Assembly: GCF_001592735.1 (NCBI RefSeq)
Contig: NZ_LUKE01000003.1
Location: forward strand, 1-64,000
Length of the DNA stretch: 64,000 nt
Reading direction: 5' to 3'
DNA from: Bdellovibrio bacteriovorus
Lineage (GTDB): Bacteria > Bdellovibrionota > Bdellovibrionia > Bdellovibrionales > Bdellovibrionaceae
Part shown: positions 1 through 64,000 of the stretch, one piece after another
Layout: every line of letters starts with the position of its first letter
How positions within the stretch are numbered: position 1 is the first letter of the stretch
Made by a program: the position numbers and the translations under genes
The notes under the pieces: generated by a model
Told to the model about the DNA's origin: nothing
What the model saw: the letters and a program-made list of their open reading frames with translations, nothing else
The model's database searches: none

Positions 1-1
1 T

Positions 2-1204
2 AAGCCGGGCGGTGCGGCGGGTCTTTACGGCGCTGGTGGCGGCGGCGGCGGTGAAGAGGGTATGCAATCAGGCTCTCCTGGCGGAGCCGGAGCTCAAGGT
101 ATTTGTCGTGTGTGGTATCAACCAGCTCCGACGGAGCCTGACTTTATTCCAGATGCGATCGACTGGGCGAATTTTAACACCGCTTCTTCTGTGCAAACAA
201 TTACCGGCGTTTATCCAAGCATCAATCTTGAAATTTCAGCAGTGTACGGAACGGGAACTCCGACCATTGAATATCGTTTAAGTGGCGGTTCGTGGACGGC
301 CTTTACTCCTGGATCGCCGGCGACGTTAACCGCTGTGACGAACGGTGCGACGTTAGAGTTTCGAGTTTCAGGAACAGCCACCCACACAGCGACAATCACG
401 GTTAAAAATACTTCAAACAGCAATACTGTCTTAGATACTGTTGTAGGAACGGTCGTCGCACTTCCTCAAGAAATTCTGCTGACCTCGGGAACAAGTTGGA
501 CGGTGCCGGCGGATTGGAATAGTGCGAACAATACCATCGAATGTATTGGTGCCGGTGGACGCGGATATGCGCAAAATGGAACCAAAGGCGGCGGCGGTGG
601 TGGTGGTGGAGCATACTCTAAAATCACAAATCTTTCGTTAACTGCGGGAGCTAATATCACCTATCAAATCGGCTTGGCCAATGGAACTGTGACAGCGACA
701 GGAACCGCCCATTCCTGGTTTAACGGAACGTCTCTAAGTGCCGCTTCTATTTCTGCTGCGGGCGGAACGTCGCCTACCAGTAATACGGGTGGTGCTGGTG
801 GCCTTGCATCTAATAGCGTGGGAACAGTGAAGTACAACGGTGGTACTGGTGGTACAGCCGATGACTCCGGCGGTGGCGGCGGCGGGGCTGGTGGTCCCAA
901 TGGCGCAGGAGCTAACGGAGGTGCCGGTGGAGCCACTCGTGGTGGTCTGGGTGGCGCGGCGGGTGCGGGTTCCGGTGGCAGTGCAGGTGCTCGGGGTGAC
1001 GAAGATCTTCCTGGTGGTGCCGGGGGTACTGGCGCTGAATGGACAACGGCGGGATCTGGCGGCGGTGGTGGCGGCGGCGGCGCCGGCAATGGTCTTGGTG
1101 GAGCTGGTGGAGTTTATGGTGGTGGATCCGGAGGCTCCGGAGACTTCATCACCACCCGATCCAACGGTGGTAATGGCGTCTGCCGCATCTATTACGTGCC
1201 TTAA
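2..1204 (+). CDS. Glycine-rich phage-tail-fibre-like protein (5' end outside the window)
   Basis: The frame is open from the window edge, so the N-terminus is missing; 400 residues are visible. It starts inside a glycine-rich stretch ending in GAQGICRVWYQP. A beta-rich, Thr/Ser-rich segment follows (about residues 45-155), then a second glycine-rich block of about 235 residues ending in GNGVCRIYYVP. The two ends match in pattern (G-x-C-R-[IV]-x-Y-x-P), so the glycine-rich module is tandemly repeated. The stretch around TSGTSWTVPADWNSANN resembles the glycine-rich domain found at the tips of phage tail fibres and in bacterial adhesin-like proteins (family knowledge). The likely role is a surface or secreted adhesin; a phage origin is possible, but no other phage gene is visible. 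Confidence 0.75.
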   Translation, partial: KPGGAAGLYGAGGGGGGEEGMQSGSPGGAGAQGICRVWYQPAPTEPDFIPDAIDWANFNTASSVQTITGVYPSINLEISAVYGTGTPTIEYRLSGGSWTAFTPGSPATLTAVTNGATLEFRVSGTATHTATITVKNTSNSNTVLDTVVGTVVALPQEILLTSGTSWTVPADWNSANNTIECIGAGGRGYAQNGTKGGGGGGGGAYSKITNLSLTAGANITYQIGLANGTVTATGTAHSWFNGTSLSAASISAAGGTSPTSNTGGAGGLASNSVGTVKYNGGTGGTADDSGGGGGGAGGPNGAGANGGAGGATRGGLGGAAGAGSGGSAGARGDEDLPGGAGGTGAEWTTAGSGGGGGGGGAGNGLGGAGGVYGGGSGGSGDFITTRSNGGNGVCRIYYVP

Positions 1205-1246
1205 ACGTCACCAAGAACACATTTTAAACAGTGAACCACCTTCTGC

Positions 1247-1267
1247 ACGCCGTATATTTTACGGCGT
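1247..1267. terminator. Hairpin after the glycine-rich gene
   Basis: A perfect 7-bp stem (ACGCCGT / ACGGCGT) with a 7-base loop lies 43 bases past the stop codon. No run of T follows it, so it is either a weak terminator or a protective 3' hairpin. Confidence 0.35.
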
Positions 1268-1324
1268 TAGGTACGCGTTGTGCACCTTTGGGCTCGATCA
1301 AGAAATGACCCTGAGGAGTTCCAA

Positions 1325-2815
1325 ATGAAGTTTATGTTTGCGACCGTGCTAGTGACTGCTTCTTTTCTGTTACAAGCGTGCTCAGAGCGCTCGGCCGAGA
1401 GGGGCGACCTTGAAACTGCCGATAAATTTGGCATTGCGGGTGGCCAGAGTGTGGCCGATGATGATATTTTAGCCGCTTCGACCGTCGCCCTTCGCCTTAA
1501 GAACGAGGGGCGTATGATTCCCATTTGTACTGGGACACTTATTTCAGATAGCATCATCCTCACAGCAGCCCACTGCGTGGACACAATGGAAGGAAAAAAT
1601 CTTAGCGACGAAATGGATGTCGCATTTGATTCCGACGCCAACTCTCAGGAATCGGCGCGAGCAGAGATCGCTAAGATCTTGATACACCCGGCCTATCAAA
1701 GCATTGATGACCGAAATCAGCAATTCATACAAAAATGTGATTTCGCTAATTGCGAAGAGGACTATGATAAAACAGGTCACTTCGACTTGGCCCTTATTCT
1801 GCTAGCGTCACCCGCGCCGGCGAAAAAGATTCCGACTCGGTTAAATTTGGATTTCAACAAACAAAGTTTTAAGGGCACGATTTTAGGATATGGTCAGCAA
1901 AATCCCCAATATCCCGTCGGTGAAAAAGTTTTCGGGACACTTAAAACTTTGGACATCGAAGCCAAATTATCAACGCACAAAACATTTATCGAAGTGATTT
2001 CGAAAAAAGGTCAAGGAGCTTGCCCAGGTGATTCGGGCGGCCCCCTTTTTGTAAACGAGAACGGACAGTGGTCTCAAATCGGAGTTACGGGCCACGCAGC
2101 GATTGCGGTTGAGAATGAGGATTACGCCTGTTACGCAAAAACTGTTAACTACACCGGACTTTCAAAAGCAAAGGACTGGTTGTTAAATGCGAAGCAAAAT
2201 ATTTCAGATCAAAAAGTGACTTTTAAGGGGCCAGCGAAAGCAAAAATACAGGCGGAAAAAAGCCAAGGCCAAAAAATCTTAAATTCCACTCGTTGGTTGG
2301 GCCAGCGCTTAGATAAAATTAAGGCCACTTGTAAAAGTGCGAATGGAAAAATTCGTAGTTCGGTTGAATTTGTGAGCTCTTCATGGTCCAGCAAAAAACT
2401 TGAGATTGTAGGATCAATTCGAAGCAGCGTCTTCGCTGAGGGAAAAAATGTTTCCTTTAAACCTGATCCAGATCATCCTAAAGACGTTGGTGGGTCGATA
2501 TTCCTAGAACAAGACTATCGTGCGGCTATATCAGCTCAGGAGGCCAAAAAGAGCGACATCGAAATCTTAAAGGCGCTGCTTGGAACGAAGCCGTCAGTCA
2601 CGTTGGGAGCAAGCGTCGATAGTACAATTATTTCTGTTGATGAGACGTATTTCGAGCTCGTCACTAAAAGCCGTGACACTCTGGTTTACCGCTCTGCTCT
2701 TGGGCCTGCGACCTATAGTCGTTATATTCCATTGACTGAAGATCATCCCGATAGTGGATCATTTTCGGATAGCGCAATTCAACTTCAGTGTGAGATCAGT
2801 TTTAAACTGAAATAA
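1325..2815 (+). CDS. Trypsin-like serine protease, lipoprotein
   Basis: A 496-residue chymotrypsin-fold (S1) protease anchored as a lipoprotein. The start at 1325 is preferred over one 45 bases upstream because GAGGAG precedes it and it begins a clean signal peptide with a lipobox (LLQAC, Cys19). The catalytic triad is visible: His83 in LTAAHC, Asp154 in HFDLAL and Ser237 in GDSGGP. The protease domain covers about residues 36-295. A C-terminal extension of about 200 residues follows that I do not recognise. Secreted S1 proteases are typical of predatory bacteria. It appears to be a single-gene unit, with a tRNA gene on the opposite strand downstream. Confidence 0.9.
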   Translation: MKFMFATVLVTASFLLQACSERSAERGDLETADKFGIAGGQSVADDDILAASTVALRLKNEGRMIPICTGTLISDSIILTAAHCVDTMEGKNLSDEMDVAFDSDANSQESARAEIAKILIHPAYQSIDDRNQQFIQKCDFANCEEDYDKTGHFDLALILLASPAPAKKIPTRLNLDFNKQSFKGTILGYGQQNPQYPVGEKVFGTLKTLDIEAKLSTHKTFIEVISKKGQGACPGDSGGPLFVNENGQWSQIGVTGHAAIAVENEDYACYAKTVNYTGLSKAKDWLLNAKQNISDQKVTFKGPAKAKIQAEKSQGQKILNSTRWLGQRLDKIKATCKSANGKIRSSVEFVSSSWSSKKLEIVGSIRSSVFAEGKNVSFKPDPDHPKDVGGSIFLEQDYRAAISAQEAKKSDIEILKALLGTKPSVTLGASVDSTIISVDETYFELVTKSRDTLVYRSALGPATYSRYIPLTEDHPDSGSFSDSAIQLQCEISFKLK

Positions 2816-2868
2816 AAGATGATTTCGAAATGGCGCTCGAACCTCGTGGTTCGAGTTAGCTTGGGCAT

Positions 2869-2951
2869 TGGTGCGCGGAGAGGGACTTGAACCCTCACGC
2901 TTGCGCATACGCCCCTCAAACGTACGTGTCTACCAATTCCACCATCCGCGC
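2869..2951 (-). tRNA. tRNA-Leu(GAG)
   Basis: The minus strand folds as a class II tRNA. The acceptor stem is GCGCGGA/TCCGCGC with discriminator A and an encoded CCA. The anticodon stem is TACGT/GCGTA with loop TTGAGGG (anticodon GAG, reading CUC and CUU). There is a long variable arm, and the T-arm is GAGGG TTCAAGT CCCTC. It is 83 nt including CCA. Confidence 0.95.
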
Positions 2952-3220
2952 GCACCTATAAGAACTTTTGATAGAGGGAACTAAGACTTTCTTATAAAGG
3001 CCCGTCAGAGTCAATAGGATGGCCTTCGCGTTGACCTGGACGCCTCGCAAAAAAATAATCAGGAATTGCCGTAAAAAATAGCAAAAATCTTTTAACCCCC
3101 ACCATAGGGGTGATCGTCATATCAATAAGAGCATGGACGCTCTTACAAGGAAAACAGGGGACGCTAGGATGGCACTTTCTGATTTCTTAGGCCAGGGAGG
3201 GCCGAATAAAGGAGAAGAAC
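2952..3220. other. Intergenic region between tRNA-Leu and a small membrane ORF
   Basis: No convincing full-size gene is seen. It holds the tRNA promoter region (minus strand) and, near 3129-3146, a small hairpin (AAGAGC / GCTCTT). A 19-codon open frame at 3169-3228 overlaps the start of the next small ORF and could be a leader peptide; its ribosome-binding site is poor. Confidence 0.4.
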
Positions 3221-3358
3221 ATGACTGATTTAAATGATGTTGTGATGTTCTGCCTCTTCTACTCAGGGGTTGTGGTCTCTGCGCTATGGATGACAATCGC
3301 GCAAAGACCCATACCGGTAGAAGCGAAGGAACAAAGCAGTTCCAAACGAAGATATTAA
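3221..3358 (+). CDS. Small single-pass membrane protein (45 aa)
   Basis: ATG is preceded by AAAGGAG at a normal distance. The 45-residue product has an acidic N-terminus, one hydrophobic segment (about residues 7-26) and a basic, Ser-rich tail ending KRRY. A strong terminator follows about 50 bases past the stop. The size and layout fit small membrane subunits or regulators, but I recognise no family. The good Shine-Dalgarno sequence and the downstream terminator are the main support that it is translated. Confidence 0.5.
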   Translation: MTDLNDVVMFCLFYSGVVVSALWMTIAQRPIPVEAKEQSSSKRRY

Positions 3359-3410
3359 AATTTAATTTTTTGCAGTCTTAAGAGGGTTTGGTGGTTCCCC
3401 TCTTTGGCTG

Positions 3411-3437
3411 GGGGGCCGATAAGGCCCCCATTTTTTT
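3411..3437 (+). terminator. Rho-independent terminator
   Basis: Stem GGGGGCC / GGCCCCC with loop GATAA, followed by seven T. A second, weaker hairpin (AAGAGGG / CCCTCTT) lies just upstream. Confidence 0.85.
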
Positions 3438-3443
3438 GACCTT

Positions 3444-3707
3444 TTACTTCCAACGATAAGCTAAAGCGGAAAGGGAAATTCCAATAGCCCAAATAGCAAT
3501 TGGATCCATGGTGAAAAGCTGATAGGCCATCATGGCCACACCCACCCACATCAGTTTAATATTTCCTTCTTTGCGGGCTTTGCGAAATATCCAAACGCCT
3601 AAGATCCCGAAAATCAATCCGCCCACAATCGTCCATGGCGATATACTAAAAAGCATTTCTAAATTACGGCGATTCAGTTCATCAAGAGCTTGAATGTTTT
3701 CTTCCAT
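3444..3707 (-). CDS. Small inner-membrane protein of unknown function
   Basis: 87 residues. The N-terminal 20 residues are charged and helical (MEENIQALDELNRRN). Hydrophobic segments follow at about 24-41 and 50-82 (two or three membrane spans), separated by a basic loop FRKARKEGN. Small proteins of this layout are common and often unnamed; no family is recognised. It is convergent with the small ORF at 3221 and monocistronic. Confidence 0.75.
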   Translation of the reverse strand: MEENIQALDELNRRNLEMLFSISPWTIVGGLIFGILGVWIFRKARKEGNIKLMWVGVAMMAYQLFTMDPIAIWAIGISLSALAYRWK

Positions 3708-3805
3708 GCACCTATCTCAGCATGGGCATTGTCAGGCAGCAAGTGATTAAAAGTTAGCCTCGAAAAAGAAATCAAGTTAACGTTAGGATCTTCAAGGAGC
3801 ATGTC

Positions 3806-4538
3806 ATGAAATATCTTGTTGGGGCTTCGATAGTCTTTTTAACTTCTTTAGTGGGATGTTCAACGCCAGTAAAGAAAACGGTTTCCACACCAAAAGTTCA
3901 AGGTGGTCATGCGGATGTGAATGGCATCAAGATGTATTACGAAATTCATGGCGATAAGCCGGGGACACCCCTGGTACTTTTACATGGCGGAGGATCGAGC
4001 ATCGACGTCACTTACAGCAAAGTGCTGCCTTTTTTTAGTGCCCAACGCAAAGTGATTGCCCTGGATGAACAGGGGCATGGCCGCAGCAGTGATCGTCCCG
4101 GACCGGTGGTTTTTGAAACCTCTGCCGATGATGTCGCCGCAAGATGGATTTTTTGAATATTTGAATAAGACCGATTTTTCACAGATGCCGCAGCCGTTAA
4201 AGGAGGCATTCTTAAAAATAAATCCAGATCCCGCCAAACTCAAAATCATGCATGATAAGGATTTAGCGCGCATTCGGGGATTTAAGGATATTCCGGATAA
4301 GTCCATGAGGTCAATTAAAGCGCCAACCTTGTTTGTCAGTGGCGATCGCGATGTTTCAAAAATAGAGCATCTTGTGGATCTTACCAAGTCTGTCAAGGGA
4401 TCTCGTCTGTTGGTCATCCCGGGAGGTCATGGCGATTTCCTAGGTGAATTGGTTATGGCCCATGGTGAAAGCGGTATGCCTCAGTTTACTGCGGGCATGA
4501 TCAATACGTTTTTAGACCAGAGTGAGCTTTTGGAATAA
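3806..4538 (+). pseudogene. Alpha/beta hydrolase lipoprotein, disrupted by an internal deletion and frameshift
   Basis: The first frame (3806-4156) encodes a signal peptide with lipobox (LVGC), then the start of an alpha/beta hydrolase: HGGGSS oxyanion loop and DEQGHGRSSDRP. After SADDVAA it runs into a stop. The second frame, open from about 4056 to 4538, continues the same protein from FFEYLNKTDFSQMPQPL to the end, including the SGDRDV (Asp) and GGHGDF (His) regions. The segment between, which in this family carries the GxSxG nucleophile elbow, is absent. About 60 codons seem to be deleted at around 4137-4150, shifting frame. The nucleophile Ser is lost, so no active hydrolase is expected. 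Confidence 0.8.
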
Positions 4539-4540
4539 AA

Positions 4541-4570
4541 AAAGAGAAGCTTATAAGGCTTCTCTTTTTT
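4541..4570. terminator. Bidirectional terminator
   Basis: Stem AGAGAAGC / GCTTCTCT with loop TTATAA, flanked by A and T runs. It can serve both the pseudogene on the plus strand and the convergent gene on the minus strand. Confidence 0.85.
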
Positions 4571-4595
4571 GAACGTTTAATTTTTAAATCAAAAA

Positions 4596-5006
4596 CTAAA
4601 GTTTGATATCCAAAGTGATGTAATCAACGTCCACTTGGCCGAAAGATTTTTCGATAGCATCGTAACGTTCAGAAACTTGATAAGCTTGGAATGAAACATC
4701 TAAAACAACGCTGTTGTCTTTGTTAGCTTGGCCCACCAAGAAGGCGCCTGAGTTTTGAAGAGCTAGGCGTACAAGACCTTTTTCGTCCACTTCGAATTTA
4801 CCTGTAAGGTTTTGGTTCACGCTGACAGTGTAAAGGCTATTAGTTTGAATGACTCCTGAAGTTAAAGTGCCAGTGGCGTAAACTTTAGCTGTTTCTTGGT
4901 TGTAAGACAAAGCCACACCGTGGATAGGTGTTTTCGTGATTTGTGCTGCCATTGCAAGGGAGCTAAAAGAAAGAGCGATTGAAGCCAATAAAACTTTAAG
5001 TGTCAT
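4596..5006 (-). CDS. Secreted protein of unknown function
   Basis: The 136-residue product begins MTLKVLLASIALSFSSLAMA, a classical signal peptide with an AMA cleavage site. The start at 5006 is chosen because AGGAG sits just upstream; an upstream in-frame ATG at 5036 would spoil the signal peptide. The mature part is beta-strand-like and low in Cys, with no motif I recognise. It resembles small periplasmic or secreted Bdellovibrio proteins of unknown role. Confidence 0.8.
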   Translation of the reverse strand: MTLKVLLASIALSFSSLAMAAQITKTPIHGVALSYNQETAKVYATGTLTSGVIQTNSLYTVSVNQNLTGKFEVDEKGLVRLALQNSGAFLVGQANKDNSVVLDVSFQAYQVSERYDAIEKSFGQVDVDYITLDIKL

Positions 5007-5073
5007 AAATATCTCCTGGTGTTTAGAAGGGCCCACTTCTACCTAAAAAACCCAGAATCGCCTATTAAAATCT

Positions 5074-5097
5074 TAAAAAAAGGGCCCGGAAGGGCCC
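5074..5097 (-). terminator. Terminator for the 5109-7680 minus-strand genes
   Basis: On the minus strand GGGCCC-TTCC-GGGCCC is followed by seven T. Confidence 0.75.
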
Positions 5098-5108
5098 ATT
5101 TTGAACAT

Positions 5109-5507
5109 TTAACGAGAAAGAGTCGGACTTTGCTGCTGCTGTTGCGGCTGAGTTTGTAATTGTTGCTGGCGTAATTGTAAATCACGACGGTATTGCTCTT
5201 GATTGTCGCGAATGGAGTTCTGTTGGCGTTCAATCTCATTTTGTCCTTGCAGCAAGGGTGAAGTCGGCGAAGTCGAAGGGGAGTTGGTAGGTCCTTGTTG
5301 AGTTCCCAATCCGGATGAACTTGAAGGCAATGTTGTTGATGGCATTGCCGTTGTACCCGTGGAACTTGGTGCGGTCCCAATGCTGCCGCCCGCAGCGCCA
5401 GTGCCGATATTTCCACCCGCACTTGAGCCACCGGCTCCGCCGCTTTGAGCGTGGCTTAAGTTTAAAGCTCCTAATAAAGTCAGACAGATCACTAACGATG
5501 TTTTCAT
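5109..5507 (-). CDS. Secreted low-complexity Gly/Ser/Thr- and Gln-rich protein
   Basis: 132 residues with signal peptide (about residues 1-20, ending SHAQ). Residues 21-85 are rich in Gly, Ser, Thr and Pro; residues 88-132 are rich in Gln and Arg with a charged helix (EIERQQNSIRDNQEQYRRD). It is probably disordered in the periplasm or outside the cell. AAGGAGG lies upstream of the start. Its ATG overlaps the stop of the FAD-Rieske gene as ATGA, so the two are probably translationally coupled. Confidence 0.75.
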   Translation of the reverse strand: MKTSLVICLTLLGALNLSHAQSGGAGGSSAGGNIGTGAAGGSIGTAPSSTGTTAMPSTTLPSSSSGLGTQQGPTNSPSTSPTSPLLQGQNEIERQQNSIRDNQEQYRRDLQLRQQQLQTQPQQQQQSPTLSR

Positions 5508-7078
5508 AAAACCTCCTTAGGTTTTTCAGAGTCATTTAAGGCTTGAATTTCATCGGAAGACGTCACTTCTGTCGGGCGTAAATCTTCAATGGCGGGGCCA
5601 TTGAGAACTTCGCCGGTGGCAGCGAATCGTGATCCGTGACAAGGGCAGTCCCACGTTTTTTCGGCTTGGTTCCAGTGCACAACGCCACCCAAGTGAGGAC
5701 ACACCGCACTCATGGCGTGAATTTTATTGTTCTGATCGCAGTACAAAGCAACCGGAGATCCTTTGTGGCGGGTCAATGTTCCTTCGCCAGGTAAAAGCGA
5801 GTCTTTGGCAATTTCATCTTCCAGATAAAACCAATCCAGATATTGTACAAAGGTGTTCGCGGTTTCGCTAATAAGGTCACGAGCACCCCGCGCTTTTAAA
5901 CGAACCGGAGAATAAAGTTCTTCCCATTCATTCGGAGCGCCATCGATAAGGTCACGAAAGATCATGGCGGCAATGGCCGCATGAGTCAGCCCGTGCCCGG
6001 AATCACCGGTGCACATATAAATATGTTCTTGCCCGGGGCTCCGCCCTATATAAGCAAGTCCATCTACGGGTTCAATGATTTGGCCTGACCACTTCATTGA
6101 GACCGGGACTGTCATATCAAGGGCATGTCGCGCCCAGATTTCTAAATCGGAAAATCGTTGTTCCGGATTATTATCTTGTCCCACACGGCGATCTTGTCCA
6201 CCGACTAAGACCGTGTCTTTGTCTTCCGAGGTTCCGGGGATGAGTCGGACGTAGTGATACGGATCTTGCGTGTCCCACATCAAGTAATCAGGAAAGCTTC
6301 CGGCTTGCACTTCAAAGCCTATGACATAGCTGCGATAGGCGGCATCTTTAGTGGGAAAAACAAATCGATCGTGGATCGGGATATGAGTCGCCACGATGAT
6401 GTTTTTAGCATAGACAAAAAAACCCTGCGCGGTTTTGATAAACGGTTTATCGCCGCCTCCAATACCCACGGCTTTAGTGAGGGTGTAAATCTCTCCGCCC
6501 ATGCGTTCGATCGCTGTCCATAAGCCGCGTAAGAATTTAAGGGCATGGATGCGTGCTTGGTTGGGATATTCAATCGCGGGCCCTAAATCTGAAAAAAGAG
6601 GATTGCGGTGCAAAAAGCGAATGCCCTCGAAACCTATTTTTTGCGAGGCGGCCCATTCTTTGTTTAAGGTTTTTTGGGATTCTTGTTTTTCAAAAAGATA
6701 ACCTTTGATTCTACGAAAATCACAATCGATGCCTTCTTCTTCGATGATCTTTTCAATCAACGAAATCGCATCCGCATGGCTTTGCACAGCTTTCTTTGCG
6801 CCCTCGACGCCAAAAAGTTTGATAAGTTCGTCAATACCCTCGTCCAAAACGTTAGAAAGATGTGCGCTCGTATGTGCGGTTTCGTTTTCTCCAAAAGGTT
6901 CTTTATCGATCATGACGACTTGATGTCCATGCTTCAGCAAGATATAGGCACTTAATGATCCGGCAATCCCACCACCGACAACACACACATCGGTGTGCCG
7001 GTCCGCACTTAACGGTAAAGTGACGGGGGGCTCGATTTCTTGCCAGTAAGAGCGTGTATTTTGCTGAAGATGGAACAT
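5504..7078 (-). CDS. FAD-dependent oxidoreductase with C-terminal Rieske domain
   Basis: 524 residues. The N-terminus has a dinucleotide-binding motif (VVGGGIAGSLSA, about residue 33) of the DAO/glycine-oxidase-like superfamily. The C-terminal ~100 residues form a Rieske [2Fe-2S] domain with ligands Cys460, His462, Cys478 and His481 (CPHLGG and CPCHGS). The architecture matches Bacillus YhfW-type proteins, whose substrate is not established. It is upstream of, and coupled to, the secreted low-complexity gene, and just downstream of the DJ-1-like gene. The context (stress proteins) suggests a redox or detoxification role, which is inference. Confidence 0.9.
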   Translation of the reverse strand: MFHLQQNTRSYWQEIEPPVTLPLSADRHTDVCVVGGGIAGSLSAYILLKHGHQVVMIDKEPFGENETAHTSAHLSNVLDEGIDELIKLFGVEGAKKAVQSHADAISLIEKIIEEEGIDCDFRRIKGYLFEKQESQKTLNKEWAASQKIGFEGIRFLHRNPLFSDLGPAIEYPNQARIHALKFLRGLWTAIERMGGEIYTLTKAVGIGGGDKPFIKTAQGFFVYAKNIIVATHIPIHDRFVFPTKDAAYRSYVIGFEVQAGSFPDYLMWDTQDPYHYVRLIPGTSEDKDTVLVGGQDRRVGQDNNPEQRFSDLEIWARHALDMTVPVSMKWSGQIIEPVDGLAYIGRSPGQEHIYMCTGDSGHGLTHAAIAAMIFRDLIDGAPNEWEELYSPVRLKARGARDLISETANTFVQYLDWFYLEDEIAKDSLLPGEGTLTRHKGSPVALYCDQNNKIHAMSAVCPHLGGVVHWNQAEKTWDCPCHGSRFAATGEVLNGPAIEDLRPTEVTSSDEIQALNDSEKPKEVL

Positions 7079-7089
7079 ACAAAGTCCTC

Positions 7090-7680
7090 CTAGTGTTGCG
7101 AAGCGTGGCTAGATTGATCTGCCGATCTGCCGGTGTGGCGTCCTTCGGCGAACTCTTCAATCATTTTTTTATTAAATGCTGGAATGTCATCAGGTTTACG
7201 ACTTGTAACCAGGCCATTATCGGTTATGACTTCGGCATCATGCCAGTCTCCGCCGGCGTTGATGATGTCGGTTTTAACGGACGGGAACGAGGTCACACGG
7301 CGACCCGATAAAATTCCGGTCTCGATAAGGAGCTGTGGTCCGTGGCAAATAGCGGCGATGGGTTTTTCATCATCCACAAAGCTTTGCGCGAACGCCACCG
7401 CTTTTTCATCGTTGCGAAGTTTGTCGGGATTCATCACGCCTCCCGGTAGTAAAAGAGCGTCAAAATCTTCGGCGTCGGCTTCGTCTAAGGAAAGATCGAC
7501 GGCAATAGATTTTCCCCAATTTTTATCTTTCCATGCTTTGATTTCGCCTTTTTTAAGCGAAACCACAGTCGTTTGCGCACCGGCTTCATCCAGAGCTTTT
7601 TTGGGGTCAAATAATTCGGATTCTTCAAATCCGTCGGTAGCGAGAATTGCGACTTTTCGTCCTTTTAATGATTGTGCCAT
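7090..7680 (-). CDS. DJ-1/PfpI family protein (general stress protein 18-like)
   Basis: 196 residues, about the family length plus a short tail. The nucleophile elbow is AAICHGPQ with Cys112-His113, and the acidic partner lies in DGFEE (Glu19/20). This is the YhbO/PfpI branch, whose members act on glyoxal-type damage or as chaperone-like stress proteins; the activity is debated in the literature. A GGAGG-type ribosome-binding site precedes the start. It lies 11 bases upstream of the FAD-Rieske gene on the same strand, in a probable stress operon. The C-terminal 15 residues (SADQSSHASQH) are extra to the fold. Confidence 0.9.
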   Translation of the reverse strand: MAQSLKGRKVAILATDGFEESELFDPKKALDEAGAQTTVVSLKKGEIKAWKDKNWGKSIAVDLSLDEADAEDFDALLLPGGVMNPDKLRNDEKAVAFAQSFVDDEKPIAAICHGPQLLIETGILSGRRVTSFPSVKTDIINAGGDWHDAEVITDNGLVTSRKPDDIPAFNKKMIEEFAEGRHTGRSADQSSHASQH

Positions 7681-7734
7681 TGATTCCTCCTTGGCGTTAA
7701 AATTAAGGCGGCCCCCGAAGGAGCCGCTAAGAGA

Positions 7735-8619
7735 TTAATGGCCCGGTGTTGAACCCGAGCTTGACGATTTTTTCGTAGAGCTGGTGTTTACAGATCGATC
7801 ACGATTGCCGCTCCCAAAATCACCCCGATCAGAAACTTCAGAATCCATCGAACGTTTTACGCGGATGTTGTTAGTCACGTCTTTGACGCCAAAACATTGT
7901 TCCGCACAATCCTCGGCAAGATGTTTCATGCGACGTTCTGAGACGCTTCCGGTCAATGTGACTTCTCCGTCTTTAACTTCAACATCAATTTCATCGGCAT
8001 CGATTCCGGAGTGGCGAGTTAACATTTCGCAAACTTCTTCGCGGATGCGTTCATCAGAACGTTTAAAGTTTTTTGGACCACGTCCGTAATAGCTGTTGTC
8101 TTTTTCTGTTTCTTCAGACGGAGACCATGATCCTTGGGTCGCACCATAAGATGTTCCTTGGGACGTTCTTTCATTGCGAGTTGATTCCTGACGTCCATAA
8201 TCTTGGCGAGATCGACGTTGTTGGGGATGCATGCCGGTATCCCAGCTTGCTTGGCCTGAACTTGTCGTGCCGTAAGCACCTTGGCCCCGGCTGTAACGGT
8301 CTGAATCGTAAGACGAAGGCGTCGTGCGTTCCCGATCTGGGTTGTAGTTCGTCGAACCATAGTAGTTGTGATAGTTTTGATCGTAACGATAATGATCGTT
8401 ATAACCTCGGATATCTGACGAATCACGGCGGGAAGAATAATTTTCCTCATCGGTTTCGTTCCGGTAACCAGAGCGATCGTCCATTGGGTCTCGGTCATAC
8501 CAGTCACCACGTCCGCCAGCATTGCGTTCGCTATAACCATAGTCCCGATCTTGGTTGTTGCGATTTTGGTTTTGGTTATTTCTGTTTTGTCTTTCTCGGT
8601 CGAATCTTTGATTTCTCAT
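7735..8619 (-). CDS. BON-domain protein with long disordered Arg/Asn/Tyr-rich N-terminus
   Basis: 294 residues from the ATG at 8619, which has AAAGGAGG upstream; a longer frame to 8709 lacks such a site. Residues 1-190 are highly charged and low in complexity (repeated R, N, Y, D, S, Q; no signal peptide). Residues about 190-262 form a BON domain (DERIREEVCEMLTRHSGIDA... VTLTGSVSERRMKH). The tail is Ser/Gly-rich. BON domains bind phospholipid or other envelope partners and occur in OsmY-like stress proteins. The DJ-1-like gene lies downstream, 54 bases away. It may be a cytoplasmic protein tethering to membrane, which is inferred. Confidence 0.85.
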   Translation of the reverse strand: MRNQRFDRERQNRNNQNQNRNNQDRDYGYSERNAGGRGDWYDRDPMDDRSGYRNETDEENYSSRRDSSDIRGYNDHYRYDQNYHNYYGSTNYNPDRERTTPSSYDSDRYSRGQGAYGTTSSGQASWDTGMHPQQRRSRQDYGRQESTRNERTSQGTSYGATQGSWSPSEETEKDNSYYGRGPKNFKRSDERIREEVCEMLTRHSGIDADEIDVEVKDGEVTLTGSVSERRMKHLAEDCAEQCFGVKDVTNNIRVKRSMDSEVSDRGDFGSGNRDRSVNTSSTKKSSSSGSTPGH

Positions 8620-8892
8620 AAAGTCCTCCTTTAAGGATAGTTCACTCATGCGAACAATATTTTCGACCCAAAAACTAAAAGATAAAAGAAAGACTGTCGT
8701 TACTGCCAATAATACAATTCCTTACATCAATGTATGAAAGTTCACGATCTGATGATTAGTTTTATTGCTCACTTGAAATTAAACGCACCGCTCACGGGAG
8801 TATCGTCTTGCTAGAAAACAACCTCCGCTTTTTTACGTTTAGAAAAGTGTAAGACTCCTTTATTTTAATTTACGACATAAGGAGGCGTTACC
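8620..8892. other. Divergent control region between two BON-domain genes
   Basis: 273 bases without a gene, between divergently transcribed genes that both encode BON proteins. A short palindrome TACAT-CA-ATGTA lies at 8723-8734 and could be an operator. No clear consensus promoter could be assigned by eye. Confidence 0.35.
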
Positions 8893-9201
8893 ATGATCAA
8901 AAGGTTGATTATTATTTTCTCTCTGACTCTTTCATCTGTGGGTTTTGCTAAGACCGCCGAAGACCAAGGGCGTAATGCACGGGACACCGAATTAACACGG
9001 AGTATTCGTGAGCAAATCGTGGCGGATCAAAATCTTTCTATGCGTGCAAAAAACATTACCATTATTTCTAAAAACGGACTTGTGACTTTAAAAGGAGCCG
9101 TGGCTACCAATCAAGAGCAATCCCGGGTTGAGGAAATCGCGAAAAAATCATCAGGCACAAAAAGTGTCGTGAACCAAACAGAAGTTTCAACTAATTACTA
9201 G
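8893..9201 (+). CDS. Periplasmic BON-domain protein (OsmY-like)
   Basis: 102 residues: signal peptide (residues 1-19, ending GFAKT) followed by a single BON domain (about 33-100; RSIREQIVADQNLS ... NGLVTLKGAV). This is about half the length of two-domain OsmY. AAGGAGG precedes the ATG. The next gene starts 9 bases after its stop, so they form an operon. It probably helps the envelope withstand osmotic or other stress, by family analogy. Confidence 0.88.
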   Translation: MIKRLIIIFSLTLSSVGFAKTAEDQGRNARDTELTRSIREQIVADQNLSMRAKNITIISKNGLVTLKGAVATNQEQSRVEEIAKKSSGTKSVVNQTEVSTNY

Positions 9202-9210
9202 GAGGTTCTT

Positions 9211-9777
9211 ATGAAACAAGGAAGAAAAGTGATTTTTGGTATTTTTGATAACAGAACAAGTCTTGAAAACTGTGTGTCCACTCTTCGAGCGGAAGGATTT
9301 CGTCCTGAAGACGTTTCGGTCTTAATGGCGGAAAAAGGCGACACCATGACTTTTGCTCACGAAAAGGGAACGAAAGCTCCTGAAGGTGCGGCATTAGGCG
9401 GTGGAGCTGGTGCGTTGGTCGGCGGAACTTTAGGTTGGCTTGTAGGTATTGGCGCGATCGCGACCATTCCGGCTTTGGGACCTTTGGTGGCGGCGGGGCC
9501 CATCATGGCGGCCTTGGCCGGTGTCGGCGTTGGGGGTGCCGTTGGCGGTGTGGCTGGTGCTTTAGGTGGTATCGGGATTCCGGAATATGAAGCTAAACGT
9601 TATGAAAAATTCGTTCAAGACGGCGGTATTTTACTTTCAGTTCACGTTGATGACGGGGATTGGAAAGATAAAGCCGAAGATATCCTTGAAGCCTCGGGCG
9701 CCCGCGATATTTCTAGCACAAGCGAAGTAAGTCAAAAACTTTATAAAGACGCTTCTCACCGCAACTATCATCCTTAA
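9211..9777 (+). CDS. Glycine-zipper general-stress-17M-like (YflT-type) protein
   Basis: 188 residues. The N-terminal ~50 residues (VIFGIFDNRTSLENCVSTLRAEGFRPEDVSVLM) resemble the YflT/general stress protein 17M domain. Residues 60-125 are a long Gly/Ala-rich hydrophobic stretch, probably two membrane-associated glycine-zipper helices. The C-terminal part again resembles a small alpha/beta domain (GGILLSVHVDDGDW). AGGAGG precedes the start. It is co-transcribed with the BON gene upstream and followed by a terminator. Such proteins occur in stress clusters but have no proven activity. Confidence 0.8.
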   Translation: MKQGRKVIFGIFDNRTSLENCVSTLRAEGFRPEDVSVLMAEKGDTMTFAHEKGTKAPEGAALGGGAGALVGGTLGWLVGIGAIATIPALGPLVAAGPIMAALAGVGVGGAVGGVAGALGGIGIPEYEAKRYEKFVQDGGILLSVHVDDGDWKDKAEDILEASGARDISSTSEVSQKLYKDASHRNYHP

Positions 9778-9791
9778 TTTTTTGTAGTACC

Positions 9792-9821
9792 GCTCCCGGG
9801 CCTTGAGCTCGGGAGCTTTTT
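9792..9821 (+). terminator. Rho-independent terminator
   Basis: Stem GCTCCCG / CGGGAGC with a loop of about 11 bases, then five T; it ends the BON/YflT-like operon. Confidence 0.8.
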
Positions 9822-9831
9822 AGAGGTCCGG

Positions 9832-10941
9832 ATGAAATCAAAAGTTTTCAAGTCAAAAAAGTTTCGCATCAGTTTGGGTATCATTGTCGTTTTATTGATT
9901 GCCTTGCGAGTCGCCCTTCCAGAAATTATTAAAAAACAACTCAATGATTTTTTAGCAAACTTTTCTCAAGTGTATTCGTTTCACGTGGCCGACGTGGACT
10001 TAAGCATTTTGCGTGGCGCATATCGCTTAGAAGGTGTGGAGGGGCGTCTAAAAAAAGTGGACCAAGATTTTTTGAAAATCGAGTACGTCGATATCTCGGT
10101 ATCTTGGCGAGACCTCTTTCGCGGCCATCTAAGAACCGATATCTTTGGTCAAGGTGTTGAATTCAAAGGCACCCAGGCCTTTTTACAAGCTATTAAAGAC
10201 CAAAGTGCGGCTTCTAAGAAAGATGCTCAAGAATTGGGAAATAAAGTCTTTCCATTGCGTATCTCTCGCATTGATTTAAGAAACTCTAAGGCCACTATTG
10301 AAGATGTCAACGGTATCCCGGAAGAGCTGCGCTTGCGCTTAACCAACATCGACGGTCGAGTTTCTAATGTGACGGCGACCGAAAGGGAACCGAACTCGTT
10401 TATAAACTTACGCGCGGTTTTACAAGATTCGGCCACGGCCGTTATCGTCGGGGAAGTTGATCAAAAACAGGCACCTGCAGAATATTTATTCTCATTAGAA
10501 ATGAAAGGGCTGGACCTTATTTCGTTAAATCCATTTTTGCAGCGTCGTGTGCCTTTGACCTTTAAGAAGGGACAGGGGGATGTTTACGCCGAAATTAAAG
10601 GCGAAAACGGAAATCTGTACGGGTATGTAAAACCGTTTGTTAAAGATGTAGAGATGATGGGGGATGAGGGGGACTTTAAAGGTATTAAGCATTGGAGCCT
10701 TGAAGTCGCCACCGCATTTAGTAACTTCATCTTAAAAAGTCCCCGCGATAAGTCCGTCGCAACCAAGTTTAATTTTTCGTATGAAGCGGATCAGTTTAAC
10801 TGGAATTTAGGCGAAGTCTTAGGAAAAGCATTTAGTCACGGTTTTGGCGAAGGTCTTCAGCCCGGATTGGACGATCAATTCCATATGAAGACCAAAGCCC
10901 CCATCGAAAAAAAATCTAAAGAAAATCCAAAACAACCATAG
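9832..10941 (+). CDS. AsmA/DUF748-like inner-membrane-anchored protein
   Basis: 369 residues. The N-terminus is basic with one membrane anchor (about residues 12-30, ISLGIIVVLLIALRVAL). A long beta-rich periplasmic part follows (VADVDLSILRGAYRLEGVEGRL ... ), typical of the AsmA/DUF748 group thought to bridge or transport lipids in the envelope (family knowledge). The C-terminal ~30 residues are Lys-rich. An OmpA-like lipoprotein gene follows after 11 bases, so the two probably form one unit serving the envelope. Confidence 0.75.
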   Translation: MKSKVFKSKKFRISLGIIVVLLIALRVALPEIIKKQLNDFLANFSQVYSFHVADVDLSILRGAYRLEGVEGRLKKVDQDFLKIEYVDISVSWRDLFRGHLRTDIFGQGVEFKGTQAFLQAIKDQSAASKKDAQELGNKVFPLRISRIDLRNSKATIEDVNGIPEELRLRLTNIDGRVSNVTATEREPNSFINLRAVLQDSATAVIVGEVDQKQAPAEYLFSLEMKGLDLISLNPFLQRRVPLTFKKGQGDVYAEIKGENGNLYGYVKPFVKDVEMMGDEGDFKGIKHWSLEVATAFSNFILKSPRDKSVATKFNFSYEADQFNWNLGEVLGKAFSHGFGEGLQPGLDDQFHMKTKAPIEKKSKENPKQP

Positions 10942-10952
10942 AAGGAGTATGT

Positions 10953-11507
10953 ATGAAAAAACTTTTGGGAATCAGCAGTCTAGCCGTTGCCGCACTTATT
11001 GTTGGGTGCTCGCATTCAGCAAAAAAAGAAGCAGCCAATACGACCAGTATTGAATCAAAGCAAGTCGCCGTAGAACAAGAAGCTTCTTACGTGACGGAGT
11101 TTTCTTTCAATAAAGGGTCTGCGACTTTAACAAGTGCAGCTAAAGAAGATCTGCGCCGTATGATCAACCAAGCTAAAGCGCAAGGTGACATCAAAGAAAT
11201 TAAGGTTATTACGTGGGGGGATTCAGAATACCCATCAACCAATACCAAAAAACTTTCAAAAGCTGAAATTGACCTCGTCAAAAAACGTAACAAAGCGATT
11301 TCAGATTACGCCAAAACAGTTTCTGAAGGAATCGATGTGGATACACACAGCATGGCCGAGCGTCCAGGGGCTTTGAAAGAACTTTTCAGCACCTCGGATG
11401 CACGAATCAAAAAATCTTTAGAAACGGCGGGTATTCCGACGACCGACACCGCAGTCAAAGTTCCTTCAAAAGCATCAAAATCAATCGTGATGGTCATTCG
11501 CGAATAA
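10953..11507 (+). CDS. OmpA-like lipoprotein
   Basis: 184 residues with lipobox (LIVGC, Cys19). Residues about 48-130 follow the OmpA C-terminal pattern in loose form: FSFNKGSATLTSAAKEDLRRM, then IKVITWGDSEYP, then KKRNKAISDYAKT. The canonical peptidoglycan-binding signature (NxxLSxxRAxxV) is degenerate, so peptidoglycan binding is uncertain. GAAGGAG precedes the ATG. It probably shares a transcript with the AsmA-like gene; a terminator follows. Confidence 0.75.
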   Translation: MKKLLGISSLAVAALIVGCSHSAKKEAANTTSIESKQVAVEQEASYVTEFSFNKGSATLTSAAKEDLRRMINQAKAQGDIKEIKVITWGDSEYPSTNTKKLSKAEIDLVKKRNKAISDYAKTVSEGIDVDTHSMAERPGALKELFSTSDARIKKSLETAGIPTTDTAVKVPSKASKSIVMVIRE

Positions 11508-11536
11508 ATTTGGCTTTGCCGGTGTAGACTTATGAC

Positions 11537-11578
11537 ATGGGCGTGGGGCAAATTTCTTTGTCCTACGCCATTTTTTTT
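11537..11578 (+). terminator. Terminator after the OmpA-like gene
   Basis: Imperfect long hairpin (ATGGGCGT...ACGCCAT) closed by AAA/TTT near the loop and followed by eight T. Confidence 0.7.
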
Positions 11579-11664
11579 GTTCAAAAGGCTTTTCTTTTCA
11601 GTTGAGACTGGCCTGGAATATGCTTTCTTAAAAGGCGTGTGACTTGATTGTAAAGGAGGCAGTT

Positions 11665-12387
11665 ATGTTAATGCATTCGAATATTCCAGAAAATCAATGG
11701 AATGACGTTAAAGGCGAGATCCAAAAAACTTGGAATAAGCTCAATGCTGCCGAATTAGAAAAAACTCATGGTGATGTACGGGCTATTTCAAGCTTAGTAC
11801 AGAAACGATACGGACTGACCAGCGATGTGGTCGATCAAAAAATTGATGAATGTATTGATCGTTGTGGTACGGCGGCCGGTCCGGCAAGTTTCAGATCATC
11901 ATCGGCATCTAGTGCAGGCCCCGCTGATTTAGGATCCAATGTTGATCCTTCATCGCTTTCTGCATCTATTAACCAAACAAGCTCTGGAAACGTTCACAGC
12001 CGGTCTTTTGAGGCACCGGAAGAGGGAATGGATTCCGCCGAGAGCTTGCATGCTTCTTGGAATGAAGGTGGCGATAGAGTCCCTGATGACTTTGATCTAA
12101 GCCGAGATTCAAGAATGGCTGAGGATGTAACAACGAATGAACCAAAACGTTATGGTTCGTCAGAAGGGCCGTTCAATGACTCTAGATCCGAAGCGGGACA
12201 AGCCGGAAATTCCGGTCGATCCCAAGCCTTTGAAGGATCAGCCGGAATTTCCAGCCGATCCGAAACCGTTTCAAAATCAGCGCGAAATCAAGAAGGATCC
12301 AGTGTCTCGCGATCCCAATCACGAGATAGAGAATCCGACTTCGCGCAAAACTCCCGAAATTCCGAAGATTCCTCCCAAGAAGAATAA
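11665..12387 (+). CDS. CsbD-like stress protein with Ser-rich tail (possible frameshift)
   Basis: 240 residues from the ATG at 11665, which has AAAGGAGG in front. Residues about 6-65 match the CsbD-like pattern (ENQWNDVKGEIQKTWNKL). The rest is Ser/Gly/Glu-rich and disordered. From about 12150 on, a second frame runs beside it to 12391 and encodes a Pro/Lys-rich tail with repeats such as PEIPVDPKP and PEFPADPKP. Its codon choice looks more natural, whereas this frame uses many CGA codons there. Either the tail has been frameshifted or the sequence has an indel. Function is unknown beyond the stress association of CsbD proteins. Confidence 0.7.
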   Translation: MLMHSNIPENQWNDVKGEIQKTWNKLNAAELEKTHGDVRAISSLVQKRYGLTSDVVDQKIDECIDRCGTAAGPASFRSSSASSAGPADLGSNVDPSSLSASINQTSSGNVHSRSFEAPEEGMDSAESLHASWNEGGDRVPDDFDLSRDSRMAEDVTTNEPKRYGSSEGPFNDSRSEAGQAGNSGRSQAFEGSAGISSRSETVSKSARNQEGSSVSRSQSRDRESDFAQNSRNSEDSSQEE

Positions 12388-12433
12388 GTAAAACTTCTTA
12401 ATCAGGAATAACTGAGATACGGATTTCGAGATT

Positions 12434-12467
12434 AAGACCTTCCTCTTTCAGAGGAAGGTCTTTTTTT
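12434..12467 (+). terminator. Strong rho-independent terminator
   Basis: Perfect 12-bp stem AAGACCTTCCTC / GAGGAAGGTCTT, 5-base loop, T run. It isolates the hipBA locus from upstream transcription. Confidence 0.9.
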
Positions 12468-12512
12468 ATGGTCCGTTGGAGGGGCACATTTATTCCACGA
12501 GAGTAGCTTATA

Positions 12513-12631
12513 TTTCCATAAAAATAGAAATATAAGGTCTTTATGTTTGTTTTTAAGACTAAGTTTCTATAAAAATAGAAATATATAGAAAAATCCCGAG
12601 GAAAGGGATATTATTTCTATAATAATAGAAA
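12513..12631 (+). promoter_or_regulatory. Three spaced operator palindromes upstream of hipBA
   Basis: Three near-identical 18-bp inverted repeats, TTTC[CT]ATAA[AT]AATAGAAA, lie at 12513-12530, 12564-12581 and 12614-12631. The arms are TTTCTAT / ATAGAAA around a 4-base centre. Start-to-start spacing is 51 and 50 bases, close to five helical turns, so all three face the same side of the DNA. The last site ends 13 bases before the preferred hipB start. By analogy with E. coli HipB operators they are probably bound by HipB for autorepression. The sequence is direct evidence; the binding is inferred. Confidence 0.8.
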
Positions 12632-12644
12632 CATGGAGATCCCT

Positions 12645-12893
12645 ATGTCCGCCTCAATTAAGCCCATAAGCACCCCGGTAAAACGAGATATAGACAACCC
12701 CAATGATATTGCCCAATTTGTAAGAGCAAGGCGCACCCAGGAGGGAATTCGAATCGATGATGCGGCTAAGCTGTGCGGCGTTTCCGTCGAAACCCTTTCA
12801 AAAATCGAAACGGCGAAAGCTGGCGTGAATGTGGATAGTCTATTTAAAGTATTAAACGGTTTGGGAATTAAGATAGTGGTTAAGCCATGGTAA
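12645..12893 (+). CDS. hipB: HipB-like antitoxin, HTH regulator
   Basis: 82 residues from the ATG at 12645, which has GGAG 6 bases upstream; the in-frame ATG at 12633 would sit against the third operator and has no ribosome-binding site. The Cro/C1-type helix-turn-helix covers about residues 22-76 (IAQFVRARRTQEGIRIDDAAKLCGV ... LSKIETAKAGVNVDSLFKVL). It overlaps hipA by 7 bases. The expected role is to neutralise HipA and repress the operon through the upstream palindromes. Confidence 0.9.
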   Translation: MSASIKPISTPVKRDIDNPNDIAQFVRARRTQEGIRIDDAAKLCGVSVETLSKIETAKAGVNVDSLFKVLNGLGIKIVVKPW

Positions 12894-14191
12894 ATACAAA
12901 ATCCGGAATCCCGCCACATTTAGGTATTATTTACGAAGGCAAAGAGGTCGGGGAACTCTCTTTTGATTTAGTCTCTGAAAAATTCCAACTTTTTTATCTC
13001 CCGTCATGGTTAAAAGAGGGATTTGCATTATCACCACATTTGCCGTTATTTGCAGAATTTCCAGCAGAAAATATAAAAAAATTTTTAGAAAATCTTCTCC
13101 CGGAAGAGGATGGATTAACAAAGTTTGCAGAGCTGCTTCGTATCTCAAAATCAAATATTTTTGGTCTGCTTCAAGCAATGGGTCAGGACACGACGGGGGC
13201 ATTTTCATTTACTGCAGGGGACAGCGCACCCCCGACGTCCTTCCGAGCTATTTCAAAAGAAGAACTCACCGAAAGAGTGTTAAATCGAGCAAATAAACCG
13301 ATAGCGATGTGGGATGGTAAACCCAGATTGTCTTTGGCGGGAGTTCAAGAAAAACTTGGAATTACCATTAAACAAGGAGAATACGGTTTCGGTGAAGGCA
13401 AGCTTGCCTCCACGCATATTTTAAAGTTCAGTAAAAAGGGTCAAAATCTTGTGCTTAATGAATTCTTCTGCATGAAGCTTGCTAAAGCAGTGGGGTTGCC
13501 AGTGGCCGAGGTTGAAATTGTTAATTTTGGCGAACGTGTTCTTCAAGTAGAACGATTTGACCGTCGGTGGAAATCTGATGAACATGTGGCGCGCATGCAT
13601 GTCATTGATGGATGTCAGGCTTTAAATGTTTCCCCAAGTTTTAAATACCAACGGATGATTCCGGTCGGTCCGCACAAAGATTCTTACCTAAGTCCTATCA
13701 ATGTAGAGAATTTATCCAAATTTAATCAGTCATGCCGCGTACCCGCAAAAGCTCAACTGCAACTGTTACGATGGATATTGTTTAACCTAATTATCGGGAA
13801 TGTCGATAATCACGGCAAAAATATTTCTTATTTTGTAACTCAAAAAGGATATGAAATTGCACCGGCATATGATCTCGTAAGCGTGACAATGTATGCAGAT
13901 TTTAACCAAGAGATGGCCTTCAAAGTTGGCGATGCATTTAACTTAGGGGACGTTGGTGCTTTCCAATTAGCTGAGATGGCTCAAGAAATGAATCTTCCGC
14001 CGGCGTTGATCACAACCCAATTAAAAAAACTCTGTTCGGCAATTTTAAAGAATGTCGATGACATAGTGATTTCTGATCTTAATAGTGAGGAGTCAAACTT
14101 TATGGCCACTCTCAAAGACAGCATTAAAATAAGAATCGAACATTTTTCTCAACAAGCATCACTGATCAAGTCTATATCAAAAAGTCTTTAG
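12887..14191 (+). CDS. hipA: HipA-like serine/threonine kinase toxin
   Basis: 434 residues, close to E. coli HipA (440). Visible features: N-terminal subdomain, P-loop LSLAGVQEK with Ser149 (equivalent to the autophosphorylated Ser150), catalytic Asp307 in NVDNHGKN and metal-binding Asp329 in YDLVS. E. coli HipA phosphorylates glutamyl-tRNA synthetase and causes persistence; the target here is unknown. All key residues are present, so it should be active. Its start overlaps the end of hipB, and no separate promoter is needed. No flanking mobile element is visible. Confidence 0.92.
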   Translation: MVNTKSGIPPHLGIIYEGKEVGELSFDLVSEKFQLFYLPSWLKEGFALSPHLPLFAEFPAENIKKFLENLLPEEDGLTKFAELLRISKSNIFGLLQAMGQDTTGAFSFTAGDSAPPTSFRAISKEELTERVLNRANKPIAMWDGKPRLSLAGVQEKLGITIKQGEYGFGEGKLASTHILKFSKKGQNLVLNEFFCMKLAKAVGLPVAEVEIVNFGERVLQVERFDRRWKSDEHVARMHVIDGCQALNVSPSFKYQRMIPVGPHKDSYLSPINVENLSKFNQSCRVPAKAQLQLLRWILFNLIIGNVDNHGKNISYFVTQKGYEIAPAYDLVSVTMYADFNQEMAFKVGDAFNLGDVGAFQLAEMAQEMNLPPALITTQLKKLCSAILKNVDDIVISDLNSEESNFMATLKDSIKIRIEHFSQQASLIKSISKSL

Positions 14192-14237
14192 TCGTATCGT
14201 ATTGGTAAAAACTTGCCAACGATAGTATTTAAGGTAA

Positions 14238-15110
14238 CTAGGAAATGCTCAGCAGGATTGCTCCGGAAGCGATCACTGTCGCACCCATGATCTGGGCACG
14301 GCTCAAGTTTTCTTTTAAAAAGAAGGAAAACACCAAGGCAAAAAAGATCGAAGAATTGCGCAACGAAATCGCGAAACCCGGGGCTGAGGCCTTAAGCCCA
14401 TAAAGAAAAATCACAAACGACAATGTCGAGATGACGGAAGTCGCCAGCACCGACGAGGTTTCATTTTTCAAAGTCGCCAGCGTATTCTGAATACGTGGGG
14501 TCGCCACGCCCCAGAAAACCAAAGGCAACGAGACAAAAACAGAAAGAGTAAAAAGTGACCGAGGCTCTGCGCCATGATCCAAAGCTTGGTGATAGCACAC
14601 ATGATAACCGGCGATAAAAACCGCACTTAAAAAAGGCCAAACACTTAAAAGCTGTGAAGGGTGGACCGTCACCGAGGATTTTTTAATCACTCGCAAGAAG
14701 GCTTCGGCATTCATCGCGACAATGCCTAAAAGGACTAAAGCAGCACCGGAAATTTCTCCCACGGTCGCAACCTCGCCTAAAAAACTGAGCGAGATCAGCC
14801 ACACCACCACCATCGCGCCCCCGCGCATGATGGCGTAAGAAACCCCCAGGGAAGAGCTCTTTAAAGTTTTAGCGAGCGAAAATAAATACAATCCCTCAAA
14901 GACACCCGAAGCCACGGCAAACCAAAAAACTTCGGGGTGGGAAAAGGGTTCTGGAGGAAAAACCACTAAAACCGAAGCCAGGCTTAAAAAACCACTGAAA
15001 AACATGGTGATAAACAGGTAACTTTCTTTATCGCGGGCAGATTTTGCCAAGGCATTCCAGCTGGCATGTAAAAACGCGGATAAAAGAAGTAATAACGAAC
15101 CTAAGGCCAT
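14238..15110 (-). CDS. EamA/DMT-family membrane transporter
   Basis: 290 residues with about ten hydrophobic segments in two similar halves, as in the drug/metabolite transporter superfamily. It starts directly with a membrane segment (MALGSLLLLLSAFLHASWNALAKSA). The motif HASWN in helix 1 is common in this group. The substrate cannot be told from sequence. It is convergent with hipA and divergent from queA, so it is likely its own unit. Confidence 0.85.
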   Translation of the reverse strand: MALGSLLLLLSAFLHASWNALAKSARDKESYLFITMFFSGFLSLASVLVVFPPEPFSHPEVFWFAVASGVFEGLYLFSLAKTLKSSSLGVSYAIMRGGAMVVVWLISLSFLGEVATVGEISGAALVLLGIVAMNAEAFLRVIKKSSVTVHPSQLLSVWPFLSAVFIAGYHVCYHQALDHGAEPRSLFTLSVFVSLPLVFWGVATPRIQNTLATLKNETSSVLATSVISTLSFVIFLYGLKASAPGFAISLRNSSIFFALVFSFFLKENLSRAQIMGATVIASGAILLSIS

Positions 15111-15190
15111 GAGTGAGTATGACTATTTCATGGTGAGTTTAGCCACAAAAAACTGTGCGGGGCTGTGCATCTATGTTATGAAGGCGTCCT

Positions 15191-17337
<2,147 letters not shown>

Positions 17338-17349
17338 TAAGGAGATTTT

Positions 17350-17811
17350 ATGAAAGCATTGGTAATTGTTAGTTTGTTACTGGCTCACGCATCGACCTTT
17401 GCCGCGCCTTTACCTCAAGAAGGTCTTTATCGCGGTCTAGATGGAAACAAAATCTGCACGCTAGAAATCGTTAAAGTTGTGACGAATAAAGCTGAGATCA
17501 AGAAATTGAATCAAAAAGACCTTGATGCGGGTGTTTTTGAGGAAAAAGATCTTCCGGCTTACATGCTTTATGTCAGTTTGAACGGCGAATCTAAAGTTCG
17601 CGTCGTCAGTGGCGATGAAACAATGAATCAAGTTGTTCCGGAAGATCGCGCTAAAGGGGCGGTTGCAAGAATCTCTGCCGGACAAGGTCTTTTGCCTTTC
17701 CCTGTGGGTTCATTCATGGAGATTTTGCTAGATCAAAACCGCAAGCCGATTTCTTATAGCATTGTAAGTCTGCCGTTTGGTAAAAACATCAGCTGCGAAG
17801 ACTTGCGTTAG
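17350..17811 (+). CDS. Secreted protein of unknown function
   Basis: 153 residues with signal peptide (MKALVIVSLLLAHASTFAAP). The mature part has two Cys (near the start and near the end) and mixed alpha/beta character; no family is recognised. AAGGAG precedes the ATG, 12 bases after tgt, so it may be read through from the queuosine operon. A strong terminator follows. Confidence 0.8.
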   Translation: MKALVIVSLLLAHASTFAAPLPQEGLYRGLDGNKICTLEIVKVVTNKAEIKKLNQKDLDAGVFEEKDLPAYMLYVSLNGESKVRVVSGDETMNQVVPEDRAKGAVARISAGQGLLPFPVGSFMEILLDQNRKPISYSIVSLPFGKNISCEDLR

Positions 17812-17835
17812 TACTTGAGTATTAAAGTCAGAGGC

Positions 17836-17868
17836 AAAAAAAAGCGACCTGATCGGGTCGCTTTTTTT
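17836..17868. terminator. Bidirectional terminator
   Basis: Stem GCGACC / GGTCGC with flanking A8 and T7 runs; shared by the converging genes on either side. Confidence 0.88.
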
Positions 17869-17883
17869 ATTTTTAGAGTGAGA

Positions 17884-18147
17884 CTATTTCTTTACGCAGA
17901 AAGGTCCGCCGTCTTTCATAAAATAACAAGTTACCGAGCCATCCGTTTGGTAATAAAGAATGTCCGAAGGATAACCTTTTTGAACAGAGCTGGGTTGACG
18001 ATCTTCAGGCTTCGTCGCACCTTCAACGGCAACACCATCTTTGTGTGTCGTGACTTTTTTCCCCTGCTGAATGTACCCATATTCACCGGCTTGCGCTGAG
18101 ATCACTACAAATAAAGATAGAAACACCGAAACAGTTTTTAATGACAT
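17884..18147 (-). CDS. Small secreted protein
   Basis: 87 residues with signal peptide (residues 1-20, ending SAQA). The mature 67 residues include two Cys close to the C-terminus (VTCYFMKDGGPFCVKK), possibly a disulfide. AGGAGG precedes the start. No family is recognised. It shares a bidirectional terminator with the convergent gene at 17350. Confidence 0.75.
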   Translation of the reverse strand: MSLKTVSVFLSLFVVISAQAGEYGYIQQGKKVTTHKDGVAVEGATKPEDRQPSSVQKGYPSDILYYQTDGSVTCYFMKDGGPFCVKK

Positions 18148-18566
18148 AAATCCTCCTAGATCTTAATCCTAGCCGCGGGGGCTTCAATGTCAAAAAATGG
18201 ATGGTTACTAGTATGATCTCTAGACGTGGTTTTTTTTTGCGCCGCAGAACCGATGCGGTGGTAAAGGCGCCATAAAAAAGCATATGGCCTTAGCTCAATT
18301 CGCTATTCTTGCAAGGGACGCCAATTCGAATATTCGATGAAAACGGCGGTAATACCGATATCGGTTCTATGCAAGATTTGCCCAATCCATATGGCTCCGA
18401 TGTCCAACATATGGGGTTTATCTCTTGTACTTCCGAAGACGGCTTCAGCTTCTTTTGAGATCGATGGAAAGCGTTCCGTCGGGGGATGTGCTATCGACTT
18501 TAAGGCTTCGCGCAACTAGCTGGCAGAACGGCCCCTTGTTCTCGCGATATGAAGCCGGAGGGACTT
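18148..18566. other. Gap without a convincing gene; possible decayed ORF on the minus strand
   Basis: About 420 bases. A minus-strand frame at 18303-18515 (70 codons, TTG start, no ribosome-binding site) contains protein-like text such as DIGITAVFIEYSNWRP, and an opposing plus-strand frame covers the same DNA. Neither has a proper start signal. The minus frame may be a gene remnant. A hairpin CCGGAG/CTCCGG followed by five T at 18555-18585 overlaps the end of the next gene. Confidence 0.3.
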
Positions 18567-19394
18567 TTATTGATCTCCGGTTTTTGAAAGAGTAAAAAAA
18601 TCGAGGTTAAAACAAACCAGTTCTTCTGGTTTTGACGGCCCTGAAATGGTTTTGAAATCTTGAATCCAGCGAACAACCTGAAAGCGAAGTCGTTCGAGGT
18701 CTTCCCGGCTTAATGACTGAATAACCGAATAATGCAGAGATTCAGGACGTCGTAAGGGAAGCTCAGCAAGAGCCTGCAAGCGCCAGTTGTTGTGATGGGG
18801 CTGCATCCACGGAGATTCTTTCGGCAGATGAAGGTCACCACTTTTCCATATCCATTTATTTTTAATATTTTCTACTAAACCCATCTGCGCAAGTTGTTGA
18901 AGATAGGTCTGCAATAGCTTTTCGGGAAAACCAAAGTACTTACTTAATTCGCTCAAGGTTTGAAGTTTGGGAATGCTGACGGCGATATGAAGAGCGGCAT
19001 AAAGATAATTTGAGTAATAATGTTGAAGGTGAGGATCGGGCTCGGTATTGGCGAGAGCCTTTCCTTGCACACGGTTTTTAAGATCCTTCCATGCCTCTTG
19101 CTTTTGCTGAATTTTCTTAAGGACGAAGTTTCGATAGGCGGGGGTGTTGGCTCGCTGATAATCAAGCAGCATCAAAAAGTACTCGCGCTCTTCATCCTGC
19201 AAGCCTAGCAGTTCTGAAATGCCATAGACGTGTTCGGGAAGCAGGTGAGGCTTCCCGCTTAAGGTGATTGAGAGATATGAGATCTGGCAGCCGGCGGCTT
19301 CCGCAAGGCGAGTGCTAAATCCGCGAGATTTAGACTCTTTTACGAGTTTTTTTAAATAGACCTTATAATCCTGGAATTCAAAAATATTAGCCAT
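18567..19394 (-). CDS. TIGR02147 family protein (putative regulator)
   Basis: 275 residues, the usual length. It starts IFEFQDYKVYLKKLVKESKSRGFSTRLAEAAGC, the N-terminal TIGR02147 signature with a helix-turn-helix-like segment (about residues 25-60, ISYLSITLSGKPHLLPEHVYGISELLGL). A winged-helix-like middle follows (about 165-215), then a helical C-terminus of DUF4423 type. The family is expanded in Bdellovibrio and Fibrobacter, and its molecular role is not established to my knowledge. It is divergent from a run of four secreted-protein genes starting at 19514 and may control them (inference). Confidence 0.85.
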   Translation of the reverse strand: MANIFEFQDYKVYLKKLVKESKSRGFSTRLAEAAGCQISYLSITLSGKPHLLPEHVYGISELLGLQDEEREYFLMLLDYQRANTPAYRNFVLKKIQQKQEAWKDLKNRVQGKALANTEPDPHLQHYYSNYLYAALHIAVSIPKLQTLSELSKYFGFPEKLLQTYLQQLAQMGLVENIKNKWIWKSGDLHLPKESPWMQPHHNNWRLQALAELPLRRPESLHYSVIQSLSREDLERLRFQVVRWIQDFKTISGPSKPEELVCFNLDFFTLSKTGDQ

Positions 19395-19513
19395 TGTTAC
19401 TAAATTATAAAGAAAGTATTAACAATTTAATATCATATAAATGGATTAATATGCGGCTACGCGTTAAAAGTGTTTTCGGGTTCCAGATTGAAACAATAAA
19501 CCTCGGAGTTTTT

Positions 19514-19864
19514 ATGAAACTGATCTGTTTTTTTGCTGCTTTGTCTTTCTGCTTTAACGCCTTTGCCGAGAGTGCTAGGCAATATCGCACCTGCAGCAAC
19601 GCAAGTGATACTATTCGACTGCAGCTTTTCGCTGGACCTGGGTCCTATGGCGACACGGCTTCCGATGTTTTTGGCGCCTGGGTAAAAGGAATTGAATACA
19701 AGGCGTTAGCGACCGCACTTTCAGAAGAAAAATTAATTTCGCGAGTCGTTGAAGATGAATACACCACAGTGATCACCACTAGCATTGCTTTGGAGTTGGA
19801 GTTGGAAAACGAAACTAAAATCCAAGACAGTTTTATCTGTACTGAAGTTCGCTATGTTCCCTAA
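19514..19864 (+). CDS. Small secreted protein
   Basis: 116 residues from the ATG at 19514, which begins a signal peptide (MKLICFFAALSFCFNAFAES) and has GGAG upstream. The frame is open further upstream to 19394, but that part is AT-rich and lacks a start signal. The mature part has two Cys (one near each end). No family is recognised. It is the first gene of a co-directional run of four secreted products (19514-22258), divergent from a TIGR02147 gene. Confidence 0.75.
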   Translation: MKLICFFAALSFCFNAFAESARQYRTCSNASDTIRLQLFAGPGSYGDTASDVFGAWVKGIEYKALATALSEEKLISRVVEDEYTTVITTSIALELELENETKIQDSFICTEVRYVP

Positions 19865-19881
19865 AGGACGAAGGATCTTTT

Positions 19882-20277
19882 ATGAAACAATCATTCCATA
19901 AAAACTTGCTGCTCACTATCGTAGGAATTTTTTTATCCCTTAATGCTCACGCGCAGATCGTAGATCTTCCGAATCCATATGATAATGAGGGATTAGCTCA
20001 CCAGCAGATAGGTCCCTATCCGGCGTTAGTATCTGGATTAAAGTTTTCGAAAACTCAAGAATGTAGTTTGGCGGGCGACCCTTCTGATATGAATGAGATC
20101 GTGAAATACCTTTGTACAGGCAAGGCTATCGCTGACGGCTATGCAGAGTGCAAATCATATCCATGTGAAAAGTGCGTCATTGATTCTATAAAAACTGAGA
20201 ACTTAAAAAGTATTTTTAGGACCAGAGCCTATGGAAAAGCCGATGTGGTCCTTCGAGGAGTTAATTGCAGCCAGTGA
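19882..20277 (+). CDS. Small Cys-rich secreted protein
   Basis: 131 residues with signal peptide (residues 1-24, ending NAHAQ). The mature part carries six Cys (KTQECSLAG, YLCTG, YAECKSYPCEKCVID, GVNCSQ), suggesting disulfides. It starts 17 bases after the previous gene. No known fold is recognised. It may be an exported toxin-like, inhibitor-like or structural protein; that is a guess from size and Cys content only. Confidence 0.75.
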   Translation: MKQSFHKNLLLTIVGIFLSLNAHAQIVDLPNPYDNEGLAHQQIGPYPALVSGLKFSKTQECSLAGDPSDMNEIVKYLCTGKAIADGYAECKSYPCEKCVIDSIKTENLKSIFRTRAYGKADVVLRGVNCSQ

Positions 20278-20324
20278 TGGCCATCGGCTCAAATCTTGAA
20301 GTGAAAGTGTCTAGGAGAATCGCC

Positions 20325-21431
20325 ATGTTTATCAGAACCGTTAAAAACTTCTTGGTCCTCATTGTGGTGACAAATTTTGGAGTGGTAGCAACTGCTGGAC
20401 AGGGGACGAAAATGGTGCCTCAAAATGAGACATCAAAAGTCTTCGACCTGAATCCAAAATATACTAAATCTGATCTGCCTATGGAGCTAAAGAATTTACC
20501 CGTTCTTTTGGACTCACGGCGTATTCAGTTTGACGATAATGTGCGAACCAGTACCTTCAATCTTGATGCGCTGATGGGTCCAGGTTCTGGCGGCGGCGGA
20601 AATATTTGCGCCCAGGGAATTGCAACCGCTGTAAAGTTCATCCGTTCTAATCTGTATTTAATTCCATTTGCTAACTCAAGACATCGCGAAAATTTTGAAA
20701 AAAGCCTAGTAAGTGTTGAGTACCGTCAAGGGGGGCAGCTTGAGCTGCGCGGGCAGCCCGTGAACGCCATCAACTATCCCGCTTACAAGCTTATTGTTTT
20801 GGATAGTGCTATTTGTGCCTCGTTGGCGGAAGGATCACCCTCGGCGTACAGTCTGCTGGTCCATGAGCATCTTGGTATTGCGGGGATTGATGACCGCAGT
20901 TATCAAATTTCGACGGTTTTCAGTAAAAAGGTCGCCCCGACATTAATGCTTCTTCCGAATATGGAGCGCATGAAGAAAGCCGTGATAAAAAAGTTCTTAA
21001 CGGATGTAAAAAATCCGCAATCAGACTTAAGTAAGTTATTGAAAAAAATCAATGACGATACCATTGATGGTCGCAATCGCGAAGGGTCGTTGATAATTCC
21101 AGAATCGGAACTTGATCTGCAGGTCGTGCTGTTAAGCCGGATGGAGATTGAAGCGACGTGGGATTACGGGTCGTTTAAAAATGGAGTGTGCACCGCCACG
21201 GGCGAAGAGGCCGATTATCGGATTTTCCTAGGTGGATTTTCAAATATGCGTGGGGGAAACTATTTACACACCTACGCTTTTGACCTGCAAGTCAGACGCA
21301 TTCTTCGCATGAAAGTAAAAGGCACTAAGTCTTGCAATGATTTTTTAGAAAGTGACAGTTATGCCTCTTTGTATGGTCCAACCACCGAAGAAATCGAAGT
21401 TGATAGTATTTCGTATGTTGAACCAAAGTAA
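20325..21431 (+). CDS. Secreted protein with Gly-rich motif and HEHLGIAG core (family member A)
   Basis: 368 residues from the ATG at 20325 (AGGAG upstream); the longer frame overlaps the previous gene. Signal peptide about residues 1-25. Key features: a Gly-rich segment PGSGGGGNICAQG (about residue 85), then NYPAYKLIVLD and LLVHEHLGIAGIDDRSYQIS (about residues 148-200). The last two match the protein at 37514-38470 (NYPAKNMVVIN, MLIFHEILGLAGLE). His-Glu followed by Gly suggests a metal or catalytic site, but the full HExxH is missing. The mature protein is presumably periplasmic or secreted. It lies near a TIGR02147 gene and just before a trypsin-like protease. Confidence 0.75.
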   Translation: MFIRTVKNFLVLIVVTNFGVVATAGQGTKMVPQNETSKVFDLNPKYTKSDLPMELKNLPVLLDSRRIQFDDNVRTSTFNLDALMGPGSGGGGNICAQGIATAVKFIRSNLYLIPFANSRHRENFEKSLVSVEYRQGGQLELRGQPVNAINYPAYKLIVLDSAICASLAEGSPSAYSLLVHEHLGIAGIDDRSYQISTVFSKKVAPTLMLLPNMERMKKAVIKKFLTDVKNPQSDLSKLLKKINDDTIDGRNREGSLIIPESELDLQVVLLSRMEIEATWDYGSFKNGVCTATGEEADYRIFLGGFSNMRGGNYLHTYAFDLQVRRILRMKVKGTKSCNDFLESDSYASLYGPTTEEIEVDSISYVEPK

Positions 21432-21445
21432 AGCCGGGAGTACCC

Positions 21446-22258
21446 ATGAAGACCTCTATGTTTTTAATCTTTGTGAATTTGATATTTTCACTCGCGACCA
21501 CGGCCCATGCCGATTATCAAGATCCGGGCGTGTTTGAAAATTTTCAGTTTCAGTCAAGTTCCGTAGTTCGCGGAGCAGAGCCTGCAAGCGCCAATGACGT
21601 CGTCTCAAGTTCAACCGTGTTAATTCAAACTTCTTCCGGAGGAATTTGCTCTGGAACTCTGATAGCTGCAGACTTAGTTATCACCGCCGCCCACTGCGTG
21701 GTGGGTGAGAGCTTATTTATGATTCAAGGAAGTTACAAAGGAACATCAGTCATCAAGTTAGGCCAGGCCTATCGATCTCATCCCAAGTTTTCAATTAACA
21801 AAATATTGATGGGAATGGCCGGCAAATCAGCCACCCATGATATTGCGCTTATTCATCTTGGTGATAAATTTCCGGCTGTGTTCAGGCCAGCCTCCCTTCC
21901 TGCAAGGGAAGTGCGATACAGTGAACAGAAAGTGGTCATTGCTGGATATGGCACCACCTTTTCTAGCAAAGATAAAAATAAAAAATCAGACGCTGGAACT
22001 CTCCGGTTTGGAGCCGCCACCGTGACCTCCTATAAATCGGGAGCGTCTATCCAATTAAAAGAAAATGGAAAAGCTTACGGATGTCCCGGCGATTCCGGGG
22101 GGCCCCTTTACACGAATTCGCGAGATCGATTGGTTATCATCGGAATTCATTCTTGGGGAAACTGTGACTGGAGCACCGCGAACGCGGAATCAGTGGGTCA
22201 ACATTTGCAGTGGATTAATAAGGCCGCGGAACAGCTGCGATCCGGCGCCGAAATGTAA
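21446..22258 (+). CDS. Secreted trypsin-like serine protease
   Basis: 270 residues with signal peptide (ending TAHAD). S1 family catalytic residues are visible: His in VITAAHCVV, Asp in THDIALIHL and Ser in GCPGDSGGPL. The length fits a single chymotrypsin-fold domain. It follows family member A by 14 bases, so both are probably on one transcript. It may process or act with the co-expressed secreted proteins, or digest prey or host proteins; both ideas are inferred. Confidence 0.9.
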   Translation: MKTSMFLIFVNLIFSLATTAHADYQDPGVFENFQFQSSSVVRGAEPASANDVVSSSTVLIQTSSGGICSGTLIAADLVITAAHCVVGESLFMIQGSYKGTSVIKLGQAYRSHPKFSINKILMGMAGKSATHDIALIHLGDKFPAVFRPASLPAREVRYSEQKVVIAGYGTTFSSKDKNKKSDAGTLRFGAATVTSYKSGASIQLKENGKAYGCPGDSGGPLYTNSRDRLVIIGIHSWGNCDWSTANAESVGQHLQWINKAAEQLRSGAEM

Positions 22259-22439
22259 GGCGAATCTTATCAGACTGGACATCAGGCTTTGAACTGGATA
22301 TGCCTAGAGTTCGGAGGATTCTATGAAATACCAAGAATAATCCTAAAAATGTATTTGAAGATTACTATCCTGGCTTAGCGACGGAGACACGATTGGTGTT
22401 GCTTATCCAGGGGAATGAACTCGTTGATGCGAAAGAACG

Positions 22440-23369
22440 ATGGATATTTCCTCTCTCTTAAACAAAATTAAATCCGTGAATGGCTTTTCGCGGGTCACAC
22501 CCATACTTGAGGGTTACTCCTCGGATAAAAAATATCTTGTCGGCATCGGCGATCAGAAATTATTGCTTCGGACATTTAAGCCCGAGGAGTTGCCTAGAAA
22601 ATCTGAAGAGTTTGAAGCCCTGAAAATGATGGTTTCGCGCAAAGTGAAGTGTTCAGCTCCCATTGAGTTGGGGATGGATGAAAGCGGGCAAGTGGCTTAT
22701 ATGGTGCTAAGTTATGTGGAAGGAACTGATGCGGAAAAGGCAGTTCTGTACTTAAGCCATCGTGAACAATACGATCTGGGATTTCAGGCGGGCGTTGAAC
22801 TTTTCAAGGTGAACAGTTGCGAGGCTCCACTGAAGGTAACTGCTTGGGACGTGAGAAAATCCGCTAAGCATCAGCGATATATAAAAAAGTACTGGGAACA
22901 AGATGTTAGAGTAAGTCATGACAGAGTCATTGAGCGATTTATCGAAGATCACATGTCGCTTATGAAAGATCGGCCGAATCGCTTTCAGCATGATGATTTT
23001 CATATTAGAAATATGATTGTTGATGGTAAAGATCTTTCTGGTATTATAGATTTTGGGCGCTTTGATTGGGGCGATCCGATTCATGAGTTTCTCAAAGTCG
23101 GTCAATTCAGTTCTGAGGTGAGTGTGCCGTTTTCTGTGGGTCAAATTCACGGCTATTTTGGCGGAACTGAACCGAACGATGAATTCTGGTCTCTATACTC
23201 TCTTTATTTGGCAATGTCGGTTTTTTCTTCGGTAGTTTGGACGGGGCAAGTTTGTCCCGATGAAATGCCCAGTATGCTGAAAATTCTGGAACGGGTGATT
23301 AACGATCACCAGGATTTTAGCAATCTTCGTCCTTCCTGGTATACTAACTTCAGTGCCAAAGGGCTCTAA
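22440..23369 (+). CDS. Phosphotransferase (APH/choline-kinase-like fold)
   Basis: 309 residues. Kinase-like lobe features: a Lys/Arg strand (QKLLLRTFKPEELP), Brenner motif FQHDDFHIRNMIV with catalytic Asp near residue 183, and IIDFGRFDWGDP with the metal-binding Asp. This is the aminoglycoside/macrolide phosphotransferase superfamily. The substrate is not predictable; small molecules, sugars and choline are all known. The ribosome-binding site is weak. It stands alone between secreted protease genes. Confidence 0.85.
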   Translation: MDISSLLNKIKSVNGFSRVTPILEGYSSDKKYLVGIGDQKLLLRTFKPEELPRKSEEFEALKMMVSRKVKCSAPIELGMDESGQVAYMVLSYVEGTDAEKAVLYLSHREQYDLGFQAGVELFKVNSCEAPLKVTAWDVRKSAKHQRYIKKYWEQDVRVSHDRVIERFIEDHMSLMKDRPNRFQHDDFHIRNMIVDGKDLSGIIDFGRFDWGDPIHEFLKVGQFSSEVSVPFSVGQIHGYFGGTEPNDEFWSLYSLYLAMSVFSSVVWTGQVCPDEMPSMLKILERVINDHQDFSNLRPSWYTNFSAKGL

Positions 23370-23462
23370 AGAAGCGACCAAGTAGTTATTCTTGGCGTGA
23401 ATATCACGATTCCGCCTTGACGGTTGTTGTCGACTTGTTACTCTTTAGAAAGAGGAACTTAT

Positions 23463-24335
23463 ATGTCTAAAAAAGTAATGGCAGCGATTTTAGGACTTTT
23501 GATTTCTGGCTGTACAAGCTCTTCCGTCAGAAATCCGGCGATGATCGGTGGATCTCAGGTCCGAGCTAAATCGGGTGTGTTTTTAGGGGATTGCTCGGGG
23601 ACCATGATTGCGCCGCACATAATTCTGACGGCCGGTCACTGCGTTTATAGCTATAAGGAATCCCGAGAGCTCGGCCCCCTTCTTCACAAAGGCCGTGAAA
23701 TCCTTATTAACAGTTTCGATGGCCCGGATGAGAAAAATATCAAGCGAACTTTCATCGTAGAAATTGACCGCACCGAAGTTCATCCTTCTTGGAAAATCGC
23801 GCTTAAGAATCCTCAGAAAAGTGCGGACGTCGCCGCTGACGCTCCCACCGTCAGCGATGTGGGGCTTGTTTTTCTTAAACAAAAACTCCCCGTTGAAACC
23901 GCCGTGCTGCCGGGGCCTGATCTTTTGGATCAAATGCCTTCGGACGTGATTGGTTTTGCGGTTCTTGGTGCGGGCTGCACTCGACGTGGCGATGACTTTT
24001 CTGCCGGAGCCATGAAGGGGGCACTTTATAATCGGGCATCAGTAAAGTCTCATAAAGTTTTGGTCGCTCCCCAGGACGCCATCACCGAAGCACCCGCAGG
24101 TCCTTGCAAAAAAGATTCTGGTGGGGGAGCTTTTCTATTAGATAAATCAGCAAAAAATTTCGAATCAGGGCCTGTTGTCGGTGTCTCAAGTATTATGGCG
24201 GGCACGGCTGAAGATGCGATGAGGGAAGCTCCCACGGCATTTTATATTGCTCGGATTGATAGAAAAGATGTTTTAGAGTGGATACAGTCCAAGATGAAGG
24301 GCAAAGCTCCTAAAGAAACGGCGCCCAGCCTTTAG
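23463..24335 (+). CDS. Trypsin-like serine protease, lipoprotein
   Basis: 290 residues from the ATG at 23463 (GAGGA upstream). Lipobox LLISGC (Cys18). S1 residues: His in LTAGHCVY, Asp in VSDVGLVFL, Ser in KKDSGGGAF. The Ser motif is GGG rather than GGP, a mild deviation. An unusual CTRRGDD segment suggests an extra disulfide. The TIGR02147 gene at 24348 follows after 12 bases, so protease and regulator are probably co-transcribed. Confidence 0.85.
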   Translation: MSKKVMAAILGLLISGCTSSSVRNPAMIGGSQVRAKSGVFLGDCSGTMIAPHIILTAGHCVYSYKESRELGPLLHKGREILINSFDGPDEKNIKRTFIVEIDRTEVHPSWKIALKNPQKSADVAADAPTVSDVGLVFLKQKLPVETAVLPGPDLLDQMPSDVIGFAVLGAGCTRRGDDFSAGAMKGALYNRASVKSHKVLVAPQDAITEAPAGPCKKDSGGGAFLLDKSAKNFESGPVVGVSSIMAGTAEDAMREAPTAFYIARIDRKDVLEWIQSKMKGKAPKETAPSL

Positions 24336-24347
24336 CAAACGAGAGTC

Positions 24348-25094
24348 ATGATTTCATATATCGACATCCTGAAATTTGAATACGGATCTCGCAAGCGTCA
24401 AAACCGCGCCTATTCAGAACGCGCTTTTGCCCGGGATCTGGGGGTGTCGGCCAGTTTCTTAAAAGCTCTTTTCCAAGAAAAAAAACACTTAAGTGAAGCG
24501 CGGGCCAAATTGGTGGCCAAAAAACTTAAGATTTCACAAAACGAACAGCAGGAATTTTTAAGGGTCTTTTATCGCACGGTGGCCTCGGCTTCCAAAAAAA
24601 AAGAAGGCAAAGCGATTCTAAAAAAAGACGACATCTCTGCTTTGTCGGAGTGGTGCTGTTTTGTGATCGTGGAATTGGTCAAGATCAAGCAAGGCGTGAC
24701 GAGCCAAGAAATCTCAGCCGTGATCGGGATCTCTCCGTTAAAAACTAAAAATACCCTCAAGCTGCTAGTTGAAAAAAATATGCTTGTGGTAAAAGAAGGA
24801 CGTTTCTTTAGTCATTTGGGGGCCTATGAGGTGCCCTCGATGCCTTCTGAAGCCATTCGTGGGTATCATCGCCAAATGCTCACTTTGGCCATCAAATCCC
24901 TCGAGGCTCAAACATTTGAAAATCGAGACTTCCGGGGCTTGACGTTAGCCATTGAAAAGTCTCGCATAGGCGAGGCAAAAAAATTCTTAGATAAATGTGT
25001 CAGCGAGTTTGAACGAAGATTTTCCGCTAAAGAGGCGGATGCGATCTATCAGCTCCATACAAGTTTTTTTAAGCTGAACAAAAAGGACTTCTGA
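24348..25094 (+). CDS. TIGR02147 family protein (putative regulator)
   Basis: 248 residues. N-terminus SYIDILKFEYGSRKRQNRAYSERAFARDLGVSASFLKALF has the family pattern with a helix-turn-helix-like stretch. The middle has a winged-helix-like segment (about 115-160) and the C-terminus ends EADAIYQLHTSFFKLNKK. It is a close paralogue of the convergent gene at 25098-25838; their stop codons are 3 bases apart. It sits directly behind a trypsin-like protease gene. No terminator lies between the two convergent regulators. Confidence 0.85.
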   Translation: MISYIDILKFEYGSRKRQNRAYSERAFARDLGVSASFLKALFQEKKHLSEARAKLVAKKLKISQNEQQEFLRVFYRTVASASKKKEGKAILKKDDISALSEWCCFVIVELVKIKQGVTSQEISAVIGISPLKTKNTLKLLVEKNMLVVKEGRFFSHLGAYEVPSMPSEAIRGYHRQMLTLAIKSLEAQTFENRDFRGLTLAIEKSRIGEAKKFLDKCVSEFERRFSAKEADAIYQLHTSFFKLNKKDF

Positions 25095-25097
25095 GTT

Positions 25098-25838
25098 TTA
25101 TTTTTTATCCATTCTAAAAAAAGACGTCGACAGTTGGTAAACGGCGTCCGCCTCGTCGCTGCGAAAGTGATCTTCAAAGGCCTCATGAAATCTTTTGATA
25201 AAGGCCTTGGCTTCGACCGTCCTTGATTTATTAAAAGCCAGGGTCACGCCACGAAAATCCCGGGAATAAGCGGGGGTGGTTTGAAGGGCTTTATTCGCAC
25301 GATCTAACAATTGTTGATGGTACGATTCTAAGGCGGGCCCCAGCGCGGGATCGACTTCGTAATTTTTTGCCGGCGTATAGGAGCCGCGGTCATGAGCCTT
25401 TAAAAGGCCTAACAAGGTCAGCTGCTCAAGAGCCGTGTGAAAATCTTGATCCGAAATTTCTAAACTGTTTTGCACTTCGCGTGGGGCTCTATTTCCCCCG
25501 TGAAGTTTAAAAGCCTCAACTATCGCGAAATAATACCAGGGGAGCTCGGACCACTTTTCCATATTCAGGATCGCTTTTCCGCGGGGACGTTTCTGTGTTT
25601 GCGATGTCAGTTCGTAAACGGAAGATAGAAATTGATTCTTACGCTCTTCATCCCACGGAAGACGTTTAAGCACAGAAGCCGCCCGGATTTTGCTAAGATG
25701 GCGCTGGCCTTGGAAAAGCATTTTTAAAAAGCTTGCCGAAAGTCCCAGTTGGCGAGCAAAGGCCCTTTCAGAATAAGCCTTATTCTGCGATTTTCTGGCT
25801 TGATATTCATTTTTTAAAAGTTCGATATAATTGCTCAC
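25098..25838 (-). CDS. TIGR02147 family protein (putative regulator), paralogue of its convergent neighbour
   Basis: 246 residues from a GTG start (AGG upstream). N-terminus SNYIELLKNEYQARKSQNKAYSERAFARQLGLSASFLKML aligns without gaps with the gene at 24348, as do the middle and the C-terminus (EADAVYQLSTSFFRMDKK). It is divergent from the secreted-protein gene at 26018, with 179 bases between them. The close similarity suggests inverted duplication, or duplication followed by inversion. Confidence 0.85.
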   Translation of the reverse strand: MSNYIELLKNEYQARKSQNKAYSERAFARQLGLSASFLKMLFQGQRHLSKIRAASVLKRLPWDEERKNQFLSSVYELTSQTQKRPRGKAILNMEKWSELPWYYFAIVEAFKLHGGNRAPREVQNSLEISDQDFHTALEQLTLLGLLKAHDRGSYTPAKNYEVDPALGPALESYHQQLLDRANKALQTTPAYSRDFRGVTLAFNKSRTVEAKAFIKRFHEAFEDHFRSDEADAVYQLSTSFFRMDKK

Positions 25839-26017
25839 CTGGAAGAAATGATATGGAACCGGAGGCTCTCAGCTCAAGAGGGGGAGTCACATAGTGTTCA
25901 CCGCAACGTTGTGCGTGGAGAACACGTGGTGTCACAACGGGCGTTCCCATGCGTTGACAATAAAGACCCGAACGCAATAGGTTTGCTCCGATCATTTGGG
26001 AATGCTTCGGGAGGAAG

Positions 26018-27007
26018 ATGAAAGCACTGCTTCTAGTCATTTTGGTCCTTGGGGCTTTGTCTGGGAATGCGGCACCTGATCCGGGGGGCGGCGGTGGCAC
26101 CGTGGGAAACGGTGGTGACGTGGTGGTGTGTCCTGCTCTAAACACGGTCCTGCTTTTAGATATCTATGAGGCCGATAAGCTCCGTGGATTTAAGTTATCC
26201 TTGGGAAGCTCGGAGTTGACCGTAAAGCAGAAAATTCAAATCGCTATCGCACGTCTTAAAAGACTTGATCCGGTTCGCGCATCGACCGTGGATTACAACG
26301 CAAATACTTTTTTTAAGGAAGCAAAGTTCATCAGCGGTATTGCCCTTCGCGATGTGGAAGATTCTTTAGAACCTTTTTTACCGGCGGGCTGCCATAAAGA
26401 ACAAATCGCCATTCAAAATGCGAAGGTCGTGCCCGAAGATCCTTTTTACGTTGTTAATGCCGAGCTGTGGGAAAAATTAGATAACGACAATCAAGCAGCT
26501 CTAGTGATCCACGAAGCTATATTCCGAGCCGCACGGGGAACATGGTCTTCATCCCTGGTGCGACTGCTAAACTCGGCGGCATTTTCGGATCGCTTTGATA
26601 ATCTACCGGTCGGTGCTTACTATAAATTTATGTCGGGGACGGAATTAGCCTCAACCGTAAAGGCGGTTTATGCCGGCAACGATGTTTGGTATTACCAGCT
26701 TGAAGAGCAGTGGAACTTTAGGCATTTCTTTTCTTTGCCACGATTTGAAAATTCCGCAGATATAGGTGTGACCTGGGAACGGGCTTGCGGCTTTACTTGG
26801 GGAAAACCCATTACGCCCGCAGATCTGCCGGTGATGAAAGATCTGGTGCAAAATAATTACGGCACTCCGGAGACCGTTCCGGTTTGGGTTCAGACAGGCG
26901 AAGCAAACGCTCAACCCTTCTGGCTCAGTTTACTGGCGCCGGTGCAAAGCGTACTTCAAGAGGCTAAATATCAAGTATGGTGCAAAGGAGCGAAGTTTCC
27001 TTATTAA
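26018..27007 (+). CDS. Secreted protein with GGGxxGNGGD motif (family member B)
   Basis: 329 residues with signal peptide (MKALLLVILVLGALSGNAAP). The mature N-terminus reads PDPGGGGGTVGNGGDVVVCP. The core has AALVIHEAIFRAARGTW (about residue 165), matching the His-Glu position of members A and C. Six Cys are scattered through the protein. GGAGG precedes the ATG. The fold is unknown. It is divergent from a TIGR02147 gene. Confidence 0.75.
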   Translation: MKALLLVILVLGALSGNAAPDPGGGGGTVGNGGDVVVCPALNTVLLLDIYEADKLRGFKLSLGSSELTVKQKIQIAIARLKRLDPVRASTVDYNANTFFKEAKFISGIALRDVEDSLEPFLPAGCHKEQIAIQNAKVVPEDPFYVVNAELWEKLDNDNQAALVIHEAIFRAARGTWSSSLVRLLNSAAFSDRFDNLPVGAYYKFMSGTELASTVKAVYAGNDVWYYQLEEQWNFRHFFSLPRFENSADIGVTWERACGFTWGKPITPADLPVMKDLVQNNYGTPETVPVWVQTGEANAQPFWLSLLAPVQSVLQEAKYQVWCKGAKFPY

Positions 27008-27098
27008 GTCCTGATGGGGTGGGTCGCAAATGCAGCTGTGCAGCGCTCTGAAGTGATCCCCGGCGCATCGCGCCAGGGCTGCTCTTAAAAATGGCAAC

Positions 27099-27127
27099 TC
27101 GACTTAAATATTGATTCTTCCTAATAA
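27099..27127 (+). promoter_or_regulatory. Candidate sigma-70 promoter of the yajC-secDF operon
   Basis: TCGACT and TAATAA hexamers, 17 bases apart, end about 41 bases before the yajC start. A GC-rich hairpin (GGCGC/GCGCC, 27062-27074) upstream may end the previous transcript. Confidence 0.35.
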
Positions 27128-27168
27128 TAATGATGAATTTTTATGTCATCGTTCAAATTGGAGGACTC

Positions 27169-27507
27169 ATGTTTAACGGACTTCTTGTATCTACAGCTCA
27201 CGCGCAAACCGCGACTGGCTCTCAGCCCTCGGCCTTCGAAATGTTTGTGCCGTTTATCTTTATCTTTGTTATTTTTTACTTCCTTATTATTCGCCCCCAA
27301 TCCAAACGCCAAAAAGATCATCAGAAATTTTTGACGGAAGTGAAACGTGGGGACGAGGTGGTGACTTCATCGGGCATTTTAGGCCGCATTGAAGGTATCA
27401 CGGACCAATTCGTGACTTTGGAAATTGCTGACGGCGTGCGCGTGAAAATGCTTCGCAGTCAGATTGCAACATCTCAGAAAGCAGCAACACAAGAGGAAAA
27501 GAAATAA
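27169..27507 (+). CDS. yajC: Preprotein translocase subunit YajC
   Basis: 112 residues from the ATG at 27169 (GGAGG upstream; an in-frame ATG at 27130 is less likely). One membrane span (about 24-43, VPFIFIFVIFYFLIIRP), then the conserved QSKRQKDHQKFLTEVKRGDEVVTSSGI and a short charged tail. YajC binds the SecD-SecF complex. Its stop codon overlaps the secD start by one base. Confidence 0.95.
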   Translation: MFNGLLVSTAHAQTATGSQPSAFEMFVPFIFIFVIFYFLIIRPQSKRQKDHQKFLTEVKRGDEVVTSSGILGRIEGITDQFVTLEIADGVRVKMLRSQIATSQKAATQEEKK

Positions 27508-29201
27508 TGGACGGACTTCGTTGGAGATCGATTCTCGCGGCTTTAGGAATCGCGGCGGCACTTGTTTGGGTGGTGCCGAATGTAGTAAGCTTTGGTGAAA
27601 ACTCATGGTGGCCAAGCAAGCAAAAGCTCAACTATGGCTTGGACATTCAAGGTGGTTTGCACCTTGTAATGGGTGTTGACGTAGACGGCGTTGTTCGTGA
27701 AAGCACCAACCGCTTGATTGCGGCTTTAAAAGTTGAAATGCCGAAAGAAAACGTCAAAGTGGCTGACATCAAATCTGAAAAACCAGAAGCCGGCGAAATC
27801 ACTTTCGTGGTAGCTCAAGCCTCTGATAAGGCGGCTGTTGAAAAATTCATCGCCGATAAACATCCGACGCAGTTGCAGGTTGTAAGCTCAACCGACACAA
27901 CTATTTTGGCTCGCTACTTTGATGCGTATTTGAATGACTATAAAAATCGCGTTATTCAACAAGCCATCGAAACCATCCGTAATCGTATCGATGAATTCGG
28001 GGTGGCAGAGCCTTCGATTTCTCAACAAGGTGCAAACCGCATCCTAGTTCAATTACCGGGTATGGCCGATGCTGAAAAAGCAAAACAGTTGATCAATACC
28101 ACGGCTAAATTGGATTTCATGATCGTGGATACTAGCATGCAGCAAGCGACTTTACAAAATCTAGTCAACGAAGCTGAAAAAGCCGGGAACTATAATTTGC
28201 AGTCAATGAAGTATTCGGAGTACGTCGCGAAGATCAACGAAGATCTTAAAGGCAAAATCCCTGAAAAAACCGCTGTGTACTTTGAAAAAGCGGGCAACGT
28301 AACGACTATCGATGCGGGGGCCATTCCTCATTTACTTAGAACAGACACGGATCTTGGTGGGGGCTCTTTGGATGACGCCTTTGTTGGGTATGACCAATAC
28401 GGCGCCCCTCAAGTGTCACTGAACTTCAACGCCGCTGGCGCAGCGAAGTTTGCCGACCTAACAGGTAACAACGTGGGTAAGCAAATGGCGATCGTTTTGG
28501 ATAAAATCGTCAAATCAGCACCCAGCATCCGTGATCGTATTGCGGGTGGCAGTGCGGTGATCACTTTGGGTTCTACCGGTGATCGTAATAAGAGCATGGA
28601 TGAAGCAAAGATGATTTCAACATCTCTTCGTGCGGGGGCCTTGCCAGCGTCTTTAGAGCAGCTTGAAGAGCGTCGTGTAGGTCCTACATTGGGAGCAGAT
28701 GCTTTACATAAAGCGATGATGGGGGCTTATGCCGGGGCGGCTTTGATCGTTCTTTTCATGCTTGTCTATTATAAGACCATGGGTGCGGTGGCTTCTCTTT
28801 CACTAGCGGTGAACATTTTGTCACTTTTTGCTTTGATGACTTCAATGGGTTTCACACTGACATTGCCAGGTATTGCGGGTATCGCTTTGACAATTGGTTT
28901 TGCGGTCGATGCGAACGTTCTTATTAATGAACGTATTCGTGACGAAATTCGTATGGGCCATGGCATCCAAGTGGCGATCAAAGAAGGATACAGCCGTGCG
29001 ATGTCGGCGATCATCGACGCCAATGCAACGACAGCCGCTACCGCCGTGGTTTTATTGTACTTCGGTACAGGCCCGGTGCGTGGTTTCGCCGTTACATTGT
29101 TAATCGGTATCATCACATCGTTGTTTGCGAACGTGTTTGTGTCCAAAGTTATCGTGGATAACATGGTCTACAAATTTAACTTTAAAAAAATTGCTGTATA
29201 G
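27507..29201 (+). CDS. secD: Protein translocase subunit SecD
   Basis: 564 residues. N-terminal membrane span, then the P1 periplasmic domain starting at LNYGLDIQGGLHLVMGVD, a P1 head region and five C-terminal spans with GIALTIGFAVDANVLINERIRDE, the conserved proton-path region. With SecF it uses the proton-motive force to pull preproteins through SecYEG. This is the standard position between yajC and secF. Confidence 0.97.
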   Translation: MDGLRWRSILAALGIAAALVWVVPNVVSFGENSWWPSKQKLNYGLDIQGGLHLVMGVDVDGVVRESTNRLIAALKVEMPKENVKVADIKSEKPEAGEITFVVAQASDKAAVEKFIADKHPTQLQVVSSTDTTILARYFDAYLNDYKNRVIQQAIETIRNRIDEFGVAEPSISQQGANRILVQLPGMADAEKAKQLINTTAKLDFMIVDTSMQQATLQNLVNEAEKAGNYNLQSMKYSEYVAKINEDLKGKIPEKTAVYFEKAGNVTTIDAGAIPHLLRTDTDLGGGSLDDAFVGYDQYGAPQVSLNFNAAGAAKFADLTGNNVGKQMAIVLDKIVKSAPSIRDRIAGGSAVITLGSTGDRNKSMDEAKMISTSLRAGALPASLEQLEERRVGPTLGADALHKAMMGAYAGAALIVLFMLVYYKTMGAVASLSLAVNILSLFALMTSMGFTLTLPGIAGIALTIGFAVDANVLINERIRDEIRMGHGIQVAIKEGYSRAMSAIIDANATTAATAVVLLYFGTGPVRGFAVTLLIGIITSLFANVFVSKVIVDNMVYKFNFKKIAV

Positions 29202-29213
29202 TTGGTGATGTAA

Positions 29214-30167
29214 ATGAGCGTATTTAACGAAAACTCATATGGACGTTTTGATTTCGTAGGTAAAGCGTGGCTTTTCGGCGGAATCTCTTTAATTTTGACA
29301 GTGGCTTCTTTGATTTACCTTGCAGTCGCGGGTTTGAATTATGGTATCGACTTTAAAGGTGGTACCGAGATTCAGGTGAAGTTTGATCAGGGTGTGACGA
29401 TTGAACAGGTTCGTGACACGGTGACTTCTTTAAATCTTGGAGATGTTGGCGTGCAATCTTTCGGTGAGGGAAATGAATACATCATTCGTTTCCAAGGTCG
29501 TGAAGGTGCCACGGATAAAGAAACCAATGAAATCCTAAATAAAGACTTAACTGTCATTCGTGAATCTATCACGAAAACTTTTGCGGCGAGCAATCCGGAC
29601 ATCCGCCGTGTTGACACCGTCGGACCTCAAGTGGGGGCGGAACTAAAACGTAACGGTTTACTAGCGGTATTTTACTGCTTGCTAGTGATCTTGATCTACG
29701 TTGCTTTGCGCTTTGACTATAAATATGCGCCGGGCGCGGTTCTTTGCTTATTCCATGATGCGGTTATCACATTGGCCGTTTTCAACTTGGTGGGTAAAGA
29801 AGTGAATGTGGCCATCTTGGCTGCGATCATGACGTTGATTGGTTTCTCTTTAAATGACACCATCGTCGTATTTGACCGTATCCGTGAGGTTGAAGGCCAT
29901 TCAACCGACAAAGGGTCAAAGTTTATCATTAACAGATCTATCAATGAGATGTTGATTCGTACTTTGATCACTTCAGGTTCCACATTCGTTTCTGCAATCT
30001 GCTTGTACATCTTTGCTGATGGCACAGTTGAAGACATCGCCTTTGCGATCAGCGTGGGTGTGTTCTTCGGTACTTATTCTTCTATTTACGTAGCCGCTCC
30101 GCTGGTTATGGCGATGGAAAAATTGGGTGCCATGAGAAAGTCTGCGACTAAAGCAGCTAGAGCTTAA
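29214..30167 (+). CDS. secF: Protein translocase subunit SecF
   Basis: 317 residues with six membrane spans. Family motifs: LNYGIDFKGGTEIQV near the N-terminus and GFSLNDTIVVFDRIREVEG at the fourth span. It starts 12 bases after secD and precedes recJ by 8 bases. It is the partner of SecD in the translocon-associated motor. Confidence 0.97.
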   Translation: MSVFNENSYGRFDFVGKAWLFGGISLILTVASLIYLAVAGLNYGIDFKGGTEIQVKFDQGVTIEQVRDTVTSLNLGDVGVQSFGEGNEYIIRFQGREGATDKETNEILNKDLTVIRESITKTFAASNPDIRRVDTVGPQVGAELKRNGLLAVFYCLLVILIYVALRFDYKYAPGAVLCLFHDAVITLAVFNLVGKEVNVAILAAIMTLIGFSLNDTIVVFDRIREVEGHSTDKGSKFIINRSINEMLIRTLITSGSTFVSAICLYIFADGTVEDIAFAISVGVFFGTYSSIYVAAPLVMAMEKLGAMRKSATKAARA

Positions 30168-30175
30168 GGATTAAA

Positions 30176-31903
30176 ATGAACCCTTTATGGAAGTCGCGCG
30201 AATCAGCCGGAGAAGTCCAGGCTCCTTCTCAAGTGGGAGGAGGGTGGCCCTCTCTGATCGGAAAGATTCTTGCGGCCCGGGGGTTTGAAGACTCGGGGAA
30301 TGTAGAAAAACTTCTCTTCCCCAAGCTCGCGGACTTGAAAGATCCTCTTTTGATGAAGGGGATGTCTCAAGCTCTTGAGCGCCTGGGTCAGGCGTATTTG
30401 AATAACGAAAAAATCTGCATCTATGCCGACTTCGATTTAGACGGAACATCAGGTCTAGCTCTTTTGAAGACGGGGATGCTTGCTTTGGGATTCCCTCGCG
30501 TTCAGCATTACCAACCCAAACGCTTGTCCGAAGGTTACGGTTTTCACGTGGCCGCGGTGGAAGAACTTCATCGTCAAGGGGTGACGGTTATTATCACGGT
30601 CGATGTCGGGATCACCGCCCATGCGGCCGTTTCAAGAGCTAAGGAATTAGGCATTGATGTCATCTTAACGGATCACCATTTGCCGGCGGATTCTATTCCG
30701 GACGCTTATGTTGTCGTGAACCCCAATCAAGGGGATTGCCTTTCGGATTTGGGATACCTCTGTGGCGCAGGTGTGGCCTTCTATCTTCTTCGTGGTTTAA
30801 AACGTTACTTTCAAGACCACCCACAACTGCCTAAAAATAATTGGGATTTAAAAGAAGTTTTAGATTATTTCACCATCGGTACTTTGACTGATATGGTGCC
30901 CTTGGTGGACGACAATCGTGTCTTAGTTAAGCACGGATTATTAAGGCTGGCTGACACCAAGCGTGCCGGACTTCGAGCTTTACTTGAAGAGTTGGATTTG
31001 GTGGATCGCCCCTTAACCAGTCAAGATGTGGCGATTCGTTTTGCGCCAAAATTAAACGCTCTTTCGCGCATGGAATCCGGCATTTTGCCGGTGGATATTT
31101 TCTTACTTGAAGATCAATCCCAAGCTCGCGATATGGTTCGTCAGGTGATGAAGAACAACTCCACCCGCGTGCAATTGCAAAACGATGCGGAAGTGGAAGC
31201 TCAAGAATTACTTAAAGAGTGGCCTCATAAAGACTTTGTTTTCGTGGCTTCTAAAAATTTCCATCGCGGGGTCGTGGGCTTGATTGCGACAAAGCTCACC
31301 CAAGTGTTCAATAAGCCGGCCTTTGTGGGTTCCGTCGGCGATGACGGCATGATTGTGGGCAGTGCGCGTTTACCGCAAGGACAAGAAGCGTGTTTGGTGA
31401 CGGCGATGTCGGGATCCCAAGACATTTTAAGTCGTTTCGGGGGACATTCGGCGGCAGCGGGTTTTGAAATTGCTGAAACGCGGGTGCCACAGTTTATTAC
31501 GCAGCTTTCTCAGCATTTTTCGGATTTGCGTGAAAAGCCCAAACCTTTAGAAATCTTCTATGATGTTGAGGCGAAACTGGCCGAAGTCAGCTCTGGACTT
31601 ATGAAGTGGTATGACTTTGTCGGTCCTTTCGGCGTGGGTTTTAATATTCCGCTGATTCATTTTTCCCGGGTCCAAGTTCTTTCAAAACGAGAATTAAAAG
31701 GCGGCCACTTGCGTTTAAAAATTGCCGATGGCGATGGGCAGGGGGGCACAGAAGCATTGCTCTTTACACCGACTCCTCGTCAAGCAGCCACCTTGCAAGA
31801 CATCCCGGGTTTTTATGATATTTTGGGTGAATTGCAGTGGAATTATTTTGCCGGACAGAAAACCATTCAAATCCTTATTCGTGATTTAAAGGCGGCTCCA
31901 TGA
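30176..31903 (+). CDS. recJ: Single-stranded-DNA-specific exonuclease RecJ
   Basis: 575 residues. DHH/DHHA1 superfamily: motif I ADFDLDGTSG (Asp-rich), VDVGITAHAAV, motif III TDHHLP, and C-terminal GGHSAAAGFE. RecJ degrades single-stranded DNA 5' to 3' in recombination and mismatch repair. Motif I has LDGTSG where E. coli-type RecJ has VDGxT[GS], which is a normal variation. It overlaps queC by 4 bases (ATGA), so the two are coupled despite unrelated function. Confidence 0.93.
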   Translation: MNPLWKSRESAGEVQAPSQVGGGWPSLIGKILAARGFEDSGNVEKLLFPKLADLKDPLLMKGMSQALERLGQAYLNNEKICIYADFDLDGTSGLALLKTGMLALGFPRVQHYQPKRLSEGYGFHVAAVEELHRQGVTVIITVDVGITAHAAVSRAKELGIDVILTDHHLPADSIPDAYVVVNPNQGDCLSDLGYLCGAGVAFYLLRGLKRYFQDHPQLPKNNWDLKEVLDYFTIGTLTDMVPLVDDNRVLVKHGLLRLADTKRAGLRALLEELDLVDRPLTSQDVAIRFAPKLNALSRMESGILPVDIFLLEDQSQARDMVRQVMKNNSTRVQLQNDAEVEAQELLKEWPHKDFVFVASKNFHRGVVGLIATKLTQVFNKPAFVGSVGDDGMIVGSARLPQGQEACLVTAMSGSQDILSRFGGHSAAAGFEIAETRVPQFITQLSQHFSDLREKPKPLEIFYDVEAKLAEVSSGLMKWYDFVGPFGVGFNIPLIHFSRVQVLSKRELKGGHLRLKIADGDGQGGTEALLFTPTPRQAATLQDIPGFYDILGELQWNYFAGQKTIQILIRDLKAAP

Positions 31904-32601
31904 GTTCGCGCTCTAAAAAAGTCGTTGTTCTTTTATCCGCCGGGCTTGATTCCACGGTGAATATTTATGAAGCCATCAAGCATCGCCATGAAGTGGTTTT
32001 AGCTTTGACGTTTAATTACGGACAAAGAGCCGCCGTGAAAGAAATCGAATGTTCGGCAAAGATCGCTAAGCACTTAAACGTGCCTCACAAAGTGATCGAT
32101 CTGCCATGGTTTAAAGATTTTAATCGTTCGTCTTTGATCGTTGAATCAGAAAAGGTTCCGACCGGTAAAGACGTTGAGATTGATAATTTAGAAAAATCCC
32201 AAGACACCAAAAAATCCGTGTGGGTGCCGAATCGTAACGGCATCTTTTTAAATATCGCTGCCGCTTTTGCGGAAAGCCTGAATGCCACTTCGGTGATTCC
32301 GGGATTTAACGCCGAAGAAGCCGTGACTTTTCCGGATAACACCAAAGAGTTCATGGATAAGGCGACGCAAAGTTTGCATTATTCCACCAGCAATCATGTG
32401 ACCGTGGGTTGTTACACCATCCACATGAAAAAGCCCGACATGGTTCGTTTAGGACAAGGCCTTAAAATCCCTTGGGAGATGAGCTGGCCTTGTTACTTCA
32501 CCGGAGACAAATGGTGTGGGGAGTGTGAATCTTGTCAGCGCGCCAAGCGTGCTTTTGCCTCTGCCAATGTGGATGTAAAACATCTGTTTAAGGAAGCCTA
32601 A
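31900..32601 (+). CDS. queC: 7-cyano-7-deazaguanine synthase
   Basis: 233 residues. The ATP-pyrophosphatase loop is LSAGLDSTVN and the C-terminal zinc site is CYFTGDKWCGECESCQRAKRAF. QueC makes preQ0 from 7-carboxy-7-deazaguanine, upstream of Tgt and QueA. This completes part of the queuosine pathway in the window; queD, queE and queF are not here. It is coupled to recJ (4-base overlap) and directly followed by a DUF366 gene (stop and ATG adjacent). Confidence 0.95.
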   Translation: MSSRSKKVVVLLSAGLDSTVNIYEAIKHRHEVVLALTFNYGQRAAVKEIECSAKIAKHLNVPHKVIDLPWFKDFNRSSLIVESEKVPTGKDVEIDNLEKSQDTKKSVWVPNRNGIFLNIAAAFAESLNATSVIPGFNAEEAVTFPDNTKEFMDKATQSLHYSTSNHVTVGCYTIHMKKPDMVRLGQGLKIPWEMSWPCYFTGDKWCGECESCQRAKRAFASANVDVKHLFKEA

Positions 32602-33171
32602 ATGCTCAGCCAGTTTATCGAAAAAAAGATGACCTATGACGGAACGCAATTGCGTTCTTTATTTGCCTATCTTGATCATGGACTTTTAGGTCCTTCCGTT
32701 GTGGCGTTTCGCGGGCCTTGCAATATTTCTTTTGATCATATGGTGGACGGTGAAGATCTTTTGGCTCAGGCCGTGATCGCGGGTGATGATATGCTTCATT
32801 TCATTATTGAAGTGTTTGATCGCGATTTGTTTTCAGGTGTGGCTTTGCAAAGACTTTTTGCTTCGATCTGTCGTGATTACTTAAATCCGCAAGCGTTGCG
32901 GGCTTTGGGTGAACCCGGCCTTGTTCGTGATGGCGATGACATTTACTATTCGGATCGCAAGCTTTCTATTAGTATTGCGACGAAATCTCCGGTGTCGACG
33001 ATGGTGCATTTCGCGATGAATGTGACCAACAAAGGAACACCCGTTAAAACCTTAAGCCTTGAAGATATCGGTGTTAAGCCCGAGATCGCGGCTGAAGACA
33101 TCATGAAGCTGTTTAAGGCCGAATATCTTTCGATCATGGCGGCCACCCAAAAAGTGCGGCCGGTGCCTTAG
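32602..33171 (+). CDS. DUF366 family protein
   Basis: 189 residues. It matches the DUF366 pattern (LLGPSVVAFRGPCNISFDHMVDGEDL ... ISIATKSPVSTMVHFAMNV). The function is unknown. Members are often found near queuosine or deazapurine genes. It starts at the base after the queC stop, with no gap, so it is presumably expressed together with queC. Confidence 0.8.
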   Translation: MLSQFIEKKMTYDGTQLRSLFAYLDHGLLGPSVVAFRGPCNISFDHMVDGEDLLAQAVIAGDDMLHFIIEVFDRDLFSGVALQRLFASICRDYLNPQALRALGEPGLVRDGDDIYYSDRKLSISIATKSPVSTMVHFAMNVTNKGTPVKTLSLEDIGVKPEIAAEDIMKLFKAEYLSIMAATQKVRPVP

Positions 33172-33307
33172 TTCATGGTCCGATTATTATTACTAAAAAG
33201 TTCCGGGCGTCTTTTGCTGCGACGTCAAATCGGAATAAATTCATTTTTAAGTAGGTCTGTAGATTGCCAGATGGGCTGTCGTATTTGTTAATTTAACCCT
33301 TTTCGAA

Positions 33308-33326
33308 ATTATCGAATTACGATAAT
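33308..33326 (+). promoter_or_regulatory. Operator-like palindrome upstream of the HigA-like gene
   Basis: Perfect inverted repeat ATTATCG-AATTA-CGATAAT, ending 9 bases before the ATG. The position fits autorepression by the HigA-like HTH protein. Confidence 0.65.
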
Positions 33327-33335
33327 GTGGTAATT

Positions 33336-33614
33336 ATGAAAAAATCTTTGGAATTTAAGAATCCGTTTCATCCGGGGAAAGTATTATTAGAAGAATTTCT
33401 GATTCCACAAGAATTGACGCAAGCGCAGTTTGCGGATGACGTGGGTTGGACAAAAGCTAAGTTAAACGAAATTATCAAGGGCAAACGTGGTATTACGGCC
33501 GACACCGCTTTAGACCTTGCTGATGCCTTAGGAACAACGCCTGAAATTTGGATGAATATGCAAAGTGCGTTTGACTTAAGTGTAGCGCGCAAAACGCGAA
33601 AAAAAAGGGCTTAG
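33336..33614 (+). CDS. HigA-like HTH protein (solitary antitoxin-type regulator)
   Basis: 92 residues from the ATG at 33336; an in-frame GTG lies 9 bases upstream, and no strong ribosome-binding site is seen. It matches the HigA addiction-module antidote pattern: NPFHPGKVLLEEFLIPQELTQAQFADDVGW, HTH, GITADTALDLADALGTTPEIWMNMQ. HigB, normally adjacent upstream, is missing: the 150 bases before it hold only the palindromic operator. So it is either an orphan antitoxin or a simple transcription factor. The inverted-repeat unit begins 10 bases after its stop. Confidence 0.88.
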   Translation: MKKSLEFKNPFHPGKVLLEEFLIPQELTQAQFADDVGWTKAKLNEIIKGKRGITADTALDLADALGTTPEIWMNMQSAFDLSVARKTRKKRA

Positions 33615-33624
33615 GGCTGACTGT

Positions 33625-33686
33625 TTACCCACATCTTTAATTTGAGGTGGTTTTTTTCCCCTCGCCGGGAGGAGACACTGCATTGA
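33625..33686 (+). repeat. Left inverted repeat of the 33625-34707 unit
   Basis: Contains CCCACATC ... GAGGTGG, seven T, then GAGGAGACACTGCATTGA at the inner end. It pairs with 34645-34707. Confidence 0.7.
33628..33657 (+). terminator. Terminator inside the left repeat (serves higA-like gene)
   Basis: Stem CCACATC / GAGGTGG with one mismatch and seven T, just after the HigA-like gene. Confidence 0.6.
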
Positions 33687-33992
33687 GGATTTTATTTTTT
33701 AAGTTTTAAAAAAAGACATCTAAAAAAACCTCTTTGACAGAATCACGGAAACAAAACATTTTAAAAAAATCTCTTGCGGGTGTTTTTCTAAGTGCCCACC
33801 GAGGCTTTACGATGACTAAATAATTCTTCCCAACCCGCCCTCGTGTCTTCGATTTTCGCTAAGCTCAAAGAGTTTTATACGTTTACAGATCCCCTCTTAA
33901 AGCCTTTCGTAAAGACTTTAAAAAAACAGAAAAGAGCCAAATCTGAGAGCTAAAAAGCCGTGATATAACTTCCCAAATTCAAGGGAGTGGTC
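33687..33992 (+). other. AT-rich leader inside the inverted-repeat unit
   Basis: About 300 bases without a gene, rich in A/T runs. TTGACA at 33734-33739 is a possible -35, with no good -10 at the right distance. The stretch between the repeat and the gene could hold a structured leader RNA; I see no known RNA family. Confidence 0.35.
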
Positions 33993-34634
33993 ATGTCTTT
34001 AAAATTTTATTCTAACCAAGAGTTAATCCAAAGAATCGAAAAGCTTGTTCGCACGGAAAGAAAAATCACACACTTGGTTTTACTTCACATCAACGAAATC
34101 GAAACACGCAAGCTGCATTTAGATATGGGTTATGATGGGATGTATTCTTATTTAACCAAAGGCTTAGGATTTTCGGATGGGGCTGCTTACAGACGTTTGC
34201 AGTCAGCAAGGCTGTTAAACCAAGTCCCCGAGGTGGCGGAAAAAATTGAAGCAGGGACTTTAAATTTATCTCAACTCACTCAAGTGCAAAAATGCCTTAC
34301 AGAAGCTTCGCAAAAAGGTGTGGTCGTCAGTGCATATCAGGCAACCCGCATCTTAGAAAAGATCGAAAATAAGAACGGCTTTGAGACTTTAAAAACCTTG
34401 GCTGCAGAGTTTGATATCCCAGCTCAAAGCTTTACAAAGCTTACGCCTCAAAAAGATCAGTCTGTGCGTTTAGAAGTGACACTTTCAGAACAACAATTTG
34501 CCGAGCTGGAGTTGGCAAGAAGTCTTTTGTCCCATGTTTTCCCAGATGGCCAGTGGTCCGATATTATTGGAAGTTTAGCTGAAAGATTTAATAAGAAAAA
34601 GTTAGGTGGAGGAAGGCTTCAGTTAGTAAATTAG
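33993..34634 (+). CDS. HNH-endonuclease-family N-terminal domain protein lacking the HNH domain
   Basis: 213 residues from the ATG at 33993 (GGGAG upstream; GTG 6 bases earlier is the alternative). It resembles the helical N-terminal part of Bdellovibrio HNH endonuclease proteins: ELIQRIEKLVRTERKITHLVLLHINEIETRKLH ... GYDGMYSYLTKGLGFSDGAAYRRLQSARLL. Those proteins usually continue with an HNH zinc nuclease. Here the protein stops after FNKKKLGGGRLQLVN, just where the HNH would begin. It has no nuclease motif itself, so DNA-binding or a regulatory role is possible. It is the only gene of the inverted-repeat unit. Confidence 0.75.
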   Translation: MSLKFYSNQELIQRIEKLVRTERKITHLVLLHINEIETRKLHLDMGYDGMYSYLTKGLGFSDGAAYRRLQSARLLNQVPEVAEKIEAGTLNLSQLTQVQKCLTEASQKGVVVSAYQATRILEKIENKNGFETLKTLAAEFDIPAQSFTKLTPQKDQSVRLEVTLSEQQFAELELARSLLSHVFPDGQWSDIIGSLAERFNKKKLGGGRLQLVN

Positions 34635-34644
34635 GCACAACTTT

Positions 34645-34707
34645 TCAACGCAGTGTCTCCTCTCTGCGAAGTACAAAAAACCCACATCGAATAAAAGATG
34701 TGGGTAA
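34645..34707 (-). repeat. Right inverted repeat of the 33625-34707 unit
   Basis: Reverse complement of the left end, containing GCAGTGTCTCCTC and a hairpin with CCCACATC and GATGTGGG. Confidence 0.7.
34675..34704 (-). terminator. Terminator inside the right repeat (serves gene 34731-35153)
   Basis: On the minus strand, perfect 8-bp stem CCCACATC / GATGTGGG and six T. Confidence 0.8.
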
Positions 34708-34730
34708 TAGTAAGGGGGCATGCCCCTTTT

Positions 34731-35153
34731 TTAATGCCCACTGTGGGCGTCTTTATTTTCTTTAAATTCTTTAAGGGGAAGTTTGTAGGTCACTTCGTTG
34801 CCAACCGCATTTTCGCGCGTGGCTTTAATACGAAGTTCCGCTTTCTTTGAATATTTTTGGCTAGCCACGCAGTGAAAGTGATTTCCACCCATCACCGAAC
34901 AAGTAAATGGCACCTCTTTTTTACCGGCGACGGCCTTCATCTCTATTTTAGAATCTTTCACCGTCGGATTTTTAAATTCCATATCCAGTAAAAAAATATG
35001 CGCGTCTTGCTTTTCATCCAACATCAATTCGGTATGAAACCCACCGGGCATCTGAACGTGTCCTCCGTGAGGACCGGGTTTGTCTTCGCCGTGGGCCCAG
35101 GCGAAAGTGGCCGTATTTAGGATCAAAAAGCAAGCAAGGCTGAATAGTTTCAT
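34731..35153 (-). CDS. Periplasmic His-rich protein, probably metal-related
   Basis: 140 residues with signal peptide (ending FAWAHG). His residues cluster at the mature N-terminus (HGEDKPGPHGGHVQMPGGFH) and at the very C-terminus (DAHSGH). There are two Cys in the core (FTCSVMGGNHFHC). It is divergent from the copper ATPase gene at 35273, with 119 bases between, so shared control is likely. The probable role is periplasmic copper or other metal binding, inferred from composition and context. Confidence 0.75.
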   Translation of the reverse strand: MKLFSLACFLILNTATFAWAHGEDKPGPHGGHVQMPGGFHTELMLDEKQDAHIFLLDMEFKNPTVKDSKIEMKAVAGKKEVPFTCSVMGGNHFHCVASQKYSKKAELRIKATRENAVGNEVTYKLPLKEFKENKDAHSGH

Positions 35154-35272
35154 GACAGAAGGCTCCTTTCTTACAATCTAGGAGGAAGGCTTAGGTTTTG
35201 TGACAAAAAAATAAAAAAATATTCTGTTATAAATGCTCCACCTGGCTCCTAATAGAGAGTGGAAGAGGTTTT

Positions 35273-37453
35273 ATGGAATCATTTGAAAAACAGACTCAAA
35301 AAGACACGGAACTGCAGCTTATAGGTATGACTTGTGTCAACTGTGCCGCAAAGATTGAAAAGACCCTCAATGCGATGCCAAACGTGAAGGCCTCGGTTAA
35401 TTTTGCGACCGAAAAAGCCATCGTGCATTTCCCGCCGGATATGCCGGTGAAAGATTTGATTCTGGCTGTACAAAACGTGGGTTATCAGGCCTTTCAATTA
35501 GACTCTGAAGAAGACGTTCATAAAGCCGAAGCGGCGGCTCACGCCGAATATAAAAAAGACTTATTCCATTTTATCGCAGCCGTGGTTCTGACTTTGCCGT
35601 TTTTAGCGGAAATGATCTCTATGTTTGCGGGTGAGGGGCATGGCTTGATTCCTCGGAATATCCAATGGGCCTTAGCAACGCCGGTGCAATTTTGGATCGG
35701 CGCTCGTTTTTATAAGGGCGCTTATTTTGCCCTTCGCTCTAAAACGGCGAACATGGATGTCTTAGTCGCGCTTGGCACGACGATGGCTTATATGTTAAGT
35801 GCGGTGATCACCGCGACGCAAATGCATCAACATCATGTTTACTTTGAAGCGAGCACCATGGTGATCACTTTGATCCTGTTAGGCAAGCTGATGGAAAGCC
35901 GTGCTAAGGGTAAAACTTCGGAAGCCGTCGAAGGACTTTTGCGTTTGCAGCCCAAAAAAGCATTTGCCGAAAGAAACGGTGAGTTTGTCGAAGTCGATGT
36001 CAAAGATCTTAAGCCCGGCGATATTGTTCGCGTAAAAAATGGTGAAGCTTTGCCCATTGATGGGGACGTGGTTGACGGGCAATCCAGTGTCGATGAATCC
36101 ATGCTCACTGGAGAAAGCATTCCGGTTGCAAAAAAACCGGGTGATGCGGTTTTTGCGGCGACGATGAACCACGAAGGGACTTTAAAAATCAAAGTGACAG
36201 GTGTGGGTGCTAAAACTCAATTAGCGCAAATCATTAAAATAGTGACGACGGCCCAGGGATCCAAAGCGCCGATCCAAAGACTCGCCGACAAGATCTCTAG
36301 CATTTTTGTTCCGGTGGTGGTGGGGATTGCTTTTGTCACGTTGATTGCGACATATTTTTGGACCGGGGATTGGACGACGGCTTTGATTTCAGCTGTCTCT
36401 GTTCTGGTGATCGCATGTCCCTGTGCTTTGGGTCTGGCCACTCCGACCGCCGTGGTGGTGGGGATTGGGAAGGCGGCGCAAGCAGGGATCCTGTTCCGTG
36501 ATGCCAAAGCACTTGAGTTGGCGGAAAAGATGAACGTGCTGATCTTAGATAAAACGGGCACGATCACGGAGGGTAAACCCAAGGTGCAAGAGGTCGTTCC
36601 TTTTGAAGGCTTTAGTAAAGAAAAGATTTTGATTTCATCGGCCAGTTTAGAGCAAGGGTCTTCTCATCCCTTGGCTCATGCGATTGTCGAGGAAGCCAAG
36701 GCCAAGCGTTTGGCTTTGGTGAACGTTGAAAAATTCAAAGCCATCTCGGGATCGGGCATTGAAGGCGTGGTTGCGGGAGTGGATGTGAAAGTCGGGCAGC
36801 CAGCGTGGTTTGATCTTTCGGACGAGCAAAGTGTTTTAGTAAAAACTTATCAAGCCAAAGGTCAAACCGTGATGGTGGTTTCAATCTCGGGAAAAATCGC
36901 CGGTTTTATCGGGGTGGCCGATCAGGTGCGCGAAAGCTCCAGGGCCGCCGTCGCGGCGCTAGCAGCCAAAGGTATTCAAGTGATTATGGTCACCGGGGAT
37001 AACGAAGGCACAGCGAAAGAAATTTCCCGCCAAGTGGGAATTCAGGAATACAAATATGGCGTCAAGCCTGCGGATAAAGCCAATATCGTGGTCGCGATGA
37101 AACGAAAAAAGAAAATCGTGGCGATGGTGGGTGACGGAATTAATGATGCCCCGGCGTTAGCCATGGCCGATATCAGTTTTTCCATGGCCTCGGGCACGGA
37201 TGTCGCCATTGAAGCCGCTGACATCACCTTGATGAAAAGTGATCTGGGATCCGTCGTCCAAGCTTTGGATTTATCGGGGATGACTTTAAAAAAGATCCGT
37301 CAGAATTTGTTCTTTGCGTTTATTTATAATGTCTTGGGAATTCCGCTAGCGGCCTTGGGATTATTAAACCCGATGATCGCGGGCGCTGCCATGGCGGCAA
37401 GCTCGGTTTCGGTGGTCAGTAATTCGCTCTTATTAAAGCGGAAGAAGATATGA
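35273..37453 (+). CDS. copA: Copper-exporting P-type ATPase
   Basis: 726 residues, with one N-terminal HMA domain (GMTCVNCAAK, Cys21/Cys24), eight expected membrane spans and the intramembrane CPC (Cys382, Cys384). Phosphorylation site DKTGTITEG (Asp426), TGES, hinge GDGINDAPALA. The CPC motif and the HMA domain indicate Cu(I) export (PIB-1 type). A single HMA domain is common. It begins after a divergent control region shared with the His-rich gene, and no CueR-type operator could be recognised there. Confidence 0.95.
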   Translation: MESFEKQTQKDTELQLIGMTCVNCAAKIEKTLNAMPNVKASVNFATEKAIVHFPPDMPVKDLILAVQNVGYQAFQLDSEEDVHKAEAAAHAEYKKDLFHFIAAVVLTLPFLAEMISMFAGEGHGLIPRNIQWALATPVQFWIGARFYKGAYFALRSKTANMDVLVALGTTMAYMLSAVITATQMHQHHVYFEASTMVITLILLGKLMESRAKGKTSEAVEGLLRLQPKKAFAERNGEFVEVDVKDLKPGDIVRVKNGEALPIDGDVVDGQSSVDESMLTGESIPVAKKPGDAVFAATMNHEGTLKIKVTGVGAKTQLAQIIKIVTTAQGSKAPIQRLADKISSIFVPVVVGIAFVTLIATYFWTGDWTTALISAVSVLVIACPCALGLATPTAVVVGIGKAAQAGILFRDAKALELAEKMNVLILDKTGTITEGKPKVQEVVPFEGFSKEKILISSASLEQGSSHPLAHAIVEEAKAKRLALVNVEKFKAISGSGIEGVVAGVDVKVGQPAWFDLSDEQSVLVKTYQAKGQTVMVVSISGKIAGFIGVADQVRESSRAAVAALAAKGIQVIMVTGDNEGTAKEISRQVGIQEYKYGVKPADKANIVVAMKRKKKIVAMVGDGINDAPALAMADISFSMASGTDVAIEAADITLMKSDLGSVVQALDLSGMTLKKIRQNLFFAFIYNVLGIPLAALGLLNPMIAGAAMAASSVSVVSNSLLLKRKKI

Positions 37454-37462
37454 AGAAAATGA

Positions 37463-37498
37463 TGCACCAGTGCTACCTACGTAGGTAGCAGAGGTGCA
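37463..37498. repeat. Perfect 20-bp palindrome within a 36-bp inverted repeat
   Basis: TGCTACCTACGTAGGTAGCA (37471-37490) is a perfect palindrome; TGCACC and GGTGCA flank it symmetrically two bases away. It lies between the converging copA and 37514-38470 genes. No T run is present, so it is not a typical terminator. Confidence 0.8.
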
Positions 37499-37513
37499 GC
37501 ATAAAAGCACAAT

Positions 37514-38470
37514 TTAAAAGGCTTGCAGAACAATAGACGTGTTCATTTTAACCGGTGTTTCTTCACCATCTTTATCTCGCTCTAGGCCAAAAACATCGAC
37601 ATCAGCCGTGGTGGTGAAGTTAGAGTGATCCAATTGAAGGCCTCCGCAATAGGCGGCGCAGTTTGTTTGAAATGAGCTAGGTCTTCCACTAAGGTTGCGA
37701 GGGACTAGGGCTTCAGTGCCACGAATCCACCATTCATTACTAAGAGCACGCAGCTGATCTCCCGCGATGATGCATTTTCCGATGGGGCCCGGTGTTCCGT
37801 CTGAATTTCTCAACATCCAAGTGATCCGGATCGTAGAAATGACTAAATCTTTAGAAGAGTCTTTGCGAGAAAATGCAATGGTAGGGATTCGGAAATAGTC
37901 TGATTCAACATCTTGCGTTGGCGTTTCGTTGGGCGAAGTGATTTTCTGGCTGTAACAACTAACCGCTTTTGATGGGATGATTGGAAGCGGGGAGCTTGTC
38001 ATGTGCACTTGGTTGTTAGGAGTTTCCGGCGGCGTGCGATATCTTTGAGAGATCGGATATTCCATGGTTTTTTCAAGACCCGCAAGTCCTAGGATTTCAT
38101 GAAATATCAGCATCATCTTATATTCGCGCGTCGCGATTCCCCACCAAGCAAAGCGATTGATGACCACCATATTTTTAGCGGGATAATTGATCATCGTCGA
38201 TTCTTGTTGGCGACCATGGGCTTCAACAATCAGAACCTCGTTGGTCACCGCGACTTTGATGGTTTTTAAGATAGATCTCAGGTCTTTACCCTGAAGCTCA
38301 GGATAGGTTTCAAAGTCTTCGGAGACTTCGTCTAAAATACTATTAGCATGTCTTAAGAATTCCAAAGCAATCGGGTCTCCGCCATTGCCAACGCTACCAC
38401 CGTCCTCAATCCTTGAGGCTTGGGCGGCTAGCGATCCTACCAATAAAGATAGAATAACTAAAAACTTCAT
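37514..38470 (-). CDS. Secreted protein with GNGGD motif and HEILGLAG core (family member C)
   Basis: 318 residues with signal peptide (ending AAQAS). Just after cleavage it reads RIEDGGSVGNGGDPIALEFLRHA. It also has NYPAKNMVVIN and MLIFHEILGLAGLEKTMEYPIS (about residues 98-145), the two segments shared with member A (20325). The two Cys in NCAAYCGG and one in GKCIIAG may be disulfide-bonded. Its ATG overlaps the stop of the TIGR02147 gene (ATGA), so regulator and secreted product are translated together. Confidence 0.8.
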   Translation of the reverse strand: MKFLVILSLLVGSLAAQASRIEDGGSVGNGGDPIALEFLRHANSILDEVSEDFETYPELQGKDLRSILKTIKVAVTNEVLIVEAHGRQQESTMINYPAKNMVVINRFAWWGIATREYKMMLIFHEILGLAGLEKTMEYPISQRYRTPPETPNNQVHMTSSPLPIIPSKAVSCYSQKITSPNETPTQDVESDYFRIPTIAFSRKDSSKDLVISTIRITWMLRNSDGTPGPIGKCIIAGDQLRALSNEWWIRGTEALVPRNLSGRPSSFQTNCAAYCGGLQLDHSNFTTTADVDVFGLERDKDGEETPVKMNTSIVLQAF

Positions 38471-39312
38471 TTTACACTCCTTTGTATTTTGTTTGTCAGA
38501 GGGAATAGCTGGATCTGAAGCTGAACAACCTGGTCTCCCGTGTCCTCTTCCATTAATTTTTCAAATTTTATTTTAAAATCGCGAATGAGCTCTTTAGCGG
38601 CTTCCATATTGGCAGAACTCATTACCAGTGAAATGGCCGAGATCTCTCGCTCTTGAACCGAGACTTTGCGTAAAGCCTGTTTGGCGTTTTCAAGCATCTG
38701 CTCGTGATAGCGTTTGATGGCTTCACTGGTGACATCGTTCGTGGTATCTAAGCGGCCTTCGGCCAGTTGCAGATATCCTTTGGAGTTGCGTTTTAATAAC
38801 TCCAACTCCAACATCACCTTGATGGCGTTAGAAACATCCCGAGGGGTGACTTTGAATAAAAAATTATCTGCAATCCATTCCGGATCTTCTTTAAAGCCAT
38901 GCATGCGGCAGAATTCGCGCAAAGCCAGGTAATACCAATTGGAGATCACTGAAAAGCTTTTGTCATCCATGATGCGCACTTGAGCGTCGGGATGTTCTTT
39001 GCCCATTTTTTCCATCAACAAAACCGACAGACGGGGATCGTGTTTGATTTTGTGCAGTTTTACTAAATCACGAAAGTACTGCGCCTGCTTATGGTTGAAC
39101 TTAAAATAGCTAATCAATTGTTCGGTGATTTGCGGGCCGGGCTCTCGTTCACCATTGATGATTTTTGTAATGGAAGAAGTGGCCTTTAACCCTAACGATT
39201 GCGCCCAAGATCCGTAAGACCAATTCCTGCGCGAAGTTTTCATGTCCTGAGCATGAGCCAGTAAAAAACTGCGATAGTCGGTGAATTGGGTGACGCTTAG
39301 ATTTGTTCGCAT
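38467..39312 (-). CDS. TIGR02147 family protein (putative regulator)
   Basis: 281 residues with N-terminal VTQFTDYRSFLLAHAQDMKTSRRNWSYGSWAQSLG, then an HTH-like segment (SSITKIINGEREPGPQITEQLISYF), a winged-helix-like middle and a C-terminal helical domain (ISAISLVMSSANMEAAKELIRDF). It is the promoter-proximal gene of a two-gene operon with the secreted protein at 37514 (4-base overlap). A cluster of GTTGGC/GCCAAC repeats directly upstream may be its operator. Confidence 0.85.
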   Translation of the reverse strand: MRTNLSVTQFTDYRSFLLAHAQDMKTSRRNWSYGSWAQSLGLKATSSITKIINGEREPGPQITEQLISYFKFNHKQAQYFRDLVKLHKIKHDPRLSVLLMEKMGKEHPDAQVRIMDDKSFSVISNWYYLALREFCRMHGFKEDPEWIADNFLFKVTPRDVSNAIKVMLELELLKRNSKGYLQLAEGRLDTTNDVTSEAIKRYHEQMLENAKQALRKVSVQEREISAISLVMSSANMEAAKELIRDFKIKFEKLMEEDTGDQVVQLQIQLFPLTNKIQRSVK

Positions 39313-39314
39313 AG

Positions 39315-39393
39315 GCCAACGGTAAAAAGAATGTTGGCAAGATTCAAACTAAATGTTGGCAGATCGGGCAAATACCCTTGGCATGGCTGCCAA
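39315..39393 (-). promoter_or_regulatory. Candidate operator region with GTTGGCA repeats
   Basis: Direct repeats of GTTGGCA at 39333-39339 and 39355-39361 (22 bases apart, two helical turns), GCCAAC at 39315-39320, and a 16-base palindrome TTGGCA-TGGC-TGCCAA at 39378-39393. All lie upstream of the TIGR02147 gene. Confidence 0.55.
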
Positions 39394-39428
39394 CGTCTAA
39401 CGCTGATCGTTAAGGAGAGGCTAAGAGT

Positions 39429-41018
39429 CTATTCTTTTTCTTTGGTTTTAATATAAGCGTCGCGAAGCCACAGTCGAATGTGTTTTAAGAAGTAATCCTT
39501 CATGCCAAAAAAGACGAAGTGGTTATGAAAGTAATCCCCTCCGCCTTTGTCTTTTTCCGTGAAATTCACGGTGCCGATGATTTCCGGAAGATCCAATTCT
39601 TGAGGACGCCATAAGATAAACTCCCGAAAGGCCCCTATGCTCATAGCGCGATAGTACTTCAGAACCAAGCCCGCTTCCGAGATCTCCGTGATCTCGACGG
39701 GGTTTGCGACCTTCACCGGAATGATTTCTTGAATCGAGGCTAAGGAGGTTGTCTCTTTGTTGGCAAAGCGTTTTTCGCTGCTTAAAAGTTTTTTTAATAA
39801 ATAACTGCGATCTAAAGGAGTGAAGATCAGCTCCTTAACCCATTTAGATAGGTTGCGGACCTCGTCAGGTAAGATTTTATGTTTTGAAACCATGTAAAGC
39901 ACGGGCAAAGCCTCCCCCGAGGCACCATGCTTTTTTTTGCGGTCTTTCATGTACTGTAAAATCTGTTCCCATCGCTTTTCTTTTTCTACGTAAAAAAGAT
40001 CGTGATTGCCAATGACGATATCAAATTCGGGGGGCAATTCTTGGCGATTGACGGTGTCTTTATCGGCAAGGTCTGAAAGAAATTGTCCATAGTGGTTATA
40101 GACAAAAACATGCACGGACTTCATTTTTTCGCTTAAAAAGTTTTTAAGATCAAGACTCAGCTGGACGTCTTCATCTAAAATCAAAATGCTTAAGGGTTTA
40201 TCGGAAAGCTGTTTTAGGTCCGTGTTCTGATGGCTTTTTTTCTGTAAGACATGGCGACGGATCTGGGCGATCTGTTTATTGTCGATGCCGAAAAAAAGAA
40301 AATGGCACAGAAATTCATTTTCGCCGATCTCTTTGGAGGAATCGCAATAAGCGTACACGCTGCGCTTATCATCGGTTTTAAAGGCTTCAGAATAGTACTT
40401 GGTGAAAGCGCCCAGTTTGATTTCGTGATTGTTAATTGTGGTAAAACCAACCTCGGATAAGGAATTGATCGACACTTCCTTGAGCATCTCTAAGGTGGAA
40501 TTCAGCTGAATAGTCGCGACGGTGTCAGACTTCACGGGATGATGCCCGGTGAGGGCATATTCGATGTGCTGCTTTAAAATCAGCTTATCAAACGGCTTAA
40601 AGATCACATTGTTAATAATCCGATCTTCCGCCAATTTAATATCGAAATCGGGGCTGTCAAAGGCTGTCAGGATCAAAGCTCCTTCTGGGGAGCGTACTTT
40701 GCGGCGGCGTAAAAACTGATGGGCGCGACCAATGAGATTCATATGCCTTTTGCCGAAGATTTCGTATTTTGCGATCATCAAGCGCAGCTCATGATTTTCA
40801 GACGGAGCCAATTCTTCATCGGAAGTGTCCGAAGGATGTTTTTCCCCGTGCGTAGCTAGGGCTAAGGGACCGTCTTTCATAACGGCCTTTAAAAACTGAT
40901 GGAATAAAGCAAGGGTCGGAAAAAAGCGAATATGAAGCTTTGGATCTATCAGTTTAATGGTATCTAATAGATCTTTCTGGGAACGTTCGTCATCTTCTAG
41001 AACGTATATGAACTTCAT
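39429..41018 (-). CDS. Duplicated receiver-like plus PilZ-like protein
   Basis: 529 residues in two similar halves. Each half starts with a receiver-like domain (MKFIYVLEDDERSQKDL, and LSILILDEDVQLSLDL near residue 275), ends the receiver with an FKPFDK/FTPLDR segment, and continues into a PilZ-like beta domain with EISEAGLVLKYY or SINSLSEVGFTTI. The first receiver has no clear phosphoacceptor Asp at the usual place (GPLALATHGE), so it may be a pseudo-receiver. The PilZ assignment is tentative: the RxxxR c-di-GMP motif is not evident. There is no signal peptide; it is a cytoplasmic signalling adaptor by inference. Confidence 0.7.
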   Translation of the reverse strand: MKFIYVLEDDERSQKDLLDTIKLIDPKLHIRFFPTLALFHQFLKAVMKDGPLALATHGEKHPSDTSDEELAPSENHELRLMIAKYEIFGKRHMNLIGRAHQFLRRRKVRSPEGALILTAFDSPDFDIKLAEDRIINNVIFKPFDKLILKQHIEYALTGHHPVKSDTVATIQLNSTLEMLKEVSINSLSEVGFTTINNHEIKLGAFTKYYSEAFKTDDKRSVYAYCDSSKEIGENEFLCHFLFFGIDNKQIAQIRRHVLQKKSHQNTDLKQLSDKPLSILILDEDVQLSLDLKNFLSEKMKSVHVFVYNHYGQFLSDLADKDTVNRQELPPEFDIVIGNHDLFYVEKEKRWEQILQYMKDRKKKHGASGEALPVLYMVSKHKILPDEVRNLSKWVKELIFTPLDRSYLLKKLLSSEKRFANKETTSLASIQEIIPVKVANPVEITEISEAGLVLKYYRAMSIGAFREFILWRPQELDLPEIIGTVNFTEKDKGGGDYFHNHFVFFGMKDYFLKHIRLWLRDAYIKTKEKE

Positions 41019-41062
41019 ATACCTTAATTATATCTTAGAATGAGGCAGAAAGTAGGGAATTC

Positions 41063-41407
41063 TTAGTTTCCGCGGAAAATAAAGTAAACAGCCCCCACTA
41101 GGCATAAACCCGCCCACAGGAAGTCTAGCTTTAAAGACTGTTTCATATAGAGAACTGAGAACCCGGCAAAGACCACCATCGTGATCACCTCTTGGATGAT
41201 CTTTAATTGCGGCAAGGTGAAGTGTTGATAACCCATGCGGTTGGCCGGGACTTGCAGCACATATTCAAAAAAAGCGATCCCCCAGCTGACCATGATGGCG
41301 ACCCACAAAGCGGACTCTTTAAAGGACTTTAAGTGGCCGTACCACGCAAAAGTCATAAAAATATTCGAAAGAACCAAAAGACTGATAGGGGTGATTGTTT
41401 GCATCAT
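41063..41407 (-). CDS. DUF486 family small membrane protein
   Basis: 114 residues from the ATG at 41407, which overlaps the stop of the upstream transporter gene as ATGA; an earlier in-frame start at 41440 would overlap more. Four hydrophobic spans and the sequence FAWYGHLKSFKES and ANRMGYQHFTLPQLKIIQEV match DUF486 (DMT-like fold). The function is unknown. It is the last gene of a three-gene run from 43751. Confidence 0.85.
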   Translation of the reverse strand: MMQTITPISLLVLSNIFMTFAWYGHLKSFKESALWVAIMVSWGIAFFEYVLQVPANRMGYQHFTLPQLKIIQEVITMVVFAGFSVLYMKQSLKLDFLWAGLCLVGAVYFIFRGN

Positions 41408-43011
41408 TTGTTGGACCTCTGACTGTAAGCGTGGTTGCAAAGAAGGCTGGCAATACGACGATACTCACTGAGTAGATCCAAGTGAATGGAGCTCGTATTG
41501 ATCGAGACATTAATGCCGCGATTTAAACGACTGATGTGATTTTCCCGTAAGCCGATCTCGGTCTTAGCAAGCTCGCGTTTTAACTGAATCGCGTCTTCGC
41601 AAAGATCGGGGTTTTGTTGCGCGTTGATGGCCATGGAAGCCACTTTGACGACTTGCTCGTGCATTTGGCGAATTTCCGCCCAACCTTGATCTGAAAATTC
41701 AAGCTTTAACGCATTTTTCTTAATGGCTAACGCCAGGATGTTGATATCAATCGCATCCGCCGCACGTTCAAGGTCACTTAAGAACATGATCATGTTCATG
41801 ATGTTTTGATGAACCACGGTCGTTGATTTATTAGCGTGATCTAAAAGGAACATCTTGGTTTCGCGATACAAGAAATCGACCTTGTTGTCGCGATCCTTGA
41901 TGGAGTCAAAGTCTTTGGGGTCATTAGACTCAAATAAACGAATCGAATCTTTAATCATTCCTAAAACGATGTCTGAAGTTCTTTGGATTTCGCGATTGGC
42001 ATAGGAAATGGCCAAGGCCGAGCTTTCATAGTTATTGCGATTCACAAATTCGGTACCAAATTCCTCCGACGCCGCTTTCGGGAACATCTTCTCAATCAGC
42101 TCGGCCCCTTTATTGATGAACGGGAAAAAGATCACCGCTGAAAGCACATTAAATATCAAATGCGCATTGGCGATAGAACGCGACATCGTCGTATCAAAGG
42201 TCATCAGAAAATCAATAAACACTTGCGTGAAGGGGTAAAAGATCACCACGCTGATGGTTTTATAAAAGAAATGCGCCCAAGCCACTTGGCGGCCGATATA
42301 ATTTCCGCCCGCAGCGGCAATCAAAGCCACCGAAGTCGTGCCGATATTTGCGCCATACACCCAAAGCATGGCGTCGTAAAACGTGATGGCTTTGACGGCT
42401 GCTAAACTCATTGCCAGACCGATGGTCACGGCGCTGGACTGTACCAGCGCGCAGAAGACCATGGAAATCATCAATGAATATCCCGGATTGTCACGAACAC
42501 TTTGGAATAAGTCCGTCAGCATCGGATTTTCAGCAAAGTGATGCGCTGACGTTGTGATCAAGTTTAAGCCTAAAAACAGCAAACCAAAGCCCATGAAAAC
42601 CAAAGACAGATTTTTAAAAACAGTTTTCTTGGCTTTGAAATAAAAAGCAAAAGCGATCGCAAAAACGGGAAGCGCAAAAGAGCCCAAGTCTAACGAAATC
42701 AATTGAACCGTGAGTGTTGTTCCAATCGCGGTGCCGATAATAACGCCCATGACCTGGCGAAGATTGATAACCTTCGCGGAGCCCAGGCCGACAAGCATCG
42801 AAGTGACCGCGCCTGAGCTTTGCATCAGGGTTGTTAAGATCACCCCGGTTAAGATGGCTAAGAACTTACTTTGCGAAAGACGGTTTAAAAGATTTGTGAT
42901 CTTTCCGGCCATCAATTTTTCTAAAGAGGAGGACGCGATGTTCATCCCGTAAAGGAAAAGGGCGACTCCGCTGACAAGTAAGATAAAATAGGAATTATGC
43001 GTGTCTATCAT
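41404..43011 (-). CDS. Na/Pi-cotransporter family protein with PhoU-like C-terminus
   Basis: 535 residues. The N-terminal ~320 residues hold two repeats with QSSGAVTSMLVGLGS and QSSAVTIGLAMSLAA, the signature QSS of NptA/SLC34-like transporters. The C-terminal 200 residues are a PhoU-like helical domain. It probably imports phosphate with Na+. It overlaps the YoaK-like gene by 4 bases and the DUF486 gene by 4 bases. Confidence 0.9.
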   Translation of the reverse strand: MIDTHNSYFILLVSGVALFLYGMNIASSSLEKLMAGKITNLLNRLSQSKFLAILTGVILTTLMQSSGAVTSMLVGLGSAKVINLRQVMGVIIGTAIGTTLTVQLISLDLGSFALPVFAIAFAFYFKAKKTVFKNLSLVFMGFGLLFLGLNLITTSAHHFAENPMLTDLFQSVRDNPGYSLMISMVFCALVQSSAVTIGLAMSLAAVKAITFYDAMLWVYGANIGTTSVALIAAAGGNYIGRQVAWAHFFYKTISVVIFYPFTQVFIDFLMTFDTTMSRSIANAHLIFNVLSAVIFFPFINKGAELIEKMFPKAASEEFGTEFVNRNNYESSALAISYANREIQRTSDIVLGMIKDSIRLFESNDPKDFDSIKDRDNKVDFLYRETKMFLLDHANKSTTVVHQNIMNMIMFLSDLERAADAIDINILALAIKKNALKLEFSDQGWAEIRQMHEQVVKVASMAINAQQNPDLCEDAIQLKRELAKTEIGLRENHISRLNRGINVSINTSSIHLDLLSEYRRIASLLCNHAYSQRSNK

Positions 43012-43751
43012 TCTGTGGTGTCCAATTTCTCATCAAAGTGGATGAGACTCCAAAAGAATAGAATTGTAGCAATTAAAGAGGGAATGAGAAAGCCCCAATA
43101 TTCAAATATCATGTAAACTTGCGCAGATACGAAGGAGCCTAGAATAAAAGAAGCGATCAGACCGGCACGCATCCAGTTCGCCCGCTTTTCGTTAATCCGC
43201 GGCTGAATTTTGTGAGAATGAGTTAAGATTCGTACCAAGCCGATGCCTAAGTCCGTCGTAATACCGGTTAAGTGAGTGGTGCGTATGATCGCACCGAACG
43301 CCGAAGTGACCGTGCCATTTTGTAAGCCACATGCCAAACACAAGGCGGCCAGTAAAATGTAATCTTTGTGAACGATATCGGCCCCAAAATCTCCGAAAAA
43401 CCCCAAGCCACCGGCTAGGGCCACCGACGAAGTGAGTAAGAAAATTAAAAACATCACGGTGGGGTACAAAGGTTTGCGATTGGTTTGAATACGTCGATCC
43501 ACCAGATAAGCAGACATCATGGAACCGCCGATGAAAAATCCAGGGACGAGCAGCATTCCCAAGGAATGAATCCATTTGCCCGAGGCGGCTTCCGCCCCAA
43601 TCAAGGTTCCAAAGCCAGTGACGTGAGAAACAAAGCGATGACACGACAAAAAACCACCGGTGTTAATAGCGCCGGCTTGAAAAGCCATGGAAAGCCAGAT
43701 CGCGACATTCGCGCGACTGTAGTGAGAAAGGGTTCGTTGATAAGAGAACAT
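43008..43751 (-). CDS. YoaK/DUF1275 family membrane protein
   Basis: 247 residues from the ATG at 43751 (a TTG 9 bases upstream is possible). About six or seven membrane spans; family text AGAINTGGFLSCHRFVSHVTGFGT and CLACGLQNGTVTSAFGAIIRTTHLTGITTDLG. DUF1275 proteins are of unknown role. It is the first gene of the run with the phosphate transporter. Confidence 0.85.
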   Translation of the reverse strand: MFSYQRTLSHYSRANVAIWLSMAFQAGAINTGGFLSCHRFVSHVTGFGTLIGAEAASGKWIHSLGMLLVPGFFIGGSMMSAYLVDRRIQTNRKPLYPTVMFLIFLLTSSVALAGGLGFFGDFGADIVHKDYILLAALCLACGLQNGTVTSAFGAIIRTTHLTGITTDLGIGLVRILTHSHKIQPRINEKRANWMRAGLIASFILGSFVSAQVYMIFEYWGFLIPSLIATILFFWSLIHFDEKLDTTE

Positions 43752-43811
43752 CTGTAACAAGAGTAAAACAACTCTTTCAAAAAGACAAAAGACGGCTATA
43801 TACTAAGGTCT

Positions 43812-44210
43812 ATGTCTGTACTTGTAGTTGCCGCCGTGATTCGCCGTTTTGCTGATCCAGAAAAACGTGTTTTGATCGTCCGTCGAGGGCCGGGTCAAAG
43901 CGGGGCCGGACATTGGGAGTTTCCCGGTGGAAAAGTCGAGCGTGGAGAGTCGCCTGAGCAAGCTTTGATTCGAGAGATTGAAGAGGAGCTGGGGCTCAAT
44001 ATTCGCGTCGGCGCTTTTATTGGTGAAATCGAGCACTCATACCCTACTAAGGTCATTCGGTTGCGTGTGTACTGGGCGGAGAGCCTTCACGGAGAGCTCC
44101 AGTTGGTCGAGCACGATGCGGCAAAATGGCTTTTGCCTTCAGAGATTCCGCGGGAAGAACTTTCCGAGGCCGATCGTCCCTTTGTGGCAAAAATCCAAGT
44201 GGAAAACTAA
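43812..44210 (+). CDS. Nudix hydrolase, MutT-like
   Basis: 132 residues, a typical MutT length. The Nudix box is complete (GGKVERGESPEQALIREIEEELGL), and the flanking VLIVRRGPGQSGAGHWEFPG and HDAAKWLLPSEI fit 8-oxo-dGTP diphosphatases. It probably cleans oxidised nucleotides. It converges with the DCC1-like gene, sharing a CTAA stop overlap of 4 bases. Confidence 0.9.
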   Translation: MSVLVVAAVIRRFADPEKRVLIVRRGPGQSGAGHWEFPGGKVERGESPEQALIREIEEELGLNIRVGAFIGEIEHSYPTKVIRLRVYWAESLHGELQLVEHDAAKWLLPSEIPREELSEADRPFVAKIQVEN

Positions 44211-44629
44211 GGGAGAAGATAAGAGCGTTCTTCGGGGGTCGGAATGCGACATGTTTCTTCTTTGCCAAACCACGCGTAGCGGTTTTTAGCGACAAATCCG
44301 TACATCGCATCGCGAAGAAATCGCGGAATGATCCATCCGAGATTTAATAATTTGTAAGGGCCACCTAGTTTCGTGAGGATCTTTATAACTGCCGAAGATT
44401 TGCGATAGGGGATTCCTGCCTCAAAGTAGATCACTGTTTCTAGACTGTTTCGATCCTGGTCGTTTAAAAGAGCTTTGGCGGTTTCACCTTGAAAGGGGGC
44501 GAACTGAAAAACGTGAGATTTGTCTAAGCTCACGACGGTATCGACGAAAGAATTGCACAAGTGACAGACTCCATCAAAAAAGATGATTCTTCTGTTTTTT
44601 AAATCTGTCTGGCTGTTCGTATTTCCCAT
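44207..44629 (-). CDS. DCC1/DUF393-like thiol-disulfide protein
   Basis: 140 residues with the family motif FFDGVCHLCNSFVDTVVSLD (DxxCxxC) near the N-terminus and FAPFQGETAKALL. Such proteins have a thioredoxin-like fold with a CxxC active site; the substrate is unknown. It converges on the Nudix gene with a 4-base overlap and has a divergent LON-domain gene upstream. Confidence 0.9.
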   Translation of the reverse strand: MGNTNSQTDLKNRRIIFFDGVCHLCNSFVDTVVSLDKSHVFQFAPFQGETAKALLNDQDRNSLETVIYFEAGIPYRKSSAVIKILTKLGGPYKLLNLGWIIPRFLRDAMYGFVAKNRYAWFGKEETCRIPTPEERSYLLP

Positions 44630-44651
44630 GGCGTTTTTCCTAGGCTGTCTT

Positions 44652-44657
44652 TATAAT
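44652..44657 (+). promoter_or_regulatory. -10 box for a possible leaderless transcript
   Basis: Perfect TATAAT ends 6 bases before the ATG at 44664. The expected start of transcription falls at or next to the ATG, and no ribosome-binding site exists. The -35 is poor. Confidence 0.5.
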
Positions 44658-44663
44658 CTTAGT

Positions 44664-45281
44664 ATGGAAGTTTTTCTTTTTCCACTGGTGAACGTCACAT
44701 TATTTCCTAGAACGACGAAGCCCCTCAACATATTTGAGCCGCGTTATTTAGCTATGATCAAAGAGGCCGCGGCCAAAAATATTCCAGTGGCATTAGGGTA
44801 CATCGAAGATCCCGGGAAAGTGACATCCGTAAAACCCGGAGAGCACGTGCCGTTTGTGCGCGAAATCGCAGGTTATGGAACCGTGCAAATCATCGAAGAA
44901 AGGCTGAACGGAACTTTGCTGGTCTTCTTGCAAGGCCAAGGCAAGGTGCGCTTAGGGAAGGTTTTAGAAAGCGGAACTCCCTATATTGTTTGTGAAGGTC
45001 AGATCTTGCCGGAAAAAACCGTTTTGGATCATTCGGCCGAGTTGGAGTTAACATCGCTTTATAAAATCTTATCGCGTTGGGTGTACACCCACATTCACGA
45101 TCCTAGTCAGCGGGATATGTTTATGCGCCACCTCAACTTGCCCGAAGAGATCGTCGGCAGTTTTGCGTCTTATTTGGTGCGAGACTATGATTTGCAGCAA
45201 ATGGTTTTGGAATACGATGATTTGAATGAAAAAATCCGCTTCCTACATCGTTTGATGGAATCAAATGAACTGACGACCTAA
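44664..45281 (+). CDS. LON substrate-binding-domain protein (no ATPase)
   Basis: 205 residues from the ATG at 44664; the frame continues upstream to 44583 but the MEVFLFPLVNVTLFP start matches the family. The whole protein is the N-terminal domain of Lon (LPLNIFEPRYLAMI-like, GTVQIIEERLNGTLLVFLQGQGKV). No AAA+ or protease part is present, as usual for this group. Its role is unknown. It converges with ctaA over a CTAA tetranucleotide. Confidence 0.88.
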   Translation: MEVFLFPLVNVTLFPRTTKPLNIFEPRYLAMIKEAAAKNIPVALGYIEDPGKVTSVKPGEHVPFVREIAGYGTVQIIEERLNGTLLVFLQGQGKVRLGKVLESGTPYIVCEGQILPEKTVLDHSAELELTSLYKILSRWVYTHIHDPSQRDMFMRHLNLPEEIVGSFASYLVRDYDLQQMVLEYDDLNEKIRFLHRLMESNELTT

Positions 45282-46204
45282 GTCGCTAGTTTTTCTAAAC
45301 GCACTTCGTGAGTGCGCACAAAGTACACCCATTGTAAAAGCACCACCCAAATGGTGTGGGCCAAAGCCAAGTGCGCAATTTTCATCCACACCGGGGCGTG
45401 CAAAAGCAAAGTCAGGACGCCAAAAATAAGACCCGTGATCAGGCATAAGCTCATCTGATAAGAGCGCCGCTCAATCAAAATGGATTCTGAAGTCTGCGCT
45501 TTAAGCCAGAAAAATAAGGCAAGTCCGCCACCGAAGGTGATCGCCAATATCGGATGCGCCACTCGTAGGCGAACAAGATAATGAGAGTCACTAGAAAAAT
45601 CATCGGCCAAGGCGGAGAGCCAATCTGCCGTGGGAAAGAGTTGATTGGAGAGTGAAGCCCAAGCTCCGGTCACTCCTAGGGCCACGATAATCCAGGGGAG
45701 CCATCGGTATTTTTTATCAGCGGGTGTGGGCTTAGGAAGGGCGGTGTCGGCTAAAGCGGACGCCATGGCCAGAGCGACAACTCCCGTCAGCATAAAAGAG
45801 TTGAGCTGATGTAAAGCCATGATGAAAGCACGGTAAGGAGTGTCGTTGTCTGTCACGAGGCCAAACAAAACAAGTTTTGCGCCGAGCAAGGCTTCCGAGA
45901 TCATAAAGAATAAAGTGGCTAAAGCCATCTTGCGTGCAAAATGTCCTTGGGGATAAATCTTTCGCGCCGCCCACCAAAAATAAATCACGACAAAGCCATA
46001 AATTCCCGACATCAGGCGATGACCGTATTCCACCCAGGTTTTTCCGCGCTGTGCTTCGGGAATCAATTGGCCGTGACAAAGCGGCCAGGTGTCGCCACAA
46101 CCATCGCCCGAATGGGAAATACGCACCCAAGCCCCCCAAAGGATCACTAAAATCGTGTAAACGAGAAGGCTAAATGCAAGTTTCTTGTATTGAGGCTTGG
46201 TCAT
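45278..46204 (-). CDS. ctaA: Heme A synthase, COX15/CtaA family
   Basis: 308 residues with eight membrane spans. Features: WGAWVRISHSGDGCGDTWPLCHGQ with the conserved Cys pair, heme ligand His in WVEYGHRLMSG, and HQLNSFM and AHPILAITFGG later. It converts heme O to heme A for cytochrome c oxidase. No ctaB or cox gene is next to it in the window. Confidence 0.93.
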   Translation of the reverse strand: MTKPQYKKLAFSLLVYTILVILWGAWVRISHSGDGCGDTWPLCHGQLIPEAQRGKTWVEYGHRLMSGIYGFVVIYFWWAARKIYPQGHFARKMALATLFFMISEALLGAKLVLFGLVTDNDTPYRAFIMALHQLNSFMLTGVVALAMASALADTALPKPTPADKKYRWLPWIIVALGVTGAWASLSNQLFPTADWLSALADDFSSDSHYLVRLRVAHPILAITFGGGLALFFWLKAQTSESILIERRSYQMSLCLITGLIFGVLTLLLHAPVWMKIAHLALAHTIWVVLLQWVYFVRTHEVRLEKLAT

Positions 46205-46262
46205 AGGAATATTTGGGTATCACGCCTTGAAAATGCGGTCAACCCGCGGTTAAATAACAGGC

Positions 46263-47204
46263 ATGTCAGACAAACACGCCCACCATCATCATTCTCACGC
46301 CGACGGAAAACATCACCACCATCATCACCATTCTCATGGTGCGGCTCTAGGGAATATGACGTGGGCCTTTGCGCTGAATTTGTCGTTTTCAATTATCGAA
46401 CTGGTGGGTGGAATTTTAACGAACTCGGTGGCGATCTTAAGTGATGCCCTTCATGATTTCGGTGACGCAGTAGCTATGCTTTTAGCTATTGGTTTAGAGA
46501 AGTTTTCGCATAAAAAAAGCGACCATCATTTTTCCTATGGCTATCGCCGCTTTTCAACTTTAGGAGCGGTTATCACCGGGGGCATTTTAATTGTCGGATC
46601 TATCATGATTCTGATTGAAGCCGTGCCTCGCTTAATAAATCCGCAACAACCTCATGCCGATGGGATGATCGCGTTAGCCGTTTTAGGTCTTACGGTGAAC
46701 GGGTACGCCGCTTATCGCGTGTCCAAAGGTGAAAGCCTGAATGAGAAAATGCTGATGTGGCATATGATCGAAGATGTTCTGGGCTGGGCCATGGTTTTTG
46801 TGGGGGCCATCGTGATGAAATTCTTTGATCTGCCACAATTAGATGCAGGTATGGCGATCGCTTTGGCTTTGTGGATTATGTACAATGTCTTTCGCAATCT
46901 TCGTGAAGCGGTGGATGTGTTTTTAATGGCGACACCCGCCAATGCCAGCGTGGCCGATGTGGAGGAGTTGATAAAAAAAATCCCCGGGGTCAAAGCCATC
47001 CATCACAGTCACTTGTGGTCGCTAGATGGACAAAGTCATATCTTCACCGCTCATGTGGTGCTGGCCGCGGAAAGTTCTTTTGAGGATGTTTTGCAGGTGA
47101 AAGCGGACATAAAAAAGAAGGTTTCAAGCTTAGGCATTATCGAAGCGACAATTGAAACGGAGCTTTTGGGAATGGAATGCATAGATCCCGAGCACTCTTC
47201 CTAA
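46263..47204 (+). CDS. Cation diffusion facilitator (CDF) transporter
   Basis: 313 residues. The first 29 residues are unusually His-rich (two runs, DKHAHHHHSHADGKHHHHHH type), then six membrane spans with SVAILSDALHDFGDAVAM (HxxxD site) and a C-terminal metal-binding-like domain (VKAIHHSHLWSLDG). Probably exports Zn, Co or Cd (CzcD-type). Close to no metal regulator gene. Confidence 0.92.
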   Translation: MSDKHAHHHHSHADGKHHHHHHHSHGAALGNMTWAFALNLSFSIIELVGGILTNSVAILSDALHDFGDAVAMLLAIGLEKFSHKKSDHHFSYGYRRFSTLGAVITGGILIVGSIMILIEAVPRLINPQQPHADGMIALAVLGLTVNGYAAYRVSKGESLNEKMLMWHMIEDVLGWAMVFVGAIVMKFFDLPQLDAGMAIALALWIMYNVFRNLREAVDVFLMATPANASVADVEELIKKIPGVKAIHHSHLWSLDGQSHIFTAHVVLAAESSFEDVLQVKADIKKKVSSLGIIEATIETELLGMECIDPEHSS

Positions 47205-47347
47205 TCATTCTTTAAGATATTGTAACGATACAAGATTTGTTCTGCAGGGGTCTTTTTTAACTTTCACTTTGTCATCAATATGGTTTAATCCTGATTTATT
47301 CGCGAAACACAAGTTTTGCGTCTTATCTCTGTATGGGGTTCAGGATC

Positions 47348-50300
47348 ATGGAAATCAAAAAGCAGTACAAACCGCTCATCGCCTTGGGTTTAGTTCTAAG
47401 TTTATTGGCCATCAAGGTGTGGTTTCTACGATCCAGTTTTCAAGCCGTCGAAGAACAGCAAAATTGGGTCAGCCACACTGTCAAAGTACAAAACGAGTTG
47501 GAGTTGGCGATCTCCTCTTGCAAGGACGCCCAAACGGGAATTCGTGGGTTTCTTTTAACAAAAAATCAAAATCATATCGCGCTTTATGAACAGGGCACAA
47601 GTCAGGCCCTTTATCATATTGACCGAGTCATTGATCTTTCTAAAGACAACCCCTCTCAACAAGATGCCGCGCGCTCGGTGGAACAAAGTTTTAAACGCTA
47701 TTTTGAAAAACTAGAGGTCCTTAAAAAACTCCGGTCGTTGGGCGACGGAGCCGCATTGAATTTGGCTTTGAGTGAAACCCAAGGCGTGATGGATGTCATT
47801 CGCCGGCAGGTCAACGAGATGATCGATAAAGAGCAAGTCTTGCTGGATCAACGCATGGATGCCGCTGCCAATCAAAAACAATATTTTTATTGGACACTGT
47901 ATGCCTCCAATATTTTTCTGGCGACGGTTTTAGCGGCGGCCTTCTTTCAAATATCGACAAATATGTTGCGAGCCACGAAAGAGGCTGAAAAGAAAGAGAT
48001 CGAAAATCATCGCAAATCTATTTTGTCTTCTATGGCCCAAGCCGTGGCGGAAGATCACTCGCCGGAAACGGCGGGTGAAGCCATTCTTAAGGAGCTAGAA
48101 CGCTTTTTTGGTATCGTGGCCGGCAAGGTCTACGTGATCGAAGGGGCGCAGCTTGCAGAGGTCGCCAGTCATGGAGCGAGCAACACAGAGTCGCAAAAAT
48201 GGGATCGTCATAAAGGTCTATTGGGTTCGGCGCTAGAAAAATCTCATTTGACCCAATTAAGTGATGTTCCTGCCAATTACTGGAAGATTTCTTCAGGGCT
48301 TGGAGAGATGCCGCCGAAAGCTTTGGTTCTTGTGCCGTTTTCATTTCAAGAAAAGAAAATGGGTATTGTCGAGATGGCGGTGAAAGAGTTTTTTACCGCA
48401 GAACAAATTGAAACAGTTCAGTCTTTGACCGAGACCATGGGGGTCGGTATGAGCTCGGCTCTTTCCAAAAAACAGCTGGAAGCCTTGCTTGATAAGACGC
48501 AACAGCAATCCGCCGAGCTCCAAGCCCAACAAGAAGAGTTGCGGGCGTCCAATGAAGAGTTGGAGCAGCAAGCACGCGCTTTGGAAAGTCAGCAACAGGC
48601 TTTAAATATCAAGAATAAAGAACTAGAAAGCACTCAGTCCCAATTAGAATTGCGCGCTCAGGATTTGGAAAGATCCACTCAATATAAATCCGAATTTTTG
48701 GCGAAAATGTCACATGAGCTGCGCACGCCGCTGAATGGGCTTTTGATTTTGTCGACGTTGTTGGTGGAAAACAAAGAAAAAAACCTCAACGATCAGCAAA
48801 AACAATTTGCCCAGTCCATTAATAATGCCGGCAATGATTTATTAATGCTGATTAACGATATCTTAGATTTATCAAAAATCGAGGCTCGAAAATTAAGCTT
48901 GAAGGCCGAGGATTTCCTTTTAGGAGAAATGCTTGATTCCATGAAGTTAATGTTTGAGCCTCAGACCAAGGCGAAAAACCTGGACTTGGTCATCGATGTT
49001 TCAAGTGCCGATAGAAATCTCAATCTGCACACCGATCGTCAAAGGCTTGAGCAGATTTTACGAAATTTCCTTTCCAATGCTCTTAAATTCACCCATGAAG
49101 GCTCCATCACGCTTCGCGCGGTTTCTGTGGACCGGGGACAAGGTGTCGATATCTTTGTTGTCGATACCGGTATTGGTATCCCGGCGGAAAAACAACAATT
49201 GATCTTTGAGGCTTTCGAACAAGCCGATAGCTCTGTAAGCCGTCAATATGGGGGAACGGGCTTAGGCCTCACAATCTCTAGGGAGCTTGCTACGTTGTTG
49301 GGAGGTTCCATCAAATTGACCAGCCAGCACCAAAAAGGAAGTTCTTTCTCGATTCACATTCCGATCATTTTACCGTCCTCTCAAGGCGATGGTCCCGCTC
49401 CCTTAATGGTCCCAGATCGCGCCGTGAAGCCGCGACAAATGCCAGAGCCAGACATCGCCAAAAAGGACGAGAATGCCACATTGATAAAAAAACAAGCCCA
49501 AGAGGCGATCAAAGATGTGGGCGATGAAAAAACTATTCTGGTTGTGGAAGATGATGATGCTTTCCGCACCTCGGTGGTGGAAGCCATTAAGTCTTATGGC
49601 TTTAAGCCGATTCAAGCCGCCGATGGAGAGGTCGCTCTGGCCATTCTAAAAATCCATGTTCCGTCCGCGATTCTTTTGGATATCAAACTGCCGGGAATCA
49701 GTGGATTGGGTATTTTAGAGATGATCAAGCAAATGCCTCATCTGCGGCACATCCCGGTCCATATGATCTCGGGTCTAGAGTATCAGCAAAATGCGTTGCG
49801 CATGGGGGCTTTGGGTTATCTGACAAAACCGGTGACTATTGATAAAGTCCGCTCGGCCATCGAACGCATTGAAAGTTTAATCTCTTCGCGGGTGCGAAAA
49901 GTTCTTTTGATCGAAGACGATAAGACGCAAAGCTTGGCGGTGTCCGAATTGATTTCCGCGGATGACATTGAAGTTGTTCCCGCAAAAACAGGCAAAGAAG
50001 CCGTGGACCTCATTCAACAATCTGTTTTTGATTGTATCATCCTGGATTTGGTACTGCCGGATCTTTCGGGGTTTGATCTTTTGGAAGCTCTTTCTAAACT
50101 TGAGATTTCTTTGCCTCCGATTGTGATCTACACCGGTAAAGATCTGACTTCCCAGGAAGAATCTTATCTTCGTAAGTTCTCTGAAAGTATTATCATCAAG
50201 GGAGTGCGTTCGCCGGAAAGATTGCTGGATGAAGTCAGCTTGTTCTTGCATCGGGTGGAGTCTTTGTTGCCGGCGGCCACGCGCGAACTTTTAACTCAGC

Positions 50301-50716
50301 TGCGTTCTCAAGAGAAAGCCTTTGAAGGGAAAACTGTTTTAATTGCGGATGATGATATTCGTAATATTTTTGCTTTGACCAGTGCCCTTGAGTCAAAAGG
50401 GCTGAAAGTTGAAATCGCCCGAGATGGCGTCGAAGCTTTAAGTGTCTTGGATAAAAAGCCCCATATCGATGTCGTGCTGATGGATATCATGATGCCTAAA
50501 ATGGATGGCTTCGAAGCGATGCGCCAGATCCGTAAAAATCCTCTGCCGCGGATTAATAAGATTCCGATCATTGCGGTGACCGCGAAGGCGATGAAAGAAG
50601 ATCATGAAAAATGCATCGAGGCGGGGGCTAATGACTATCTGCCGAAGCCGATCAATTTAGATAATCTTTCCACGATCTTGAAGGTGTGGTTGGCGCCGAA
50701 AGGACTTTTTGATTGA
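47348..50716 (+). CDS. Large hybrid sensor histidine kinase (CHASE3-GAF-HisKA-HATPase-3xREC)
   Basis: 1122 residues from the ATG at 47348 (AGGA upstream). Order: membrane span, CHASE3-like periplasmic helix region (about 30-175; CKDAQTGIRGFLL), second span, GAF-like domain (about 220-365), coiled coil (about 375-445), HisKA with His456 (KMSHELRTP), HATPase (FFSNALKFTHEG-type, DTGIGIPAE, GTGLGLTIS), then three receivers with Asp778, Asp900 and Asp1046. It starts an operon with cheR, cheB and a second hybrid kinase, all overlapping or within a few bases. No output domain is present, so signals pass to partner proteins. Confidence 0.92.
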   Translation: MEIKKQYKPLIALGLVLSLLAIKVWFLRSSFQAVEEQQNWVSHTVKVQNELELAISSCKDAQTGIRGFLLTKNQNHIALYEQGTSQALYHIDRVIDLSKDNPSQQDAARSVEQSFKRYFEKLEVLKKLRSLGDGAALNLALSETQGVMDVIRRQVNEMIDKEQVLLDQRMDAAANQKQYFYWTLYASNIFLATVLAAAFFQISTNMLRATKEAEKKEIENHRKSILSSMAQAVAEDHSPETAGEAILKELERFFGIVAGKVYVIEGAQLAEVASHGASNTESQKWDRHKGLLGSALEKSHLTQLSDVPANYWKISSGLGEMPPKALVLVPFSFQEKKMGIVEMAVKEFFTAEQIETVQSLTETMGVGMSSALSKKQLEALLDKTQQQSAELQAQQEELRASNEELEQQARALESQQQALNIKNKELESTQSQLELRAQDLERSTQYKSEFLAKMSHELRTPLNGLLILSTLLVENKEKNLNDQQKQFAQSINNAGNDLLMLINDILDLSKIEARKLSLKAEDFLLGEMLDSMKLMFEPQTKAKNLDLVIDVSSADRNLNLHTDRQRLEQILRNFLSNALKFTHEGSITLRAVSVDRGQGVDIFVVDTGIGIPAEKQQLIFEAFEQADSSVSRQYGGTGLGLTISRELATLLGGSIKLTSQHQKGSSFSIHIPIILPSSQGDGPAPLMVPDRAVKPRQMPEPDIAKKDENATLIKKQAQEAIKDVGDEKTILVVEDDDAFRTSVVEAIKSYGFKPIQAADGEVALAILKIHVPSAILLDIKLPGISGLGILEMIKQMPHLRHIPVHMISGLEYQQNALRMGALGYLTKPVTIDKVRSAIERIESLISSRVRKVLLIEDDKTQSLAVSELISADDIEVVPAKTGKEAVDLIQQSVFDCIILDLVLPDLSGFDLLEALSKLEISLPPIVIYTGKDLTSQEESYLRKFSESIIIKGVRSPERLLDEVSLFLHRVESLLPAATRELLTQLRSQEKAFEGKTVLIADDDIRNIFALTSALESKGLKVEIARDGVEALSVLDKKPHIDVVLMDIMMPKMDGFEAMRQIRKNPLPRINKIPIIAVTAKAMKEDHEKCIEAGANDYLPKPINLDNLSTILKVWLAPKGLFD

Positions 50717-51543
50717 TCCCTATTGATCCCGTCGAAAGACATCTTTTCTTTGAAGGAATTTTGATCAAGTATGGCTATGATTTTCGCCAATACGCCGAAG
50801 CGTCTTTGGATCGACGTTTGGCCTACATTCTCGGAAAAAAAGGCTCCACCTCATTGTTGGACCTTTTAAAGGACGTTCTGGGAAAGCCCGAAGAGTTTCG
50901 CAGCATCTTAAGTCAATTGACCATCAACACCACCGAGTTTTTTCGGGATCCTCATTTTTTTAAAACCTTGCGCGAAACGGTCATTCCCATTCTTAAAACA
51001 TATCCGCACATTGTGATTTGGAGTGCGGGGTGCAGTACGGGGGAAGAGGTTTTAAGTCTCGCGATCCTGTTGCAAGAAGAAAATCTTTTGAAGCGCACGA
51101 CCATCTATGCCACGGACATCAATCAAAACGTTTTAAAAACCGCCAAAGAGGGGATTTACGAGGCCAGCTGTATCCCGCTCTTTAACAAAAACTATTCAAT
51201 GGCGGGAGGCTCTAAGGCTCCTTCGGATTATTATTCCGCCGATTATGGTTTGGTCCGTTTCAACCGAGATCTTTTAGAAAACGTGGTTTTTTCAGAGCAT
51301 AATTTAGCCACGGACTCGGCCTTTGTGGAATGCCAACTTATTCTATGCCGAAATGTTTTTATTTATTTTTCTCGTGAGTTGCAGAACCGGGCTTTGGAGC
51401 TTTTTTGTCAGTCGCTGGCTCACAAAGGGTTTTTAGCGATCGGCCCGAAAGAAACGTTAAGATTTTCGCCCAAAGCGAACTCGTTTTCCTCGGTGCATGA
51501 GGGAAGCAATATCTTTTCGTTCAATGAGCGTTTCAAAAAATAA
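50713..51543 (+). CDS. CheR-type methyltransferase
   Basis: 276 residues from a TTG that overlaps the kinase stop (TTGA). The N-terminal CheR helical domain is followed by a SAM-binding fold: WSAGCSTGEEVLSLAI, TDINQNVLKTAKEGIYEA and LILCRNVFIYF, normal for CheR. It would methylate glutamate residues. No chemoreceptor, CheA or CheW gene is in the window, so the target is probably something other than a classic MCP here. Confidence 0.93.
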   Translation: MIPIDPVERHLFFEGILIKYGYDFRQYAEASLDRRLAYILGKKGSTSLLDLLKDVLGKPEEFRSILSQLTINTTEFFRDPHFFKTLRETVIPILKTYPHIVIWSAGCSTGEEVLSLAILLQEENLLKRTTIYATDINQNVLKTAKEGIYEASCIPLFNKNYSMAGGSKAPSDYYSADYGLVRFNRDLLENVVFSEHNLATDSAFVECQLILCRNVFIYFSRELQNRALELFCQSLAHKGFLAIGPKETLRFSPKANSFSSVHEGSNIFSFNERFKK

Positions 51544-51565
51544 CGGACTTTAAGGAGTTTGCGTC

Positions 51566-52153
51566 ATGGATCACCCCACTGCAAAATTCAAAGTCCTTTT
51601 ACTGGGGGCCTCGGCCGGGGGGATCGCCGCGATTCAGAAAATTCTGAGCTCTCTCTCAGTGAATTTTTTTGCGCCCATTATTGTCGTTCAGCATCTTCCC
51701 GAAAGCTTTGCGGTGAATCCCTCGTTGGTGTTTAAAATTCCGAAGAACTATTCTATCATGGAAGCCGGGGATAAGGAGTTTATTGAAGCTCGTCATATTT
51801 ACTTAGCCCCGTCTGGATATCATTTGTCTATTGAAAGGGATTCCAGCTTTTCTTTGGCACAGGACGAGCCTTTGCATTATTGTCGCCCCTCCTTGGATGT
51901 TCTGTTTGAATCCGCGGCGCGTTCTTTGGGAGAAAGGTGTGTCGGTGTCTTGCTGACGGGCGCGAATGCGGATGGAGCTTCCGGATTGCGGAGCATTCAA
52001 AAGGCGGGAGGAATGACGATGGTGCAAGATCCCCATGAAGCGGAATCTTCAATGATGCCTCTAGCGGCCTTAGAGCTTTTTCGACCTGATTTTGTGGGAA
52101 CTTTAGAAGACATTTCGCGACGGCTGAACACCTTTCAGTTTGAGGTTGAATGA
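51566..52153 (+). CDS. CheB-type methylesterase domain protein without receiver
   Basis: 195 residues: only the catalytic domain of CheB. Catalytic residues Ser16 (GASAGGI), His43 (VQHLPES) and Asp136 (GANADGASG) are in place. The usual N-terminal receiver is missing, so it is not directly phosphorylated and may be controlled by its neighbours' receivers (inference). It follows cheR by 22 bases. Confidence 0.93.
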   Translation: MDHPTAKFKVLLLGASAGGIAAIQKILSSLSVNFFAPIIVVQHLPESFAVNPSLVFKIPKNYSIMEAGDKEFIEARHIYLAPSGYHLSIERDSSFSLAQDEPLHYCRPSLDVLFESAARSLGERCVGVLLTGANADGASGLRSIQKAGGMTMVQDPHEAESSMMPLAALELFRPDFVGTLEDISRRLNTFQFEVE

Positions 52154-53724
52154 TGGAACAGGTGAATATTCTTTTGGTCGATGATATTCCGGAAAACATC
52201 AATGCGCTTTCAAATTTGATTGCCGCTGACGGGATCACGATTTATTCCGCGACCAATGCCAATGATGCTTTAGAACTTATTTCTCGTCATGATTTCGGCC
52301 TGTTATTGTTGGACGTGCAGATGCCGGGGACAAATGGTTTTGAGCTTGCAAAAATCATTCGCAGTGTGGATCGATACAAGGGACTGCCGATCGTGTTTGT
52401 GACCGCACACCAACCCGATATTGGATTTATTTTCGAGGGTTATCAGACCGGTGCGGTGGATTTACTTTTTAAACCGCTGATTCCTGCGGTGGTTCGCACG
52501 AAGGTGTCACAATTTGTCGAAATTGCGCAGCAAAAAAATCAGCTCAAGCGTCAGGTCGTCGAACTGGAAGTATTAAAGGCGCGCGCGGATATTGCCAATG
52601 CCGCTAAAAGCGCGTTTTTAGCAAATATGAGTCACGAAATCCGAACCCCATTGGGATCTATCATGGGTTTTGCTGAAGTTTGCCAACAAGACGACATCAG
52701 CCTTGAAGAAATGCGCGAGTATTCCAAAGTGATTTATCGCAACACCCAGCAGGTGTTGAAGCTGGTGGACGATATTTTAGATCTGGCTAAAGTGGAAGCC
52801 GGAAAGATCGCGGTGGAGGCCGTTGAATTTTCCTTGAAAGAACTTTTTTCGGATATTGAAAATACTTTTTTACCACAAGCCACGCGCAAAGGTCTGGAGT
52901 TTTCGATTGTAGTGGCCAATCCCTTCCCGGAGTACGTGAAAAGTGATCCCACACGCATTCGTCAGGTTCTTTTAAATGCGATTGGGAACGCCATCAAGTT
53001 TACCTCTCAAGGTTTTGTGCGTTTGACCATTCGATATGCCGAGCCTTTGCTTATCGTTGATATCCAAGACACCGGCACGGGCATCACGCCCGAACAAAGC
53101 AAATCTTTATTTCAGGCATTTCAACAAGCGGAAATATCAACGGCACGTCGCTTTGGCGGCACAGGGTTGGGGCTTTTTTTAAACCGCCAGCTTTGTCAGT
53201 TGTTGGGAGGAGATTACAGCCTCAAATCCAGTGTCGAGGGAGCGGGTTCTGTTTTTCGCGCCACTTTCAGAGTTGATGCGGTCGAAAATGTGAACTCATC
53301 CGTCCATCAGATGACTCAAGACACTTCCGTGTCCGAGGCCGCGGTGAATGCTTCAAGATCTCGTCTTGAGGGCCTTCGTATTTTGGTGGTGGATGATTCC
53401 GAAGACAATCGGGAGTTGATGAGGGTGCTTTTGCAAAATGAAAAAGCTCATCTTGATTTTGCGGCGAATGGGTTTGAGGCCATCGAAAAAGCTGTCAAGG
53501 GTCCTTTCAAAGTTGTTCTTATGGACATTCAAATGCCGCTTCTGGATGGGTATCAAACTTTGGCCAAGCTTCGCGAGGCGGGATTTGCCGGTGTGGTCAT
53601 TGCGCTGACGGCACATGCGATGAGTTCGGAAGTCGATAAGGTGTATGCCGCTGGTTTTGATGGATATTTGTCAAAACCGGTGACCAAAGAACTGATCATT
53701 AAAAAATTGCTTGAAATCACCTAA
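52150..53724 (+). CDS. Soluble hybrid histidine kinase (REC-HisKA-HATPase-REC)
   Basis: 524 residues from an ATG overlapping the cheB stop (ATGA). Receiver with Asp55, HisKA with His162 (ANMSHEIRTP), HATPase (NAIGNAIKFTS, DTGTGITPEQ, GTGLGLFLNRQL) and a second receiver with Asp459. No membrane spans or output domain. It probably relays phosphate with the larger kinase at 47348; the four genes form one operon. Confidence 0.93.
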   Translation: MMEQVNILLVDDIPENINALSNLIAADGITIYSATNANDALELISRHDFGLLLLDVQMPGTNGFELAKIIRSVDRYKGLPIVFVTAHQPDIGFIFEGYQTGAVDLLFKPLIPAVVRTKVSQFVEIAQQKNQLKRQVVELEVLKARADIANAAKSAFLANMSHEIRTPLGSIMGFAEVCQQDDISLEEMREYSKVIYRNTQQVLKLVDDILDLAKVEAGKIAVEAVEFSLKELFSDIENTFLPQATRKGLEFSIVVANPFPEYVKSDPTRIRQVLLNAIGNAIKFTSQGFVRLTIRYAEPLLIVDIQDTGTGITPEQSKSLFQAFQQAEISTARRFGGTGLGLFLNRQLCQLLGGDYSLKSSVEGAGSVFRATFRVDAVENVNSSVHQMTQDTSVSEAAVNASRSRLEGLRILVVDDSEDNRELMRVLLQNEKAHLDFAANGFEAIEKAVKGPFKVVLMDIQMPLLDGYQTLAKLREAGFAGVVIALTAHAMSSEVDKVYAAGFDGYLSKPVTKELIIKKLLEIT

Positions 53725-53814
53725 AACGTCACGGCCAGAAAACAACGAGTCCGGGCCAAATCCGTTGCCAGAAGAATATTTGTTTTCAAAAATAAAGGGC
53801 AAAGGAGAAATTCT

Positions 53815-54363
53815 ATGGCGAAGTTCTGGTCCAATAAATTATTTTATGTGGCGTCTTTAGCGGCGTGTTCAATGATGGCCCTCAGCACGGGGTGTGCTTC
53901 GGGAGGATTTAAACTCACTCGTGAATACGCGCGTTGGGTGAACTCTAAGAATATCATCATCCGTATCGTGCTTTACATCCTTACGGGGATCGTCTTTGCG
54001 GTGACTTTATTGATTGATATGGTTCTTTTCAACACCATCGATTTCTGGGAAGGCAAAGTGTCCGCCGGGGATTACCAGTTCAAAGACCAAGATAAGACTT
54101 ACGTGGTGAAACATGAGTTCTTAAATGGCACCGACCGTAAACAATCCACGATCCAAATCTTTAACGATGAAAAAACGCTTTTACAGAAAGTGGTTTTAAC
54201 TCAAACTGAAATGGGCGAAATTGAACTCTACGTCGATGGAAAACTTAAAACCCGTGTCAGCGATATCAACTCGCTTCCCGTGGCAAGCTTCTTTAATGAC
54301 GAAGGTAAAATCGTAAAACAAGATTTGAACGTTCTGGGATCGACGGTCGCTATCGCGAGATAA
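53815..54363 (+). CDS. DUF3332-like lipoprotein
   Basis: 182 residues with a lipobox-like signal (ALSTGC, Cys27). Residues about 45-70 form a second hydrophobic segment (IIIRIVLYILTGIVFAVTLLIDMVLFN), then a beta-rich C-terminus (YVVKHEFLNGTDRKQSTIQIF). This fits DUF3332, a family of unknown role. AAAGGAGA precedes the ATG. Shares a bidirectional terminator with the UbiB-like gene. Confidence 0.75.
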   Translation: MAKFWSNKLFYVASLAACSMMALSTGCASGGFKLTREYARWVNSKNIIIRIVLYILTGIVFAVTLLIDMVLFNTIDFWEGKVSAGDYQFKDQDKTYVVKHEFLNGTDRKQSTIQIFNDEKTLLQKVVLTQTEMGEIELYVDGKLKTRVSDINSLPVASFFNDEGKIVKQDLNVLGSTVAIAR

Positions 54364-54386
54364 GCTTCAACGACATCTTTAAGATT

Positions 54387-54425
54387 AAAAAACCTCGGTG
54401 GTGCAAAACTCTGAGGTTTTTTTTT
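54387..54425. terminator. Bidirectional terminator
   Basis: AAAAAACCTC / GAGGTTTTTT stem with a 16-base loop, and T run on both strands. Confidence 0.8.
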
Positions 54426-55818
54426 ATTTCACAAACTTTTCAATATATTTAAGTAAGATGTCGCGTCCCCGGATCTTGGCGCGCAAAACCGAAAGGAAAA
54501 TAAACACGCCCCCGATTTTGCGATCTAAAAACACAATTTCTTCAGGTGGAGTGCGCCAGGCATGATTGCGCAAAATCTGGATGACCTTTTTTGAAATACG
54601 TTGCGGTAAGTCCGTATTTTTCCAATCATAAGTGCCATCGGCGGCGATAAGGCCGGAAGCATTGCGAGGGTCGTCACTCGCAATAAAGGGCTCAACCATC
54701 TCTTTACAGAACTGCTCAAAAATTTCCACAAGTTCCGGGGCATCGCCTTCTTCCACAAAGCCCAGGTGAGTGGCTTCCTTTAAAAAAGCCTCGCGGTCAT
54801 TAAATAAAGCGCCTTTGATCATGCGGCGATAGGGAACTAAAAAATCATCTTTATACGCTCGGGTCGCGCCGAAATCTAATAGCACCAACTGATCATGTCC
54901 TTGAGGATCAATGCGAATGCGATAGTTCCCGTTGTGAGGATCGGTTTGGACCACGCCCCATTCAAAGATTTCTTTAAAATAAAGATCTAAAAAGTTCAGT
55001 GCCAATTTGTTGCGACGCTCTTGCGGTAAGCTTTGAATGAGGGGATCATCCGCGCGGATGCCGCGTTCAAAAGTGGTGGCTAAAATTTTAGGTCCAGAAA
55101 ATTCACGAATCACCCGCGGAACCACAAAGCGCTTATCACCTTGCAGGCGGGCGTAATAGTCTTCGGTCAACTTGGCTTCGATCTCATAATCGGTTTCTTG
55201 CTCCAGCATCTCGCGAACTTCTTTAAACAAAGGATCGATATCAAAATCTTTAGGCAACAGTTTTAAAGTGTTGAGGAGGGTTTTAATGGCCTTAAGATCA
55301 CTTTCAATCGCGCGGTCGACATTGGGATATTGAATTTTTAAAACAATGCTTTCGCCGGTGGCCTTAACGCGCGCCCGGTGAACTTGTCCCATGGAAGCCG
55401 ACGCTAAGGCTTCTTTTTCAATTTCTAATAAAGCCAACTTTTCAGGCGTGAGCTGTTTTTTTAAAGTCGGCTCAATGGCCTCCCACGTTAAGGGGATCGA
55501 GTCCGACTGCAAAGATTTTAAAAGCTGGTTGGCTTCTGGTGGCAGAAAGTGCTCGCCATACATGGAAAGCATTTGGCCGGCCTTCATCAGGCTGCCTTTC
55601 AGTTCGCCCAATTCGGAACTGATCGCGGAAGCTTGGTTTTGCAAAAGCTTGCGCCAACTTTCTTCTTTTGCTTCTTTATTTTTTAAGACGTTACTGACAC
55701 CATGAGAGGCGATGGAAGCACCCGCCTGAACGGTGAGTTTGGCCAAAGAAAGACTTCGCGAAAACATCGATGATTTGATTCGATCTAATTGTTTTTTGGC
55801 AGACTTTTTTTCGTCCAT
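54424..55818 (-). CDS. ABC1/UbiB-family kinase-like protein
   Basis: 464 residues from the ATG at 55818 (a TTG 6 bases earlier is possible). Matches the UbiB/AarF family: KxGQ-type motif SLMKAGQMLS, ALASASMGQVHRARV, EIEAKLTEDYYARL, TDPHNGNYRI and LLDFGATRAY. The family is linked to ubiquinone synthesis or lipid processing; substrate not known. No ubi genes are adjacent. It is divergent from the photolyase gene 46 bases away. Confidence 0.88.
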   Translation of the reverse strand: MDEKKSAKKQLDRIKSSMFSRSLSLAKLTVQAGASIASHGVSNVLKNKEAKEESWRKLLQNQASAISSELGELKGSLMKAGQMLSMYGEHFLPPEANQLLKSLQSDSIPLTWEAIEPTLKKQLTPEKLALLEIEKEALASASMGQVHRARVKATGESIVLKIQYPNVDRAIESDLKAIKTLLNTLKLLPKDFDIDPLFKEVREMLEQETDYEIEAKLTEDYYARLQGDKRFVVPRVIREFSGPKILATTFERGIRADDPLIQSLPQERRNKLALNFLDLYFKEIFEWGVVQTDPHNGNYRIRIDPQGHDQLVLLDFGATRAYKDDFLVPYRRMIKGALFNDREAFLKEATHLGFVEEGDAPELVEIFEQFCKEMVEPFIASDDPRNASGLIAADGTYDWKNTDLPQRISKKVIQILRNHAWRTPPEEIVFLDRKIGGVFIFLSVLRAKIRGRDILLKYIEKFVK

Positions 55819-55864
55819 GTGCAAGCCAATGTACCCTATTAAAATGGAATGTTAAATCTTTATT

Positions 55865-57169
55865 ATGGCAAAAGTAGTATTGTTTTGGTTGCGCCGTGAT
55901 TTACGTTTGGATGACAACGCGGGTCTTTATCACGCGCTCAAAAATCATCCGCAGGTCTTACCGCTCTTTATTTTTGACTCTGAAATCTTAGAAAAACTTG
56001 AAGACTCTAAGGATGCCCGCGTCAGCTTTATTTATCAAACGGTGATAGATCTGAAAAGCGAGCTCCAAGAAAAGGACAGTGATCTTATCATTCGCCATGG
56101 CAAGCCCCTCGAGGTTTTTCATAAGCTTGCTAAGCAGTTCGAAATTGAAGCCATTTACACCAACAATGACTATGAACCTTACGCCCGTAAACGCGACGCC
56201 ATGGTCGAAGCTTGGGCCCAAAAACAGGGTGTTGAATTTAAAAGCTTTAAAGACCAATGTCTGTTTGAAAAAGAAGAGATTCTCACGGAGGCCGGCAAGC
56301 CTTATACCGTCTACACTCCGTATAAAAATAAGGTTTTAAAAACGCTCAATGCCTTTTACCTGAAATCTTATCCCACCAAAAAATACTTTAAGTCTTTCTT
56401 GAAGGTTCAGGCGGAAAAAGCTCCGACGCTCCAAGAGCTGGGGTTTGAAAAAACCGACATTGAATTGCCTTCATCTAAAATCTCAACAAAGACTTTAGAA
56501 AACTACGCCCAAAATCGGGATTACCCCGCGATTTCAAACGGCACGACCCGTATCGGGATGCATTTGCGTTTCGGGACGGTCAGTGTCCGGGCTTTGGCGC
56601 GCTTAGGTCAGAAGCACTCGGCCGTGTGGCTGAGTGAATTGATTTGGCGCGATTTCTTTATGCAGATCTTATGGCACTTTCCGCATGTGGAAAAAGCAAG
56701 CTTTCGTCCCGAATACGACAAGATTGCTTGGCGCAATTCAAAATCTGATTTTAAAAAATGGAGCGAAGGCAGAACCGGTGTTCCCTTGGTGGATGCCGGG
56801 ATGCGTGAGCTTAATGCGACAGGCTTTATGCACAACCGCGTGCGGATGGTGGTTGCTAGTTACTTATGCAAAAACTTGCTGATCTATTGGTATGAAGGGG
56901 AGCGTTACTTTGCCAAAAAGCTTTTGGATTATGATTTGGCCGCAAATAACGGCAACTGGCAATGGGCGGCGGGATCGGGCTGTGATGCGGCTCCGTACTT
57001 CCGCATTTTTAATCCTGAAACCCAGGCTAAGAAATTTGATTCTGAGCAGAAATACATCAAAAAATGGGTTCCCGAATTTGAAAGCGAAGATTATCCTGAA
57101 GCCATGATCGACCCTCAAGAGTCTCGAGGACGATGTTTGGCTGCTTATCACAAGGCTTTAAAGAAATAA
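55865..57169 (+). CDS. phrB: Deoxyribodipyrimidine photolyase (cryptochrome/photolyase family)
   Basis: 434 residues, somewhat short of E. coli PhrB (472). N-terminal Rossmann domain (LFWLRRDLRLDDNAGL), FAD domain with WLSELIWRDFFMQILWHFP, the lesion-binding part TGFMHNRVRMVVASYLCKNL and NGNWQWAAGSGCDAAPYFRIFNP. It repairs UV-made pyrimidine dimers using light. The Trp-rich FAD motif indicates a true photolyase rather than a cryptochrome; a subclass cannot be fixed. The next gene starts 20 bases after its stop. Confidence 0.93.
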   Translation: MAKVVLFWLRRDLRLDDNAGLYHALKNHPQVLPLFIFDSEILEKLEDSKDARVSFIYQTVIDLKSELQEKDSDLIIRHGKPLEVFHKLAKQFEIEAIYTNNDYEPYARKRDAMVEAWAQKQGVEFKSFKDQCLFEKEEILTEAGKPYTVYTPYKNKVLKTLNAFYLKSYPTKKYFKSFLKVQAEKAPTLQELGFEKTDIELPSSKISTKTLENYAQNRDYPAISNGTTRIGMHLRFGTVSVRALARLGQKHSAVWLSELIWRDFFMQILWHFPHVEKASFRPEYDKIAWRNSKSDFKKWSEGRTGVPLVDAGMRELNATGFMHNRVRMVVASYLCKNLLIYWYEGERYFAKKLLDYDLAANNGNWQWAAGSGCDAAPYFRIFNPETQAKKFDSEQKYIKKWVPEFESEDYPEAMIDPQESRGRCLAAYHKALKK

Positions 57170-57189
57170 TAAAAAGAAAGTAGATCATC

Positions 57190-58551
57190 ATGAAAGTTCT
57201 TATGACCGGAGCCACCGGACTTATTGGCAAAGAAATTGGAAAAAAATTAGCCGAACACGGCCATGAGATTTTTGTTGTCAGTCGCGACGGCAAAAAGGCG
57301 CAAGAAAATCTGCCCTTTCCCTGCCAAATCATCCCCGGGGACTTAAATAAAGGCGCGCTTCATGATGAAAAGCTTGCGGAAATTGAGGGTGTCATCAACC
57401 TTATGGGCGAATCTGTTTTTGGAGAGCGCTGGACAGACGAAAAAAAGGAACGCATTTACTCATCGCGCGTGATCGCCACCCGAAACCTGGTATCCAGCCT
57501 GCCCAGCTCTTTAAAGGTTTTTGTTTCGGGATCGGCTATTGGTTTTTATGGCGACTGCAAAGACGAGATCGTGAAAGAAGATCACGCGCCCGGCTCCGAT
57601 TTTTTAGCAAAGGTCTGTGTGGAATGGGAGGCGGAGGCGGCGAAAGCCCACGGTCGCACGGTGATGATTCGCACGTCCGTGGTTTTATCCCATCAAGGTG
57701 GTGCTTTAGAACAAATGCTAGTGCCGTTTAAAGCCGGCATTGGGGGACCTTTAGGTGACGGGCAGCAGTGGATGAGTTGGATTCATATCAACGACATCGC
57801 GGGCCTTTTTGTTCACGCGCTTGAAAATCCCGCGATGCAAGGACCGGTGAATGGATGTTCACCCAACCCCGTCACCAATCGCGATTTTTCAAAGTGTCTC
57901 GCAGCGTCTTTAGGAAAATCCATGGGGCCGAGCGTTCCCCTTATCGCGTTAAAAACCGTGTTTGGAGAAATGTCGAGCTTTATCCTGGCCTCTCTTCGGG
58001 GCAGCGCTGAACGTGCGCAAGAGTTAGGTTATCAATTCCAGTTCTCAAATATCGAAGAGGCTTTAAATGATCTTTGCGCCCCTTTAAAAGACGGTGAAGA
58101 GATTTTTTATTCCGAACAATTTATTCCGCTTCCTCCGGAAAAAGTTTTTACCTTTTTCCAAGACGCGCACAACTTAGAAGAAATCACGCCGCCGACTTTG
58201 AATTTTAAAATCCGTGGCATGTCGACGGATCGTATTCGGCAAGGGACCTTGATTGATTACGATCTCAAGGTCCACGGCATTCCTTTAAAATGGAAAACGG
58301 AAATCGATGAATGGCAACCCCCGCATCGCTTTGTTGATAACCAGCTTAAAGGTCCCTACAGTCTTTGGCATCACACCCATGAATTCCGTCCCTTTTGCGG
58401 AGGCACCTTGATGGTCGATCGCGTGCGCTATCGATTGCCTTTAGGAATTGTCGGGCGCTTATTTGGCGGCTCTTTTGTGAAAGGCGATGTCGCAAAAATC
58501 TTTAAATACCGCCGGCAGTTCGTGGCCTCAAAGGATTGGGCGCGATCTTAA
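57190..58551 (+). CDS. TIGR01777-type SDR epimerase fused to an SRPBCC domain
   Basis: 453 residues. The N-terminal ~300 residues are a TIGR01777 (SulA/YfcH-like) NAD-binding epimerase: MTGATGLIGKEIGKKL, VINLMGESVFGERW, SSLKVFVSGSAIGFYG. The C-terminal ~145 residues resemble an SRPBCC/polyketide-cyclase-like ligand domain (SEQFIPLPPEKVFTFFQDAHNLEEITP ... HTHEFRPFCGGTLMVDRVRYRLP). The order is known in the family as a natural fusion. It lies 20 bases after the photolyase gene, so both may respond to light or UV; that is inference. Confidence 0.9.
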   Translation: MKVLMTGATGLIGKEIGKKLAEHGHEIFVVSRDGKKAQENLPFPCQIIPGDLNKGALHDEKLAEIEGVINLMGESVFGERWTDEKKERIYSSRVIATRNLVSSLPSSLKVFVSGSAIGFYGDCKDEIVKEDHAPGSDFLAKVCVEWEAEAAKAHGRTVMIRTSVVLSHQGGALEQMLVPFKAGIGGPLGDGQQWMSWIHINDIAGLFVHALENPAMQGPVNGCSPNPVTNRDFSKCLAASLGKSMGPSVPLIALKTVFGEMSSFILASLRGSAERAQELGYQFQFSNIEEALNDLCAPLKDGEEIFYSEQFIPLPPEKVFTFFQDAHNLEEITPPTLNFKIRGMSTDRIRQGTLIDYDLKVHGIPLKWKTEIDEWQPPHRFVDNQLKGPYSLWHHTHEFRPFCGGTLMVDRVRYRLPLGIVGRLFGGSFVKGDVAKIFKYRRQFVASKDWARS

Positions 58552-58578
58552 AATTAGGCGACCTGCGGTCGCCTAATT
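58552..58578. terminator. Perfect hairpin between converging genes
   Basis: 12-bp perfect stem AATTAGGCGACC / GGTCGCCTAATT with a 3-base loop, starting right after the plus-strand stop codon and overlapping the minus-strand gene's stop codon. The T run is short on both strands. Confidence 0.6.
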
Positions 58579-59331
58579 GCGATTTCTTAAGTCCCGCAAG
58601 TAAGCAAACTGCTGCGCATTTTTAGCCAATAAAAATGGATTTACTTTAAGTTCAATAAATAGCTTTAACGGCACGCTCGGGATATTTAATTCGCGCTTGC
58701 TGGTCAGCTCATTTTCATAAAGCTCTAAATCTTCATCGCCACCCATGATGGGAGAATCATCAAACATTGAAAGCATTTTACAGAACTGCAGATTGGTTTC
58801 AGTGTATTCGTGCGCGCAATAAACCAGGGTTTGAGCGGGCAAGGTTTTTAGTTTTTGTAAGCTTTCATAACCCTGTTCTGGCGTTCCCTCAAAAAGGCGT
58901 CCGCAACCTAGGCCGAATAAAACATCGCCGCTAAATATCCAACGCTTTAAAGGATTAAAAAAAGCCACGTGGCCAAGGGTGTGACCGGGAAGTGCCATGA
59001 CTTCAAAGCGCACGTCATCAAATTCTAAGACATCGCCATCTTGCACGTAAGTATCGGCAAAAGGAATTTGCGATTTATTTTTTAAAGGTGCCCATACGGG
59101 AGCACGGAAATCGTTTTTAAGATTTTGGGCGCCCCCGATATGGTCATTGTGATGATGAGTTAAAAGAATGCCTTTCAATTTAAGATCATTTTCATGCAAA
59201 TAAGTTTTGGTCGCCGAGCTTTCGCCCGGATCGACGACCAGGGCCTCGCGGGACTCGGGATCCACAAGGACGAAGACATAGTTGTCTTCAAAAATAGGGA
59301 TGAGTTCGACTTTAAGTTTATTTGCGTCCAT
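58573..59331 (-). CDS. gloB: Hydroxyacylglutathione hydrolase-like (glyoxalase II)
   Basis: 252 residues from the ATG at 59331; a TTG at 59367 is the alternative. Metallo-beta-lactamase fold with THHHNDHIGG, then ALPGHTLGHVAFF, SGDVLFGLGCGRLFEG and YCAHEYTETNLQF. This fits GloB. A short C-terminal segment FIELKVNPFL matches the substrate-binding domain. No gloA is adjacent. Confidence 0.88.
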   Translation of the reverse strand: MDANKLKVELIPIFEDNYVFVLVDPESREALVVDPGESSATKTYLHENDLKLKGILLTHHHNDHIGGAQNLKNDFRAPVWAPLKNKSQIPFADTYVQDGDVLEFDDVRFEVMALPGHTLGHVAFFNPLKRWIFSGDVLFGLGCGRLFEGTPEQGYESLQKLKTLPAQTLVYCAHEYTETNLQFCKMLSMFDDSPIMGGDEDLELYENELTSKRELNIPSVPLKLFIELKVNPFLLAKNAQQFAYLRDLRNRN

Positions 59332-59443
59332 AGACTCTATTGTCTCAAGAGTTTCAAAGCAGGACAAGACCTAGGCAGGATTGTATCATAGCACAAACTG
59401 GTCTTTCAGGAACGCCCACTTAGGACTACAATTAAGAGCTAAT

Positions 59444-59881
59444 ATGAAGATCAGGGTCGAGTTAGACGGGCGGGATTTTATCGAAGTCGAATGTGAGGGC
59501 GAAGAACCCTCTCGTCCTGGTCCCATCAAAAATGTTTCAATTTTAGGATGCGCTGAGTTTATGGATATGATGCAAAAAATGCGAAAAGCATTTGGTCCCG
59601 ACATTGCAAAGTGGCCTTTGCCGCAAGCAGAGGATCATTCAAGTCTTCTTTTAAAGGAGATGATTTTGCGTTTGCGTGGCGAATGGGTTTTTCCTTACGG
59701 GGAGGATGAAGTTTGTCATTGCCGAAATATTTCTACCCACACTATTGATCAAGCCGTCATCGCTGGTGCGCATACGCCCGAAGTGGTGACTCGTCAAACT
59801 TCGGCAAGTACAGCCTGTGGTACGTGTCGTCCCGAAGTTCAAAAAATTATTGATTATCGCTTGGGTCGGAAGTCGGCTTAA
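59444..59881 (+). CDS. Protein with C-terminal BFD-type [2Fe-2S] domain
   Basis: 145 residues from the ATG at 59444; the upstream frame has no better start. The first 85 residues are unassigned (MKIRVELDGRDFIEVECEGEEP). The C-terminal part has CHCRNISTHTIDQAVIAGAHTPEVV and STACGTCRPEVQKIIDY, the four-Cys pattern of bacterioferritin-associated ferredoxin-like domains. It overlaps the convergent BFD gene by 35 bases. Confidence 0.85.
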   Translation: MKIRVELDGRDFIEVECEGEEPSRPGPIKNVSILGCAEFMDMMQKMRKAFGPDIAKWPLPQAEDHSSLLLKEMILRLRGEWVFPYGEDEVCHCRNISTHTIDQAVIAGAHTPEVVTRQTSASTACGTCRPEVQKIIDYRLGRKSA

Positions 59882-60140
59882 TCGGACCGCGTGAGTCTTT
59901 GGGGTATTTCCCCGTCGTGTCTTCGACAATCTTTTCTGGAAATTGACCGGTATCTAAATAGGTCTGTAATAAGGGTGCCAGTTTACGCCGGCAAGATCCC
60001 CCACAGGGGCCGACACCGGCCGTGGTGGTATCAAAAATCTCATTGAGCGTGCGGGCGCCATTAAGAATGGCTTTCTCGATTGTGTCTCGGCTGACTTCAT
60101 TGCAGCGGCAAATAATTTCGTTCTTCTTCTTAGCGCCCAT
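59847..60140 (-). CDS. BFD-like [2Fe-2S]-binding protein
   Basis: 97 residues. CRCNEVSRDTIEKAILNGARTLNEI and GVGPCGGSCRRKLAPLL give the C-x-C ... C-x3-C pattern of BFD domains; the second pair has one extra residue compared with its neighbour's CGTC. A ~30-residue polar tail follows. Its 3' end overlaps the convergent BFD gene. Role likely in iron or electron transfer. Confidence 0.85.
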   Translation of the reverse strand: MGAKKKNEIICRCNEVSRDTIEKAILNGARTLNEIFDTTTAGVGPCGGSCRRKLAPLLQTYLDTGQFPEKIVEDTTGKYPKDSRGPIKPTSDPSDNQ

Positions 60141-60267
60141 GATTTTATTGTAATGCGATGCCCCCTAAAAGGATATGCCGGGCCGTCCTTTGGTCGGTGC
60201 GTCACAACGCATTGAATATTCAGGCGGAATCCGGTACAACAGATGACCCTCTGAACTAGGAGAAGAA

Positions 60268-60756
60268 ATGGCTACTACATCTGCAGATAAACTTCCAATG
60301 ACCATTCGCGGTAAAGCAATGCTGGAAGCCGAGCTTAAAAAGCTTCTTTTAGAGGAGCGTCCCTCCGTTATTCGCGCTATCGAAGAAGCTCGCGCCCAAG
60401 GTGATATCTCTGAGAACGCGGAATACGAAGCTGCCAAAGAGCGTCAGGGTATGATTGAAGGCCGTATTGCTGAAATTCAGGGCAAGCTTGCCGGAGCGGA
60501 AGTTATCGATACAGCTCAGATCAAATCGGATCGCGTGGTGTTCGGTGCAAGTGTAAAGATTGTCGATACGGAAACGGAAGAAGAGTTCAGCTACCAAATC
60601 GTGGGTGTGGATGAGTCTGACGTTAAAAGTGGATTGATCTCAGTTTTGTCTCCAACGGCGCGTGCGCTTATCGGTAAAAAAGTCGGGGACACTGTCACTG
60701 TTCAAAGTCCCAAAGGTGACAAAGAATTCGAAATCTTGGCTTTCGATTATAAATAA
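60268..60756 (+). CDS. greA: Transcription elongation factor GreA
   Basis: 162 residues, the usual length. N-terminal coiled coil with MTIRGKAMLEAELKKLL and the tip EEARAQGDISENAEYEAAKERQ, then the C-terminal FKBP-like domain (TVTVQSPKGDKEFEIL). GreA rescues backtracked RNA polymerase. AGGAG precedes the ATG. Confidence 0.96.
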   Translation: MATTSADKLPMTIRGKAMLEAELKKLLLEERPSVIRAIEEARAQGDISENAEYEAAKERQGMIEGRIAEIQGKLAGAEVIDTAQIKSDRVVFGASVKIVDTETEEEFSYQIVGVDESDVKSGLISVLSPTARALIGKKVGDTVTVQSPKGDKEFEILAFDYK

Positions 60757-60803
60757 TCCGTTAAAGATCTTGTCTGTCCATGTCTGTCGCTTGAGAATAA
60801 GAC

Positions 60804-62792
60804 ATGGACAAGCGCAAATACGTATCTGTTTCTGATCGCCATTTAATTGCTGAACAACCTGGAATGACCGTCGTGATGATCGGTGTGATCGTGGCTTTTT
60901 TAATGGGCTATACGGTGAAGTCCATTTTGTCGCCCGCCCGCGTGTCGGCACAAATTGAAAAAGCGGCGAGCCACATTCACAAAGACGTGCGCGTGCATTT
61001 TGATTCTGCTTATTTTAGTCTCAGCGACGGCATCTTGCCGCAAATGGCCGTGATCATTTCTAAGATCCGCATGGAATCCGAACAAGCCTGTTGGGGAGCT
61101 CCGCTTTTGGAAATTGATGAATTGCGCTTACCGGTGTCCCTGGTTTCTTTGCTTCGTGGTCAGGGCGCCATTCGGGATATTCAAGCCAACATTGTAAACC
61201 TGAACTTGCGCCAAAATGTAAAAAACTGTGAAGATAACCAAGCACCTAATGCCGCAGCGGCGGCGGAACCTAAAAAAGCCGCTCCCTTGGTTTCTTTAAG
61301 TCCTCCGGAAGATTCTCAGAAATATCAAAACGATGTTCGTAGCATCTTTGTGCAGAAATTAAAAATCAGTGCGAATCAATTTCCGCTTTATAAACCTGAA
61401 CTTTTAAATTTCGCGGTCCAGGTGAAAAGCTACAACCCTCGGGTGATAGAGTTGAAAGCGAAAACTCATCTGCTTAAAGACGAAGCGGTGGGAGACTATC
61501 TTTCGCACGCCAATCTGTATGTCCAATACAAAGAATCTCCCGAAAAATCCGTGCAAACACACGTCTTCGGAAACTGGCGCGAAGGTCACTACAGTGTGAT
61601 TGCCAATTACACTATGGATGAAAATCTGCTCGCGATTGAAACCGACCTAAAACACATTCCCTTAAGCCAAATTCTGCAAATAGCCCAGAAATATGATCTA
61701 GTTTCTTCCGAACTCAACGGCCGCCAAGTGTGGATTTCAACCAAAGCGCGTTCGGTGTCGGCGGTGGATAAAATAAGATCTTCGCCGATGGAAATTCGTG
61801 ACCTGCGCTTAGAAGGCGATTTGGGCGAAATGTATGTGGATAAAATCCAAGTGCAAACTCTAGATCCTTTGGCTTATGCTCCGATCGTGGTGAATATCGA
61901 TAAACTAGATATCGAAAAGCTGCTGACTCTTTTAAACCGTCCTAAAAAAACGAATGTTCTTGGTTCCCTTGGACAGTTCACGGGGCGGGCGGAAATCATT
62001 TCAGATAAAAATATGAAAATGACCGGTCAACATACAGGACTTGAGTTCGTCTTTTCAAATAAAGGCCAGCGTGAAGTGCAAATCATTGACTCCATGGTTG
62101 GCGACATCGCACTTAAAAATGACACCTGGAGCTTTGATGTTCGTCGTTTAGAACCCCGAGCCGGAATGTTTATCGGCGATGTGCAGATGAAGGCCGATCG
62201 CGATTTTAAAGATGTGCAAGTTAAAGCGGATGTGGACGAGATGTCCTTTGATCCTGCCGTGCAAAAGCTTATGACCAATGGGGGTTCCATTGGCAATATG
62301 ACGGTGGAAAGTGATTTACGTCTGAAGGACGGTCAGTTGAGCTTCCTTAAAGGTCTGGTGCGCATTGATTCGATGAATGTCGAAGGTGTGTCGTTTGGAA
62401 AAACCAAGGCGCACTTTGATTGGAAAGATCAAGAAATGATTTTGCGCACGCAAATGAGTTCGCTGGATGTGGCCCCGACGTCTCCGGCCGGAGCGGTATT
62501 AAGAACGGTCACATTCCCAGAGTGGTGGGAAAGCAGTGGTTTAAAACTAAACACGCTCGATGGTGAGTTCCGCGTGAAATCATCGCAAAATATGACATGG
62601 CGAAAATTCCAAGCTCAAGTCGGCAAAAGCGGAAAACTCACCACCGAAGGTGGCTGGAATACTTCTGGTGAACTGCATGGACATGTTTTAAACCGTGAAG
62701 GTAAAGACAGTAAAAAGTGGCAAATTTCCGGAACGCGGGAAAATCCGCTCTTCAGTGAAGAGTCTTCTTCACCGAATCCAATGAGGAAATAA
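60804..62792 (+). CDS. Large AsmA-like membrane-anchored protein
   Basis: 662 residues with one N-terminal anchor (about 21-40, TVVMIGVIVAFLMGYTVKS) and a long beta-rich periplasmic part of AsmA-like type (VHFDSAYFSLSDGILPQMAV ... IDELRLPVSLVSLL). It has an Ala-rich linker (AAAAEPKKAAP). The C-terminus is Ser/Pro-rich. Probably works in lipid transport between membranes, by family analogy. It is 47 bases after greA and 2 bases before the GDPD gene. Confidence 0.75.
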   Translation: MDKRKYVSVSDRHLIAEQPGMTVVMIGVIVAFLMGYTVKSILSPARVSAQIEKAASHIHKDVRVHFDSAYFSLSDGILPQMAVIISKIRMESEQACWGAPLLEIDELRLPVSLVSLLRGQGAIRDIQANIVNLNLRQNVKNCEDNQAPNAAAAAEPKKAAPLVSLSPPEDSQKYQNDVRSIFVQKLKISANQFPLYKPELLNFAVQVKSYNPRVIELKAKTHLLKDEAVGDYLSHANLYVQYKESPEKSVQTHVFGNWREGHYSVIANYTMDENLLAIETDLKHIPLSQILQIAQKYDLVSSELNGRQVWISTKARSVSAVDKIRSSPMEIRDLRLEGDLGEMYVDKIQVQTLDPLAYAPIVVNIDKLDIEKLLTLLNRPKKTNVLGSLGQFTGRAEIISDKNMKMTGQHTGLEFVFSNKGQREVQIIDSMVGDIALKNDTWSFDVRRLEPRAGMFIGDVQMKADRDFKDVQVKADVDEMSFDPAVQKLMTNGGSIGNMTVESDLRLKDGQLSFLKGLVRIDSMNVEGVSFGKTKAHFDWKDQEMILRTQMSSLDVAPTSPAGAVLRTVTFPEWWESSGLKLNTLDGEFRVKSSQNMTWRKFQAQVGKSGKLTTEGGWNTSGELHGHVLNREGKDSKKWQISGTRENPLFSEESSSPNPMRK

Positions 62793-62794
62793 TC

Positions 62795-63604
62795 ATGATG
62801 ACTTTTGGTTTAGTGGCAGTGCTGGTGCTTTCGGCTTTAGTGATTCATCATCACACTTGGAAGGCGCAAAGCTGGCCGGAAAATTCTTTAACTCCGCCTT
62901 TGTACCAAGGGCATCGGGGTTATTGGAAAGAAGGCGCGCGTGAAAATACGCGGGCCTCTTTTCAAGCCGCGCAAAAGCGGGGTTTAAAAATGATTGAACT
63001 GGATGTGCGTCTTTCTAAAGGCGGCGTGCCTGTCGTGTTTCATGATTCTGATTTAAAGCGTATCGGAAACTCTGAAAAGCTCGTTTTAGATTTAAGCGCG
63101 GATGAAATGTTAAACCTGGTGCAAGCGCCGACTTTGGAGTCGGTGTTGACAGATCTAGAGTCACCGCAGTTTATAAATATCGAACTCAAAACGGGGTCGA
63201 TCTTTGATGGCAGCCTAGAAAAAGCGGTGAGTGAAGTCGTTAAAAAAACGCAAAGCCAACGGCGGATTTTGTTTTCTAGTTTTAATCCGATTGCGATTTG
63301 GCGTTTAAGTCATCTTTTGCCGGAGGTCCCGCGTGCGTTACTGGCAACCAAAGAAATTGCCGAGGGAAATCGATTTTACCTGCGCCATATGTGGCTGGCC
63401 CCTTACATCAATACCAATGCACTTCATTTAGATTATAACTATGTGACCGAAGAGGATCTGCGGGCTTGGAAAAAGCGGGGAATCCCGGTGGCTTTATGGA
63501 CAGTGAATGACGCCACTAAGGCGGAAGCATTTCTTAAAGCGGGCGCTATCAGTATCATCAGCGATACTTTGTATGAAGGCCCGCTTTCCGCCAAAACAAA
63601 CTAA
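62795..63604 (+). CDS. Glycerophosphodiester phosphodiesterase
   Basis: 269 residues. The N-terminal ~15 residues are hydrophobic (signal or anchor). GDPD motifs: GHRGYWKEGARENTRASF, ELDVRLSKGGVPVVFHD, INIELKTG and ALWTVNDATKAEAFL. It hydrolyses glycerophosphodiesters, linking to phospholipid turnover. It starts 2 bases after the AsmA-like gene, and the convergent tatA shares a CTAA stop overlap of 4 bases. Confidence 0.92.
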   Translation: MMTFGLVAVLVLSALVIHHHTWKAQSWPENSLTPPLYQGHRGYWKEGARENTRASFQAAQKRGLKMIELDVRLSKGGVPVVFHDSDLKRIGNSEKLVLDLSADEMLNLVQAPTLESVLTDLESPQFINIELKTGSIFDGSLEKAVSEVVKKTQSQRRILFSSFNPIAIWRLSHLLPEVPRALLATKEIAEGNRFYLRHMWLAPYINTNALHLDYNYVTEEDLRAWKKRGIPVALWTVNDATKAEAFLKAGAISIISDTLYEGPLSAKTN

Positions 63605-63840
63605 GAGTTTTGTTTTTCGCTTTGTTTTTGCGCTTGGTTTTGCGCATTTTGTTTGTGGCTGACTTGGTCGTGATTGTCGTGGATGTCTTTAGCGTCCACG
63701 TCGATTTCCGTTAAACCTTGTTTGAAACCACGGATGGCTTTACCCAGTCCTTGTCCCAATTGTGGAAGACGGCTCGGGCCAAAAAAGATCAATGCGATGA
63801 TAGCTAAAAGAAGTAAATGCGTAATGCTAAACTCACCCAT
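63601..63840 (-). CDS. tatA: Sec-independent translocase protein TatA/E
   Basis: 79 residues: membrane segment (ITHLLLLAIIALIFFGPSRLP), the FGPSRLPQLGQGLGKAIRGFK amphipathic helix and a polar Gln/Asn/Lys-rich tail. GAGGAACC-type ribosome-binding site precedes the ATG. It forms the Tat pore with TatC, which is not in this window. Confidence 0.95.
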   Translation of the reverse strand: MGEFSITHLLLLAIIALIFFGPSRLPQLGQGLGKAIRGFKQGLTEIDVDAKDIHDNHDQVSHKQNAQNQAQKQSEKQNS

Positions 63841-63912
63841 GGGGTTCCTCCGTGTATAAACAGTGTACCTGTTTTAGACCGGTCCGGGGTGAAAATCAAC
63901 GCGGAAGCCGGC

Positions 63913-64000
63913 CTATTCGCCTGTCATATCGATAATTTCGATCTGTTCAGCTTGGGCTGCCTCAGTCTCGACCGGATCAGCCATATTTAAAGCTGATTCA
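63913..64000 (-). CDS. C-terminal end of an unidentified protein (start outside window)
   Basis: The minus-strand frame is open from the window edge to a TAG at 63913-63915. The visible end is acidic (ADPVETEAAQAEQIEIIDMTGE). An internal ATG at 63984 exists, but a 23-codon gene is unlikely. It is too short to identify. It lies upstream of tatA on the same strand. Confidence 0.5.
   Translation of the reverse strand, partial: ESALNMADPVETEAAQAEQIEIIDMTGE

Follow-up and report, generated by a model that had tools for sequence, protein, structure and literature searches.

A nuclease-less DUF222 gene between inverted repeats in Bdellovibrio bacteriovorus, possibly a copy of a mobile 13E12-like DUF222/HNH unit

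The 64,000-nucleotide stretch of Bdellovibrio bacteriovorus DNA analyzed in this study, hereafter the window, contains a short gene enclosed by inverted repeats, and the question that it raises is what kind of unit this is. The original prediction, made from the letters alone, was a non-autonomous mobile or domesticated element with one gene and ends of about 60 bp. An inverted repeat of that length is indeed present. Positions 33625-33686 and the reverse complement of 34645-34707 are 83% identical in a genome-scale BLAST search (E 1.1e-9), and the local alignment score of the arms is 43, whereas none of 1000 shuffles scored above 18; the perfectly matching runs within the arms are TTACCCACATCTTT and GAGGAGACACTGC. 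Judged from the sequence, the window unit therefore has terminal inverted repeats like those of insertion sequences, and we regard them as its putative termini.

The arms had been described as one uniform 60-bp end, and this description was not supported. Each arm is a composite of an inner end of about 25 bp and an outer hairpin part. The inner end (core GAGGAGACACTGCGTTGA) is also present at a sister unit in the same genome (L032, C2:388 kb) and has variants across the family at large, whereas the outer hairpin part was seen at the window unit only. On the left, the inner core CGCCGGGAGGAGACACTGCATTGA (33662-33686, plus strand), recognized from the repeat alignment, is an inverted copy of the right core and corresponds to a family motif that other members carry on the same strand, about 255-290 bp ahead of the ATG. 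The right inner core (34645-34668, minus strand; reverse complement CGCAGAGAGGAGACACTGCGTTGA), recognized by both repeat alignment and family motif, begins 10 bp past the stop codon. The outer part on the right (34675-34707, minus strand) is, by terminator scan and folding, a strong intrinsic terminator for the gene at 34731-35153, with a hairpin of -14.6 kcal/mol (z -6.25). Its inverted copy on the left (33625-33660, plus strand), recognized by alignment and folding, consists of the hairpin ACCCACATC..GAGGTGGT and T7, but is degenerate (-6.4 kcal/mol, z -0.86), amounts to a weak terminator and was not called by the terminator scan; of the two predicted terminators, only the right one thus held up. 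A further terminator-like hairpin found by the scan, GGGGGCATGCCCC with T6 (34712-34731, plus strand), would serve plus-strand transcripts of the unit gene. An exact search for the 13-mer core of the ends returned just these two sites in the 3.93-Mb genome, so the proposed genome search gave no further site for the exact core, although the end motif does recur in variant form. Dispersed solo ends were considered and rejected, as matches elsewhere with up to three mismatches are about as frequent as those of a reversed-pattern control and the exact core is confined to the window unit.

The single gene of the unit (33993-34634, plus strand) encodes a 213-aa protein that matches DUF222 at 24.4 bits, exactly the Pfam gathering score, and the Pfam scan found no C-terminal HNH nuclease in it, in agreement with the predicted HNH-family relative lacking its nuclease. 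No known transposase domain appeared in the Pfam and NCBIfam scans, which returned DUF222 and HNH only. Between the left end and the gene lie a subterminal conserved block with AAAAAAATCTCTTGCGGGTGTTTTTC (33754-33788, plus strand), which the sister unit L032 shares at 91% identity, and an extended -10 promoter-like sequence, GTGATATAAC (33960-33969, plus strand), whose position is kept across family members (alignment consensus GTG.TATA, some 25-35 bp ahead of the ATG). An AlphaFold2 model of the protein has a mean pLDDT of 90. In this model, residues 18-144 match the DNA-binding domains of ParB, Noc, KorB, SopB and VirB (best Z 8.7, rmsd 2.5 Å over 99 residues), and 14 of the top 16 rows of the fold search belong to these five proteins, although mostly helical folds easily reach middling Z values. 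With Z scores of 5-9 for a mostly helical domain, the model is suggestive of a ParB-like, helix-turn-helix DNA-binding fold. Residues 143-206 form a beta-beta-alpha-alpha C-terminal domain (pLDDT 92), for which the ribbon-helix-helix-like matches are weak (TCP domain, Z 5.3; plasmid ParB 3no7, Z 3.9) and were given no weight as evidence. Foldseek alone, run with the whole model against the PDB, gave receptor noise only, and no viral structure matched the model below E 1e-3.

The two convergent host genes that flank the unit, at 32602-33171 (plus strand) and 34731-35153 (minus strand), are separated by 1,559 bp in the window, whereas in at least 13 of 24 genus genomes they abut, the gap as read from gene coordinates not exceeding about 130 bp; their stop codons abut or overlap in relatives, and in G018, G001 and G009 the two genes overlap or touch at these codons. 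From these comparisons, a 1.56-kb block looks to have been inserted in the window lineage. The block also holds a HigA-like helix-turn-helix gene (33336-33614, plus strand) that the relatives lack at this locus and that lies outside the inverted ends, and more than one insertion event may therefore be involved. For this antitoxin-type gene, no toxin partner is visible in the preceding gap (33172-33335). Aligning the locus with and without the unit had been suggested as a way to find the exact junctions; it showed the site to be empty in relatives but yielded neither the junctions nor a target duplication, as the HigA-like gene also lies between the host genes and identity to the nearest relatives is only about 73% here. 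What stands of the predicted element is accordingly a one-gene unit with inverted ends, a locus that is empty in relatives rather than intact, and a second unit (L032) with its own variant ends, so that the ends are not unique to one place; the uniform end and the double terminators do not belong to it.

Presence and absence were also seen at other loci of the family. Four family loci are occupied in just one of G012 and G022, two species with 92% identical DNA. The family copy of G002 has no counterpart in G006 and G023, and G020 and others lack the L102 unit; outside the G012/G022 pair, the loci concerned are those of G002 and G001. No clean target duplication was found at the four G012/G022 sites and the one G002 site checked, where the single candidate was GAGG (4-5 bp, L176). 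The same chromosomal gap can be occupied by distantly related members, as at the L138 locus (G011) compared with L182/L183 (G022/G012) and G021:C1:2625638, and at the L032 locus (G000), where L186/L187 (G018/G001) are different, distantly related members. At L137 (G021:C1:3235091), the flanks of the unit are more than 2 Mb apart in G012 and G022, which marks a rearrangement breakpoint.

Genomes of this Bdellovibrio-like genus carry between 0 and 12 members of the family, and that of the window has six dispersed copies and one broken fragment (L035); a scan of the genome contigs added one further relative, without arrays. DUF222 was matched by 50 of 58 members in Pfam. HNH is present in 50 of the 58 aligned members and missing in eight, the window copy and seven others, and no HNH remnant was found 3' of the nuclease-less genes except in the broken fragment. 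The nuclease-less copies sit at several positions of the tree (the window copy with L032, L102/L104, L105, L112/L113 and L119), and, as read from this tree, the nuclease is lost at least four separate times. The window unit and L032 are sisters (support 100/99), with a dN of 0.21 and a saturated dS; because their C-termini are similar, the loss of the nuclease most likely preceded their duplication. For the nuclease-less ortholog pair L102/L104, dN/dS is 0.137, which indicates that the short protein is kept by selection. L033 and L034, full-length copies of the window genome, are sisters on the tree, the twelve copies of G017 form one clade and several genomes contain sister pairs, all of which shows that the units multiply within lineages. 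Among those compared, the closest copies within a genome reach a maximum of 81% amino acid identity; with no near-identical copies in any genome, no recent transposition was caught. In G007, the left end and N-terminal domain of L115 and L116 are 93% identical in DNA while the HNH part is just 75% identical, a pattern that probably reflects gene conversion of the left part between paralogs and not transposition.

To compare ends across the family, a motif was trained solely on the upstream DNA of 59 genes, with the downstream DNA kept out of training. Upstream, the motif scores above the null in about 45 of the 59 members, mostly about 255-290 bp before the ATG. Past the stop codon, it occurs on the opposite strand in 20 of 59 members (13 above the 99% null). 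As controls, the downstream forward strand gave 6 (1 above the null) and the upstream reverse strand 1 (0). A recognizable inverted right end is thus found in about a third of the members, which counts against the explanation that we prefer below. In the window unit, the automatic procedure chose a chance site upstream and not the true left end, whose core starts at -326 to -331 relative to the ATG; this end was placed manually on the basis of the repeat. Left and right ends match at 17.4 of 24 positions within units and at 13.7 of 24 between units (0 of 20,000 permutations), a difference to which shared ancestry contributes and for which only pairs with a visible inverted copy were selected. 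L114, a full-length unit, has an inverted repeat of its own that is 69 bp long (score 46.5 against 15.5). The left-end motifs of L033 and L034 differ from that of the window unit, whose core is common only to the equally nuclease-less L032, and no full-length partner with the same ends was found in the genome. Since the full-length copies of its own genome carry different ends, any help in trans from these paralogs would be conjectural. In G017 members, TGTCAT boxes are repeated inside the left end, and in L123-L134 the region from the left end to the promoter (about -190 to -60) is of near-constant length with almost no sequence conservation.

A second feature of the borders is short tandem arrays (units of 3-12 bp, mostly 4-9), which lie near 26 of 59 members. 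Their density is 0.77/kb just outside the left end and 0.90/kb in the 150 bp past the stop codon, compared with 0.06/kb between the left end and the ATG. In 1.2 Mb picked without regard to arrays, intergenic DNA near family genes held 6 arrays in 5.7 kb versus 3 in 118.6 kb elsewhere, an enrichment of about 40-fold. In the 24 whole genomes, 11 of 13 loci with exact (AGAT)5 arrays adjoin a DUF222 gene, counting contig ends apparently broken within an array as joined. Copy number varies between orthologs (41 copies at L184, 6 at L185). The window copy has no array, and its sister L032 has arrays on both sides (L032:3082-4150); other array-bordered units include L033, L102, L105, L109, L110, L120, L128, L180 and L184, with array units such as AGAT, GTTA, ATCCATC and CATCAACT. 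A target preference for microsatellites was considered and largely rejected, as the empty site that corresponds to the L102 unit in G020 has no array. The rejection is not complete, because two AGAT-type arrays, at L233:1470-1540 in G006 and L234:1500-1540 in G013, lie apart from any DUF222 gene; a search at E 1e-20 returned no member of the DUF222 family in either genome.

On balance, we consider it somewhat probable that the window unit is a nuclease-less copy of a mobile unit of the 13E12-like DUF222/HNH kind, with a ParB-like protein that binds its ends. A full unit would consist of a left end, a gene with its own promoter (DUF222, the beta-beta-alpha-alpha domain and HNH) and an inverted right end just past the stop codon. 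We infer that the DNA-binding part would recognize both ends and that, in full-length members, the HNH part would nick or cut near them, by which the unit may enter short gaps between genes; repair of the breaks with slippage at the junctions could then leave short tandem arrays. The window copy would have lost its nuclease before its separation from L032 and may have been kept as a DNA-binding protein, either as a non-autonomous copy or as a binder that regulates its own kind. Besides the scarcity of recognizable right ends, points against this explanation are the divergence of copies within each genome, the failure to find a firm target duplication, the different ends of full-length paralogs, the gene-conversion pattern of L115/L116 and the modest Z values of the ParB-like matches.

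The family could instead consist of free-standing homing endonucleases, in which HNH cuts a particular intergenic site in gene-less DNA and flank recombination copies the gene into it; the inverted motifs would then be binding sites for control and the window copy a stage after nuclease loss. The occupation of the same chromosomal sites by different members across species (the L138 locus; L032 versus L186/L187), the divergence of the copies and the repeated nuclease loss all fit this explanation, which we nevertheless hold to be rather unlikely: homing genes have no need of inverted ends, the lineage-specific spread to many sites of a single genome (12 in G017) resembles transposition, purifying selection acts on a nuclease-less pair and the window unit and L032 were duplicated after the nuclease had been lost. 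That purifying selection, the ParB/KorB-like fold, the repeated TGTCAT boxes of G017 members and the strong right terminator would equally suit a domesticated regulator, for which the inverted motifs would be operators, the terminator would insulate the neighbors and presence or absence would be ordinary gain and loss of intergenic genes. However, operators require no inverted copy past the stop codon, and neither arrays at the outer borders nor many paralogous copies at unrelated sites are required, which makes this explanation quite improbable. Finally, the outer hairpin part, being unique to the window unit, could point to a local origin of the repeat, e.g., an inverted duplication of the terminator, without wider meaning; recurrence of the inner core at L032 and of a related motif family-wide at the same positions and in the same orientations leaves very little room for it. 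For the preferred explanation of a mobile unit, the observations comprise the inverted ends, the family, its pattern of presence and absence, duplication within lineages, purifying selection on a nuclease-less pair and the association with arrays; binding to the ends, the cutting step and the route of movement are all inferred.

The REP13E12 elements of mycobacteria are known to have two overlapping frames and a phage attachment site. The units described here resemble them in the combination of DUF222 with HNH and in several diverged copies per genome. DUF222-HNH proteins of the REP13E12 (13E12) type are classed as repetitive elements in Mycobacterium tuberculosis (PMC10589994), and gene conversion between copies of the 13E12 family (PMC13061034) is comparable to that of L115/L116. 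The open-access papers searched yielded no mention of inverted ends, nuclease-less forms or border tandem arrays in this family, nor a described function for it. With insertion sequences and MITE-like elements, the units share one gene between inverted repeats, occurrence at multiple sites, presence or absence between species and loss of the catalytic part; they differ from insertion sequences in having no known transposase domain, diverged copies and only one candidate target duplication, and the window unit differs from MITE-like elements in that its genome yielded no full-length partner bearing these ends. Free-standing HNH homing endonucleases are likewise intergenic nuclease genes with repeated nuclease loss and sites common to different species, whereas this family has inverted ends, lineage-specific multi-site expansion and a nuclease-less form under selection. 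The putative likeness to ParB, Noc, KorB and SopB is one of fold (residues 18-144, Z up to 8.7); identity is 7-15%, the match covers the helix-turn-helix domain only and HNH follows in full-length relatives. The HNH of full-length members also resembles that of the RNA-guided IscB (NCBIfam E 2e-5 to 1e-6, far below the cut-off), but only the HNH part matches. An IscB-like structured guide RNA upstream was tentatively rejected, as folding z-scores were near zero in the upstream regions of 24 members.

The protein family is already known as a repeat family, and its inverted ends and junction arrays went unreported in the open-access papers searched. More tentatively, the units may constitute an undescribed class of transposable elements, in which a ParB-like domain combined with HNH recognizes terminal inverted repeats, activity at the junctions creates or feeds the arrays and nuclease-less copies persist as a regulatory or passenger form; we see this as possible but doubtful. 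With its ends defined, a DNA-binding fold likely, and both empty sites and naturally nuclease-less versions at hand, the 'HNH repeat' becomes bench-testable. Short tandem arrays are otherwise rare in the genome stretches examined, so that if a nuclease family leaves them at its borders, the origin of such repeats in bacteria would be tied to a selfish gene. Several contigs of G018 end within such arrays, and runs of N lie inside arrays at two loci.
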